This document shows, piece by piece, positions 1-50,565 of a stretch of 50,565 nt of DNA. The notes under the pieces were generated by a model. The model was not told where the DNA came from. It saw nothing but the letters and a program-made list of their open reading frames with translations, and did not search any database. The stretch is from Acidimicrobiia bacterium. GTDB lineage: Bacteria; Actinomycetota; Acidimicrobiia; Spongiisociales; ZC4RG35. How positions within the stretch are numbered: position 1 is the stretch's first letter; each line of letters starts with the position of its first letter. A program made the translations under genes and the position numbers. The stretch covers positions 1-50,565 of the forward strand of contig JAICRU010000013.1 in the NCBI GenBank assembly GCA_025937235.1. The letters run 5' to 3'.

Positions 1-374
1 ATCCCGATGGGGAGGATCACCTCGAACAGGGAGACCTGGGGGGTCAACCCGAACAGACGCAGCACCTCCAGCAGCGAGGTGACGAAGAACCCGTAGTACT
101 TGAAGAACACGAGAATCGCCAGGTCGGCACCGATGCCGGCGGCGAGCCAGGTCCGCTGCGATCCCGGCCAAGCATCCATGGCGGCCGCTGCCAAGTGAGT
201 GATGCCGATCATGGCGGCGAGCAACATCACGAATCGCCAGTCCCACCATGCGTAGAAGATCCAGCTGGCGGTGAGGAGCCACCACTTCCAGATTCGGAGA
301 TGAGGGCGAAGCAACCACGAGGTGATCATCACGACCACGAAGAAGATGGCGAAGGTCACCGTCGGGAACGGCAA
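1..374 (-). CDS. MBOAT-family O-acyltransferase (AlgI-like), N-terminal part only
   Basis: The gene runs off the left edge, so only about 124 N-terminal residues are visible. It opens with a hydrophobic 'FPTVTFAIFFVVV' segment, then a tryptophan- and aromatic-rich helix ('WIFYAWWDWRF'), then 'FFKYYGFF' near residue 85. This order is typical of the AlgI/DltB branch of membrane-bound O-acyltransferases, which move acetyl or acyl groups across the membrane onto exported polysaccharides. The catalytic His lies in the missing part and cannot be checked. The start is a TTG with an AGGAGG ribosome binding site about 5 nt upstream; no in-frame ATG fits the family N terminus. The polysaccharide genes to the right suggest surface-glycan acetylation (inference). 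Confidence 0.8.
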   Translation of the reverse strand, partial: MPFPTVTFAIFFVVVMITSWLLRPHLRIWKWWLLTASWIFYAWWDWRFVMLLAAMIGITHLAAAAMDAWPGSQRTWLAAGIGADLAILVFFKYYGFFVTSLLEVLRLFGLTPQVSLFEVILPIG

Positions 375-639
375 GCGCCCTCCTTTTGTCCTTACAGAGC
401 GAGTCTGTGTCCGCCCCGGCCGCCGCCGCCAGGGCCGATGGTCAGGAGATGAAAGGGTCCAGTTTCGGGCCTCATGCGATGTCAGACGGTTGCGTCGTAC
501 CCGCGCATAGCGGCGAGAGAGCGGACCAGATCATCGGCGGCGGCCTCCGCTTCACCGGCTGACATCCCGGTCAGGTCGGTTCGCTGCTCCCGCCGACCTA
601 ACGTCGCGTCAGGCCGATGACTGCACCGAGGACCCGCAC
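375..639. other. Longest gene-poor gap; possible 27-codon ORF
   Basis: This 265-bp divergent region separates the acyltransferase (minus) from the flippase-like gene (plus). It holds the ribosome binding sites of both neighbours. It also holds one weak coding candidate on the minus strand, 482-565, with 27 codons of GC-rich third positions. That candidate has no clear ribosome binding site and no recognisable family. I see no tRNA, riboswitch or strong terminator. Confidence 0.3.
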
Positions 640-1650
640 TTGAGTGAATCCGCGACCTCGTCGCCGAGGGAGGGCCGGGCGCGGACCTGGGTGCAACGGG
701 TGGTCGGCTGGCTGATCGTCGCCGTCATCTTCTACTTCATCGCTCGGAGCGTGGTCGTCAACTGGGACGAGCTGGCCGAGGCCGATCTCCATTTCGACTT
801 CGGGTTGCTCCTGGCCTCCCTGGTCATCCTCGGGATCTGGATGGTGGCTCAGGCCTATATCTGGCATCTGCTCACCGTCAGCAACGGTGCCCACATCCCA
901 GTGCCCAGGGCGATGGCGGCGTGGTTCTACTCACAGCTCGGCAAGTACGTGCCAGGGAAGGTGTTCCTCTATTTGGGCCGTGTCCATCTCTACGGCCGGG
1001 AGGGACGTAGTGCAGGGCCGATAACCGTTGCCTTCGGCATCGAGTTCGTGGGCAGCCTCGCCGCCGCTGTGATCATGGTTCTCGTCGCCGCCCTCACCTC
1101 CGATGTCCCCATCCTGGACGACTATCGGTGGGCGTTGGCTATCGCCCTGGTCGCCTTCCTGGTGGCGCTGCATCCCCGGTTCATCGGCTGGGCGGTCAGG
1201 CTGGCCGCACGAGCCCTGCGACGCCAGCCCTTCGACGTGGGCCTGAGCTATCCCAAGCTGCTCGGCTTCGTGGGGCTCTACTTCGTCAACTGGACATTGT
1301 TCGGGGTCGCCCTCTTCGTCTTCATCCGCTCCTTCTACGCGCTCGATTTCGACTCGATCCTCTATCTGGCCGGCGCTTTCTCCCTCTCGAGCATCATCGG
1401 GATCCTCGCCGTGTTCGCCCCCTCCGGCCTGGGGGTCAGAGAGGGGGTCCTTGCCCTGTTCCTGGCCCCGGTGATGCCCAATTCGGTGGCCTTGGTGGTC
1501 TCTGTTGCCTCACGTCTCTGGCTCACCGTCGCCGAGCTGACTGCAGCGGGGATCGCCTACTCGATCGTCAGGTCGCGCACCCCGGAGCGGCCGCCATCAG
1601 GACAGGGGCAGGTCCCGCTCCCGGACCGTGGCCTGGAGGATTTCGACTAG
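640..1650 (+). CDS. Flippase-like integral membrane protein (LPG synthase TM region / UPF0104 type)
   Basis: This 336-residue multi-pass membrane protein has the pattern of the lysylphosphatidylglycerol-synthase TM region family (AglD2/MprF N-terminal type), whose members are thought to move lipid-linked substrates. Hydrophobic helices begin near residues 20 and 53 and recur to about residue 315. The loop 'YSQLGKYVPGKVFLYLGR' and the later 'FAPSGLGVREGVLALFL' match the family's two conserved blocks. The start is TTG with GAGG about 8 nt upstream; no better in-frame start exists nearby. The C-terminal 18 codons overlap, tail to tail, the GT4 gene on the other strand. The position between an acyltransferase and glycosyltransferases suggests a role in lipid-linked glycan export (inference). 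Confidence 0.8.
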   Translation: MSESATSSPREGRARTWVQRVVGWLIVAVIFYFIARSVVVNWDELAEADLHFDFGLLLASLVILGIWMVAQAYIWHLLTVSNGAHIPVPRAMAAWFYSQLGKYVPGKVFLYLGRVHLYGREGRSAGPITVAFGIEFVGSLAAAVIMVLVAALTSDVPILDDYRWALAIALVAFLVALHPRFIGWAVRLAARALRRQPFDVGLSYPKLLGFVGLYFVNWTLFGVALFVFIRSFYALDFDSILYLAGAFSLSSIIGILAVFAPSGLGVREGVLALFLAPVMPNSVALVVSVASRLWLTVAELTAAGIAYSIVRSRTPERPPSGQGQVPLPDRGLEDFD

Positions 1651-2721
1651 CTCCGCGGAGAGTCGTCGCTGCTCGAACCGGCTCACATACGCCCGATGGC
1701 CAGCGTCGGCAATCTGCTCACGGCGATTGGGCTGGGCCATCAGTGCCCGGATGGCGTCGGCGAGAGCGTGTGGGTCCTCGGGTGGGATGGCCACCACCTC
1801 CCCGTCTATGAACGCGGCGCGTACCGCTGGGCCATCTCGGGTCACCACCGGCCTTCGCATGGCAAGCGCCTCGTAGACCTTGTGGGGGATGACCCGGCCC
1901 GCTTTCTCCGAAGCGCCGAACACCCCGAGACAGACCGCGGCTCGGGCGACGTGGGCGGGTAGCTCCTCGAGCGGGATCATCCCGTGGCGCTCGATGACGG
2001 CACCGGTGCGGGCGATGGCCTCGTCGAGGACGTCACGGTCCGGCCCCTCGCCGATCATGACCGTGTGCAACCCGCTCGATTGGAGACTGGCCGCCGCCTC
2101 GACGATGGTGACCACCCCATGGAGGGGGATCAGCTTGCCGTAGTAGAGGACGACCTTCGGTTGCTCGTCGGGCTCGGGGCGGGGGAAGAAGAGGTCGTCG
2201 TCGGCCCCCACCGCCAGCACCCCACCAGCACGTTTCAAGCCTCCCGCCAGCTCACGGTAGAGCTCCAGTTGGGGTTCGGTGTCGGCGATGACCGTGTCCG
2301 CCAGACGTAGCGACCAGCGGTCGAAGAAGGCGGCGAAACGGGCGACCAGGGACCTGCCGGAGTAGAGCCCCCGGTCCGACACCACGGTGTCGTGGAGCGA
2401 GAAGAAGGGGTCGAACACCACCGGCGCCCGCTTCAGAGCGGCGGCGAGACGCACTACCGGCATGTCGAACCAACCCGGGTAGGACACGAGATAGAGGTCA
2501 GGAGCGGGGCGCCGGAGCAGGCGGACCAGGAGAAGCGGGTAGCGGACGAGGGCTCGCAGGGCGACACGGAGGCTGGGTCGCTCGGCCAGGGCGATCCGAT
2601 CGGCCGACCAAACGGTCTCCCTCACCACCTCGGCCTCGATCCCGGCAATGGCCAGGAGCCTGGCCAGCTTCTTGTTACGGGAGAAGTCGGGGTCGAAGGT
2701 GCCGGCCCAGACGAGTCTCAT
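1597..2721 (-). CDS. GT4-family glycosyltransferase
   Basis: This 374-residue cytoplasmic or membrane-associated retaining glycosyltransferase has the GT-B fold pattern. The N-terminal half carries the acceptor side ('LYLVSYPGWFDMPVVRLAA'). The second Rossmann half begins near 'KVVLYYGKLIPLHGVVTIVEAA' and carries the donor-binding block 'IPHKVYEALAMRRPVV', where GT4 enzymes place the nucleotide-sugar-contacting Glu. It is the last gene of a minus-strand trio (GT2, methyltransferase, GT4). Its ATG lies directly after the methyltransferase stop with no gap, so the two are probably translationally coupled. Its 3' end overlaps the convergent flippase-like gene by 54 bp. Sugar donor and acceptor cannot be read from the sequence. 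Confidence 0.85.
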   Translation of the reverse strand: MRLVWAGTFDPDFSRNKKLARLLAIAGIEAEVVRETVWSADRIALAERPSLRVALRALVRYPLLLVRLLRRPAPDLYLVSYPGWFDMPVVRLAAALKRAPVVFDPFFSLHDTVVSDRGLYSGRSLVARFAAFFDRWSLRLADTVIADTEPQLELYRELAGGLKRAGGVLAVGADDDLFFPRPEPDEQPKVVLYYGKLIPLHGVVTIVEAAASLQSSGLHTVMIGEGPDRDVLDEAIARTGAVIERHGMIPLEELPAHVARAAVCLGVFGASEKAGRVIPHKVYEALAMRRPVVTRDGPAVRAAFIDGEVVAIPPEDPHALADAIRALMAQPNRREQIADAGHRAYVSRFEQRRLSAELVEILQATVRERDLPLS

Positions 2722-3474
2722 TCATCCTCGGTTCGACGGGCTGGGGAGTCGGCCGACCGCCACGTACCCGATGCCGCGCTCAGAGCCCCGGAACGGCTTC
2801 TGGAGTAGGGCGGCGGGCCGAAGGAGGATCTCGACCGATCGCCCCAGCGACGCGGGAGGTTGAAAGAATCGCCCGCTTCCGGCCGTACCCACAGCGCCAT
2901 CGAGACGGCGGCGAGCGAGCACGTTCCTCCCCGCCTCGAGCAGGTAGCCGAGCGGCATCCCCCAGGACTCGATCGACAGCGTCTCCAGCCCGGCCGAGCG
3001 GAATACCTCGGCCAGGCCCGCACGGTCATAACGACGGCAGTGGCCTGCCATCTCGTCGCAGGGGCCGTAACGCTCGGGGTGGGCGGGCACGCTGATCATC
3101 ACATGGCCCCCGGGTTGCAGCCATCGGGACCAGGCGGCGAGGGTGCCCCGGTCGTCCTCGATGTGCTCCAACACCTCGAAGGCGACGACTAGATCGAATG
3201 TGCGGTCCGGCTCCAGGGGGACCATCTCGTTGCGCACCTCTCCCCGTCCCAGCTCGGCCAGACGGGCCGAGGCAGTGGCAAACGAGGTCGGGTCCGGCTC
3301 GTACCCCCGGTAATCGAAGCGGCCGGCCAGGCGGAAGGCCATGGCCCCCATCCCGGACCCCGCCTCCAGCACCGATGTCGGCTCGATCCGGTCGAGCCAG
3401 CGCTCGATGGAGGGCAGGCGCAGGGAGGCACTGGGGCTGAGCGCAGGCGACCGGGGGGTCGTCCCGGTCGTCAC
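2722..3474 (-). CDS. SAM-dependent class I methyltransferase
   Basis: This is a 250-residue methyltransferase. Motif I is 'VLEAGSGMGAMAFRL' (around residues 35-49) and the later 'VVAFEVLEHIEDDRG' is the Methyltransf_11/23-type motif. The C-terminal third is variable and probably binds the substrate. I chose the GTG at 3474 because it overlaps the stop of the upstream GT2 gene as GTGA; the open frame runs much further upstream, but that stretch is the antisense-free shadow of the GT2 gene in another frame. Lying between two glycosyltransferases, it may methylate a sugar or lipid intermediate of the same glycan, but the substrate is unknown. Confidence 0.8.
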   Translation of the reverse strand: MTTGTTPRSPALSPSASLRLPSIERWLDRIEPTSVLEAGSGMGAMAFRLAGRFDYRGYEPDPTSFATASARLAELGRGEVRNEMVPLEPDRTFDLVVAFEVLEHIEDDRGTLAAWSRWLQPGGHVMISVPAHPERYGPCDEMAGHCRRYDRAGLAEVFRSAGLETLSIESWGMPLGYLLEAGRNVLARRRLDGAVGTAGSGRFFQPPASLGRSVEILLRPAALLQKPFRGSERGIGYVAVGRLPSPSNRG

Positions 3475-4394
3475 TCGATCGTCGCGGGCATCACGTTGTG
3501 TGGCCTCTTGTTCAACTGGACCAGCATGTCGGCGACCATCCCGATGAGGGCCAGAGCGAAGGAGACGCCGAGGATGACCAGGGTGTTGGTGGCCACCCGG
3601 AAATCCTTGTCGACCAGGTCGTAGACCAGTTTGGCGAGCCCGGCGATCCCCAGCACGGCGGCAGGGGGTCCGAAGATCCGCATCGGCTCCCACATCAGGG
3701 TCAGCCTCAGCACCTGGAGCAGATAGCGCCGGGTGTCCTTCCACCAGTGGAACTTCGACTCTCCGGCCCGCGGGGCATAGTCGATCGGCACGTACCGGAC
3801 CGAATAGCCGTTGGAGAGGAAGGCCATGGTGAGGGTGGTGACACAGGAGAAGCCGCGGGGGAGGAGATACAGGAACTGGTCGGCCACGTCGCGTCGGAAG
3901 GCACGGAAGCCGGAGTTGAGATCGGGGATGCGCACCCCGGTCAGATAGGAGGCAAGACGGCGGATCAGCCATTTCGCCGGCCGTCGGAGGAGTCTGACCG
4001 TGCCCTCCTCGGTCTTTCTGGCCCCGACCACCTGATCGTACCCGTCGAGCGAGTCGAGGAGATCGGGGATGGTGTCATTGGGATAGGTCATGTCGACGTC
4101 TGTCCACACGACGATCCTTCCCGATGCCGACTGTGTCCCGTATTTGCGGGCCGACCCGCTTCCCCTGTTGGTGGCGAACCTGATGAGGCGAATCCCGTCG
4201 ATGTTGGCGAGCCTCTGCCCCGACCCATCCGTGGACCCGTCGTCCACGACCACGATCTCGTAGCTGTAGTCCGACTCGCCCATGGTCTTGTGGATGCGAG
4301 AGATCTCATCCTCGAGATGCCCCGACTCGTTGTAGACGGGCAGCACGATGGTCACGTCGACCTCGTTCGAGTGCTGACTCGTCTCTGCGGACAT
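3471..4394 (-). CDS. GT2 polyprenol-phosphate glycosyltransferase (DPM1/GtrB-like)
   Basis: This 307-residue inverting glycosyltransferase begins with 'VLPVYNESGHLED' (residues 17-29). 'DDGSTDGS' follows at 51-58, and the metal-binding DxD is D99-V-D101. 'DLNSGFRAFRR' is the usual dolichyl-phosphate mannose synthase-like block. Two C-terminal membrane helices, at about 235-256 and 265-290, place it in the GtrB/DPM-like membrane-anchored group that charges a polyprenyl phosphate with a sugar. It is first in the GT2-methyltransferase-GT4 operon. A CATAAT -10 box ends 7 nt before the ATG and no ribosome binding site is visible, which suggests a leaderless message. The transferred sugar is not determined. 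Confidence 0.87.
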   Translation of the reverse strand: MSAETSQHSNEVDVTIVLPVYNESGHLEDEISRIHKTMGESDYSYEIVVVDDGSTDGSGQRLANIDGIRLIRFATNRGSGSARKYGTQSASGRIVVWTDVDMTYPNDTIPDLLDSLDGYDQVVGARKTEEGTVRLLRRPAKWLIRRLASYLTGVRIPDLNSGFRAFRRDVADQFLYLLPRGFSCVTTLTMAFLSNGYSVRYVPIDYAPRAGESKFHWWKDTRRYLLQVLRLTLMWEPMRIFGPPAAVLGIAGLAKLVYDLVDKDFRVATNTLVILGVSFALALIGMVADMLVQLNKRPHNVMPATIE

Positions 4395-4401
4395 GGAATC
4401 G

Positions 4402-4407
4402 ATTATG
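4402..4407 (-). promoter_or_regulatory. -10 box CATAAT for the GT2 operon
   Basis: CATAAT on the minus strand ends 7 nt before the ATG at 4394. The short gap leaves no room for a Shine-Dalgarno sequence. Confidence 0.45.
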
Positions 4408-4451
4408 GCAGTGCCCGCCCCCGCTGACGAGGGTGGCGGTGGGCCCGGCCA

Positions 4452-4457
4452 TAAGAT
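4452..4457 (+). promoter_or_regulatory. -10 box TAAGAT before the unknown membrane protein
   Basis: TAAGAT lies 8 nt before the GTG at 4466. This box is part of the reason for choosing that start, so it is not independent evidence for it. Confidence 0.45.
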
Positions 4458-4465
4458 GCGCGCTC

Positions 4466-5155
4466 GTGCCCGACGACCTCACCACACTGGCCAGACCCGA
4501 GGTCGTGCTGGTGGCGTGGGCCGGTGGGCTCGGCCTGGTCTCCGGTGCCGTTGCCCTGGCCCGTCTCGTCGGACCGGGCTTCACCTGGTTGGTGGCCTCG
4601 GTGGCCGCCGCCCTCGGCATCGTCGGAGCCTTCAGCGTGGATCCCTGGTGGGCCCGTCTCGGCCTGATCCTGTTCGGGCTGGGACTGATTCGGGCCCGGA
4701 ACCGCCAGTTCTCGGGCATCCTCCAGCTCTTCGCCGGCGTGGCCATGGTGATCCAGGCCGCCGGCACCGGCGGCTGGGCGCCTGCGCTGTCCGCCTCGGT
4801 CGCTCTTGGGGGAGTCACGGGTGAGATGGCACTGGGCCACTGGTACCTGGTCGACCCCCGCCTGCCTCGATGGATCCTGAAGACCCTGGCCATCGTCGGG
4901 ATCGCAGGCCTGGTCGCCGACGCGGTTGTCTTGGCGATCGCAGGCCTTCCTGCGGGAGGCGCCGCTATCGCCTATTGGGTGCTGATGGGGACCTCGGTGG
5001 TGCTGATGGCCGCGGTCTACCCCTCCCTTCGCTATCCCGCCTACGCCGGGGTGATGGCCGCCACCGGTTTGTCCTATCTTGCGGTGCTCACCACCCTGGG
5101 CGGGATGTTCCTGGGCCGGGCGCTCGTCGCCGGGCTGGGCCCGTTCGGTAGCTAG
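4466..5155 (+). CDS. Uncharacterised multi-pass membrane protein
   Basis: This 229-residue protein is almost entirely hydrophobic, with roughly seven or eight membrane helices. I do not recognise the family. The most distinctive stretch is 'GEMALGHWYLVDPRLPR' (around residues 115-131), a polar-aromatic motif with a His between helices, which could bind a ligand or metal. The GTG at 4466 is preferred over the GTG at 4433 because a TAAGAT box sits 8 nt upstream of it and the extra N-terminal residues look non-coding. pepA follows 11 nt downstream, so the two are probably co-transcribed. No function is proposed. Confidence 0.65.
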   Translation: MPDDLTTLARPEVVLVAWAGGLGLVSGAVALARLVGPGFTWLVASVAAALGIVGAFSVDPWWARLGLILFGLGLIRARNRQFSGILQLFAGVAMVIQAAGTGGWAPALSASVALGGVTGEMALGHWYLVDPRLPRWILKTLAIVGIAGLVADAVVLAIAGLPAGGAAIAYWVLMGTSVVLMAAVYPSLRYPAYAGVMAATGLSYLAVLTTLGGMFLGRALVAGLGPFGS

Positions 5156-5166
5156 AGGAGGAAATC

Positions 5167-6594
5167 TTGGAGATCAGAGCCACGTCCGAGGACGCCGACC
5201 TGAGCGACGCAACCCTGATCGTGGGTGTCCTGGCCGAGAACCAGCCCGCCCCCGGCGCCGAGGACGCCCTCGCCCAGGCCCACCCCACCCTGCTCGAGCT
5301 GGCCAAGTTCGAGGGCAAGACGGGACAGGTACTGACCCTTCCCCACAGCGTTGCCAAGGCGGTCGTCTTCGTCGGCCTGGGGGAGGAGGCCGGATTCGAG
5401 TCGATCCGGGCCGGGACCGGGAATGCGGTGCGGGCGGTGAAGACGACACGTGCCGTCACCAACCTGAACCAAATCGGTGTCGATGGCGCGGTGCGAGCCG
5501 TGGTGGAGGGTGCCGCTCTGGGTGGATACCAATTCCGTGAGTACAAGACGGAGGGTGAGCCCTTAGCTCTGCAGACCCTGGAGCTGATCGAGGGCGATGA
5601 GGAAGCGATGGGCGAGACCCTGATCACGACCGATGCGACCAACCTCGCCCGCGACTGGGTCAACACCCCTGCCCTGGACAAGGCGCCGGAGGAGCTGGCC
5701 AGACGCATCGAGGAGGCAGCTACCGAGGCTGGGCTCGCGGTCGAGGTCTGGGACGAGCTACGAATAGTCGATGAGAAGCTCGGTGCATTGCTGGGTGTCG
5801 CCGCCGGCTCGGATCGGCCGCCCAGGCTCGTGATCATCGAGCACACACCGGACGAGCCCGCCGCTCACCTGGGGTTGGTGGGAAAGGGCATCACCTTCGA
5901 CTCCGGAGGGCTGTCGATCAAGACCGCTCAGTACATGGAGGAGATGAAGGACGACATGTCGGGCGCGGCCGTGGTGACCGCGGCGACCATCGCCATCGCC
6001 CGATTGGGTCTTCCCATAGGCGTCACCACGGTCGTCCCCCTGACGGACAACGCCGTTGGCGGCAACGCGACACGGCCTGGTGACGTCCTTCGGCCGGTGG
6101 CGGGTCCGACGATCGAGGTGCTCAACACCGACGCGGAGGGCCGGCTCATCCTCGCTGACGGGCTGGGCATCGTCCGTCGATACGAGCCGGACATGATCGT
6201 CGACGTCGCCACCCTGACCGGAGCGGCCCACGTCGCCCTGGGCGACAAGGTCGCCGCCGTCTTCGCCTCGGATGAGGAGGTGGCCTCCTCGATCCTGCTG
6301 GCGGCTTCACGTGCGGGCGAGCACTTCTGGGAGTTGCCCCTGTTCGAAGACTACAAGAAGGCGATGGAGTCGGACATCGCCGATCTGAAGAACATCTCCG
6401 GCGGCCGGTATGGGGGCGCGATCACCGCAGCGCTCTTCCTCTCCAGCTATGTCGACGACGCCAAATGGGCCCATCTCGACATCGCCGGGCCGGCCCGTTC
6501 CCGTGAGACATCCGGCGAGCACGTCAAAGGCGCCTCCGGTGTGGGAGTGCGAACACTGGTCGAGCTGGCCCGATCGATGACTCCACCCTCCTGA
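5167..6594 (+). CDS. pepA: Leucyl aminopeptidase (M17 family)
   Basis: This 475-residue cytosolic aminopeptidase has two catalytic zinc/manganese ions per subunit. The C-terminal catalytic domain has the M17 hallmark 'NTDAEGRL' at residues 320-327 and the metal/catalytic lysine block 'GKGITFDSGGLSIK' starting near K240. 'EMKDDMSGAA' follows and supplies a further metal ligand. The N-terminal part (about 1-160) is the variable M17 N domain. The start is TTG with a strong AGGAGGAAA ribosome binding site; family alignment supports it since no ATG is near. It is co-directional with, and 11 nt from, the unknown membrane protein. It acts in peptide turnover; a sulfhydryl or DNA-binding side role as in E. 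coli PepA is not implied. Confidence 0.93.
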   Translation: MEIRATSEDADLSDATLIVGVLAENQPAPGAEDALAQAHPTLLELAKFEGKTGQVLTLPHSVAKAVVFVGLGEEAGFESIRAGTGNAVRAVKTTRAVTNLNQIGVDGAVRAVVEGAALGGYQFREYKTEGEPLALQTLELIEGDEEAMGETLITTDATNLARDWVNTPALDKAPEELARRIEEAATEAGLAVEVWDELRIVDEKLGALLGVAAGSDRPPRLVIIEHTPDEPAAHLGLVGKGITFDSGGLSIKTAQYMEEMKDDMSGAAVVTAATIAIARLGLPIGVTTVVPLTDNAVGGNATRPGDVLRPVAGPTIEVLNTDAEGRLILADGLGIVRRYEPDMIVDVATLTGAAHVALGDKVAAVFASDEEVASSILLAASRAGEHFWELPLFEDYKKAMESDIADLKNISGGRYGGAITAALFLSSYVDDAKWAHLDIAGPARSRETSGEHVKGASGVGVRTLVELARSMTPPS

Positions 6595-6610
6595 AGGGCG
6601 AGCGTTTTTC

Positions 6611-6616
6611 TAGTCT
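6611..6616 (+). promoter_or_regulatory. -10 box TAGTCT before the sugar transferase
   Basis: TAGTCT lies 8 nt before ATG 6625 and 5 nt before the alternative GTG 6622, with no Shine-Dalgarno sequence between. Confidence 0.45.
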
Positions 6617-6624
6617 CATAGGTG

Positions 6625-7908
6625 ATGCGCAAACGCTTCCTGGTGCGTTCCACCGTGGCCGACTTGGCGGCGCTCGCGCTGTCGATCGTCTTCGCCTCGA
6701 TCTACGTGTTCGGAGCCGTGCTCCCCTGGAACTCGGTCACCGCCGCCGATTCCATTCCGATGGTCCTCTACCTCTTCCTTTCGATGGTCCTCTTCTCGTT
6801 GATCACGGCCCAGATGTCCGGGCCCGGGGTGCCCCGTCCGTCATACGGCAGGATGTTCGCCATCTTCCTGGGTACCGGCGGTCTCACCTCCCTCATCCTC
6901 CTGTTCACCCGCGAGTACTTCTCCCGTCCCTTCCTCCTCATCACCGCCGGCAGTTGGCTGGTACTGGCCACCGCCCATCGCATCATGCGGCTCCGTCGCC
7001 CCTGGACCGAGCGAATCGCGGTGATCACCGGCGAGAAGCAGCTCGCCGACGACCTCGCCGACTCACCACACGCCGACGTGGTGTGGGTGCTCGACCCGAA
7101 ATCGGAGAGCGTCCCCGATCTCCCCGACCGAAACGTCACCATGGCCGTCGACCTGAGGGTGGTCCTCTCCGAGCGGGTTGCCCAATACATCTCGTCCTGT
7201 GATGTGGCCGGGTACAACATCCAGCCCTTCACCTCGATCTACGAGGAGCACACCGGGCGGGTGCCGCTGGTCCACCTGGCGGAGGGTTGGGAGATCTCCA
7301 CACCACTTCTCGAAGTGGCGCCGTGGCTCCCCGGCAAGCGGGCGGTGGAGACACTGGTCACTCTGCTCACCGCACCGATCTGGGCGATCCTGGCGGGGCT
7401 GGTCGCCTTCTATCTGAAGCTGAGCACCGGCGGCGGTCCAGCCCTCTTCAAGCAGGAGCGGGTCGGCTTCGGCGGGGCGCCGTTCACCATGTACAAGTTC
7501 CGTTCCATGGAGGAGGACGCCGAGAAGGATGGGCCCAGCTTCGCCAGCAAGCAGGACCACAGACTGATCCCTGGCGGGAGATTCCTCCGCAAGTCCCGAC
7601 TCGACGAGATACCCCAGCTGTGGAACGTGCTCAAAGGTGACATGAGCCTGGTCGGCCCACGCGCCGAACAGGTCCCATTCGCCGATGCGTTCACAGGTCA
7701 GATCCCGTTCTACCCCCACCGGCATCTGGTGCGGCCCGGGATCACCGGCTGGGCTCAGGTCAACTACGGATATGCCGATGATGAGGCTGACACCGTCGAG
7801 AAGTTGACCTATGACCTCTACTACATCAAGCACATGTCCCCGGTGATGGACCTCCGCGTGCTCTGGAAGAGTGTCTGGACGGTCCTCACCGGGTTCGGTG
7901 CTCGGTGA
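6625..7908 (+). CDS. Polyprenyl-phosphate sugar-1-phosphate transferase (WbaP/exopolysaccharide type)
   Basis: This 427-residue initiating glycosylphosphotransferase has an N-terminal region with about four membrane helices (residues 10-125), a CoA-binding-like middle, and a C-terminal bacterial sugar transferase domain from about residue 240. The catalytic domain shows 'KFRSM' (K291), 'DEIPQLWNVLKGDMSLVGPR' and 'RPGITGWAQVN', all diagnostic. Such enzymes load a sugar-1-phosphate onto undecaprenyl phosphate to start exopolysaccharide or glycan synthesis. The GTG immediately before the ATG (6622) is an alternative start. The next gene, a Wzx-like flippase, overlaps it by 4 nt (GTGA), so the first and the transport steps of one pathway are coupled. 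No polymerase or chain-length gene is adjacent. Confidence 0.9.
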   Translation: MRKRFLVRSTVADLAALALSIVFASIYVFGAVLPWNSVTAADSIPMVLYLFLSMVLFSLITAQMSGPGVPRPSYGRMFAIFLGTGGLTSLILLFTREYFSRPFLLITAGSWLVLATAHRIMRLRRPWTERIAVITGEKQLADDLADSPHADVVWVLDPKSESVPDLPDRNVTMAVDLRVVLSERVAQYISSCDVAGYNIQPFTSIYEEHTGRVPLVHLAEGWEISTPLLEVAPWLPGKRAVETLVTLLTAPIWAILAGLVAFYLKLSTGGGPALFKQERVGFGGAPFTMYKFRSMEEDAEKDGPSFASKQDHRLIPGGRFLRKSRLDEIPQLWNVLKGDMSLVGPRAEQVPFADAFTGQIPFYPHRHLVRPGITGWAQVNYGYADDEADTVEKLTYDLYYIKHMSPVMDLRVLWKSVWTVLTGFGAR

Positions 7909-9137
7909 GCGCCCCGGTGCTGGAGGCCGAGCAAAGAGGGTTCCGGGCCCCCGGCACGACTTTCATGGTGGCTGGCGGGCTGATCGGGGCCGTGGGCGCC
8001 TACCTCTTCCAGGCCTACGGTGGTCGCCAACTCGGCACCGAGGCGTTCGCCCCGGTCGCCCAATTGTGGACGGTGTTCTTCATCATCGCCACCGTCCTGC
8101 TGGTGCCAGTGGAGCAATACATCACCCGCGAAGTCGCCGTGGGCCGGAAGGTCATACCCGGCGATCTGGTGCCGGCGATGTCGGTTGCCGCCATCGGGGC
8201 CCTGGTCGGCGGTGTCTTCGTGCTTCTCACGATGGACCGTCTCTTCGCCGGGAACTTCCAGTACGTGGTCCAGATCCTTCTCCTCATGGTCGGCTATGGG
8301 CTGCTCGTGGTGGCCAAGGGTGTGTACGCCGGCCGACGCCTGTTCGCCAAGGTGGGTTGGGTCCTGATCGTCGAGACCGTGGTACGGCTGGTGGCGGGGA
8401 TCGTCGCCATCCAGCTTGCCGCCACGGCGGAATCCCTGGGCTGGGCAATGGTTCTCGGTGGATTTGCAGTCCTCGGGATGGGTTGGTGGCGTCATGACCG
8501 GGGCCACACTCGGCCCCCTGCAGCATCACCTACTCGTTTCCTCGGTGGTTACGTCGGGGGGACTGCTGCGTCGCAAGTCCTGCTGGGTGCAGCCCCCGTC
8601 GCCGTTGCCCTGCTCGGGGGTGACCAGGCGATCCAATCGATAGTCTTCGCCACCTTCACCCTGTTCCGGGCTCCCTTGACCCTGATCTTCTCCCTCCAGG
8701 GCCGGGTCCTCCCCTATTTGGTGGGATTGGCCGATTCCGGAGATCGCAGAGGCCTCGCCCAGATCGCACGCTTAGTCGTCATCGGTGGAGTTCTCCTTGC
8801 GGGCCTGGGCGCACTGGTGGGCTGGCTGATCGGCCCCGAGGTCGTCAGCCTTCTTTTCATACCAGAGTTCGCTCCTTCGGCGACCGTCGCCGCCCTGACG
8901 GCAGCTGGGGTGATGTCAGCGGCCACAGCCCAGATCGCAGGTCAGGTGCTGGTGGCGGAAGGCAGGACTTCCCGGCTTTCGATCGCGTGGGTGGCGGGCC
9001 TGGTGGCGGCGATGGTGGCGATCGTGCTGTTCGGCGGCGAGCCCGATATCCGAGTGGCGCTCGCCTTCCTCGTTGGTGAGACCGTGGCCCTGGTCACCAT
9101 GGCATTTCGGGCTACGGGCCGCCCGGTTCTCAGGTAA
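7905..9137 (+). CDS. MOP/MATE-like polysaccharide flippase (Wzx-type)
   Basis: This 410-residue membrane protein with about twelve helices follows the polysaccharide-biosynthesis transport pattern: a polar N terminus, then 'GGLIGAVGAYLFQAYGGRQLG' style helix 1, and a repeated two-bundle layout. Wzx-type flippases move undecaprenyl-linked oligosaccharides across the membrane. The GTG start overlaps the stop of the sugar-phosphate transferase gene, which supports the export role for that pathway. Sequence alone cannot separate it from lipid II or other MOP substrates. Confidence 0.78.
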   Translation: MSAPVLEAEQRGFRAPGTTFMVAGGLIGAVGAYLFQAYGGRQLGTEAFAPVAQLWTVFFIIATVLLVPVEQYITREVAVGRKVIPGDLVPAMSVAAIGALVGGVFVLLTMDRLFAGNFQYVVQILLLMVGYGLLVVAKGVYAGRRLFAKVGWVLIVETVVRLVAGIVAIQLAATAESLGWAMVLGGFAVLGMGWWRHDRGHTRPPAASPTRFLGGYVGGTAASQVLLGAAPVAVALLGGDQAIQSIVFATFTLFRAPLTLIFSLQGRVLPYLVGLADSGDRRGLAQIARLVVIGGVLLAGLGALVGWLIGPEVVSLLFIPEFAPSATVAALTAAGVMSAATAQIAGQVLVAEGRTSRLSIAWVAGLVAAMVAIVLFGGEPDIRVALAFLVGETVALVTMAFRATGRPVLR

Positions 9138-9160
9138 ACCCCCCGATGCGCGTCCGCCAC

Positions 9161-9595
9161 CTAGGCGGGGGGTGGTTGCACATGTGAGTCAACCCAACTC
9201 GAATGCTCGGCGGCGAGCACCGCCGGGAAGCGCCAGCGAAGCTCGGACGGCACCATCGGCACATGGTCGAACACGACCAGACCTGCGGTCTCCGCCTTGA
9301 CCAGGCCGGCCCTCAGGAGTGTCGGGAGGGTTCTGGGCAGCCGCACCCCCTCCCCCTTCTCGGCCGCCCGAACCAGGCGGAGCAGTTCGGCCACGGCACT
9401 CGAGCCGATGGCGGCCACCCAGAACCTCCTGACATAGGGATCCGAGGGTGCGAAGTCGCCGGGGCGAGGCTCCAGCCGGACCGGGATCACCGGCCGGATC
9501 CTTGCCGTCGGCCGAACCGAAGCACCCGGAGGCCCCACGGCGCGCAACTGCGGAGGACGAGCAGTCTGGCCACCCCCGGGCGCTTCGGTTCTCAT
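9161..9595 (-). CDS. Conserved hypothetical protein
   Basis: This 144-residue soluble protein resembles actinobacterial hypothetical proteins with a core 'SDPYVRRFWVAAIGSSAVAE' followed by 'LPTLLRAGLV' and 'RFPAVLAAEH'. I know no function. The N-terminal 40 residues are Pro/Arg/Ala-rich and may be disordered; TTG or GTG starts further in are possible. The ATG at 9595 is kept because a promoter-like TTGACG-N18-TAGATC stands immediately upstream with a 7-nt gap to the ATG. Convergent to the flippase gene and 23 bp from its stop. Confidence 0.6.
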   Translation of the reverse strand: MRTEAPGGGQTARPPQLRAVGPPGASVRPTARIRPVIPVRLEPRPGDFAPSDPYVRRFWVAAIGSSAVAELLRLVRAAEKGEGVRLPRTLPTLLRAGLVKAETAGLVVFDHVPMVPSELRWRFPAVLAAEHSSWVDSHVQPPPA

Positions 9596-9602
9596 ACGGC
9601 AC

Positions 9603-9632
9603 GATCTACTAGCGACTGTTAAACAACGTCAA
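9603..9632 (-). promoter_or_regulatory. Promoter TTGACG-N18-TAGATC
   Basis: On the minus strand, TTGACG (9632-9627) and TAGATC (9608-9603) are separated by 18 nt. The -10 box ends 7 nt before ATG 9595, so the message would be leaderless. Confidence 0.5.
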
Positions 9633-9696
9633 GAGTCCTCGACACGGCTCGCGAAAGATTCCGTTGCGCAGGTGGGTCCACCGGTTCGGGTGGGGG

Positions 9697-12294
9697 TCAG
9701 TCGTTCTCGGGCTCGGATGTGGTGGTCGAGTCCCTGGGCGGAGGGGGCGGTTCCTGGAACACGCCGATCCTGGCCACCACGTCGATCGCGCCCTCGACCT
9801 CTGTTCCCGGTGGTGGCTCGGTGGCAACAATCCGGCCAACGAGGTCCGGGTCGGTCGTCGGCGCCTCGCCCTGGATCAGATTGATCCTCACACCGCTGTC
9901 GAGCTCGAAGGATCTCACGATCTCGAGTGCCTCGTCGAAGGTGAGCCCTTGCAGGTTGGGGATGGCGCCGGTCGGGATCTCCCCGGTAGAGACAAAGATG
10001 GTGACGAACGATCCCTGTCTGACCGTGGCGCCACCGCCCGGTGACTGATTGACCACGGTGCCGGCCGGCTCCAGCGACGGCACCGGCTCGACCGACGCGT
10101 TGAGCCTGGCCTGGCGCAGCTCCCCTTTGGCGCCACTCTCGTCGAGCCCGATGACGTTGGGCACCGTCGTGGGCGGAGGCTCCAGGAACTTCTCGATGTT
10201 GCCCGGATCCGGCGGGAAGTCGGTGACGGGCAGCCCCGCGTGGACGTAGCCCATGAACTCGGCCCAGATCGGGGCGGGCACCGACCCGCCGAACACCCGG
10301 TCGTAGTGCTGACCGTTGATCGTGACGTTCTCGAGCGGGACCTGCTGTGCTTCGTAGCCGACCCAGACCGCGGTGCTGTACTCGGGGGTGTAGCCCACAT
10401 ACCAGGCGTCCAGGTAGCTCTGATGGGTGCCGGTCTTGCCACCCGGGGGGATGCCGATGTTGGCCCGGGGCGCCGTTCCCGATACCGGGACCACCTTCAG
10501 GGCTTGATTGGCCGCAGCGAAGATCGCAGGATCGGCCACCTGGGTGACCTCGGGTTGATGCTCGTAAACGGTCTCGCCGGCGCTGTTGACGATCCTGGAG
10601 ACGACGTAGTCGTCGGCGTGCTGGCCGTAGGTGGCGAAGTTCGAGTAGGCGTTGGCCATCTCCTTGGTGCTGACCGCAGAGCTGCCGAGGACGATCGACA
10701 ACACCGGGTCGAGCGCCGATTCGTCGATCCCCATCCTCTTGGCCACGTCGACGATCTTCTCGGGGCCGACCTCCAGGGAGAGTTGGGCGTAAACGGCGTT
10801 CACCGAGTTGTAGGTCGCCTCGGCGAGGTCGATCACACCGAATGAGGCCCCGGCGTTGCGCACCGTCCAGATATTCGAGCCGTTGGGGGCACAGGGGAAC
10901 GGGCACTCGATCTTGACCGGGCTCTTGCCGCTCCAACTGTGTCCCATGGTGAACCCGTTCTCCAGCGCCGCGATCAACCCGAACACCTTGAAGGCCGAGC
11001 CCGGGTTTCGCCGCCCCTGCACGGCCAGGTCGAACTGGGAGAACTCGAACGGGAGCCCGGAGGCCATGACCTTCACCGCCCCGGTCCAGTTGTCGACCAT
11101 CGTCATGGCGCCGGTGGGCACACAGGAATGGGTCTCGGAGTAACGGGCGAGGAAGTCGTCGGTCTCGTTGGGGAGGATCTCCCTGCAGTGCGCCAGGTTC
11201 TCGTCATAGGGGGGGAGGGGAAGCCATGTGCTCAGGATCTCGTTCGCCTTGTTCTGCAGCTCGAGGTCGATCGTGGTGAAGACCTGGAGACCTCCGCCGC
11301 CCTCGCAGGCGACGTCGTCCGCCGGGCAGCCGAACACCGCCTTCTTCCGGTCTTCGGGCGTCGCGCCGAGGAAGTCGAACTCCGGGGCGTTGAGCAGCTG
11401 GCGCTTGACCTCTGCAACGACGTGATCGGCGGGCCCGCGGCGAAGCGGCGCGTCGATGACGCCGATCGGATCCTCGACGGAGGCGTCTGCCTGGGCCCGG
11501 GTTATCCATCCGTTCTCCTGCATCTCACGGATGACCTCGTCACGTCTCTCCAGGGTGAGCTCGGGCCTGCTTCGCGGGTTGTAGAGGGAGGGGTTGCGCA
11601 CCATCACGGCGAGGGTTGCGGCCTCGCTGATCGAGAGCTCGGCCATGGGCTTGTTGAAGAACTCCTCCGACGCCGTCTTCACCCCATAGGCGCCTGCCCC
11701 GAAGTAGACCGAGTTCATGTAGAACTCGAGGATCCGCTCCTTGGGGAATCGGCGCTCGACCTCGGCGGAGACGAAAGCCTCGGTGATCTTGCGCTGGATG
11801 GTGACCTCGGAGCCGACGAAGGCGTTCTTCACCACCTGCTGGGTGATCGTCGACCCACCACGGGTTCGGTCGCTGATCAGGTTGTCGATGGCGGCCGAGA
11901 CGATGGCGGAGAAATCGATGCCCTCGTGCTCGAAGAACTGGCTGTCCTCAGCGGCGAGGATGGCGTAGACCAGGATCTCCGGGACGTCCTTGTAAGCGAC
12001 CGGCTCGGAGTTGCGGCCGTCATGGAGCTCGGCGAGGACCTCACCGGACTCGGCGTAGATCCGGCTCACCCGGCTCAGATCGGGCAGCGTCAGCTCCATC
12101 GACCTGGTGTCGGGCACCCAATCTCGCTTCACGTCTTCGAATGTCCCGTAGGCGCTGTTCGCTCCCAGGAATGCGAACAACCCCACCCAACCTGAGAGGA
12201 GCAGGGAAATGGATAGAAGCGTGGCGAGGGCGCCGAACCATCGGCCGCGCCGCTCCCGCGCTTCAATTTGGTGGATCAGGGCTTTACGGGCCAT
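9697..12294 (-). CDS. Class A penicillin-binding protein with two PASTA domains
   Basis: This 865-residue bifunctional peptidoglycan synthase has a short cytoplasmic N terminus, one membrane anchor (about 21-45), and a GT51 glycosyltransferase domain with '[10 protein letters not shown]' (catalytic Glu about residue 116). The transpeptidase domain carries SxxK at S433-K436, SxN at S497-N499 and KTGT from K620. Two PASTA-like repeats (about 715-850) and a Thr/Ser/Pro-rich tail end it. PASTA domains bind muropeptides or lipid II in related enzymes. ATG 12294 is chosen because the open frame upstream is antisense to the mutase leader region and gives a Pro/Arg-rich non-family sequence. Monocistronic; divergent from the mutase gene across 59 bp. 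Confidence 0.93.
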
Positions 12295-12353
12295 GGATGG
12301 GAATGGACGTCCTAGGTGTCCTGGAAAGTTCCCGCCATGAATCGACTGGAACG

Positions 12354-13934
<1,581 letters not shown>

Positions 13935-13947
13935 GCAACAGGCCGAA

Positions 13948-15306
13948 ATGAGCGACTCGAGACGACATCTTGTGATAATCGGCGGCGGGCCGGCCGGGAC
14001 CCAGGCGGCGACGACCGCCGCTTCCAAGGGCGGCCGCGTGACCCTCATCGAGAAGGAGATCGTCGGCGGAGCGGCCCATCTCTGGGACTGCATCCCCTCC
14101 AAGACGATGGCGGCCAGCGCCTTGCGGCACTCCTCTGTGCGCAACGCGGCCAAGTTGGGTCTTTCCACCGAGCCCACCCGCGTGGACACGGGTGTCTTGG
14201 CCGAGCGCATCCGGGTCATCACCGGCGACATCAACCGAAACTGGCTCGAGTTGCTCGATTCGCAGGCGGTCGACGTCGTCTCCGGCCACGGCCGATTCGT
14301 CTCGGACCACGAGGTCATTGTCGAGACCGAATCGGGAGAGCGCCGGATCGGCTTCGACCGGGCCATGGTCTCCACCGGGTCGGCGCCGCGCGTCCCGGAT
14401 TGGGCGCCCGTCGACGGGGAGAGGGTGCTGACGACCAGGGATTGCTACGACCTCGATGAGGTGCCCGAGCATGTCGTGATCATCGGCTCGGGGGTGACGG
14501 GCGTCGAGTTCACTCACATCTTCGAGAGCCTCGGGTCGAAGGTGAGCCTGGTCGTGTCTCGCCGGCAGATCCTCCCCCTGCGCGATGCCGAGGTGGCTGC
14601 CGTGCTCGAAGAGGATTTCATCGAGAGAGGGGTCCACCTCGCGTTCGGCGCCCGAGCCGAGAAGATCGATGTCGACGGCTCCGGGATCTCGGTGTTCTGC
14701 GACGACGGGAGGATCCTGCACGGGTCACACGCCCTACTCGCGGTGGGATCGGTGCCGCTCACCGACCGGATCGGGCTCGAGGAGGCCGGCATCGCCGCGA
14801 GCAACGGTTACATCGAAGTCGACGAGTACCAGAGGACTTCCGTCCCACACATCTACGCCGCCGGTGACGTAACCGGTCAGATGCCCCTGTCCTCGGTTGC
14901 CTCGATGCAGGGACGGAAGATCGCTCGCCATGCCCTGGACCTCCCGGTGACCCCGCTCGATTACTCGAAGGTGGCCGAGGCCATCTTCACCGAGCCCGAG
15001 ATCGCCTCGGTGGGGCTGGTCGACGTCGAGGCGGCGGCTCAGGGCCGCAAGGTGCGGACGATGAAGGTCCCCTTCGCCGCCAACGCCCGATCGGTGCTGC
15101 AACATTTCACGAGGGGCTTCGTCAAGTTGACCTCCGACCCTGCCACCGGGGTGGTGCTTGGCGGCACCATCGTCGGTCATCGGGCCTCGGAGCTGATCGG
15201 GGTCCTCACCCTGGCCGTCCAAGCCGATGTCACGGTCAAGCAACTGGTGGAGACACTGATGGCCCATCCGACCATGACAGAAGCCATTTCCGACGCGGCG
15301 GAGTGA
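13948..15306 (+). CDS. LpdA-like flavoprotein disulfide reductase homologue lacking one redox cysteine
   Basis: This 452-residue FAD/NAD(P)-binding protein of the pyridine nucleotide-disulfide oxidoreductase family has the FAD Rossmann motif 'IIGGGPAGTQAA' near residue 9, a second NAD(P) motif 'IIGSGVTGVEF', and 'IYAAGDVTG'. In the usual redox site (GGTCLNVGCIPSK) the first Cys is replaced: here 'GGAAHLWDCIPSK' has A43 and only C48. The C-terminal H440-P-T...E445 dyad is kept. This loss of one cysteine is known for mycobacterial LpdA (Rv3303c), an NAD(P)H:quinone reductase, so lipoamide dehydrogenase activity is unlikely. ATG 13948 is preferred over GTG 13915, which would overlap the mutase stop. 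Its place between mutase and carboxylase genes may be historical rather than functional. Confidence 0.87.
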   Translation: MSDSRRHLVIIGGGPAGTQAATTAASKGGRVTLIEKEIVGGAAHLWDCIPSKTMAASALRHSSVRNAAKLGLSTEPTRVDTGVLAERIRVITGDINRNWLELLDSQAVDVVSGHGRFVSDHEVIVETESGERRIGFDRAMVSTGSAPRVPDWAPVDGERVLTTRDCYDLDEVPEHVVIIGSGVTGVEFTHIFESLGSKVSLVVSRRQILPLRDAEVAAVLEEDFIERGVHLAFGARAEKIDVDGSGISVFCDDGRILHGSHALLAVGSVPLTDRIGLEEAGIAASNGYIEVDEYQRTSVPHIYAAGDVTGQMPLSSVASMQGRKIARHALDLPVTPLDYSKVAEAIFTEPEIASVGLVDVEAAAQGRKVRTMKVPFAANARSVLQHFTRGFVKLTSDPATGVVLGGTIVGHRASELIGVLTLAVQADVTVKQLVETLMAHPTMTEAISDAAE

Positions 15307-15329
15307 GGGCGACCCCCGCCAAGCAGAAA

Positions 15330-15350
15330 GCGCCTACCAAGGGTTGGCGC
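15330..15350. terminator. Bidirectional hairpin terminator
   Basis: GCGCC and GGCGC form a stem, extended past one T/T mismatch by ACC/GGT around an AAG loop, between two convergent genes. The plus side is followed by GGTTCTT and the minus side by TTTCTGCTT, so it could stop transcription from both directions. Confidence 0.65.
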
Positions 15351-15355
15351 GGTTC

Positions 15356-17083
15356 TTACTTCACGATTGCGATGACCTGACCCGGGGTCACCGTGTCGCC
15401 GGGTTGGACGCGGAGGTCGACCAGCTCGCCGGTGCTGGGGGAGCGGACCTCGTTCTCCATCTTCATGGCCTCCAAGACGCAGATCGGATCGCCCACGCTG
15501 ACCGCCGCCCCGGCGGCGAAGTGAACCTTGACGATCGTGCCCTGCATCGGAGCAGTGACGACACCGTCCGGTTGGGCGACCGCTCCGGTGAGCTGGAGCC
15601 TGGGTGGGCGACGCCGAATGGCGCCGGCGGCAGGCTCCGGCGCCCAGTAGCTCACGGCGAACCTCCTGCCCCCGACCTCGACCGTGATGTCACGCCGGGC
15701 GAGATTCTCATCTTCGGGCAGGGAGGGGGTGGCATCCGGATCGCCCGCTCCCAGGTCCACGCTCTCCTCCATCCACTTGGTGTGATGAGTTCCGTTGATG
15801 AAGTCGGGATGGGAGAGCACGGCGAGAAGGGCGGGAATCGTGGAGGCGACTCCGGTCACCCGAAACTCCTCGAGGGCTCTCCGTCCCTTGCTGATCGCAT
15901 GGGCACGGTCCGGTGCCCACACCACGAGCTTCGCCATCAGGTTGTCGTAGTACTGGGACACATTGGTGCCAGGGGTTATCCAGGAATCGACGCGAACCCC
16001 CGGCCCGGCGGGCTCCTGCCACTCCACGACCTGCCCCGGGGTGGGCAGGTACTGGTTGAAAGGGTCTTCGGCGTTGATCCGGAACTCGATTGCGTGCCCG
16101 CGCGTGTCGACGGTGTCGAAGCCGAGCTCCTCTCCGGCGGCGATCTTCAGCTGCCACTCCACCAGGTCGAGCCCGGTGACCATCTCGGTGACTGTGTGCT
16201 CGACCTGGAGCCGGGTGTTCATCTCGAGGAAGTAGAAGTTCCCCGAGACGTCGACGAGGAACTCGACGGTCCCTGCGTTGACGTACCCACACGACCTGCC
16301 CGCGGCGAGGGCGGCCCGGCCCAGGGCACGGCGCTGCTTCACGCTGAGACCTGGCGACGGTGTCTCCTCGATCAGCTTCTGATGACGACGCTGGACCGAG
16401 CAGTCGCGCTCGCCGAGGAACACTCCCTTTCCGTTCTTGTCGAACAGGACCTGAGCCTCGACATGGCGGGGCCGCTCCAGGTACTTCTCGACGTAGACCT
16501 CCGGATTCCCGAAATAGGCATCCGCCTCACGTCTCGCCCCTTCGAAGGCCTCGTCGAGCTCCTCCGGCCCACGGACGACCCGAAGGCCCTTGCCACCACC
16601 ACCGTGGGCCGCCTTGATCGCGATCGGATACCCGAACTGGTCGGCCAGCGAGCCGGCCCTGTCCACCGATGTGACAGGATCGGTGACGCCGGGGACAGTG
16701 GGCACGCCGAACTTCTCGGCGTTGCGGCGCGACGTGATCTTGTCGCCCATGGCCTCGATAGCCTGCGCCGGCGGGCCCACCCAGACGATCCCGGCGTCGC
16801 TGACCGCTTGGGCGAAGGCGGCGTTCTCGGAGAGAAACCCATAGCCGGGGTGGATCGCCTCCGCGCCCGAGTCGTGCGCGATCTGCAGGATCTTGTTCTG
16901 GTTGAGATAGCTCTCGGCGGCGGGCGCCGGCCCGGCGTTCCAGGCTTCATCGGCCAGATCCACATGGAGGGAATCCCTATCGAGCTCCGAGTAGATGGCG
17001 ATGGTCCGCATCCCCATCTCCCGGGCAGTTCGAATGACCCTGACGGCGATCTCGCCGCGGTTGGCGACGAGGAGGCTCTTCAT
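15356..17083 (-). CDS. Acyl-CoA (propionyl/acetyl-CoA) carboxylase alpha subunit: biotin carboxylase + BCCP
   Basis: This 575-residue biotin-dependent carboxylase subunit has a biotin carboxylase N domain ('LLVANRGEIAVRVIRTA'), an ATP-grasp domain with 'KAAHGGGGKGLRVV', and 'EMNTRLQVEHTVTE' with the catalytic region. A BCCP domain at the C terminus contains 'EAMKMEN' with biotinyl K541. It carboxylates biotin and pairs with the beta subunit encoded just upstream. The ATG overlaps the stop of the beta gene as TGATG; a GTG one codon upstream is also possible. The mutase and biotin ligase in the neighbourhood point to propionyl-CoA, but actinobacterial alpha subunits are often shared between acetyl- and propionyl-CoA carboxylases. 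Confidence 0.92.
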   Translation of the reverse strand: MKSLLVANRGEIAVRVIRTAREMGMRTIAIYSELDRDSLHVDLADEAWNAGPAPAAESYLNQNKILQIAHDSGAEAIHPGYGFLSENAAFAQAVSDAGIVWVGPPAQAIEAMGDKITSRRNAEKFGVPTVPGVTDPVTSVDRAGSLADQFGYPIAIKAAHGGGGKGLRVVRGPEELDEAFEGARREADAYFGNPEVYVEKYLERPRHVEAQVLFDKNGKGVFLGERDCSVQRRHQKLIEETPSPGLSVKQRRALGRAALAAGRSCGYVNAGTVEFLVDVSGNFYFLEMNTRLQVEHTVTEMVTGLDLVEWQLKIAAGEELGFDTVDTRGHAIEFRINAEDPFNQYLPTPGQVVEWQEPAGPGVRVDSWITPGTNVSQYYDNLMAKLVVWAPDRAHAISKGRRALEEFRVTGVASTIPALLAVLSHPDFINGTHHTKWMEESVDLGAGDPDATPSLPEDENLARRDITVEVGGRRFAVSYWAPEPAAGAIRRRPPRLQLTGAVAQPDGVVTAPMQGTIVKVHFAAGAAVSVGDPICVLEAMKMENEVRSPSTGELVDLRVQPGDTVTPGQVIAIVK

Positions 17084-18633
17084 CACTGAGGCCCGTTCCC
17101 GTGCTTCTTCGGAGGGAGAGTTTCTCTCTTGGTGCGCAGGACCTCGAGGGCTCGGATCAGCTTGTAGCGGGTCTCACGGGGCTCGATCACCTCGTCGACT
17201 AGCCCGAGCTCGGCGGCCACGTAGGGGTTGTTGAACTTCTCCTCGTAATCAGAGATCAGCTCGGTTCGGGTCTTCTCGGGATCATCGGTGCCGGATATCT
17301 CACGCCGGTGGATGATGTTGACCGCACCCTGGGCGCCCATTACGGCGATCTCCGCCGAAGGCCAGGCGAAGACCAGGTCCGCTCTGATACCACGAGCATT
17401 CATCACCAGATAGGCCCCCCCGTAAGCCTTTCTCGTGATCACGCTGATCCTGGGCACCGTGGCCTCGCAGTAGGCATAGAGCAGCTTGGCTCCGTGTCGA
17501 ATGATCCCGTGGTGCTCCTGATCGACCCCGGGGAGAAACCCGGGCACGTCCACGAAGGTGATGATGGGCACGTTGAAGGCATCGCAGAAGCGCACGAAGC
17601 GAGCGGCCTTCTCCGAAGCCTCGATGTCGAGGGTTCCCGCCAGGATCGACGGCTGGTTGGCGACGACGCCCACGGCGTGCCCGTCGAGCCGCCCGAACCC
17701 GACCACGATGTTCCTGGCCCACAGCTCATGCACCTCGAGGAACTCGCCGCTGTCGAGGACGGTCTCCACCAGCTCCACCATGTCGTATGGCTGATTGGCC
17801 GAGTCGGGGATGATGGAGTCCAGCGAGTCGTCGAGCCTGTCGGGCCGGTCGGTGGGGGCGAAGTACGGGGGCAGCTCCATGTTGTTGCGAGGCAGAAAAG
17901 ACATCAGATATCGCACCGCCTCGAGGGCGTCGATTCCGGTCGGGTAGACGAAGTGGGTCACCCCCGATTTGGAGGCATGGGCGGCAGCCCCACCTAGCTC
18001 TTCCATTGTCACTTCCTCACCGGTCACCGCCTTGATGACGTCGGGCCCGGTGATGAACATGTGGCTGGTCTGGTCGACCTGGAACACGAAGTCGGTCAAC
18101 GCCGGTGAGTAGACCGCGCCGCCGGCGCAAGGTCCCATGATCACCGAGACCTGGGGGATCACGCCCGAGGCCCGCACGTTGCGCTCGAATATCCTCCCGT
18201 AGCCGTCCAGCGAGGCAATGCCCTCCTGGATCCTCGCCCCGCCGGAGTCCTTGAGGCCGATCAAGGGAGTCCCGGTGTCGAGCGCCATGTCCATCACCTT
18301 GCAGATCTTGTCCGCCACGACCTTGCTGAGACTCCCCCCAAACACCGTGAAGTCCTCGGCGAATACGAAGACGGGCCGGCCGTCGATCGTCCCGTGCCCG
18401 GTCACGACAGCATCTCCTAGCGGGCGCTTGTCCTCTATCCCGAAGCCCGACGACTGATGCCTGACGAACTGGTCGATCTCCTGGAACGAGCCCTTGTCGA
18501 GGAGCGCATCGAGCCGTTCCCGGGCGGTGAGCTTCCCTTGCTCGTGCTGTCGGGCGATGGCGCGCTGGCTTCCTGCATGCAGGGCCTCCTCGCGTAGCTC
18601 CCTGAGTCGCTCGATCCGCGCCTCGGTCCCCAA
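17083..18633 (-). CDS. Acyl-CoA carboxylase beta subunit (propionyl-CoA carboxylase PccB-like)
   Basis: This 516-residue carboxyltransferase moves CO2 from carboxybiotin to an acyl-CoA. It contains 'DEDFTVFGGSLS'-like block ('AEDFTVFGGSLSKVVADKI'), 'GLKDSGGARIQEG', 'GPCAGGAVYSPALTDF' and 'RKAYGGAYLVM', the two oxyanion-hole glycine-rich loops of the crotonase-fold halves. Start TTG 18633 is the first possible start after an in-frame stop; a GGAGGAG ribosome binding site lies very close (about 2 nt). It is the first gene of the beta-alpha operon and is divergent from birA across 43 bp. Propionyl-CoA as substrate is inferred from the mutase upstream and the family resemblance. Confidence 0.92.
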   Translation of the reverse strand: MGTEARIERLRELREEALHAGSQRAIARQHEQGKLTARERLDALLDKGSFQEIDQFVRHQSSGFGIEDKRPLGDAVVTGHGTIDGRPVFVFAEDFTVFGGSLSKVVADKICKVMDMALDTGTPLIGLKDSGGARIQEGIASLDGYGRIFERNVRASGVIPQVSVIMGPCAGGAVYSPALTDFVFQVDQTSHMFITGPDVIKAVTGEEVTMEELGGAAAHASKSGVTHFVYPTGIDALEAVRYLMSFLPRNNMELPPYFAPTDRPDRLDDSLDSIIPDSANQPYDMVELVETVLDSGEFLEVHELWARNIVVGFGRLDGHAVGVVANQPSILAGTLDIEASEKAARFVRFCDAFNVPIITFVDVPGFLPGVDQEHHGIIRHGAKLLYAYCEATVPRISVITRKAYGGAYLVMNARGIRADLVFAWPSAEIAVMGAQGAVNIIHRREISGTDDPEKTRTELISDYEEKFNNPYVAAELGLVDEVIEPRETRYKLIRALEVLRTKRETLPPKKHGNGPQ

Positions 18634-18676
18634 GACTCCTCCGTAATCTCACGTTTCCGACTCGTCAGGAGACGAG

Positions 18677-19333
18677 ATGGCTACACCCTATTTGCAATTC
18701 TGGGAGGAAAGTGTCCCATCGACCCAGGACCTGGCCCGGGCTCGACTCGGCCCGCTCCCGGTGGTCGTGTCCGCCCGGCGCCAGTCCGCAGGGCGGGGAA
18801 GGAGTGGTGCCGCCTGGGAGACCGCGCCGAGGGCACTGGCCGTGTCGGCCGCTTTTCGCCGCCCGGATGAGGATCGACGGCCTTTTTCGCTGATGGCGGG
18901 GGTGGCGGCGGCGAGGGCGATCGGAGCGGTCAGCCTGAAATGGCCCAATGACATCTTCTCGGATGAGGCCAAGGCAGGGGGGATCCTGGTGGAGCGGTCC
19001 TCTGGGATGGTGGTGGTCGGGCTGGGCGTCAATCTGTGGTGGCCGGACCCTCCCGAGGGCGTATCCGCATTGCGTGATTCCGACCCCGGTGCGGGGGCCC
19101 ATGCTCCGATCGCGGGTCTCTGGGCTGCGGAGCTGTTCTCTCTGATCGAGGCCGAGGGCTGGCCCCTGGAGGAGTACCGCCGACTCTGTGACACCGTGGG
19201 CCGCGAGATCACCTGGGAGCCTGATGGCGGTGGCCGCGCCATCGACATCGATGAGGATGGAGGACTGGTCGTCGAGATCGACGGTCGGCGCGTGACGATC
19301 ACCTCCGGTGTGGTCAGCCATGTGAGGAGTTGA
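18677..19333 (+). CDS. birA: Biotin--[acyl-CoA carboxylase] ligase
   Basis: This 218-residue class I biotin protein ligase lacks the N-terminal DNA-binding domain, so it is not a repressor. Motifs: 'STQDLARARL' near residue 13, biotin/ATP loop 'GRGRSGAAWETAPRALAVS', 'LKWPNDIF', 'KAGGILVE', and 'VGLGVNL'. The C-terminal small domain ('IDIDEDGGLVVEIDGRR') is the SH3-like cap. It attaches biotin to the lysine of the BCCP domain encoded by the neighbouring carboxylase alpha gene; being divergent from that operon fits this role. The ATG follows a CAGGAGA ribosome binding site. Confidence 0.93.
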   Translation: MATPYLQFWEESVPSTQDLARARLGPLPVVVSARRQSAGRGRSGAAWETAPRALAVSAAFRRPDEDRRPFSLMAGVAAARAIGAVSLKWPNDIFSDEAKAGGILVERSSGMVVVGLGVNLWWPDPPEGVSALRDSDPGAGAHAPIAGLWAAELFSLIEAEGWPLEEYRRLCDTVGREITWEPDGGGRAIDIDEDGGLVVEIDGRRVTITSGVVSHVRS

Positions 19334-19383
19334 CACCTTCTGAAGGCGGATGTGGACATGAGCCCATTCCCGACACGGAAGAC

Positions 19384-20121
19384 TCAGCCCAGGTCGATCT
19401 CCTCGGCCGGGGGAAGTGTGGTCTTGAAGAACTCGACCAGACGCGGGTAGGCATCGGAGACGGCGTCGGCGTCGTAGCTATCGGAATCGGCGTCGAGAAA
19501 GGAGTGACTCGCACCCTCGTAGAGCAGCCACTGTCCGTGATCGTTCCTCCGTTGCGCCTCGTCGACCGTCTCCACGGCGATGAGATCATCTTCGGTCCCA
19601 TACAAGCCGAGCACCGGCACAGGCAGGTTGTCGAGGTAATTGGCGACGCGATACTCACGCTCGTCGTCGCCGGTGAGCGGGGCATAGGCAACGGCAACCG
19701 ACCGTACCCAGGGCCTGGTGGCGGCCCCGATCAGTGCAAGACGACCTCCCACGTCGAGGCCGAGCAATCCGACGTCGCCAGAAACCGCCCAGCCGACGTC
19801 GTCCGAGACGATGAATTCGTGGATCTCATCCAGATCCTTTATGGCCCGGCGATCGGGGAGCGCCTCGTAAGCCTGCAGTGGGTCCCCCGCCTGGCGGTAG
19901 AACGAGATCCCGATGGCCACGATGCCCCAGCGAGCGAACATCCGGCACAGGTCCTTCTCGAAGCCGCCGAGCCCGTCGAGCGTGGGGAGTATCAGGACCA
20001 CCGGGAACCGCCCTGCGGCATCCGGCCGGGCCAGATACTGGGTGCGGAGGCTGGATCCGATGGGCAGCGGCCAGCCGCCATACATGATCGAATGTGTCCC
20101 CTCGTGGGGCAGGACGGCCAT
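19384..20121 (-). CDS. Dienelactone hydrolase-family alpha/beta hydrolase with Asp at the nucleophile position
   Basis: This 245-residue alpha/beta hydrolase has the layout of dienelactone hydrolases: oxyanion strand 'VVLILPTLDGLGGFEKDL', nucleophile elbow 'GLLGLDVGGRLAL', 'GLYGTEDDLI' with the acid, and 'ASHSFLD' with H206. In typical members the elbow reads GFCxGG with a Cys nucleophile; here it is D123. An Asp nucleophile is used by haloalkane dehalogenases and epoxide hydrolases, so this may be another chemistry or a non-catalytic protein. A TAACCT box ends 8 nt before the ATG, so it is probably leaderless. Divergent from the LCP gene, convergent to birA. Confidence 0.8.
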   Translation of the reverse strand: MAVLPHEGTHSIMYGGWPLPIGSSLRTQYLARPDAAGRFPVVLILPTLDGLGGFEKDLCRMFARWGIVAIGISFYRQAGDPLQAYEALPDRRAIKDLDEIHEFIVSDDVGWAVSGDVGLLGLDVGGRLALIGAATRPWVRSVAVAYAPLTGDDEREYRVANYLDNLPVPVLGLYGTEDDLIAVETVDEAQRRNDHGQWLLYEGASHSFLDADSDSYDADAVSDAYPRLVEFFKTTLPPAEEIDLG

Positions 20122-20129
20122 GGGCGGGC

Positions 20130-20135
20130 AGGTTA
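20130..20135 (-). promoter_or_regulatory. -10 box TAACCT for the hydrolase gene
   Basis: TAACCT on the minus strand ends 8 nt before ATG 20121; there is no Shine-Dalgarno sequence. Confidence 0.45.
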
Positions 20136-20191
20136 GGCCTCGCTCTCGGGCCGATCGATGCCATTGCCGGACAATGGGCAGAACCTGTGCC

Positions 20192-20197
20192 TAGCCT
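20192..20197 (+). promoter_or_regulatory. -10 box TAGCCT for the LCP gene
   Basis: TAGCCT lies 19 nt before ATG 20217, giving a short 5' leader of roughly a dozen nucleotides. Confidence 0.35.
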
Positions 20198-20216
20198 GAC
20201 GGCGTCTCAGTCGACG

Positions 20217-21488
20217 ATGTCCGGATCCTCCCCTCGACACCTAGCGCCGCGTCGCGGCCTGCCCGGGTGGCTGAAAGCCGCCATGGTCGCCGTGTTCGTG
20301 ATCATGTTCGTTGGGGCCCTCGGCGTGGTCTGGGCGTTGAACACCGGTAGCGAAGTGCTCGCCCGCGCCGAACCCGATCACGAGGTGACCGCCGAGTTGA
20401 GCGAGCCGATCGGGAAGGACCTCACCTTCCTGCTGGTGGGGAGTGACTCACGGGAGGGGATGGAGGATCTGACTTTCTTCGGCCCGGCCGGCGGCGAGCG
20501 GGGTGACGTGATCATGCTGGTCAGGCTCGACGCCACCAGCGGTGAGGCCCGCCTCCTGTCGGTGCCCCGCGACCTGTGGGTGGAGATACCCGGGCACGGG
20601 GAGGACAAGATCAATGCCGCCTTCGCCTACGGCGGCCCGTCGCTGATGGTGCAGACCATCCGGGAGAACCTCGGCATCGAGGTCAACCATTACGTAGAAG
20701 TGGACTTCGTCGGGTTCATCGAGATGGTCGACGAGCTGGGTGGGATCGAGATGACCTTTCCAAACCCGGCGCGTGACCTGAAGTCCGGGCTCAACATCGA
20801 GGCCGGCCCTCAGGTCCTGGATGGCGATCAGACGCTGGCCTTCGCCCGGTCCCGGAGTTACGAGGAATATCGGGGGGAGCGATGGGTGAGCGTCGACGCC
20901 AGCGACCTCGGCCGCGCCAACCGCCAGCAGCAGGTGGTCAGGGCCATCCTGTCCCAGCTCAAGTCGCCCGCCTCGATCGCCGAGGCAGGCGAGATCGCGG
21001 GGTCGATGGCAGAGAACATGACGATCGACGGCCATCTCGCCGCCGCCTCGATCGGCACCCTGGCCTGGGACTTCCGGGGCGTCCTGGGCGGCGGCATCGC
21101 GGGTCAGACACTCCCGGTATACGGCGACACCGTGGGTGGGGCATCAGTGGTCAGGGCCGATGAGCCAGAGGCCGCCGCAACCATCGATGGGTTCCTCACC
21201 GGGCTCCTGACCACCAATCAGGGGCCGATCCGGGTGCAGGTCTTGAACGGCAACGGGGTCGATGGTGCGGCAGGGGAAATGTCGGATCGTCTTGCCGAGG
21301 CCGGCTACGAGATCGCCGGCGTCGGTAACGCGGACGAGAGGGACTTCTCGATCACGACCGTTCTGGTTCCCGAGGGCAGTCACGCAGGTGAGGAGATCAT
21401 CGGACAACTCGGTTTTGGTGTAGTCCGGTATGGGGCCGTCGATAACGGTTACGACGCGATCGTGATCGTGGGCTCCGACGCCTCCTGA
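20217..21488 (+). CDS. LytR-CpsA-Psr (LCP) family phosphotransferase with LytR_C domain
   Basis: This 423-residue protein has a single N-terminal signal anchor (about 17-40), an extracytoplasmic LCP domain (about 80-240) and a C-terminal LytR_C domain (about 340-420, beginning 'IRVQVLNGNGVDG'). The LCP domain shows 'FLLVGSDSREG', 'GDVIMLVRLD', 'LLSVPRDLWVEIPGHGEDKINAAFAYGG' (Arg/Asp pyrophosphate contacts) and 'QTLAFARSR'. LCP enzymes attach lipid-linked polymers such as arabinogalactan or teichoic acids to peptidoglycan. ATG 20217 is chosen because a TAGCCT box lies between it and the GTG at 20187. It is followed by UDP-glucose dehydrogenase, consistent with envelope-polymer metabolism. Confidence 0.9.
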   Translation: MSGSSPRHLAPRRGLPGWLKAAMVAVFVIMFVGALGVVWALNTGSEVLARAEPDHEVTAELSEPIGKDLTFLLVGSDSREGMEDLTFFGPAGGERGDVIMLVRLDATSGEARLLSVPRDLWVEIPGHGEDKINAAFAYGGPSLMVQTIRENLGIEVNHYVEVDFVGFIEMVDELGGIEMTFPNPARDLKSGLNIEAGPQVLDGDQTLAFARSRSYEEYRGERWVSVDASDLGRANRQQQVVRAILSQLKSPASIAEAGEIAGSMAENMTIDGHLAAASIGTLAWDFRGVLGGGIAGQTLPVYGDTVGGASVVRADEPEAAATIDGFLTGLLTTNQGPIRVQVLNGNGVDGAAGEMSDRLAEAGYEIAGVGNADERDFSITTVLVPEGSHAGEEIIGQLGFGVVRYGAVDNGYDAIVIVGSDAS

Positions 21489-21506
21489 TCGCATGTCGCC
21501 GCGATA

Positions 21507-21512
21507 TACCAT
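21507..21512 (+). promoter_or_regulatory. -10 box TACCAT for ugd
   Basis: TACCAT (overlapping TATACC two bases earlier) lies 9 nt before ATG 21522. A weak -35-like CTGATC sits 16 nt upstream of it. Confidence 0.4.
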
Positions 21513-21521
21513 GGGGGTTCG

Positions 21522-22796
21522 ATGAACATTGCGATAATCGGAGCCGGCTACGTCGGCCTGGTGACGGGAGGTGGTCTTGCCAACCTCGGGCACCGGGTAC
21601 GTCTCGGAGAGGTGAATGCCGACCGGGTCGAGCTACTGCGCGACGGCGGTGTGCCCATCTATGAGCAGGGACTCCCCGACCTGCTCGCTCGTGCCACGGA
21701 GCGGGGCCTGCTCAGCTTCCATGCCTCCAACAAGGAAGCGGTGGCCGACGCCGGTTTCGTCTTCCTGGCCTTGCCCACACCGGAACGGGACGACGGGCGG
21801 GCGGAGCTGAAGTATGTCCACGCTGTGATCGACGAGCTGGCCAACGAAGTCGACGAGGGCACCGTGTTCGTGGTCAAGTCGACCGTTCCCCCCGGCACTG
21901 TCGCCTCGCTGCGCAAGCGGCTCGCCGACCAGGGCAGCCCGGCCAGGATCGTCTCCCATCCGGAGTTTCTCAGGGAGGGCAAGGCAGTAGAGGACTTCAT
22001 GGAGCCGGACCGGATCGTGGTGGGAGCATGGGATGAGGTCGATGCCCGTGCGGTGGCGGACCTCTATCGCACTCTGGATGCTCCGGTCGTGATCACCGAC
22101 CCCACCTCGGCAGAGATGATCAAGTACGCATCCAACGCATACCTCGCTACCCGCCTCACCTTCGTCAACACGCTCGCCAACGTCTGTGAGGCCGTCGGCG
22201 CCGACATAATCGACGTCGTCGAGGGTTTGGGCATGGATCATCGAGTCGGCCCTCATTTCCTCCAACCAGGCCCCGGCTATGGAGGATCGTGCTTCCCGAA
22301 AGACACCTCCGCCCTGATCGCTGTCGCCGAGGACGCCGGGTACGACTTCGAGCTGCTCAGGGCCGTCATAGTGGCCGACGAGGAGCAGAGACGACGGGTG
22401 GCGGACAAGGTTCGGCAGGCGGCAGGAGGCGGGCTGAGGGGTCGGCGAGTGGCCATGTGGGGAGTGGCCTTCAAGGCCGGCACCGACGACGTGAGAGAGT
22501 CGCCGGCGGTGCGGATCGCCGCCCTCCTCCAGGCCGACGGCGCCGAGGTGGTCGCTTATGACCCCGAGGCGAGCACCGAGGCCCTGACCATGGCTGGAGA
22601 CCCCATCTCGGCCGCGGAGGATGCCGACGTCCTTCTGATCGCCACCGAGTGGCCCGAGTTCGTGACCGTCGACCTGAGCGCGGTCGCTGCTGCGATGCGG
22701 GGACACCGGGTCGTGGACTCGCGCAACATCCTGGACCCCAAGAATGTGCGGGCAGTAGGACTCGACTACTGGGGCCTGGGGCGGCCGGGGGCCTGA
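21522..22796 (+). CDS. ugd: UDP-glucose 6-dehydrogenase
   Basis: This 424-residue NAD-dependent enzyme oxidises UDP-glucose to UDP-glucuronate. The N-terminal Rossmann motif is 'IAIIGAGYVGLVTGGGLA'. The central domain contains 'STVPPGTV', 'HPEFLREGKAVEDF' and 'EMIKYASNAYLA', and the catalytic cysteine is C257 in 'GYGGSCFPKDTSAL'. The C-terminal UDP-binding domain begins around residue 310 ('AMWGVAFKAGTDDVRESPA'). Length is normal for the family. The UDP-glucuronate formed could feed surface polysaccharide or arabinose/xylose-containing polymers made by the neighbouring glycan genes. It is convergent to the F420 operon. Confidence 0.94.
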   Translation: MNIAIIGAGYVGLVTGGGLANLGHRVRLGEVNADRVELLRDGGVPIYEQGLPDLLARATERGLLSFHASNKEAVADAGFVFLALPTPERDDGRAELKYVHAVIDELANEVDEGTVFVVKSTVPPGTVASLRKRLADQGSPARIVSHPEFLREGKAVEDFMEPDRIVVGAWDEVDARAVADLYRTLDAPVVITDPTSAEMIKYASNAYLATRLTFVNTLANVCEAVGADIIDVVEGLGMDHRVGPHFLQPGPGYGGSCFPKDTSALIAVAEDAGYDFELLRAVIVADEEQRRRVADKVRQAAGGGLRGRRVAMWGVAFKAGTDDVRESPAVRIAALLQADGAEVVAYDPEASTEALTMAGDPISAAEDADVLLIATEWPEFVTVDLSAVAAAMRGHRVVDSRNILDPKNVRAVGLDYWGLGRPGA

Positions 22797-22817
22797 CCGC
22801 AGGTCTCCCGAAGCCGA

Positions 22818-23516
22818 TCATCGGAACAGGTCCTCGTCAGGCGACCTAACCAGGTCGCGGCCACGTCCTTCACCTCGGGGCCCCTCGTAGCCTCGGACCA
22901 AGGCCGCCGGGATCCCGGCAGCCTTGCCCATCACCAGGTCGGCAGCGGAGGCGATCTCGTCGGCGACGGCAACCTCGGTGACGTGCAGCTCTTGCCCGGT
23001 CCAGTCCGTGGTGCCCTTCAGGTCGACCACCGCTTCCAGGCCAGATACGCCGATCGCGATGTCGGTGAGGCCCCGGCGCCAGGGTCTGCCGAACGTATCG
23101 GAGATGATGACCGGCAGGTCGACCCCGATCTGGCGGTGAAGCTTGGCCCGGATTCGGTGGGCCGACCGGTCCGGGTCCTCCGGAAGGAGGATCAAGGTCC
23201 CCGGCTCGGCGTTGGAGCGGTCGACCCCCGCATTTGCACAGATGAACCCATGTTTGGTCTCGGCGATCAACAGGTTCCCGCGCCGCCTCACGATCGAGAC
23301 CGCTTCCGACTCGACCAGGGCCCGCTTGAACACCTCTTCGTCGCCCGTCATCTCCACCACCCGCCCCTCGGCCTTGGACACGATCTTGTGGGTCACGACG
23401 AGCACCTCACCGTCCCGCGGCGACAACGGCTCCAGTGCGCCGGCCAAGACGTCCACGACATCGTCTCCGGGTCGGACGGCTCCGATGCCGAGCAGGGGCA
23501 GCACTTCGAGGGTCAC
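22818..23516 (-). CDS. cofE: Coenzyme F420-0:L-glutamate ligase
   Basis: This 232-residue GTP-dependent enzyme adds gamma-linked glutamate to F420-0. It has 'VVTHKIVSKAEGRVVE' near residue 40, 'FICANAGVDRSN', and 'VIISDTFGRPWRRGLTDIAIG', the metal/GTP-binding blocks. It corresponds to the N-terminal domain of mycobacterial FbiB; the C-terminal nitroreductase-like domain of FbiB (needed there for longer glutamate tails and dehydro-F420 reduction) is absent, so this is the short archaeal-type form. The GTG start overlaps the cofD stop as GTGA. The last 25 residues are charged. Confidence 0.92.
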   Translation of the reverse strand: MTLEVLPLLGIGAVRPGDDVVDVLAGALEPLSPRDGEVLVVTHKIVSKAEGRVVEMTGDEEVFKRALVESEAVSIVRRRGNLLIAETKHGFICANAGVDRSNAEPGTLILLPEDPDRSAHRIRAKLHRQIGVDLPVIISDTFGRPWRRGLTDIAIGVSGLEAVVDLKGTTDWTGQELHVTEVAVADEIASAADLVMGKAAGIPAALVRGYEGPRGEGRGRDLVRSPDEDLFR

Positions 23517-24427
23517 AGGGCCAGTATCGCCCGGGCCAGGGCGGACGCCGGCTCCGCGTCGACGATCCTCGTGTCGAGGGCGATGACTCTCACGCCATCG
23601 ATTTCGCCCACATCGGCCCGGTCAGTCGTGTCCACCACCAGGGTTTCGATCATCCCTCGGTAGGCAGCGATCACGCTTTCGGTGCCGGCTCCCAGCCCGA
23701 GATCCGACAGAACCACGTCTGCCGGGCCTTTCAGGGCGCGCCCGCCGATCAGGGGGCTGACCGCCACCACCCGTGGGTGGCGACGAACCGCCTCCGCGAC
23801 GTCTCGGATGGCGAATATCGGCCAGACCGACAGAGGCGGGTTGGAAGGGCCGATCACCACGAGGTCGGCCTCGTCGATCGACTCCACGACGCCCGGGGCC
23901 GGATTGGCCGTCGCCGCCCCGTCGAAGTCGACGCCACTCACGTGGTCCTGGTGTCCACGGTCGACGAAATACTCCCTGAAGGTGAGCTGACGGCCGCCCT
24001 CGATGTTCACCACCGTTCGGATCGTGTCGTTCGAGGCGGGGAGGACCTTCACGTCGAGCCCGAAGGACATTCGAATCGCCTCCGTCACCTCTGAGAGGGG
24101 GTCACCGGCGCCAAGCCGGCTGGTCCGGTATATCTTGAGCGCCAGGTCGAGGTCACCCAGTCGAAACGTGTTGTCGACACCGAATCGGGACAGCTCGGTG
24201 TTGGCAACGAAGCTGTCGTCGGCACGCCCCCATCCCTGTGGGCCCTCCAACCCGGCCAGTGTGTAGATCACGGTGTCCAGATCCGGTGACACCTGGAGGC
24301 CATGGATCGGAGCGTCGTCACCAACATTGACGATCACCGTCAAATCGACCTCCCGGAGGGCGGAAAAGCCTCGAGCCAGCCTCGCTCCGCCCACGCCGCC
24401 GGAGATCTCGACGATCCGCGTGATCAC
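23513..24427 (-). CDS. cofD: 2-phospho-L-lactate / phosphoenolpyruvyl transferase of F420 synthesis (CofD/FbiA)
   Basis: This 304-residue enzyme transfers the phospholactate (or phosphoenolpyruvate-derived) moiety to the deazaflavin Fo, making F420-0. The N terminus 'VEISGGVGGARLARGF' is the family's nucleotide-binding signature. 'IVNVGDDAPIHGLQVSPDLDTVIYTLAGL' and 'GPSNPPLSVWPIFAI' are further conserved blocks. GTG 24427 is chosen since the family begins just before the GGVGG motif; the long upstream extension of the open frame runs antisense to the divergent glycosyltransferase gene. First gene of cofDE. The Fo synthase and the guanylyltransferase (cofC/fbiD) are not in the window. Confidence 0.93.
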   Translation of the reverse strand: MITRIVEISGGVGGARLARGFSALREVDLTVIVNVGDDAPIHGLQVSPDLDTVIYTLAGLEGPQGWGRADDSFVANTELSRFGVDNTFRLGDLDLALKIYRTSRLGAGDPLSEVTEAIRMSFGLDVKVLPASNDTIRTVVNIEGGRQLTFREYFVDRGHQDHVSGVDFDGAATANPAPGVVESIDEADLVVIGPSNPPLSVWPIFAIRDVAEAVRRHPRVVAVSPLIGGRALKGPADVVLSDLGLGAGTESVIAAYRGMIETLVVDTTDRADVGEIDGVRVIALDTRIVDAEPASALARAILAL

Positions 24428-24463
24428 GGTTCGATATTGCTCAGAGTCCTGGTCCGGTTCACA

Positions 24464-27226
24464 ATGTCCTCCCGCATGACTAGTGCCTCGGCTCCGCATC
24501 TCGCGGACGAAACGACACCCCTGGTGCCACCCGGCGCGCCGCGCGTCAAGGTGATCGTCACCCTGGTGGAGGGCGCCGACCTCCAGGCCGCTCTGGCCAC
24601 GGTGGAACGTCAAGTGTATGAAGCGATCCACGAAGTCGTGGTCATCGGGGTGACGAACGGCGAAGTCGTCGGTGATATCGGCCGCTCCTCCACCCTCGAG
24701 GAGGCCATTGCCGCCACCGAACACGACGTGGACTATCTCTGGATCCTCCACTCGGATGCCCGGCCCCGCCCCGACGCCCTCTCCGCTCTGGTGGCGGAGC
24801 TCGATCGGAACGACGCCTCGCTTGGCGGTTCGAAGCTCCTGCTGGCAGGGACCCGTGACGAGCTGGAGTCGATCGGTAGCGCCACCGATGTCTTCGGTGA
24901 CCCTCACACCGGGCTCGACGACGGGGAGATCGATCTACAGCAGTACGACGTGGTTCGTGAGGTCGCCTTCGTCTCCTCCGTGTCGATGCTGGTTCGACGG
25001 GACCTGGCTCAAGGGCTGCGAGGGCTGGACGAGTTGCTCGAGCCGGTGGCAGCGGGGCTCGACTTCTCGCAGCGGGTGCGCCTCGCCGGAGGAAGAGTGA
25101 TCACCGTCCCTTCTTCGGAGGTCTATCACCAGGCGCGGTGCGAGGAACGGGGCCGTGGCTGGCGTGAAGAAGCGGGCCGGCTACGCGCCATGCTGAAGGC
25201 CTACCGCCCGATCACCCTGGCCTGGGTCGTCCCCTTCGAGATCCTCGTCTCAGTCGTCGACTCGTTGGCCAACCTGCTCCTCCTGCGATGGAAGGTGGGT
25301 GTGGGCCACGCGATGTCCTGGCTCTGGAACATCGCCCATCTGCCATCCACGATCGCCGAGCGCAGTCGATTCAAGCCGGTTCGGGCTGTCGGCGATGAGG
25401 AGCTGTTCAGGTTCCAGGCCCGAGGTTCGGTTCGGCTGCGAGAGGTGGGATCGGAGCTTACCGACCGAGTCCTCTCCATCTTCGATGACGACCAGGCCCT
25501 GGCCCGGGGGACGAGGAGGATCTGGTCGAGCCCGGGAATCTGGGGGGCGATCCTGGCGGCCGTGGTGGTCATCGTCGCCTCCTGGTCGATTTTCTTCGCG
25601 GGGGTTCCCAACACCGGGTTCAGCTTCCCCTTCGAGCCGCCAACCGTGGCGATCGATCGGTTCATGGCGGGATGGAACGAATCCGGGCTCGGCTCGGCCG
25701 ACGCGGTGCACCCGGCCACCGGGCTCACCGGACTCATCTCATTCCTCTGGTTCGGGGCCGAAGGGGCGGCCCGGACCCTGTTGACCGTCATCTTCGGCGC
25801 ACTGGCCGTGCTGGGGATGGGCCGTCTCGCCGGCAGGCTCGGCTTTCGCGGCCCCGGCCGCTACCTGTCGGGGCTGGTCATGCTGGCGGGCCCGGGGACA
25901 GCCTTGCTGGTGGGTGTGGGGTCGTGGCTGGCCCTCGGCGCGGCCGCCTTCCTCCCCTGGGCGGTGCGCTCGGTGACCCTTCACCCCGATGATCGAGGCA
26001 AGAGCTGGTTGTCACATATCGGGTCGGCGGTGATCTGGACGATGCTGCTCACCGCGGTCTCACCACTCCTCGGGGCCGTCCCGTTCGTCGTCGCGGTGGC
26101 CTGGCGCCTCATCGGTGGGAGCAGGGCATCTCTCCGTCTTGCCCTGGCGACACTTGCGGCCGGGGTCGTCGCCATCGGCTTTGCCTATGACGACCAAGGA
26201 TGGCTGCTCGATGTCGAACGTCGGGTGGGCCTGGTGGTCCCGGACTGGTGGCCGGTCCTGATCGCTGTCGCCGCGATCGCTCTGATGCTGGTCGAGGGCC
26301 GGACGAGGCGGCTCGGCTTGCTGGGGTCGGTGTTGGGTCTCGGCGGGCTGCTGCTCGTCCGTCTGCCATTTGGCGGGCCCGGGATCGAGGAGGGGGCTTT
26401 GGTGCTCGCGTCGTTCGGAGCGGCGGTCCTGGTGGCCGCCGCCCTCGATCAGCTCAGCGTCGAGCCGCGACGGCTGCTGGCGTCGTTGGGAGCCGTGGCG
26501 ATGTTGCTCGTCTCGGCGGCCGGCCTTCTCGATGGGCGATTGGGGCTTCCGTCGGGGGACGTCAACGATCGGCTCGCCTTCGCATCCACGCTCGCCAACG
26601 GCAGAGCTCCGGGGAGAGTGCTCCTCATCTCGGCGAATCGAAGCCTCATCCCGGGCGAGGCCCGTCCCGGCCCGGGCGTGTGGTATCGCACCGTCGACGG
26701 TGGAGGGACCACCATCGACGAGGTGTGGCTCCCCGAGATCGCGACCGGCGACATCCAGCTCGGGGGTGCCATGGACCGCATCGCCAGTGGCGCCGAGCTA
26801 CGTCCCGGGGCGCTCCTGTCTGAGTTCTCCGTCGAGTGGGTTGTGGTCGACGGAGAAGAGACCGCCTTCGACACCATTCTGCAATCACAGCTCGACCTGG
26901 TGCCAACTCCTCTGGCCACCGGTGCCCGGGTCTACGAGAACCCGGAATCCGCGCCCTTGGCTTCGTCGGAGGCGGGCCAGACCTGGGCTCGGCAAGGAAC
27001 CGGGTTCGCCGGTGAGCCGTCCGATGGACGTGCGGTCTTGAGGCTGAACTACTCCCATGGATGGGGGCCGGAGCCGGAGCTCGACGACTGGTTCACGACG
27101 GTCTCGGCAGCCGGCGGCGCAGCCGACTTTGCTGCAACCGGTTATCTCTCCTGGGCGCCCTACGCCGCGGCCGCTCTCCTGCTGGGGGCGATTGGCTCGA
27201 TCGGTTGGGGCAGGGTGCGACGATGA
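24464..27226 (+). CDS. GT2 glycosyltransferase fused to a large multi-pass membrane region
   Basis: This 920-residue protein has an N-terminal GT-A domain (about 25-260) with 'HEVVVIGVTNGEV', 'YLWILHSDARPRPDALSAL' (acidic metal-binding site) and 'VSMLVRRDLAQGLRGLDE'. About twelve membrane helices follow from residue 365 or so, and then an extracytoplasmic C-terminal domain (about 710-895) and a final helix. Comparable actinobacterial proteins sit beside the F420 and DUF5719 genes. It may polymerise or decorate an envelope glycan; donor and product are unknown. Start ATG 24464 (or 24476). Divergent from cofD by 36 bp, and overlapping the DUF5719 gene downstream as ATGA. Confidence 0.8.
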   Translation: MSSRMTSASAPHLADETTPLVPPGAPRVKVIVTLVEGADLQAALATVERQVYEAIHEVVVIGVTNGEVVGDIGRSSTLEEAIAATEHDVDYLWILHSDARPRPDALSALVAELDRNDASLGGSKLLLAGTRDELESIGSATDVFGDPHTGLDDGEIDLQQYDVVREVAFVSSVSMLVRRDLAQGLRGLDELLEPVAAGLDFSQRVRLAGGRVITVPSSEVYHQARCEERGRGWREEAGRLRAMLKAYRPITLAWVVPFEILVSVVDSLANLLLLRWKVGVGHAMSWLWNIAHLPSTIAERSRFKPVRAVGDEELFRFQARGSVRLREVGSELTDRVLSIFDDDQALARGTRRIWSSPGIWGAILAAVVVIVASWSIFFAGVPNTGFSFPFEPPTVAIDRFMAGWNESGLGSADAVHPATGLTGLISFLWFGAEGAARTLLTVIFGALAVLGMGRLAGRLGFRGPGRYLSGLVMLAGPGTALLVGVGSWLALGAAAFLPWAVRSVTLHPDDRGKSWLSHIGSAVIWTMLLTAVSPLLGAVPFVVAVAWRLIGGSRASLRLALATLAAGVVAIGFAYDDQGWLLDVERRVGLVVPDWWPVLIAVAAIALMLVEGRTRRLGLLGSVLGLGGLLLVRLPFGGPGIEEGALVLASFGAAVLVAAALDQLSVEPRRLLASLGAVAMLLVSAAGLLDGRLGLPSGDVNDRLAFASTLANGRAPGRVLLISANRSLIPGEARPGPGVWYRTVDGGGTTIDEVWLPEIATGDIQLGGAMDRIASGAELRPGALLSEFSVEWVVVDGEETAFDTILQSQLDLVPTPLATGARVYENPESAPLASSEAGQTWARQGTGFAGEPSDGRAVLRLNYSHGWGPEPELDDWFTTVSAAGGAADFAATGYLSWAPYAAAALLLGAIGSIGWGRVRR

Positions 27227-28515
27227 GCAAGCTGTTCCTTTCGGTCCTGGTCGCCGCGATGGCTGTGGTCGTCTTGTTGGTCCCGAGCCCCGAGGCACCG
27301 GGGCCCGGCCCCGCTGCCGCCACCAACCCGCCCTCGGTTGCGGTATGTCCCGTCGACGAGGGGAGCGGGCGGACCACCCGCATCGGGGTTGCTTCCGAAG
27401 TTGGGGGAGAGGGCCGTTTCACCGCTTTCGCGGCCGGGGTCTCGGCCGGCGCAACCTCCTTCTCCACGGAGGCCTCGGGGTCTGCTGCGGTGTCCGTCTC
27501 CGAGATCGCACCCATCGGAGTCGGCGCGGGCCTGACCGAGATGCCGGATGGGGACGTGGCGGCGGCATCGGTATTGGTCGGCACCCAGTCGATCGCGGTC
27601 GAGCCGTGCACACCCGTGCCCGTCCCCCGCACGCTCATCGCCGGCGGGTCCACCCTGAGCGGACAGCAGCATCAGGTCCAGTTGATGAATCCCTACGCGG
27701 GGGAAGCGATGGTAGATCTCATCGTCCAATCGGACTCGGGTCTCGAGGCTGCCCCCCAGCTAGGTGGGATAATCGTCCCGTCGCGCTCTTCGGAGATCAT
27801 CGATCTCGACGAGCTGCTGCCGGGCCGTCAGGCCCTGGCGATTGCAATCGAGGTCGCCAGCGGCAGCGTGATGACCTCCGCCAGATTGGACGTGGGAGGG
27901 GATGGGGCGCTGTGGCACTCGGTTGATCCCGCCCTCGATTGGTTCGTCCCGGTCCCGGCTGCAGGGCTGGCAGGTGATCTTGTCATCGCAACCGGTTCGA
28001 CGTCCGAGGTGGAGTACCAGGTCGATGTCTACGGGCCTCAGGGGTTGGTGGAGGCTCAGCAGGAAGGTGTGTTGCCCGCCCGAGGCACCGTCTCCCTGCC
28101 CCTGGTCGGGATGGAGCTCGAAGCTGCCTCGGCCGTCCGGGTCATCTCCACCCAGCCGGTGGCTGTGTTTCAGCGACTCATCTCGGAGACCGGTGTCGCC
28201 CTGACCGCGGGGAGCCCCGCAACTTCCTCCAGCTGGCTTCTTCCCGCCGCCGGTCTGGCTCCGGGGGGAACCGGGAGCCTCCTCATCTTCAACGCGGGGC
28301 TCGATGAGTCCGTCGTCGTGGTCTCGGCCCGCCGTGATCAACCGGCAACAGAGGAGGTGGTGGTTCCTGCGGAGACGACCGTCGAATTGCCTGCGATCAC
28401 GGGCGGGGCCAACGCTTACACGGTGCAGGGCCAAGGTCCACTGGTGGCGGCATGGGTGACAACGGGTGCTGCCGCCACGGCATACAGCATCGGCGTCCCA
28501 CTGCCCGATGAGTGA
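27223..28515 (+). CDS. DUF5719-family secreted or anchored protein
   Basis: This 430-residue protein has an N-terminal signal/anchor helix (about 4-22) followed by a Pro/Ala-rich linker and two Ig-like or beta-rich repeats. The first contains 'HQVQLMNPYAGEAMVDLIV' and the second 'GSLLIFNAGLDESVVVVSA', each a short beta-sandwich pattern with 'NP/NAG' turns. I recognise this layout as DUF5719, known as a partner gene of the large GT2 protein in actinobacteria. Function is not established; an extracytoplasmic partner of the membrane glycosyltransferase is a reasonable inference from the ATGA overlap with it. Confidence 0.72.
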   Translation: MSKLFLSVLVAAMAVVVLLVPSPEAPGPGPAAATNPPSVAVCPVDEGSGRTTRIGVASEVGGEGRFTAFAAGVSAGATSFSTEASGSAAVSVSEIAPIGVGAGLTEMPDGDVAAASVLVGTQSIAVEPCTPVPVPRTLIAGGSTLSGQQHQVQLMNPYAGEAMVDLIVQSDSGLEAAPQLGGIIVPSRSSEIIDLDELLPGRQALAIAIEVASGSVMTSARLDVGGDGALWHSVDPALDWFVPVPAAGLAGDLVIATGSTSEVEYQVDVYGPQGLVEAQQEGVLPARGTVSLPLVGMELEAASAVRVISTQPVAVFQRLISETGVALTAGSPATSSSWLLPAAGLAPGGTGSLLIFNAGLDESVVVVSARRDQPATEEVVVPAETTVELPAITGGANAYTVQGQGPLVAAWVTTGAAATAYSIGVPLPDE

Positions 28516-28867
28516 GATCTGGATGCGACTGCTTGTGGTCGCCGGGGCGCTCGTCCTCGTCGGGCTGCTCGTCTTCCTCATCAGACCTCGCAGAAGGCGC
28601 GGTCATCCCTTCGATGGAGCGGGTCTCCAGCCGGGTGTCTATCTCTTCACGTCGACGACATGTGCAGATTGCATGACGGCCAAGGCTCGGCTGGCGGAGG
28701 GGCTCGGACCGTCCGGGTTCGTCGAGATCGAGTGGGAGAGAGACCCAGACCTGTTCACCCGGGTCGGGATCGGACTTGTCCCATGCACAGTGGTCGTAGC
28801 GTCGGACGGGGCATCTACCAGGTACCCCGGGCTGCCGGACGGTCTCCTCGATCCGTTGAGTCCTTGA
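28508..28867 (+). CDS. Membrane-anchored thioredoxin-like protein (CADC)
   Basis: This 119-residue protein has one N-terminal membrane helix (about 6-26), a basic 'RPRRRRG' stop-transfer patch, and a thioredoxin-fold domain with the redox motif C52-A-D-C55 in 'FTSTTCADCMTAKARL', followed by 'GLVPCTVVV', where a cis-Pro-like segment is expected. By the positive-inside rule the basic patch suggests the domain is cytoplasmic, which would be unusual for a TlpA-like reductase; topology is uncertain. The gene overlaps the DUF5719 stop by 8 nt, so it belongs to the same operon. It might service the cysteine-rich small proteins encoded downstream (inference). Confidence 0.75.
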   Translation: MSEIWMRLLVVAGALVLVGLLVFLIRPRRRRGHPFDGAGLQPGVYLFTSTTCADCMTAKARLAEGLGPSGFVEIEWERDPDLFTRVGIGLVPCTVVVASDGASTRYPGLPDGLLDPLSP

Positions 28868-28892
28868 ATGGAATCGGCCCAACTTCTACCGT
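28864..28892 (+). promoter_or_regulatory. Promoter TTGAAT-N17-TACCGT
   Basis: A -35-like TTGAAT (28864-28869) and a -10 TACCGT (28887-28892) are 17 nt apart. The -10 box ends 7 nt before ATG 28900, so the message is probably leaderless. It overlaps the end of the thioredoxin-like gene. Confidence 0.6.
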
Positions 28893-28899
28893 TTCCGGC

Positions 28900-29121
28900 A
28901 TGATTCTCAGCTGTGCCCGATGCGGGTCGCCTGCTGCGGCCGTCATGTCGTTCTCTTATCAGGATCGGTCGGTGTGGATGGACGACCTCGTGAACGGCGC
29001 CGAGCGCACCGGGTACACGATGTGCGCGGACCATGCCGACCGCATGATCCCACCGCTCGGGTGGACTCTGACCGACCGTCGCACGGTCACCAGGTTGTTC
29101 GCTCCTCTGTCAGTGGCCTAG
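28900..29121 (+). CDS. DUF3499-family small zinc-binding-like protein
   Basis: This 73-residue protein has a compact Cys/His arrangement: C5-A-R-C8 at the N terminus and C42-A-D-H45 in the middle, likely a single zinc site. The pattern 'RSVWMDDLVNGAERTGYTMC' is typical of DUF3499, an actinobacterial family encoded next to manB and the F420 genes. ATG 28900 is fixed by the TTGAAT/TACCGT promoter directly upstream. Role unknown; in this window it starts its own transcript within the glycan island. Confidence 0.75.
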   Translation: MILSCARCGSPAAAVMSFSYQDRSVWMDDLVNGAERTGYTMCADHADRMIPPLGWTLTDRRTVTRLFAPLSVA

Positions 29122-29128
29122 TGATCTA

Positions 29129-29407
29129 GTGGCCCTCGACCGCGATCTGCTCGACGCAGTCAAAGAACTCGACGAGCACGATCTTCGACGTCTGCTGATA
29201 CTGACCCGAGCCCAGTTGCACCGGTCGGGTTCTCTGATCGGGGAAGACCATCCCGAGGTCCATCTTCGCCAGCAATCGGTGCGTTGCGGCAAGGTGGGCT
29301 GCACGCGTTGCCCGCACGGTCCGTACTGGTACGCCTACTGGACGGAGAACGGCCGGCGGCGGAGCCGATATGTGGGGCGTCTGCTCGATGAGGACGCGTT
29401 GTTGTAG
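29129..29407 (+). CDS. Small cysteine-containing protein (DUF6788-like, tentative)
   Basis: This 92-residue protein has a charged helical N-terminal half and a C-terminal 'VRCGKVGCTRCPHGPYWY' motif (C53, C58, C61), followed by 'GRRRSRYVGR'. Small proteins with RCGK-x-GC...HGPYWY are, as I recall, grouped as DUF6788; no function is established and the assignment is tentative. The GTG start lies 7 nt after the DUF3499 stop, so the two are probably co-transcribed. The Arg-rich end suggests nucleic acid or polyphosphate binding (speculative). Confidence 0.6.
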   Translation: MALDRDLLDAVKELDEHDLRRLLILTRAQLHRSGSLIGEDHPEVHLRQQSVRCGKVGCTRCPHGPYWYAYWTENGRRRSRYVGRLLDEDALL

Positions 29408-29420
29408 GGCCGTGACAGTC

Positions 29421-29426
29421 GTACGA
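29421..29426 (+). promoter_or_regulatory. Possible -10 box TACGAT
   Basis: TACGAT stands 26 nt before ATG 29453. It would give a short leader for the zinc-ribbon/GT-C gene pair. Weak evidence. Confidence 0.3.
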
Positions 29427-29452
29427 TTATCCCGCCGCAGCGCTTAGACGAG

Positions 29453-29629
29453 ATGAACTGCCCAACGTGCTCACAACCTGACGTGATCGAGATCGAGCAC
29501 GTCCTTCCCGACGGGACCCAGGTGTATTTCTTCGCATGTCACAACTGTGAGGAGAAGTGGTGGAACCGCGACGGGGAGGACATCGACATCTCTCAGGTCC
29601 TGGAGATCGTCCGGCAACATCGCGCGTGA
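29453..29629 (+). CDS. 58-residue zinc-ribbon microprotein
   Basis: This small acidic protein has paired C3-P-T-C6 and C29-H-N-C32 motifs 23 residues apart, a classic zinc-ribbon spacing. Between them is a beta-hairpin-like 'VIEIEHVLPDGTQVYFF', then 'EEKWWNRDGED' and a C-terminal helix. The stop overlaps the GTG start of the large GT-C-like membrane gene as GTGA, which is strong evidence that it is a real, translationally coupled gene. I do not know the family. It may bind nucleic acid or a protein partner; a link with the glycosyltransferase rests only on the overlap. Confidence 0.72.
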   Translation: MNCPTCSQPDVIEIEHVLPDGTQVYFFACHNCEEKWWNRDGEDIDISQVLEIVRQHRA

Positions 29630-31959
29630 CCAACCCGGGGCAGAGATTCAGGGAGAACCCCTGGCCGGTGGTCCTGACCCTCGCCGGCATATCCCTGGTG
29701 ATCTTCATCGTGATGAACCCGTGGTGGATCGTCTCGTCGACGACACCGACGGGAGGCGACATGGGGGCCCATGTCTTCGGTCCCGCCTATCTGCGCGACC
29801 AGCTACTCCCTGAGGGGCGGATCCTCGGTTGGTCGAACGACTGGTTCGCCGGATTCCCGGCTTTCTACTTCTACTTCCCCCTGCCTTCCCTGATCATCGT
29901 CCTGCTCGACCTGGTCATGCCCTACGGGGTGGCTTTCAAGCTGGTCACAGTCATGGGCTTGCTCGCCACCCCGCCGGCGGCTTACTACCTGGCTCGCTCT
30001 ATGAGGCTCGGCAAGCACGTCTCGTTGATCGCTGCCGGCGCGGGTGTCGTCTTCGCCTTCTTCGAGAGCTACTCGATCTATGGAGGCAACGTGGCCTCCA
30101 CGCTCGCCGGTGAGTTCTCGTACTCCTGGTCGTTCGCCCTATCGCTTCTCTATCTGGGGCTGTTGATACGCACCGTTCGGGATGACCGCAGATACCTGAA
30201 ATGGGCCGCGCTGGCGCTGGCGGCCACCGCTCTGTGTCACGTCCTGACCACGATCGTCGTCATCTTCGCCTCCCTTTTCGTCCTGCCTTGGCGCAAGGGC
30301 TTCTGGCGAACTCTGGCCATATGGGCCTGGGGGTTTGCCATCGCCGCCTTCTGGGCTCTGCCCCTTCTAGCCCGCATCAGATTCAGCTCCGACATGTCCT
30401 GGACTCCGCTGTCGCGATGGGAGGAGATCTTCCCCGTCGAGATCTGGCTCCTGCTCCCCCTGGCCATCCCCGGGGTGATCTGGATCAGCCGCCGCACCTC
30501 TCGGGCGGCACCGCTGCTGGCCGCGACGATCCTGCCCGTGCTCTATTTCCCGCTGCCTCATGTGATGCCGGAGCTGTTTCCCACGGTGTTCGGGGGAGAG
30601 CGTTGGAAGCTCTGGAACGGGCGACTCCTTCCCTACTGGTACTTCGGGGTGGCCTTCTTCGCCGCAGTCGGCGCCGGAGCGGCCATCATCTGGCTGTCGA
30701 GAAGGCTGCCCTCCCGTATCTCCTCGTATTGGCCGCGGGCGCTCATCGCCCTGATCACGGTGGTCGCCTGTGCTCTCGTCATCGACTCGACCGAGTTCCC
30801 GCGTTGGGTCTGGGTCCCGGTGGCAGCTGCCGGGGTCCTATTGCTTGCCGCCACGTTCGCCTGGCCATCCAACCTGCCTACCCGCTCGTTTCTCACCGGC
30901 ACGATGGTGTCGATCGTCGTGCTGGGGGCCCTGTCCGGGGTGACCTTCGTCGACGGCTGGGCGAAATGGAACTACGAGGGATACGAGTCGAAGGAGGCAT
31001 GGCCCGAGTACGAGGCGCTGATGGCCGAGCTCGACACCCTTCCGGAGGGCCGGGTCCATTGGGAGGCGAACAGCGAGCTGAATCAGTACGGGACGCCGAT
31101 GTCCCCGATGCTCATCCCATACTGGACGAACGGCTCTCACCCGTCGATGGAGGGTCTTTTCTTCGAGTCGTCCCTGACCACTCCGTTTCACTTCATCAAT
31201 TCCTCCGAGATGTCCGAGAAGCCTTCCAATCCGATCCCGGGTCTGACCTATCACACCGGTGAGATGGACCGCGGGCTCAAACATCTGGAGCTGTTCGGTG
31301 TGGATTACTACGTGTCGTTCACCCCGGAGGCGACGGAGCGCGCAGATGCCATACCGGAGATGACCAAGGTCGCCACCACGGAGCCGTTCACGATCTACCA
31401 GCTCCCCCACAGCGACCTGGTCGAGGTCGCCTCATACCAGCCGTCGGTCTACGAGGTACCCGAGCACGGTCTGATGGACTCACTCACCGGGTCGGACACC
31501 GTGACCGGGTCCGAGGGCGAAGAGCTGCCCAGCTTCTTCGACATGGCACTCGAGTGGTACGAGGACGTGGACAACCTGGACCGATTGGTGGTCGCCGATG
31601 GGCCGGCGGACTGGCCACGGATCGAATCCATCGACCAGCGGCCGACGACGGCCATCGAAGCGCCGTCGGACGCAGTGAGTGACATAACGGTCGAAAACCA
31701 CCGGATCTCGTTCACCACCAGCGCCGTCGGGATGCCCCATCTGATCAAGGTCTCCTACTTCCCGAACTGGAGGGCGGAGGGAGCGGAGGGCCCGTGGCGG
31801 GCCACTCCCTCGCTGATGATGGTCGTCCCCACCAGCGAGAACGTCGTTCTGGAGTTCCAGGACACTTGGGCGGAGACCGGGGGGAAGGTGGCGACCGGGC
31901 TCGCCCTCGGCGCACTAATCGGTATCGGCGTCTGGAGCGTGCGCCGCCGGGACGCTTGA
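29626..31959 (+). CDS. GT-C-like membrane protein (PTPS-related / YfhO-like)
   Basis: This 777-residue membrane protein has about twelve helices in the first 450 residues and a large C-terminal extracytoplasmic domain, with a last helix at the very end. The first outside loop carries 'TPTGGDMGAHVFGPAYLRD', an acidic GT-C-like motif, followed by 'WFAGFPAFYFYFPLPSLIIV', typical of the '6-pyruvoyl-tetrahydropterin synthase related' membrane domain, which despite its name is not a pterin enzyme. Such proteins are likely polyprenyl-phosphate-sugar-dependent glycosyltransferases. GTG 29626 is fixed by the overlap with the zinc-ribbon stop. Its end overlaps the convergent GT2 gene by 45 bp; that GT2 could make its lipid-linked donor. 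Confidence 0.78.
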   Translation: MTNPGQRFRENPWPVVLTLAGISLVIFIVMNPWWIVSSTTPTGGDMGAHVFGPAYLRDQLLPEGRILGWSNDWFAGFPAFYFYFPLPSLIIVLLDLVMPYGVAFKLVTVMGLLATPPAAYYLARSMRLGKHVSLIAAGAGVVFAFFESYSIYGGNVASTLAGEFSYSWSFALSLLYLGLLIRTVRDDRRYLKWAALALAATALCHVLTTIVVIFASLFVLPWRKGFWRTLAIWAWGFAIAAFWALPLLARIRFSSDMSWTPLSRWEEIFPVEIWLLLPLAIPGVIWISRRTSRAAPLLAATILPVLYFPLPHVMPELFPTVFGGERWKLWNGRLLPYWYFGVAFFAAVGAGAAIIWLSRRLPSRISSYWPRALIALITVVACALVIDSTEFPRWVWVPVAAAGVLLLAATFAWPSNLPTRSFLTGTMVSIVVLGALSGVTFVDGWAKWNYEGYESKEAWPEYEALMAELDTLPEGRVHWEANSELNQYGTPMSPMLIPYWTNGSHPSMEGLFFESSLTTPFHFINSSEMSEKPSNPIPGLTYHTGEMDRGLKHLELFGVDYYVSFTPEATERADAIPEMTKVATTEPFTIYQLPHSDLVEVASYQPSVYEVPEHGLMDSLTGSDTVTGSEGEELPSFFDMALEWYEDVDNLDRLVVADGPADWPRIESIDQRPTTAIEAPSDAVSDITVENHRISFTTSAVGMPHLIKVSYFPNWRAEGAEGPWRATPSLMMVVPTSENVVLEFQDTWAETGGKVATGLALGALIGIGVWSVRRRDA

Positions 31960-32652
31960 TCCGGATCCGGCCAGGGTGCGTCGGATCCTGAACATCCCCT
32001 TGATGGTCCGGGGCACCCTCTTCAGCAGGGAGGACCGGGCGACACGCATCTCCTCCACCACCACAGGCACCTCCCGGATCCGGTAGCCGGCGCGCTCCGC
32101 CCTGATCACCAGCTCGGTGTCGAACAGGTCCTGTCGGCTCTCCACCTGAGGGGCGAGCCGGGCCACCAGCTCGCGGCGAAACGCCTTCATGCCGTGAGTG
32201 TCGGAGACATCGGAGTCGAGCACGGCCCGCAGGAGCAGGTTGAACACGAGTGTCGCAACCCGCCGGATCAATGGGCGCCGGTCCTCCGATCCAGGGTCTC
32301 GCTTCGAGGCGATCACCAGGTCTACTCCTTCGAGCGAGCGCACCTGTCCCAGGAAGCCGGCTGAGAAGTAATCGATGTCGAAGTTGACCACCCACTCACC
32401 GTCTGCCTCGAGGAAACCATGCCTCATCGCAGCGCCGTAGTCGGGCTGATCCAGCGAGATGACAGTGACTGGGTGGCCCCGGGAAGCCTTTCTCGCCGCC
32501 TCCGCGGTCCCATCGGATGACCCGTTCTCAACGACCAGGACGTGATAGGTCTCCTCGAGTCCTTCCAGTTGGGCCAGCATCGCGGCCAAGCCTCGGGGGA
32601 TGAACTCCGCCTCGTTGTAGACAGGAACCACGATCGAGAAGGTGGGGCTCAT
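31915..32652 (-). CDS. GT2 dolichyl/polyprenyl-phosphate mannosyltransferase-like protein
   Basis: This 245-residue GT-A enzyme begins 'FSIVVPVYNEAEFIPRGL'. It has 'VVENGSSDGT', the acidic 'NFDIDYFS' at the metal site, and 'DTHGMKAFRRELV', like DPM1-type polyprenol-phosphate mannosyltransferases. No membrane helix is visible, as in soluble DPM1. ATG 32652 is preferred over the upstream ATG at 32691 because a TACACT box lies 10 nt before it and the family starts just before 'SIVVPVYNE'. Divergent from manB, whose product leads to GDP-mannose, so mannosyl-phosphoprenol is a likely product (inference). Confidence 0.82.
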   Translation of the reverse strand: MSPTFSIVVPVYNEAEFIPRGLAAMLAQLEGLEETYHVLVVENGSSDGTAEAARKASRGHPVTVISLDQPDYGAAMRHGFLEADGEWVVNFDIDYFSAGFLGQVRSLEGVDLVIASKRDPGSEDRRPLIRRVATLVFNLLLRAVLDSDVSDTHGMKAFRRELVARLAPQVESRQDLFDTELVIRAERAGYRIREVPVVVEEMRVARSSLLKRVPRTIKGMFRIRRTLAGSGSSVPAAHAPDADTD

Positions 32653-32662
32653 CGAGGGATGA

Positions 32663-32668
32663 AGTGTA
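32663..32668 (-). promoter_or_regulatory. -10 box TACACT for the GT2 gene
   Basis: TACACT on the minus strand ends 10 nt before ATG 32652. It mirrors the manB box on the other strand. Confidence 0.4.
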
Positions 32669-32695
32669 GGAATGGGCAGGTGATAGGCCACCCCG

Positions 32696-32701
32696 TAGAC
32701 T
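32696..32701 (+). promoter_or_regulatory. -10 box TAGACT for the manB operon
   Basis: TAGACT ends 10 nt before ATG 32712, the same gap as for the divergent GT2 gene, with no Shine-Dalgarno sequence. Confidence 0.4.
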
Positions 32702-32711
32702 CCGGCGCCCG

Positions 32712-34055
32712 ATGAGCCCCGAGTCCGTTTTCAAGGCCTATGACATTCGCGGCCGCACCGACAACGGGGAGCTGAACCCGGAGCTGTTCCGCCTCGTCGG
32801 CGGTGCCTTCGTGGACCTGGTCGGCGACGGTGAGATCGCAGTGGGGAGGGACTGCCGGGAGTCCTCCGAAGGGCTGTTCCAGGCCCTGGTAGAGGGGATC
32901 AAGGTGGCCGGGGCCGATGTGGTCGACCTGGGGCAGGTGCCCACCGACCTGGTCTATTTCTACTCGGGCCGATACGGAGTCCCGGGGGCGGTCATCACCG
33001 CGTCCCACAACCCGCCCGAGTACAACGGGCTCAAGCTGTGCCGTTCCGGAGCCGCGCCGGTCGGGGTCGAGTCGGGCCTGGACGAGATCAAGCGCGCAGT
33101 CGTCGAAGACCGCACTCGCGTGACCGAGACACCTGGATCGGTGCGTCGGGTGGATGCCATCGACGAGTACGTCGACCATCTCCTGGCGATCGTCGACCCG
33201 GGTGCGATCGGCCCGTTGCGGGTAGCCGTCGATGGCGGGAACGGGATGGCCGGGGTGACCGTCGAGAGGGTGTTCGCTCGTCTCCAGGCCACACTGGACG
33301 GTCTCTATCTGGATCCCGACGGCACCTTCCCCAACCACCCGGCCGACCCGATCCAGCCCGAGAATCTCCGTGACCTCATCGCGATGGTGGCCGAAGGCGG
33401 TCACGATCTCGGGGTCGCGTTCGACGGCGACGCCGATCGGGCCTTTTTCATCGACGACGAGGCGGAGGCGGTGAGCGGCAGCACGGTCACGGCATTGATC
33501 GCAAGATGGATGCTGGCGCGCAAGCCCGGAGCGTCGATAATCCACAACCTGATCACGTCGCGGGCGGTGCCGGAGGTGGTCGAGGCGGCAGGTGGCACCC
33601 CGATCAGGACCCGGGTGGGGCACAGCTTCATCAAGCAGGTGATGGCCGAATCGGGGGCCGTGTTCGGTGGCGAGCACAGCGGCCACTACTACTTCGCCGA
33701 CAACTATCGGGCCGACTCGGGGATGCTGGCGATGCTCATCCTCCTCCGGGTGCTATCGGAAGCGAATCGCCCCCTCTCCGACCTTCGTCAGGAGGTGGAG
33801 ACATATCACTCGTCGGGCGAGATCAACTTCGTGGTCGACGACCCCGAGGCAGCCATGGGCAGGGTCGAGGCCAGATTCCCAGACGCGGCCACCGACCTGC
33901 TCGACGGCCTGTCAATGGACCTCGGAGATGTCTGGTTCAATCTGCGCCCCTCCAATACTGAGCCTTTGCTCCGGCTCAACGTTGAGTCGGGTGACGAGCA
34001 AATCATGAGGGACACGGTGGCGCTGATCGAGTCGACGCTGGAGGAGGTCGGATGA
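32712..34055 (+). CDS. manB: Phosphomannomutase / phosphoglucomutase
   Basis: This 447-residue alpha-D-phosphohexomutase interconverts mannose-6-phosphate and mannose-1-phosphate. It has the phosphoserine loop 'TASHNPPEYNGLKLC', the metal-binding 'FDGDADRAFFID', the sugar-specificity loop 'GEHSGHYYF', and the phosphate-binding 'RPSNTEPLLRLN', in the usual order. GEHSG is the phosphomannomutase/PGM dual-specificity type. The gene leads an operon with the Trm112-like gene and the isomerase, joined by ATGA overlaps. It supplies mannose-1-phosphate for GDP-mannose, matching the nearby mannosyltransferase-like genes. Confidence 0.93.
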   Translation: MSPESVFKAYDIRGRTDNGELNPELFRLVGGAFVDLVGDGEIAVGRDCRESSEGLFQALVEGIKVAGADVVDLGQVPTDLVYFYSGRYGVPGAVITASHNPPEYNGLKLCRSGAAPVGVESGLDEIKRAVVEDRTRVTETPGSVRRVDAIDEYVDHLLAIVDPGAIGPLRVAVDGGNGMAGVTVERVFARLQATLDGLYLDPDGTFPNHPADPIQPENLRDLIAMVAEGGHDLGVAFDGDADRAFFIDDEAEAVSGSTVTALIARWMLARKPGASIIHNLITSRAVPEVVEAAGGTPIRTRVGHSFIKQVMAESGAVFGGEHSGHYYFADNYRADSGMLAMLILLRVLSEANRPLSDLRQEVETYHSSGEINFVVDDPEAAMGRVEARFPDAATDLLDGLSMDLGDVWFNLRPSNTEPLLRLNVESGDEQIMRDTVALIESTLEEVG

Positions 34056-34231
34056 GCCTGATCGACCCACAATTGGCCGCGATCCTGGTATGCCCGGTGG
34101 ACAAGGCAGACCTGACCGAAGACGAAGCCGCCTTCCGGCTGATCTGCACGGAATGCGGACGCCGCTATCCGGTGCGAGACGGGATCCCGGTGATGCTGGT
34201 CGACGAGGCAGAGGGCGGGCCGGATGAGTGA
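34052..34231 (+). CDS. Trm112/UPF0434-like small zinc protein
   Basis: This 59-residue protein starts 'LIDPQLAAILVCPVDK' and has C14, then C32-T-E-C35 and 'RRYPVRDGIPVML', the Trm112-like fold pattern. Family members bind one zinc ion and in eukaryotes activate methyltransferases; bacterial single-domain copies have no fixed role. One of the four usual cysteines is replaced (V16-D17 after C14), so metal binding may be altered. It overlaps both manB (ATGA) and the isomerase (8 nt), and therefore is translated with mannose-activation enzymes. Confidence 0.82.
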   Translation: MSLIDPQLAAILVCPVDKADLTEDEAAFRLICTECGRRYPVRDGIPVMLVDEAEGGPDE

Positions 34232-35225
34232 CATGCTGGAGCAGATCCGCACTCTGGGAGACCAGCTCCGGTGGGCACGCGATCTCGAATCCCCCGAATT
34301 GACACCAAACCCGGAAGTCCTCGTGGGGGGGATGGGTGGATCCGGGATCGCCGGCGACTACGGCGCCGCCTTGGCCGGGCCCACCCAGGGGAGAGTCTCC
34401 GTGCAGAAGGGATATGGGCCATTGCCCGGCTGGGTGAGGAGATCGCGGCCGACGGTCATTGCCGCCTCTTATTCGGGCAACACGGAAGAGACCCTCGACC
34501 TGGTCGGGGCGGCCGCCGAAGAGGACCTTCCCATCGTCACCATCACCACCGGTGGACGGCTGGCAGAGCTCACTTCCGAGAACGGGTGGCCCGGGATCAC
34601 GGTGCCCTCGGGAATGCAGCCCCGAGCTGCGGTCGGGTATATGGCAGGGGCGGTGGCCCGGTCGCTGACCGCACTGGGCATCCTTCCCGACCAGGGCGCC
34701 CCGCTCGCCGAGGCGGCGGATCTGGCGGATTCGGCCGCCACCGAGGGCTCCGAGACCTGGGACATGGCCCATCGTTTGGCCGTGGATCTGGTCGGCAAGG
34801 TCGCCATCGTCTACGGCGGTGGGGCGATTTCTTCGACGGCTGCACAGCGGTGGAAAACCCAGATCAACGAGAACGCCAAGATGCCGGCCTGGTGGTCGGC
34901 TTTCCCCGAGTTGGACCACAACGAGATCGTCGGCTGGGAGACGCTGCCTGAGACGACCAGAGATCTGCTCGGGGTCATCGCACTCGTCGATGAAGGCGAT
35001 CATCCGAGAGTCGCCAGTCGCCTCAGCCACACGTCTGCCCTGACCGAGTCGGCGGTTCCGTGGTTGGCCGAGGTCAGGGCGAAGGGCGATTCGGAGCTGG
35101 CCCGATTGATCTCACTGACCGTCTGCGGGGATCTGGTCTCCTACCTGCTGGCCATCGAAGCCGGGGTCGACCCGGTTCCTGTCGAGACCATCGAGAAACT
35201 GAAAGAGCTATTGGCAAAGGACTGA
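34224..35225 (+). CDS. Bifunctional phosphoglucose/phosphomannose isomerase (SIS domain)
   Basis: This 333-residue protein has two SIS domains. The first carries '[19 protein letters not shown]' and '[13 protein letters not shown]'. The second carries '[32 protein letters not shown]' and '[11 protein letters not shown]', which match the archaeal/actinobacterial bifunctional PGI/PMI family. It feeds fructose-6-phosphate to mannose-6-phosphate for manB, with which it forms an operon. ahcY follows after a one-nucleotide gap, so the isomerase and AhcY are almost certainly co-transcribed. Confidence 0.87.
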
Positions 35226-35226
35226 G

Positions 35227-36477
35227 ATGAACTACGACATAGCCAATCCTGCATTGGCCGAGACGGGCGCACGCAGAATCGAGTGGGCCGGGCGCCGCAT
35301 GCAGGTGCTGGCAACGGTGCGGGAGCGGTTCGCCAAAGAGAGGCCCCTGGAGGGTCTGGTGGTCGCTGCCTGTCTCCATGTGACGGCCGAGACGGGAAAC
35401 CTGATGCTGGCGTTGCGTGACGGGGGCGCCGAGCCTCTGCTCTGTGCCTCGAACCCACTCTCCACGCAGGATGACGTCGCTGCGGCGCTGGTCGCCGAGG
35501 GGATTCCGGTCTTTGCCATCCGGGGCGAGGATGCCGACACCTACTACAAGCACATCCACGCCGTCCTCGATCATGCACCGGCGATCACCATGGACGATGG
35601 AGCGGACCTGGCCACCCTCCTTCACACCGATCGGCGGGATATCGAGGTGATCGGCTCGACCGAAGAGACGACCACCGGGGTCATCCGACTGAAGGCGATG
35701 GCAGCCGACGGGACGCTCCGTGTGCCGGTGGTGGCCGTCAACGATTCAGCCACCAAGCATCTCTTCGACAACCACTACGGGACCGGGCAGTCGGCCATCG
35801 ACGGCATCATCCGCGCCACCAACATCCTCCTGGCCGGTCAGCACGTGGTCGTGGTCGGCTACGGCGACTGCGGCAGAGGTGTCGCCAACCGTGCCGATGG
35901 CCACGGAGCCAACGTCATCGTCGTCGAGATCGACCCGGTGCGGGCTCTCGAGGCCCGTATGGACGGTTTCCACGTGATGACCGGTATCGATGCTGCCCGG
36001 GTCGGTGACGTCTTCGTCACCGTCACCGGTAACAAGCATGTGCTGCGGATGGAGCACTTCGATGTCATGAAGGACGGGGCCATCCTCTCCAACGCCGGCC
36101 ACTTCGACATCGAGCTCGACCTGGCAGCCCTTCGTGCAGCCTCGGTGGCCCGACGCCCGATCAGAGACAACCTGGAGGAATTCGAGATGGAGGACGGGCG
36201 GAGGCTCCTGGTCATAGCCGAGGGCCGTCTGGTCAACCTGGGCGCGGCCGAGGGTCATCCCGCCGACGTGATGGACATGTCCTTCTCCAACCAGGCCCTG
36301 GCCGCCGAGTACCTCGCCCTCAACGCCGGACAACTGGCGCCAGAGATCTACACCCTGCCGACGGAGATCGACGAGGAAGTGGCCAAGATCAAGCTGGAGC
36401 ACATGGGTGGCGGTCTCGACACTCTCACCGAGGACCAGGTGGCCTATCTGGCCGGCTGGCAGGAAGGGACCGCCTGA
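35227..36477 (+). CDS. ahcY: Adenosylhomocysteinase
   Basis: This 416-residue NAD-dependent enzyme hydrolyses S-adenosylhomocysteine to adenosine and homocysteine, removing the product inhibitor of methyltransferases. Blocks: '[13 protein letters not shown]', '[13 protein letters not shown]', '[13 protein letters not shown]', '[14 protein letters not shown]', the NAD motif '[18 protein letters not shown]', and '[15 protein letters not shown]'. It lacks the roughly 40-residue insert of mycobacterial and many other bacterial forms, so it is the short archaeal/thermophile-like type. Last gene of the manB operon. The same order (manB ... sahH) is kept in mycobacteria, though more loosely. Confidence 0.94.
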
Positions 36478-36550
36478 CTCCGGCCCAACAGCGTCGGCGG
36501 CAACTCATCTGAGCGCACCCGGGCGCGGTCCGGCTCTGCCCGGTCGGGTC

Positions 36551-36573
36551 GAACGGACATCGGCCTTCCGTTC
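36551..36573 (+). terminator. Hairpin after ahcY
   Basis: GAACGGA and TCCGTTC pair perfectly (7 bp) around a 9-nt loop, 74 nt after the ahcY stop. There is no T-tract, so termination is only a possibility. Confidence 0.4.
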
Positions 36574-36606
36574 CGCTCGTCTGAGATTCCTGTCGTTGCG
36601 TCGAAG

Positions 36607-36612
36607 TACGGT
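36607..36612 (+). promoter_or_regulatory. -10 box TACGGT for the comF-like gene
   Basis: TACGGT ends 8 nt before ATG 36621 and 5 nt before GTG 36618; no Shine-Dalgarno sequence is present. Confidence 0.4.
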
Positions 36613-36620
36613 CGGCGGTG

Positions 36621-37184
36621 ATGATCTGTCAGGGGTGTCATCTCGTTGCGGGTAGCTTTCTCTGCGAGCGATGCCGCCGGGACCTGCGTCCTGCCCCGGA
36701 GCGCATCCTCCAGGGTGGGATTCGGGTCGTGGCCGCGTTCGAGCATGTCGGGGTGGCGCGAGATCTGGTGTTGGGGCTCAAGTACCGGGGGCTGACGTAT
36801 TTCGCCGACCTGGTGGTGGAGACAATCGCCCGCCGCGCCCTCGCCTTGCCGGTGGTCCCGGTCCCCCGGACCTGGTCTCGTCAGGTCCGCTACGGGATAG
36901 ATCCGGCACGTGAAATAGCCATTCGTCTGGCCAGGGCCCACGGAAGCCCGATGCTCGATCTCTTGTCACCCCCGTTCCACACCTCGAGGAGGGCGGGTGG
37001 CGACCATCACCGGCCTCCTCCGAGGTTTGGGATGAGAAGGCCTCCGGAAGGTCGGATCGTCCTGGTCGACGATGTGGTGACGACGGGAGCCACCATCGTT
37101 TCGGCCGCCTCGGTGCTCGGCCCGGGGAGAATCGCGCTTGTGATCGCGGCCAATTTGGCCGATACGGTGTCTAGTCAGCGATAA
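36621..37184 (+). CDS. ComF-family phosphoribosyltransferase-like protein
   Basis: This 187-residue protein has an N-terminal zinc-ribbon-like C3xxC6...C15xxC18 pattern and a type I phosphoribosyltransferase domain ending in the PRPP loop 'IVLVDDVVTTGATI' (about 145-158). ComF proteins are linked to DNA uptake in competent bacteria, but the family is also found in non-competent species, so a competence role is not implied. The start could be the GTG at 36618. The rest of the protein ('VPVVPVPRTWSRQVRYG') matches the ComF core. Stands alone between ahcY and the regulator gene. Confidence 0.85.
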   Translation: MICQGCHLVAGSFLCERCRRDLRPAPERILQGGIRVVAAFEHVGVARDLVLGLKYRGLTYFADLVVETIARRALALPVVPVPRTWSRQVRYGIDPAREIAIRLARAHGSPMLDLLSPPFHTSRRAGGDHHRPPPRFGMRRPPEGRIVLVDDVVTTGATIVSAASVLGPGRIALVIAANLADTVSSQR

Positions 37185-37235
37185 TCAGCGGGAGATCTCG
37201 ATGAAGTGTTGTCCGGGTGAGGGGGGCTTTTGCCA

Positions 37236-37886
37236 ATGGCGTCTGTAGTGATCGTGGACGACGCGGAGCTGTTCCGCGAGGCGCTGCGAGCCGCCTTCGT
37301 CCAAGAGGGGTTCGAGGTGAAGGCGGTGGCGGCCGACGCCATGAGAGCCATCGACATGGCTCGTGAGCATCAGCCGGACCTGGTGATGCTCGACCTGTTG
37401 ATGCCGGGCATGTCGGGGATAGAAGTGCTCGGTGCCATCCTCAAGGCGAGCCCCACCTGCCGTGTGGTTCTCCTCACTTCGAGCGAATCATCCAAGGATC
37501 TGCTCGCCGCGGTGAAAGCCGGTGCCTCCGGGTACCTGACCAAGGACACACCTTTGCCGCGGCTGGTGGCCGCCATGCAGGATGTGCTGGCCGGGGGGGC
37601 CGCCGTGTCGCCGGCGATGGGCGGGAAGTTGTTCTCCGCGCTCCGGGACCTCCTGAGGCATCACGGAGAGGCGGTGGCACGAAGCCCGGAGCTGACGGGG
37701 AGAGAGCTCGAGATCCTGGCCTACGTGGGTGCGGGCAAGACATCCCGGGAGATCGCCTCCGAGCTCTACATCTCGGAGAACACGGTGCGAAACCACGTCC
37801 GGAACGTCCTGGACAAACTGGGGCTGAAGTCGCGGTTCGAGGCGGTCAACTGGGCCCAGAGGGAGGGGCTCATCGAGGTTCGATGA
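37236..37886 (+). CDS. Orphan NarL/FixJ-type response regulator
   Basis: This 216-residue two-domain regulator has a receiver with acidic D8/D9, phospho-acceptor D53 in 'MLDLLMPGMSG', T81 and K103. A LuxR-type helix-turn-helix ('LTGRELEILAYVGAGKTSREIASELYISENTVRNHVRNVL' pattern) sits at about 153-205. All key receiver residues are present, so it can be phosphorylated. No histidine kinase is adjacent. ATG 37236 is chosen with a GAGGGGGG ribosome binding site about 9 nt upstream; a TTG two codons earlier is less likely. It precedes secA by 94 bp in the same direction. Confidence 0.9.
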   Translation: MASVVIVDDAELFREALRAAFVQEGFEVKAVAADAMRAIDMAREHQPDLVMLDLLMPGMSGIEVLGAILKASPTCRVVLLTSSESSKDLLAAVKAGASGYLTKDTPLPRLVAAMQDVLAGGAAVSPAMGGKLFSALRDLLRHHGEAVARSPELTGRELEILAYVGAGKTSREIASELYISENTVRNHVRNVLDKLGLKSRFEAVNWAQREGLIEVR

Positions 37887-37965
37887 GCTTGTTTCACGTC
37901 TTCGTGTAACGCGGCAGGTCGGCTTCCTGACAGGTAGGACCCAGGACGTACAACGCCCGATTCAA

Positions 37966-37971
37966 TAGAAT
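37966..37971 (+). promoter_or_regulatory. -10 box TAGAAT for secA
   Basis: TAGAAT ends 9 nt before ATG 37981. AGGACG, a partial -35 match, lies 17 nt upstream. No Shine-Dalgarno sequence is visible between box and start. Confidence 0.6.
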
Positions 37972-37980
37972 CGGTCTCTC

Positions 37981-40587
<2,607 letters not shown>

Positions 40588-40617
40588 CCGCTCGACGACG
40601 TCCTACGTCCTGAGCCC

Positions 40618-40623
40618 TACTGT
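40618..40623 (+). promoter_or_regulatory. -10 box TACTGT for prfB
   Basis: TACTGT ends 6 nt before ATG 40630, and a partial -35 ACGACG stands 17 nt upstream. No Shine-Dalgarno sequence. Confidence 0.5.
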
Positions 40624-40629
40624 CTGGGC

Positions 40630-41763
40630 ATGACCCTCGAGATCACAGACCCGAAGGCAACCCTGGCCGAGCTGAGGCAAAGGCTGGTCGAGGCGCGCGG
40701 GTTCCTCGATCTCGATACCAAGGAAAAGGAGCTCGCCGAGCTGCGGGACCGGGCCTCGGCGCCCGACCTCTGGGACGATCAAGACCAGGCCCGAACCGTC
40801 AGTCAGCGTCTCGCCCGCTACGAAGGTCTCTTCGACATGGTCGGGTCGCTGAGCTCGAAGATCGATGATGCAGAGGTCTTGCTCGAGCTGGCGGACGAGG
40901 CCGGTGACGAGATTGCCCGCAAGGAAGCGCTCGACGAGCTCGGCGAGGTGTCTGGTCAGCTCGATGCCCTCGAGCTCGAATCCCTGTATTTCGACGAGTA
41001 CGACGACTCCGACGCCATCCTCAGCGTGCATGCCGGGGCCGGGGGAGTGGATGCCCAGGACTGGGCGGAGATGCTGGCCCGGATGTACCAGCGTTTTCTG
41101 ACCGACGCCGGGTTCAGCTACACCGTCGAAGAGGTGACCGAAGGGGAGGAGGCCGGGATCAAGTCGGCGACCTTCACCGTGAAGGGGGACCGGGCCTACG
41201 GGACCCTGGAATCGGAGAGGGGGGTGCATCGTCTGGTCCGCATCAGCCCATTCGACTCGAACGCCCGCCGTCACACCTCTTTCGCCGGCGTAGTCGTCGT
41301 CCCCGACCTCGGTGACCAGGCCAAGGTCGAGATCGACGAGGACGATCTTCGCATCGACACCTATCGGTCCCAGGGCGCCGGGGGACAGCACGTGAACACG
41401 ACCGACTCGGCGGTGCGGATCACCCATCTCCCCACCGGGATCGTGGTCCAGTGCCAGAACGAGCGGTCCCAGCTGCAGAACAAGGCTCGGGCCATGGCGA
41501 TCCTCCAGTCCCGGCTCGCCGAACGTGCCCGGCTGGAGCGCCAGGCCCAGCTCCAGGAGCTCAGAGGTGATCAGGGCGAGGCCGCCTGGGGGCGTCAGAT
41601 CCGGTCCTACGTGCTCCAGCCGTATCAGATGGCGAAGGACCTCCGCACCGACTACGAGGTGGGCAACGTCCAGGGCGTGCTCGATGGCGACCTCATGGGA
41701 TTCGTCGAGGCATATCTCCGTTGGCGGCGGGCTGAACACGAGGCATCCGCTGATTCCGCGTAG
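40630..41763 (+). CDS. prfB: Peptide chain release factor 2
   Basis: This 377-residue factor releases nascent chains at UGA and UAA. It has the RF2 tripeptide SPF at 206-208 and the catalytic GGQ at 251-253 ('GAGGQHVNTTDSAVRI'). The N-terminal coiled domain is intact and in one frame ('GFLDLDTKEKEL'), so there is no programmed +1 frameshift like that of E. coli prfB. The open frame is continuous from an ATG with a -10 box 6 nt upstream. It shares the secA-to-smpB neighbourhood found in mycobacteria. Confidence 0.96.
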   Translation: MTLEITDPKATLAELRQRLVEARGFLDLDTKEKELAELRDRASAPDLWDDQDQARTVSQRLARYEGLFDMVGSLSSKIDDAEVLLELADEAGDEIARKEALDELGEVSGQLDALELESLYFDEYDDSDAILSVHAGAGGVDAQDWAEMLARMYQRFLTDAGFSYTVEEVTEGEEAGIKSATFTVKGDRAYGTLESERGVHRLVRISPFDSNARRHTSFAGVVVVPDLGDQAKVEIDEDDLRIDTYRSQGAGGQHVNTTDSAVRITHLPTGIVVQCQNERSQLQNKARAMAILQSRLAERARLERQAQLQELRGDQGEAAWGRQIRSYVLQPYQMAKDLRTDYEVGNVQGVLDGDLMGFVEAYLRWRRAEHEASADSA

Positions 41764-41764
41764 C

Positions 41765-41779
41765 AACGGCCAAGCCGTT
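41765..41779 (+). terminator. Small hairpin between prfB and ftsE
   Basis: AACGGC-CAA-GCCGTT forms a 6-bp stem with a 3-nt loop right after the prfB stop. There is no T-run; it may only attenuate or process the transcript. Confidence 0.3.
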
Positions 41780-41835
41780 AGCGTCCCCGGGTCCGCAGGT
41801 CTTCGCGTCGAGGCTGCGACACTTCTCCTGTTCCC

Positions 41836-42525
41836 ATGATCCGGCTCGAGCACGTAACCAAGGTCTACGAGGGCGGCAGCGTCGCCGCTCGTGACGTCTC
41901 ACTCGACATACAAAAGGGCGAGTTCGTGTTCCTCGTCGGGCCCTCCGGATCGGGTAAATCGACTCTGATCCGGCTCATGCTGAGGGACGAGGGGGTGACC
42001 CGGGGCAAGATCTGGGTGGCCGGCAAGGACATCACCACCCTGCCCAAGTGGAAGATCCCCTATCTGAGACGTTCGGTGGGAACCGTCTTCCAGGATTACA
42101 AGCTGTTGCCCAACAAGACGGTGGCAGAGAACGTTTCATTCGCCTTGGAGGTCTTGGGCCGGCCCCGCTCGGTGATTGGCCCGCAAGTGGAACAGGTCCT
42201 CGATCTGGTCGGCCTGGCCGACATGGCCGGCCGGTATCCGCGTCAGCTCTCCGGCGGGGAGCAGCAAAGGGTCTCGGTGGCCCGTGCGTTCGTCAACCGG
42301 CCGCCGATAATGCTCGCCGACGAGCCGACCGGGAACCTCGACCCCAAGACTTCGGTCGGGATCATGAAGCTGCTCGATCGCATCAATCGGACCGGCACCA
42401 CGATCGTGATGGCAACTCACGACTTCGCCATCGTCGACGCCATGCAACGCCGGGTCGTCGCGTTGGAGAAGGGCGTTGTGACCAGGGACGAGCATTCCGG
42501 GCGCTACGAGCAGGATCAGGGATGA
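41836..42525 (+). CDS. ftsE: Cell division ATP-binding protein FtsE
   Basis: This 229-residue ABC ATPase partners FtsX to control peptidoglycan hydrolases at division. Walker A is 'GPSGSGKST' (35-43), signature 'LSGGEQQRVSVARA' near 137, Walker B 'PIMLADEPTGNLD', and the switch His lies in 'IVMATHDF'. ATG 41836 has no obvious ribosome binding site or close -10 box. The stop overlaps ftsX as ATGA. Confidence 0.96.
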   Translation: MIRLEHVTKVYEGGSVAARDVSLDIQKGEFVFLVGPSGSGKSTLIRLMLRDEGVTRGKIWVAGKDITTLPKWKIPYLRRSVGTVFQDYKLLPNKTVAENVSFALEVLGRPRSVIGPQVEQVLDLVGLADMAGRYPRQLSGGEQQRVSVARAFVNRPPIMLADEPTGNLDPKTSVGIMKLLDRINRTGTTIVMATHDFAIVDAMQRRVVALEKGVVTRDEHSGRYEQDQG

Positions 42526-43448
42526 GCCGTTTCTTCTTCCTGCTGCGCGAGGCCTTCGTCAACCTGAAGCGAAACTTCCTCGTCGTGGCCGGGGCGGTCC
42601 TGGCCGTCTTCATCTCGCTGAGCTTGGCCTTTGGTGCTCTGGTCGTGAACGAGATCCTCCGTCTCAACACCCTCGCCTGGCAGGAGGGCGTGCATGTCAT
42701 CGCCTTCCTCAGGGACGAGGGCTCGGGCGGGGTCCCCCCGGGCGCCCATCAGGCATTGCTCGATGAGGTGTTCACGTGGGAGGAGGTCAACGATGCCTTC
42801 TACGTCGACAAGGCCCAAGCCTGGGTCGAGTATCAGGAGATCTTCGCAGGCCAGGAGGAGCTGCTCGAGATCGATCCCACCATTCTCCCGGCTTCGATAC
42901 GGATCGAACTGGTCGCCATCGAGCTCCATCAATCGGTCAAGTTCAAGTTGGAGCAACAGCAGCAGGTCGTCCTCAACGTGTCAACCGCCGCCGAGCAGAT
43001 CGAACAGCTGCAGAACCTGTCCAACGTATTGAACGTGCTCGGGATCGGCATGGCCGTTGTTCTCGGCGTTTCCGCCGTGGTCCTGATCGCCAACACGATC
43101 CGACTGGCTATCTACGCACGGCGTGACGAGGTGGAGATCATGAAGCTGGTCGGGGCCTCCAACTGGTACATCAGGATCCCGTTCCTGCTGGAGGGTCTCA
43201 TCGAGGGGGTGGTCGGGGCGGCATTGGCCGTCTTCACCGTCTGGTTGGGTGCCACCAGGCTGGCCCGGGCCAGCGAGGGGTTCGCCCTCTTCCGGCTGGA
43301 CGTGAGCAACCAGTTCTTCCTCAGATGGGGCCTCCTCTTCATCATCTTCGGGGCGGCTGCGGGCGTGATCGGTTCCCTGCTCGGCCTGAGCCGTTATCTG
43401 CGTGAGGCCGACGGGACCGGGGAAGACATCCCGACTGGAGTCGCCTGA
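42522..43448 (+). CDS. ftsX: Cell division permease-like protein FtsX
   Basis: This 308-residue protein has a cytoplasmic N terminus, a first membrane helix (about 20-43), a large extracytoplasmic loop (about 45-170) that contacts hydrolase activators, and three further helices (about 180-300) with the FtsX core 'RRDEVEIMKLVGASNWYIRIPFLLEG'. Starts as ATGA with ftsE and ends as TGATG with smpB, so all three are co-translated. The Gln/Glu-rich stretch near 140-165 may be a coiled coil. Confidence 0.95.
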   Translation: MSRFFFLLREAFVNLKRNFLVVAGAVLAVFISLSLAFGALVVNEILRLNTLAWQEGVHVIAFLRDEGSGGVPPGAHQALLDEVFTWEEVNDAFYVDKAQAWVEYQEIFAGQEELLEIDPTILPASIRIELVAIELHQSVKFKLEQQQQVVLNVSTAAEQIEQLQNLSNVLNVLGIGMAVVLGVSAVVLIANTIRLAIYARRDEVEIMKLVGASNWYIRIPFLLEGLIEGVVGAALAVFTVWLGATRLARASEGFALFRLDVSNQFFLRWGLLFIIFGAAAGVIGSLLGLSRYLREADGTGEDIPTGVA

Positions 43449-43933
43449 TGGCTCGCTCGGTCGGCACCGAGCGCATCAAGGTCGTCTCCAGCAACCGGCG
43501 GGCCAGACGCAACTACACGGTGGTCGAGACGGTCGAGGCCGGGCTCGCTCTCGTAGGGTCCGAGGTCAAGTCACTACGCGAAGGCCGTCTCGACCTGAAG
43601 GACTCCTATGCCCTGATCAAAGGTGGTGAGGCCTACCTGGTCGGTGCCTACATCGCTCCGTACGAGTTCGCCAGGGAGGGCGGTCACGAGCCGGAGAGGG
43701 AGAGGAAGCTGCTCCTCCATCGTCGCGAGATCGATCGTATCGGGGGCCAGCTCGCCGAGAAGGGGCTGACCCTTGTGCCTCTACAGGTCTACTTCAAGGA
43801 CGGGAAGGCCAAGGTGGAGCTTGGACTAGCGAAGGGCAAGACCTCCTATGACAAGCGTGAGACCATCAAAGAACGCGACCACCAGCGGGAGATGGAAAGG
43901 GCCGTGTCGCAGGCGAGACGGCGGTCTACGTGA
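43448..43933 (+). CDS. smpB: SsrA-binding protein SmpB
   Basis: This 161-residue RNA-binding protein is needed for tmRNA function in ribosome rescue. It has 'NRRARRNYTVVETVEAGLALVGSEVKSLREG', 'YLVGAYIAPYEFA', 'ERKLLLHRREIDRI', and 'LVPLQVYFKDGKAKVELGLAKGK'. The C-terminal tail ends with basic residues that enter the mRNA channel. Its tmRNA partner gene starts 73 bp downstream. It overlaps ftsX by one base (TGATG). Confidence 0.96.
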   Translation: MARSVGTERIKVVSSNRRARRNYTVVETVEAGLALVGSEVKSLREGRLDLKDSYALIKGGEAYLVGAYIAPYEFAREGGHEPERERKLLLHRREIDRIGGQLAEKGLTLVPLQVYFKDGKAKVELGLAKGKTSYDKRETIKERDHQREMERAVSQARRRST

Positions 43934-43965
43934 TGCCCACAGGTCGAACGAACAGCCACCCGATC

Positions 43966-43992
43966 GGGACAACGGCGGCCGACGACTAGAAT
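43966..43992 (+). promoter_or_regulatory. Promoter of ssrA: GGGACA-N15-TAGAAT
   Basis: TAGAAT (43987-43992) ends 14 nt before the mature 5' end of tmRNA. A partial -35 lies 15 nt upstream. A short 5' precursor would be removed by RNase P. Confidence 0.55.
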
Positions 43993-44006
43993 CGGGGATT
44001 GCCCAT

Positions 44007-44354
44007 GGGGGTGAAACGGTTTCGACGTCGAGTGTTGAGGCGTCGGAAGCGAGCCGGGGTCTCCGGGGCCCCGTCAACAAACCGGAACAACCAATAAGTG
44101 CCGAAGACAACTTCGCACTGGCTGCCTAAATAAGCGGCCCGTCCGCCCGACCGAGTCCCGCACGGTCGGGGTCGGGCGTCGCACAGCGGGATGCCCCCCA
44201 CGGGGCTCCGGGACCGTGGGGTCAAGCCAACTCCGGATAGGCGCAGGGAAACTCGTCGTCAGAGTTCCTGTGTCCGAACGCTCGCTGACGACTGCGCTCG
44301 GAGATGCCGGCGCTGACGGCTCGACGGACCGGGGTTCGACTCCCCGCACCTCCA
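44007..44354 (+). ncRNA. ssrA: Transfer-messenger RNA
   Basis: This roughly 348-nt RNA has the hallmark 5' end GGGGGTGAAACGGTTTCGAC. It pairs with the 3' end CACCTCC to make the acceptor stem, preceded by a T-arm with GGGGTTCGACTCCCC. The internal tag reading frame at 44073-44129 reads VNKPEQPISAEDNFALAA then TAA, ending in the ALAA degradation signal; the exact resume codon (GTC assumed) is uncertain. CCA is not encoded (ACTA follows), so it must be added after transcription. The smpB gene is directly upstream. It rescues stalled ribosomes together with SmpB. Confidence 0.95.
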
Positions 44355-44360
44355 CTACGA

Positions 44361-44383
44361 CGACCGCACCAATGGTGCGGTCG
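44361..44383. terminator. Hairpin after ssrA
   Basis: CGACCGCACC-AAT-GGTGCGGTCG makes a perfect 10-bp stem with a 3-nt loop, 6 nt after the tmRNA. It lies between convergent ssrA and cutA and can serve both; no long T-run follows. Confidence 0.7.
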
Positions 44384-44387
44384 TGGT

Positions 44388-44711
44388 CTAGTTGGGGGGT
44401 CCGATGCTCTCGTCGATCCAGGCCAGGTAAGGCCGGGTCGCCGCTTCGATGTCGATCATGAGCACCGGGGGAACCTGATAGGAATGGTTCTCCTTCACCT
44501 GAGTCGCGATCGACTCGAACCTGTCGGCCCGTGTCTTGGCGATCAGGAGCCATTCGGAATCCTCCACCACATCGCCATCCCAGACGTAGATGCTTCTGAT
44601 GGGAACCATCTGGACTCCGGCTGCGAGTGAGCCCTCGACCAGTGATCGGGCGATCAGCGTGGCCTCGTCCCGGTCCCCGCACGTGATCAGAACCAGCGAG
44701 TGCTCGCCCAT
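44388..44711 (-). CDS. cutA: CutA-type divalent ion tolerance protein
   Basis: This 107-residue protein matches the small trimeric CutA family: 'SLVLITCGDRDEATLIARSLVEGSLAAGVQMVP', 'SIYVWDGDVVEDSEWLLIAKT', 'ENHSYQVPPVLMIDI', and 'YLAWIDES'. CutA was tied to copper tolerance in E. coli, but its function elsewhere is unsettled. It is 16 nt downstream of, and in the same direction as, the GyrI-like gene, so they probably share a transcript. Confidence 0.9.
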   Translation of the reverse strand: MGEHSLVLITCGDRDEATLIARSLVEGSLAAGVQMVPIRSIYVWDGDVVEDSEWLLIAKTRADRFESIATQVKENHSYQVPPVLMIDIEAATRPYLAWIDESIGPPN

Positions 44712-44727
44712 CGGCGGTGACGCTACA

Positions 44728-45201
44728 TCAGCGGTAGGGCTGGATGATTTCCGTCTTCCACGTGCTGGGGTCGGGTTCGGCCACAGGGTCGCTGTGGTAC
44801 ACCTCCCAGGCCAGGCCTACCGGATCGTGACCGTGGTCTGCGATCCACGTGGCGATCGCGTCGTATGCGGGGCGCATCTGATCGTACGGGCCGATGTGGG
44901 TCACTACCGCGGCGTTCCCGCCGGGGAGAGACGACACCTCGACGTCGCTGTCTCCCGGTAGGACACCCGGCTCGTCAGAGATGGGGAAGCCGGCTTCGAC
45001 CTCGAACTCGTGTGTGACCTCATCGAGCAAGCGATGGATGGCGAAAGGCATCCCGGCATAATCGAGACCGTGTCTTTCGACGTATTCGGCGACACCGCCA
45101 TAGGCGTGTCCCAAGAACTCCGGCATCTTCCCGACCCTCAGCTTCGCTCTCATCACGAGGGTGGGCTGTCCCTCCAGAAGACGAGTGGAGACCTGATACA
45201 T
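44728..45201 (-). CDS. GyrI-like / AraC effector-binding domain protein
   Basis: This 157-residue single-domain protein has the SOUL/GyrI-like fold pattern: 'GMPFAIHRLLDE', 'LPGGNAAVVTHIGPYDQMRPAYDAIATWIADHG', and 'WEVYHSDP...STWKTEIIQPYR'. Such domains bind small or drug-like ligands, either alone or behind an AraC-type regulator; here there is no DNA-binding part. It has a textbook AAAGGAGGT ribosome binding site 5 nt before the ATG, in contrast to the leaderless genes around it. Followed by cutA, and divergent from an F420-dependent-type oxidoreductase gene. Confidence 0.85.
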   Translation of the reverse strand: MYQVSTRLLEGQPTLVMRAKLRVGKMPEFLGHAYGGVAEYVERHGLDYAGMPFAIHRLLDEVTHEFEVEAGFPISDEPGVLPGDSDVEVSSLPGGNAAVVTHIGPYDQMRPAYDAIATWIADHGHDPVGLAWEVYHSDPVAEPDPSTWKTEIIQPYR

Positions 45202-45280
45202 GCGTACCTCCTTTCACACCGACGTTGCGCCATTTGCCCATCGTCTTGTAGGGCCGGAGGTCATCAATGTCCTCGTTGCC

Positions 45281-45286
45281 TATCTT
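45281..45286 (+). promoter_or_regulatory. -10 box TATCTT for the DDN-type gene
   Basis: TATCTT ends 6 nt before the GTG at 45293. It supports that start over the upstream ATG 45200, which collides with the divergent GyrI-like gene, though it was also used to choose that start. Confidence 0.45.
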
Positions 45287-45292
45287 TCCCTC

Positions 45293-45817
45293 GTGGGGCT
45301 CGCCGCTGAACTCGGCTATGGAAAGCCGGCACCGGGCCCGATGCGCCGGTGGGTCATCTCGGTCGCATCGACACCTCTCGTGTCCCGGATCAACGCCGCG
45401 ATCCTGCCCCCGATCGACCGTTTGACGTTACGTCTGACCGGCGGGAGATCGACGGTCACCTCTCTGATGACCGGGCTCCCGGTGCTCTGGCTGACCACCA
45501 CCGGCGCCCGGTCCGGACTGGCACGCACCGTTCCACTACTCGGGTTTCCAGTCGGCGACGGCATCGGATTGATCGGGACCCGCTTCGGGCACCGCGCCAC
45601 ACCGGGATGGGTGCACAATCTCGAGGCGTCGGAGGACGCCTCTCTATCGCATCTGGGGATTGAAGTGCAGGTCCGGGCCCGGCCTGCCGGAAACGATGAG
45701 GTCGAGGAGGTGTGGAACAAGGCAACCGCGGTTTACCCGGGTTACGCCAAGTACACCGAGCGAGCGCCGCATCGGCGCATCCGGGTGTTCGTCCTCGAAG
45801 CGCCCGGATCCGATTGA
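45293..45817 (+). CDS. Deazaflavin (F420)-dependent nitroreductase-like protein (DDN family)
   Basis: This protein of about 174 residues has 'LPVLWLTTTGARSGLARTVPLLGF', 'GFPVGDGIGLIGTRFG', 'PGWVHNLEASEDASL', and 'YPGYAKYTERAPHRRIRVFVLE', typical of the split-beta-barrel DDN family that uses reduced F420 to reduce nitro compounds or quinones. Starts at GTG 45293; ATG 45200 and ATG 45341 are alternatives. The cofDE genes elsewhere in the window show that the cell makes F420, so this is a likely user of it. No substrate can be named. Confidence 0.8.
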   Translation: MGLAAELGYGKPAPGPMRRWVISVASTPLVSRINAAILPPIDRLTLRLTGGRSTVTSLMTGLPVLWLTTTGARSGLARTVPLLGFPVGDGIGLIGTRFGHRATPGWVHNLEASEDASLSHLGIEVQVRARPAGNDEVEEVWNKATAVYPGYAKYTERAPHRRIRVFVLEAPGSD

Positions 45818-45834
45818 TGACTCCGCTCTGCGGG

Positions 45835-45840
45835 TAGGGT
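45835..45840 (+). promoter_or_regulatory. -10 box TAGGGT for the ferredoxin operon
   Basis: TAGGGT lies 35 nt before GTG 45876, giving a short leader that contains the GAGGTGA ribosome binding site. Confidence 0.35.
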
Positions 45841-45875
45841 CATGATGACGGTCTTTCGAGACGAGGTGAAATGAA

Positions 45876-46178
45876 GTGGCCGACAAGACCAAGCTGATGG
45901 TGTGGATCGATCAGGATCTCTGCACCGGCGATGGCATTTGTGAGGAGATAACCCCTGACGTCTTCGTCGGTCGTGACGACGGCCTCTGGGTGGTCAAGGA
46001 GGAGTCGAAACACTTCGGCCGCACCCTCGTCTTCGATGGCGAACAGGCGCCGGACGGTGCCCGTGGTGTGGCTCGGGTCCCCGATTCCCTGATCGAGGAC
46101 ACGATCGAGTCGGCCGAGGAATGCCCTGGTGAGTGCATAATGATCGAGCCGTACAACGAGGATGCGGTACATGCCTGA
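45876..46178 (+). CDS. Ferredoxin with a long central insertion
   Basis: This 100-residue ferredoxin has C16-x5-C22 near the N terminus and C83-P-G-E-C87 near the C terminus, the pattern of single [3Fe-4S] (or [4Fe-4S]) ferredoxins that serve P450s or oxidoreductases. Typical members have about 65 residues; here a stretch of about 30-35 residues (about 38-72) separates the two cluster halves. Start GTG with GAGGTGA upstream. Its last 8 nt overlap a small DNA-binding-like gene. Confidence 0.8.
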   Translation: MADKTKLMVWIDQDLCTGDGICEEITPDVFVGRDDGLWVVKEESKHFGRTLVFDGEQAPDGARGVARVPDSLIEDTIESAEECPGECIMIEPYNEDAVHA

Positions 46179-46500
46179 TCCGGCCAACGTCGGCGCCCGA
46201 CTCCGCCCCATCGAACGGGTCGTGATGCGACTCCACGACGAAGGGTGCTCGCTGGCGGACATCGGCAAGAAGGTGGGCAAGAAGCCGGGCACCGTGACCC
46301 GGATCATGCGGATGACCGGATACAAAGAGGATCTTCCCGATCAGGCCTCCAACAGCCACGCCCTCCGTCCGGTGGAGCGCGTGGTCCTCAGGCTGCGCGA
46401 CAGGGGCGAGACCTACAGCCAGATCGGTAACCGCCTCGCTCGCAGCGGTCGCCGCGTTCAGTTCATCGAGAGCTTGGCCGAGTTCAAGCAGAGCGACTGA
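46171..46500 (+). CDS. Small protein with two sigma-region-4-like helix-turn-helix repeats
   Basis: This 109-residue protein contains an internal duplication. Residues 11-45 ('LRPIERVVMRLHDEG...') and 65-99 ('LRPVERVVLRLRDRG...') align without gaps, with 15 identities in 35. Each repeat looks like region 4.2 of sigma-70 factors: an acidic/arginine-rich helix, then 'SLADIGKKVG' or 'TYSQIGNRLA', then a recognition-like helix. It therefore looks like a compact DNA-binding or RNA-polymerase-associated protein with a double HTH. ATG 46171 overlaps the ferredoxin stop by 8 nt (a MRY start at 46162 is less likely). I do not know a characterised homologue. Confidence 0.7.
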   Translation: MPDPANVGARLRPIERVVMRLHDEGCSLADIGKKVGKKPGTVTRIMRMTGYKEDLPDQASNSHALRPVERVVLRLRDRGETYSQIGNRLARSGRRVQFIESLAEFKQSD

Positions 46501-46515
46501 CCGAAAAAGGCCGGT

Positions 46516-46521
46516 TACCGT
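46516..46521 (+). promoter_or_regulatory. -10 box TACCGT for the lyase gene
   Basis: TACCGT ends 6 nt before GTG 46528, and a GCGACT partial -35 lies 17 nt upstream. No Shine-Dalgarno sequence. Confidence 0.5.
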
Positions 46522-46527
46522 CAGCAC

Positions 46528-47439
46528 GTGAGTGCTCTGCCCTCGCGGGTCATGATCACCGAGTCCTCGTCGCGGGACGGTCTCCAGAGTCTGGGGGCTT
46601 GGGTGCCTACAGCCGCGAAGTCGGCACTGATCAATGCCCTTGCCGCCACCGGGCTGCGCACTTTCGACGCTGTTTCGTTCGTCAGCCCGAAGGCCGTCCC
46701 ACAGATGGCCGACGGTGCCGAGGTGATCGCCGGAGTCGAGAACCGCCAAGATGTCTCCCTGTTCGGCCTGGTCCCGAACATGCAAGGCCTGCAAGCGGCG
46801 ATCGCAGCCGGGGTGGATGGCATCGGCGTCCTGACCGCCGCCTCCGACACTTTCAACGAGCGCAACATCAACGCCACCGTCGACGAGTCGATGCACCGGA
46901 TCCGCCGCATCCTCCTCGAGGTACCCGAGGAACTCGAGGTTCGGGGTTATGTGTCGACAGCGACCCACTGCCCGTTCGAGGGGGAGCAGGATCCAGACTG
47001 GGTGGCCCACCTGGCAGAGACACTGGTGGAGTGGGGGGTTCAGGCGGTCTTCCTGGGAGAGACCATCGGCCGAGCCACGCCTGCCCATATCGAGAGGCTT
47101 CTCGGTGAGGTCCTCGACCGCTTGCCGGTGGAGAGGGTGGGTGTCCATCTCCACGACACCTTCGGCCAGGCCATCGCCAACACCCTCGTCGCCCTGAATC
47201 ACGGTGTTTCCTCGATGGACTCTTCGGCGGGTGGCTTGGGTGGGTGTCCTTACGCCCCTGGAGCCAGCGGCAACGTGGCCACGGAGGACCTGGTCTATCT
47301 GCTCGACGGATTGGGGATCGACCATGGCATCGACCTGATGGGCGTCGCCGGAGTGGCTCACGGGTTCTGCGCCGACCACAATCTCCGTTACGACAGCGAT
47401 GCCGGGAGAGCACTGCTGGCGTCGGTGGAGGGGGAATGA
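46528..47439 (+). CDS. Hydroxymethylglutaryl-CoA lyase
   Basis: This 303-residue TIM-barrel lyase cleaves HMG-CoA to acetyl-CoA and acetoacetate, the last step of leucine breakdown. It has 'ITESSSRDGLQSLGAWV' (the family's D/G-rich start), 'FVSPKAVPQMADG', 'HLHDTFGQAIANTLVAL' and the catalytic cysteine C240 in 'GGLGGCPYAPGASGNVATEDL'. GTG start with a -10 box immediately upstream. The acyl-CoA dehydrogenase gene overlaps its stop (ATGA). No methylcrotonyl-CoA carboxylase or hydratase is nearby. Confidence 0.9.
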   Translation: MSALPSRVMITESSSRDGLQSLGAWVPTAAKSALINALAATGLRTFDAVSFVSPKAVPQMADGAEVIAGVENRQDVSLFGLVPNMQGLQAAIAAGVDGIGVLTAASDTFNERNINATVDESMHRIRRILLEVPEELEVRGYVSTATHCPFEGEQDPDWVAHLAETLVEWGVQAVFLGETIGRATPAHIERLLGEVLDRLPVERVGVHLHDTFGQAIANTLVALNHGVSSMDSSAGGLGGCPYAPGASGNVATEDLVYLLDGLGIDHGIDLMGVAGVAHGFCADHNLRYDSDAGRALLASVEGE

Positions 47440-48587
47440 CACAGGGCACCAAGTCGATCTACATCGGCGACGATCTCGCCGCGATCCGCGCCCAGACCCG
47501 GGAGTACGTGGAAAGGGAAATCGTGCCCCATGCCGCGACATGGGAGGAGGGGGGAGTCCCTCGCTCGGTGCTCGACGAAATGGGCCGGCTCGGGTTCTTC
47601 GGATTGAGGGCCCCCGAGGAGCACGGGGGGCTCGGTATGGGCGCGCTCGCATCGGTGGTGTTCGCCGAGGAGCTGGGCAGGTCGACGTACGGGGGCTTCA
47701 CAATCACCGTCCTGGTGCACACCGACCTGGCCATGCCATACCTGACCAACTTCGGCTCTGAGGAGCAGAAGACCCGATGGCTCCCCGCGATGGTCAGTGG
47801 TGAGCTGCTTACTGCGATCGGTGTTACCGAGCCCGACGCCGGGTCGGATGTCGCCGCGATCCGGACCACTGCCCGCCGAGAAGGAGAGGGTTTCTTGATC
47901 AACGGCAGCAAGATGTTCATCACCAACGGGGGCATCGCCGACCTCGTCTTCATCGCGGCTCGCACCGACCCCGCCGCCAAGGGGTCGCGGGGGATCTCGA
48001 TCTTCGCCGTGGAACGGGACGCACCTGGTTTCAAGGCGAGCCGCGCGCTAGAGAAGATGGGCTGGCACTCGTCTGACACGGCGGAACTGGTTCTCGAAGA
48101 CGTATGGGTGCCCGAGGGAAACCTCGTCGGTGAGGAGAACCGCGGCTTCTACTACATCATGACCAACTTCCAGAACGAGCGCCTCGCCATCATGGGACAG
48201 GCCCTCGGCGAGTCACAGCGGGCCCTCGAGCTCACGATCGAGCACGTAAAGGAACGGCATGCGTTTGGCTCTCCGCTGTGGGACAAACAGGTCATCCGCC
48301 AGCGGCTCGCCGCCCGGCAGTCCGAAATCGATGCGGGTAGGGAGCTGGCCTATCACGCAGCCTGGCTTACCGAGCAGGGAGAGGACGCGACCAGGCAAGT
48401 GTCCGAGGTCAAGGCATACGTTGGGGAACGGGCCAACCGTGTCCTCTATGACTGCGTGCAGTTTCACGGCGGGATCGGCTTCAACGCCGAGACCGCGGTG
48501 GAGCGGCTCTACCGAGATGTGAGGATCGCCTCGATCGGGGGCGGCGCCACCGAAGTGATGCTGGACGAAGTGGCCAAGCGCCTCTAG
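47436..48587 (+). CDS. Acyl-CoA dehydrogenase (long-chain/isovaleryl type active site)
   Basis: This 383-residue FAD-dependent dehydrogenase has 'GVTEPDAGSDVAAIRT' and 'KMFITNG' (flavin contacts), 'LVFEDVWVP'-like 'ELVLEDVWVPEGNLVG', and 'QFHGGIGFNAETAVERLYRDVR'. The usual MCAD/SCAD catalytic Glu (in YEGT) is Gly here ('IGGGATE'). The alternative catalytic Glu of long-chain and isovaleryl enzymes is present as E248 in 'FQNERLAI'. With HMG-CoA lyase next door, isovaleryl-CoA is a plausible substrate, but not proven. Convergent with the DUF983 gene; the two stops share CTAG. Confidence 0.9.
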   Translation: MTQGTKSIYIGDDLAAIRAQTREYVEREIVPHAATWEEGGVPRSVLDEMGRLGFFGLRAPEEHGGLGMGALASVVFAEELGRSTYGGFTITVLVHTDLAMPYLTNFGSEEQKTRWLPAMVSGELLTAIGVTEPDAGSDVAAIRTTARREGEGFLINGSKMFITNGGIADLVFIAARTDPAAKGSRGISIFAVERDAPGFKASRALEKMGWHSSDTAELVLEDVWVPEGNLVGEENRGFYYIMTNFQNERLAIMGQALGESQRALELTIEHVKERHAFGSPLWDKQVIRQRLAARQSEIDAGRELAYHAAWLTEQGEDATRQVSEVKAYVGERANRVLYDCVQFHGGIGFNAETAVERLYRDVRIASIGGGATEVMLDEVAKRL

Positions 48588-48991
48588 CCGGACACCCGGG
48601 CCGCGGCCTCGGTTATCTCTTTCTCCTCGAGCGGATGCCAGGAAAGCTCCAACGCCATCCACAGTGTCTTGGACAGTGGGTAGAAGATCAGCGGTACGAA
48701 CGCCATCGCCACGACGGCTACGACACCGAGGACTCCCCAGGGGACGTCGGGCCAGGTGAGGGCCATGCCCCCGACGAACAGGAGGAAGAAGGTGCCGAAT
48801 GCGATGGTCGTGTTGATGATCAGAGCACCGACCCAATAACCCTGTTCTCGCTCGAAGCGGAGACCGCAGCGACCGCAGTGCTCGCGCAGCCCGAAGTAGG
48901 ACTCGAAGGCAGGCGCCGAGCAGCGCGGGCAACGGCGACGAAAAGCCCGGCCCACCATGCTCAGGGTCGACGCGCTGGGGTCTCGACTCAC
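48584..48991 (-). CDS. DUF983-family membrane protein
   Basis: This 135-residue protein has a zinc-ribbon-like N terminus, C21-P-R-C24 and C39-G-R-C42, and two membrane helices (about 52-78 and 84-108). The pattern matches DUF983, an uncharacterised bacterial membrane family. GTG 48991 has a TAGCCT -10 box 6 nt upstream, which shares two bases with the divergent pdxH box. Convergent with the acyl-CoA dehydrogenase gene. Confidence 0.85.
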   Translation of the reverse strand: MSRDPSASTLSMVGRAFRRRCPRCSAPAFESYFGLREHCGRCGLRFEREQGYWVGALIINTTIAFGTFFLLFVGGMALTWPDVPWGVLGVVAVVAMAFVPLIFYPLSKTLWMALELSWHPLEEKEITEAAARVSG

Positions 48992-48997
48992 CCCCTG

Positions 48998-49007
48998 AGG
49001 CTATCGT
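48998..49007. promoter_or_regulatory. Opposed, overlapping -10 boxes (bidirectional promoter)
   Basis: Minus-strand TAGCCT (49003-48998) and plus-strand TATCGT (49002-49007) share the central TA. The gaps to the two GTG starts are 6 nt (DUF983) and 7 nt (pdxH). Both messages would be leaderless. Confidence 0.6.
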
Positions 49008-49014
49008 CAGACCG

Positions 49015-49659
49015 GTGATCGACGACCAGGTGGCTCAGCTTCGGCGCGAGTACGAGGCGTTGGGGCTGAGTGAGAGGGATATGGCCGCCGACCCCATATC
49101 GCAGTTCCGAATCTGGTTCGACGGTGTCCTGGATGCCGGCCTCGAAGAGCCGAATGCCTTCATCCTGGCCACCGCCGATACCCGGGCAGTACCCTCCGCT
49201 CGCGCCGTCCTGATGAAGGGAATCGATGACGCGGGCCTCGTCTTCTACACCAATCTCGCCAGCAGGAAGAGCGAAGAGCTGAGGGTCAACCCGCCCGCCG
49301 CCGCCACCTTCGTTTGGATCCCCCTCCATCGCCAGGTCCGCTTCGAGGGATTGGTGTCGATGGTCTCTGCCGAAGAAGCCGACAAGTACTTCGAGGCGAG
49401 GCCTCGTGGTGCCCAGATCGCCGCACACGCCTCTAATCAGAGTCAGGTGGTCGACTCCCGTGAGGAGCTCGACGAGGCGTTCCGTGAGCTCGACGCCAGG
49501 TTCACCGGAGTGCGGGTGCCACGGCCCCGTGCCTGGGGGGGTTGGCGGTTGGAACCGCACCAGGTCGAGTTCTGGCAAGGCCAGCCCAACCGCTTTCATG
49601 ACAGAGTGCGTTATGTGAAGGAGGGGACGGCGTGGCGAAAGGAGAGGCTCGCCCCATGA
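49015..49659 (+). CDS. pdxH: Pyridoxamine 5'-phosphate oxidase
   Basis: This 214-residue FMN enzyme oxidises pyridoxine or pyridoxamine phosphate to pyridoxal phosphate. It has 'LATADTRAVPSARAVLMKGIDDAGLVFYTN' (FMN and substrate contacts), 'KSEELRVNPPAAATFVWIPLHRQVRFEG', 'RPRGAQIAAHASNQSQ', and the C-terminal 'WRLEPHQVEFWQG', 'RVRYV' and 'WRKERLAP', all diagnostic of true PdxH rather than F420-binding relatives. GTG start with TATCGT 7 nt upstream. Overlaps the following hydrolase gene as ATGA. Confidence 0.95.
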   Translation: MIDDQVAQLRREYEALGLSERDMAADPISQFRIWFDGVLDAGLEEPNAFILATADTRAVPSARAVLMKGIDDAGLVFYTNLASRKSEELRVNPPAAATFVWIPLHRQVRFEGLVSMVSAEEADKYFEARPRGAQIAAHASNQSQVVDSREELDEAFRELDARFTGVRVPRPRAWGGWRLEPHQVEFWQGQPNRFHDRVRYVKEGTAWRKERLAP

Positions 49660-50396
49660 GGATCCATGTCATCGGCTCCTCCGGGACCTTCCCGGTGGCG
49701 GGAAGGCCGGCCTCGGGCTATCTGGTCGAGCAGGGAAGCACGAGGGTGTGGCTCGACGCCGGTCCCGGCACTTTTGTCAACCTTCCGGTCGATTCCTACA
49801 TGGTCGACGCCCTCGTGATCTCCCATCAACACCCCGATCACTGTTGTGACCTGTTGACCGCCTTCCACGCCTGGACCTATTGCCCCGAACCCCGCCGTGA
49901 GGTGCCTCTTTTTGCTCCCCAGCCTGTCTGGGACCGGGTGTCGGGATTCCTCGATGGGGGCCAGGAGTCGAAGCTGGCCGAGACCTTTGCGTTCCAACCG
50001 GTATGGACCGGCGACCGGTTCGACATTGGCGATATCTCCGTGTCGTTCACCGAGATGGACCATTCGGTGCCGACGGTGGGGACACGCTGGGAGGCAGAAG
50101 ACCGCACCTTGTTCTACACCGGAGACACCGGGCCACAGGGCGAATGGCCCGAAGCCGCTCGTGACGTCGACGTGATGCTGTCTGAGGCTGCCTACCAGGA
50201 GCGCGGGGAGAACGACTACCCACACCATCTCATGGCCTCGGAGGCCGGCCGCATCGCGCGGGAGGTAGGGGCCAAGAGACTCATACTGACCCACATCCCG
50301 CCCTACCTGGATATGAGTCGTTCCGTCGAGCAGGCAGAGACGTCCTTCGACCGCCCTGTGTCCCTGGCCATGCCCGGCGTGACTTTCGATGTCTGA
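49656..50396 (+). CDS. Metallo-beta-lactamase-fold hydrolase (RNase Z-like)
   Basis: This 246-residue MBL-fold protein has the metal motif H57-Q-H59-P-D61-H62, '[10 protein letters not shown]' with a further ligand, and a late '[11 protein letters not shown]' His. The length and '[19 protein letters not shown]' start resemble ribonuclease Z/ElaC-like small hydrolases seen next to rph in actinobacteria. Not certain to process tRNA: it may be another phosphodiesterase. ATG 49656 overlaps the pdxH stop; rph begins 8 nt before its end. Confidence 0.83.
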
Positions 50397-50565
50397 CCGC
50401 CCCCGTGACCAGCTCCGTGAGGTAAGGCTGGAGATCCCGTTCACATCGTCCACCCCCGGGTCCGTCCTGATCTCGATGGGGCGAACCAGGGTGCTCTGCA
50501 CCGCTTCGGTCCTCTCCGAGGTGCCGCGCTGGATGCGTGACTCCGGACGGGGCTGGGTCACTGCC
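50389..50565 (+). CDS. rph: Ribonuclease PH, N-terminal part
   Basis: The window's right edge cuts this gene after 59 codons. The visible part, '[20 protein letters not shown]' and '[27 protein letters not shown]', is the start of the RNase PH barrel, which trims tRNA 3' ends by phosphorolysis. ATG 50389 overlaps the hydrolase gene by 8 nt. Active-site residues lie outside the window. Confidence 0.9.

What the first reader, a model, noticed from the sequence alone, without database searches (positions are those of the whole stretch)
24464..35225. F420-linked mannose/envelope glycan island with several small metal-binding proteins
In order: a GT2/membrane fusion, DUF5719, a membrane thioredoxin-like CADC protein, DUF3499, a DUF6788-like protein, a 58-residue zinc ribbon, a GT-C-like protein, a GT2 synthase, manB, Trm112-like and PGI/PMI. 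Overlaps join most of them in groups. Established: mycobacteria keep fbiAB, manB and sahH close together. Inference: the mannosyl-phosphoprenol GT2 could supply the GT-C protein, and DUF5719 could be an outer partner of the large GT2. Three to five small Cys-rich proteins inside a glycan operon is unusual and suggests a redox- or zinc-sensing layer.
Basis: partly seen in the sequence, partly recalled or inferred. Interest (0 to 1): 0.62.

Follow-up and report, generated by a model that had tools for sequence, protein, structure and literature searches.

The report
Acidimicrobial variant of actinobacterial glycan locus
This is a real, strongly conserved block of cell-envelope sugar-transfer genes in a little-studied group of actinobacteria; its core was already described in 2009, but here it carries extra genes, and its large sugar-transferase seems to have lost its catalytic residue while still being kept intact.

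Summary
The window is from an Acidimicrobiia MAG. GT2L–DUF5719–CADC–DUF3499–DUF6788–zinc ribbon–GT-C is intact on one strand in 13 of 14 same-family loci and 6 of 13 loci elsewhere in the order. GT2L–DUF5719–DUF3499 persists across the phylum. The small genes are under purifying selection. One correction: the small GT2 lies on the minus strand.
The GT2L–DUF5719 pair is not new: De Souza, Iyer and Aravind (2009, PMC2739507) described the secreted actinobacterial ASRAH protein next to a glycosyltransferase, WhiB and a zincin. None of 15 Acidimicrobiia genomes checked has WhiB or the zincin at this site.
The F420 link is neighbourhood only; mannose is unproven. The small zinc proteins look like conserved neighbours, not a sensor layer.

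The parts
22818..23516 (-). FbiB-like F420-0:gamma-glutamyl ligase (ligase domain only); conserved divergent neighbour
   Evidence: Pfam F420_ligase E 3e-60; next to CofD in most loci
23513..24427 (-). CofD/FbiA, 2-phospho-L-lactate transferase; divergent from GT2L with a gap of about 36 bp
   Evidence: Pfam CofD E 1.7e-44; GTG start at 24427 inferred
24464..27226 (+). GT2L: N-terminal GT2 domain fused to an AftD-like GT-C membrane core and an ectodomain
   Evidence: Pfam Glyco_tranf_2_3; profile match to AftD 6wbx/6w98 E 2e-9; HHalign 99.6% with AftD relatives; base acid lost
27223..28515 (+). DUF5719: secreted, ASRAH-type predicted sugar-binding protein with two invariant cysteines (C42, C129)
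   Evidence: Pfam DUF5719 E 3e-16; profile match to Anabaena sensory rhodopsin transducer E 0.0015; Cys invariant in 21/21
28508..28867 (+). CADC: one-TM thioredoxin/glutaredoxin-like protein, CxxC and cis-Pro invariant; charge bias puts the fold in the cytosol
   Evidence: Profile match to thioredoxin 2l6c E 3e-10; C52, C55, P92 invariant in 18/18; N-flank negative or neutral and C-flank positive in most members
28900..29121 (+). DUF3499: small CxxC/CxxH protein
   Evidence: Pfam E 1.5e-8; ligands kept in 54/54 rows; dN/dS 0.03-0.11 in three comparisons
29129..29407 (+). DUF6788-like small C..C..C.H protein
   Evidence: Pfam E 4e-4, below cut-off; ligands kept in 33/33; dN/dS 0.08-0.12
29453..29629 (+). 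58-residue zinc ribbon, TFIIS-type
   Evidence: Four Cys and W37 invariant, 33/33; best PDB match TFIIS 1tfi E 8e-4
29626..31959 (+). GTC: GT-C membrane glycosyltransferase related to PTPS_related, invariant GGD.G.H in the first outer loop
   Evidence: PF10131 in 3 of 23 relatives, best E 1e-20; D45, E163, E480, E509, E514 invariant
31915..32652 (-). GT2s: polyprenyl-phosphate-hexose-synthase-like GT2, DXD intact, no TM segment
   Evidence: Pfam Glycos_transf_2 E 9e-20; D92/D94 invariant; best NCBIfam dolichyl-phosphate hexose transferase E 2e-14, below cut-off
32712..34055 (+). ManB phosphomannomutase/phosphoglucomutase
   Evidence: Pfam PGM_PMM I-IV
34052..34231 (+). Trm112-like, 3 of 4 zinc Cys left
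   Evidence: Pfam Trm112p E 2e-11; ligand census
34224..35225 (+). Bifunctional phosphoglucose/phosphomannose isomerase (TobH/PGI-PMI type)
   Evidence: Pfam bact-PGI_C E 1e-43; NCBIfam TIGR02128 above cut-off
35227..36477 (+). SahH adenosylhomocysteinase, end of the second group
   Evidence: Pfam AdoHcyase E 2e-60

Best explanation
The island is the Acidimicrobiia version of a long-known actinobacterial envelope-glycan locus, carrying two membrane glycosyl-transfer modules plus conserved housekeeping neighbours. Module 1 is GT2L with DUF5719: a GT2 fused to an AftD-like GT-C core, with a secreted ASRAH-type sugar-binding protein that probably works in trans as AftD's built-in carbohydrate-binding domains do. 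In this order the GT2 part has lost its catalytic base and probably binds or regulates rather than transfers. Module 2 is GT2s with GTC: a cytosolic synthase of a polyprenyl-phosphate sugar, flipped by an unidentified flippase and used outside by the GT-C enzyme. manB and PGI/PMI supply hexose phosphates. DUF3499, DUF6788-like and the zinc ribbon are conserved neighbours whose role is unknown, most likely nucleic-acid or protein binding. Shown: gene content, order, selection, motif status, homology. Inferred: the sugar, the acceptor, the flippase, partner binding, loss of activity.
For: Conserved order. DUF5719-GT2L adjacency across the phylum and in the 2009 ASRAH paper. AftD match over the whole GT-C core, plus a weak, same-order match of the GT2L C-terminus to AftD 1197-1311, beyond AftD's carbohydrate-binding insert. 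GT2 base acid present in 10/10 other Acidimicrobiia but in 0 of 25 distinct genomes of this order (the script counts 26 because L009 and L010 are one contig). The GT2 module is nevertheless the most constrained part of GT2L in all seven comparisons. GTC keeps an invariant outer-loop Asp. A clear GT2s relative neighbours GTC in 6 of 11 loci from outside the class without DUF5719 or manB. Acidimicrobiia loci lack WhiB and the zincin there. DUF3499 sits in the man operon of Corynebacterium and in the conserved manA-ahcY region of Rhodococcus.
Against: No biochemical data. The DUF5719 match to ASRT is weak (E 0.0015) and the AlphaFold models were unusable (mean pLDDT 38 and 32). No flippase was identified. 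GT2L of the window still keeps D98, the invariant E155/D157/Q160/D162 set and D200, so catalysis by another residue is possible. About half of GT2L sequences have an acid near residue 391 in the outer loop, so GT-C activity of GT2L is not excluded. 5 of 11 outside loci show no clear GT2 next to GTC.
Confidence: 0.5

Rival explanations
1. One reading: one F420-linked mannose/envelope operon with a redox- and zinc-sensing layer made of the small Cys proteins and CADC.
For: Small proteins are real, keep their ligands and lie in the same run of genes. CADC keeps CxxC and is predicted to face the cytosol, where it could meet zinc-thiolate proteins.
Against: A minus-strand gene splits the run. DUF3499 and the zinc ribbon are absent from genomes G023 and G030 (one genus), which keep the glycosyltransferases and CADC. 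DUF3499 exists without DUF5719 in other families. No F420-dependent enzyme was recognised in the island. DUF5719's two Cys are also invariant where CADC was not found.
Confidence: 0.1
2. GT2L is a fully active enzyme in this order, using a different catalytic residue, and makes or extends the glycan itself with DUF5719.
For: GT2 module strongly constrained. Invariant acids E155/D157/D162/D200 retained.
Against: The acid at the usual base position is missing in every order member read, and six members also lack the metal-site Asp98.
Confidence: 0.25
3. The gene order reflects chromosomal inertia only: unrelated housekeeping genes that stayed together, without shared function.
For: sahH, comF and secA are also kept nearby; DUF3499-manB-tobH-ahcY order is likewise kept in Rhodococcus.
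Against: GT2L-DUF5719 adjacency persists across the phylum and GT2s-GTC adjacency persists in unrelated neighbourhoods, which inertia does not explain.
Confidence: 0.12

Closest known systems
Actinobacterial ASRAH protein-glycosyltransferase-WhiB-zincin locus (De Souza, Iyer & Aravind 2009, PMC2739507)
   Same: Secreted ASRAH/DUF5719 protein directly next to a large glycosyltransferase; shared flanks (fbiAB, DUF3499, manB) in the Streptomyces-type loci read here.
   Different: No WhiB and no zincin at the site in the Acidimicrobiia genomes checked; a membrane thioredoxin-like protein and a GT-C protein are there instead; GT2 catalytic base lost in this order.
AftD, mycobacterial arabinofuranosyltransferase D (6w98, 6wbx; Pfam PF11847)
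   Same: Homologous GT-C membrane core, by profile and HHalign.
   Different: GT2L has an extra GT2 domain, lacks the roughly 600-residue stretch that holds AftD's carbohydrate-binding domains, is not matched by PF11847 in this genome, and lacks AftD's conserved D/E-T/S-K acid in the first outer loop.
Three-component extracytoplasmic glycosylation (GtrA/GtrB/Gtr; GT136 systems, PMC11127046)
   Same: A polyprenyl-phosphate-sugar-synthase-like GT2 next to a GT-C enzyme.
   Different: No flippase found beside the pair; sugar and acceptor unknown; GTC belongs to a PTPS_related-like family.
man operon with DUF3499 in Corynebacterium and Rhodococcus (PMC7775120, PMC11854999)
   Same: DUF3499, manB, PGI/PMI (tobH) and sahH kept together.
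   Different: Here DUF6788-like, zinc ribbon, GTC and GT2s stand between DUF3499 and manB; no tmk-mtrAB follows sahH.

Membership tests
Actinobacterial ASRAH/DUF5719-glycosyltransferase locus | DUF5719/ASRAH protein, secreted, next to a large glycosyltransferase | tested here: met
   signal-like N-terminal segment
Actinobacterial ASRAH/DUF5719-glycosyltransferase locus | Similarity to the ASRT beta-sandwich | tested here: inconclusive
   Profile E 0.0015 to 2ii7; AlphaFold model too poor to compare
Actinobacterial ASRAH/DUF5719-glycosyltransferase locus | WhiB and inactive zincin at the locus | tested here: not met
   Neither near the locus in 15 Acidimicrobiia genomes; WhiB directly upstream of GT2L in 8 of 9 other genomes, zincin close in 6 of 9
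AftD (GT-C_AftD) | Match to PF11847 | tested here: not met
   No match in the window's genome at E <= 1
AftD (GT-C_AftD) | Homologous GT-C core | tested here: met
   E 2e-9; HHalign 99.6%, E 8e-23
AftD (GT-C_AftD) | Acidic residue in first outer loop (D/E-T/S-K) and carbohydrate-binding insert | tested here: not met
   No column of the loop is acidic in more than 51% of sequences; alignment jumps from AftD 591 to 1197
Active GT2 (GT-A) transferase, for GT2L | ED/DD base motif | tested here: not met
   AG at residues 197-198; absent in all order members read
Active GT2 (GT-A) transferase, for GT2s | DXD motif | tested here: met
   D92 and D94 invariant
Three-component extracytoplasmic glycosylation | GT-C enzyme with invariant outer-loop acid next to a polyprenyl-phosphate-sugar GT2 | tested here: met
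   the GT2's substrate is inferred from family only
Three-component extracytoplasmic glycosylation | Dedicated flippase | not tested
   None among the island genes scanned; genome not searched
Zinc- or redox-sensing regulatory layer | Ligands conserved in the small proteins | tested here: met
   (not for Trm112)
Zinc- or redox-sensing regulatory layer | Regulates the glycan genes | not testable with these tools
   Patchy co-occurrence argues against an obligate role

The most novel reading that the evidence does not exclude
In one Acidimicrobiia order the phylum-wide GT2-AftD-like fusion has become a conserved pseudo-glycosyltransferase: its GT2 site has lost the catalytic base and its GT-C loop has no invariant acid, yet the protein stays under strong selection with its secreted sugar-binding partner. 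Sugar transfer would be done by the neighbouring GT2s-GTC pair, and GT2L/DUF5719 would act as a transmembrane glycan-sensing or scaffolding complex.
Probability: 0.3. Interest if true: 0.55.

Novelty: new variant of a known kind. Interest (0 to 1): 0.37.

Why it matters
The GT2L–DUF5719 pair is kept from Streptomyces-type genomes to Acidimicrobiia, but I found no experimental work on it in the papers searched. Recognising GT2L as a GT2 fused to an AftD-like core, with a secreted sugar-binding partner, gives a concrete, testable hypothesis for an envelope-glycan step shared by much of the phylum. The clade-specific loss of the GT2 base gives a natural experiment on whether that step depends on GT2 activity. 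The recurring GT2s–GTC pair marks a probable lipid-linked sugar transfer system in uncultured actinobacteria.

Tried and rejected
Structure prediction of DUF5719 and GTC with two-sequence alignments gave mean pLDDT 38 and 32; no fold search was run on such models. The single genome-contig scan found one named relative (L009), which is the same contig as L010, so it is not counted twice in the conclusions. Paper search for DUF5719 gave none; the hits for Rv3258c were not followed up. Promoter scan: no sigma-70-type sites; terminator-like sites mostly lie inside genes, so operon limits rest on spacing and strand only. Considered and rejected: spurious small ORFs (dN/dS and conservation exclude it); CADC as the oxidant for DUF5719's Cys pair (predicted cytosolic, and the Cys pair is invariant where CADC was not found). 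Two GT2s subtypes occupy the site in different members, so the donor sugar could not be read from sequence.
Full report
What is there. The window is from an Acidimicrobiia metagenome-assembled genome; the nearest named record is 'Acidimicrobiia bacterium isolate OF_bin.16', 93% identical in GT2L. On the plus strand run GT2L, DUF5719, CADC, DUF3499, DUF6788-like, zinc ribbon and GTC, with overlaps or gaps of at most 45 bp. GT2s follows on the minus strand, overlapping the end of GTC. Then come manB, Trm112, PGI/PMI and sahH on the plus strand. FbiB and CofD lie divergently upstream; CofD's inferred start is about 36 bp from GT2L's.

Is it real. I fetched 60 loci around DUF5719 from relatives and searched them with profiles grown from the window proteins. 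The seven-gene order on one strand is intact in 13 of 14 same-family loci that reach far enough, and in 6 of 13 loci elsewhere in the order. In the latter GTC is present in 13 of 13, and DUF3499, DUF6788-like and the zinc ribbon in 11 of 13. Outside the class, GT2L is adjacent in 19 of 20 loci and DUF3499 is present in 20 of 20. The small genes are under purifying selection and keep their Cys/His ligands, except Trm112.

What was known. DUF5719 loci match those that De Souza, Iyer and Aravind described in 2009: a secreted ASRAH-domain protein of actinobacteria tightly linked to WhiB, a glycosyltransferase and an inactive zincin, fused to the glycosyltransferase in Frankia, and predicted to bind sugar (PMC2739507). 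That paper does not use the name DUF5719; the identification rests on the shared neighbourhood and on my DUF5719 profile, which finds the Anabaena sensory rhodopsin transducer weakly (E 0.0015). DUF3499 lies in the man operon of C. glutamicum, where a transposon mutant in it was among those selected as envelope candidates (PMC7775120), and in the conserved manA-ahcY region of Rhodococcus (PMC11854999). The core of this finding is therefore already known.

What differs here. In eight of nine non-Acidimicrobiia genomes checked, WhiB lies directly upstream of GT2L, and a zincin is close in six. Neither is near the locus in any of the fifteen Acidimicrobiia genomes checked. The CADC protein stands after DUF5719 in most loci of the class. 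CADC matches thioredoxins (E 3e-10), keeps both cysteines and the cis-proline in all 18 members aligned, and has one membrane segment with positive charge on its C-terminal side in most members, so by the positive-inside rule the fold faces the cytosol.

GT2L. Its C-terminal half matches the GT-C core of mycobacterial AftD (E 2e-9; HHalign probability 99.6%). The GT2L C-terminus also matches, weakly, the part of AftD near residues 1197-1311, so GT2L looks like an AftD-like core without the stretch between, which holds AftD's carbohydrate-binding domains, and with a GT2 domain in front. AftD's conserved D/E-T/S-K acid in the first outer loop has no counterpart that is acidic in more than 51% of GT2L sequences. 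In the GT2 domain, the acid pair that in GT2 enzymes carries the general base (my own knowledge of GT2 enzymes: the ED/TED motif) is present in 10 of 10 other Acidimicrobiia and in 10 of 19 sequences outside the class, but in none of 25 distinct sequences of the window's order; the script counts 26 because one genome entered twice. Despite this the GT2 domain has the lowest dN/dS of the three parts of GT2L in all seven pairwise comparisons. Loss of activity is an inference; other acids are invariant.

GTC and GT2s. GTC has an invariant GGD.G.H motif in its first outer loop and further invariant acids. Three of 23 relatives match PTPS_related (best E 1e-20). GTC relatives occur in nearly all Acidimicrobiia sampled and in several other families of the phylum. 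Among eleven GTC loci that I fetched from outside the class, none of which shows DUF5719, GT2L or manB, a clear GT2s relative is the neighbour in six (L094, L095, L099, L100, L104, L105); L096 has only a distant GT2, and four have none. Two GT2 subtypes are used in this position. The sugar remains open: no NCBIfam equivalog passes its cut-off, and manB is not part of the pair elsewhere.

Small proteins. The zinc ribbon is closest to TFIIS-type ribbons. DUF3499 occurs without DUF5719 in several families, and DUF3499 and the zinc ribbon are absent from two genomes of one genus of the order that keep the glycosyltransferases. I read them as old neighbours of manB rather than a sensor of the glycan genes. 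DUF5719 has two invariant cysteines, and 18 of 21 members have exactly two; a disulfide seems more likely than the second lipid attachment suggested in 2009. This is inference.

Verdict. A real, strongly conserved locus whose core is published; the Acidimicrobiia form is a new variant with a probably inactive GT2 module and an added GT2–GT-C pair. Interest is moderate.

Noticed in passing
window 44007-44357 (+): tmRNA gene, Rfam score 165.
   Followed up: no
L094, L095, L099, L100, L104, L105: GTC-GT2 pairs outside the class, without DUF5719 or manB; a candidate lipid-linked sugar transfer system of its own.
   Followed up: partly
L012, L015, L028 versus the window's GT2s: Two distantly related GT2 subtypes occupy the same site and strand in close relatives, suggesting gene displacement.
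   Followed up: partly
L040:9009-10946 (-), and probably the matching place in other class loci: An FtsH protease gene on the opposite strand separates CADC from DUF3499 outside the window's order.
   Followed up: no
window 34052-34231 and class relatives: Trm112-like protein loses its zinc cysteines: 3 of 4 left in the window, at most 1 of 4 in other Acidimicrobiia orders sampled.
   Followed up: partly
window 1-22796: Further envelope genes: LPG_synthase_TM, GT4-type and GT2 transferases, Bac_transf, a PBP with PASTA domain, LytR-CpsA-Psr, UDP-glucose dehydrogenase.
   Followed up: no
families f33, f39 and others: Some phylum members carry 7 to 14 DUF5719 matches, an apparent family expansion.
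   Followed up: no
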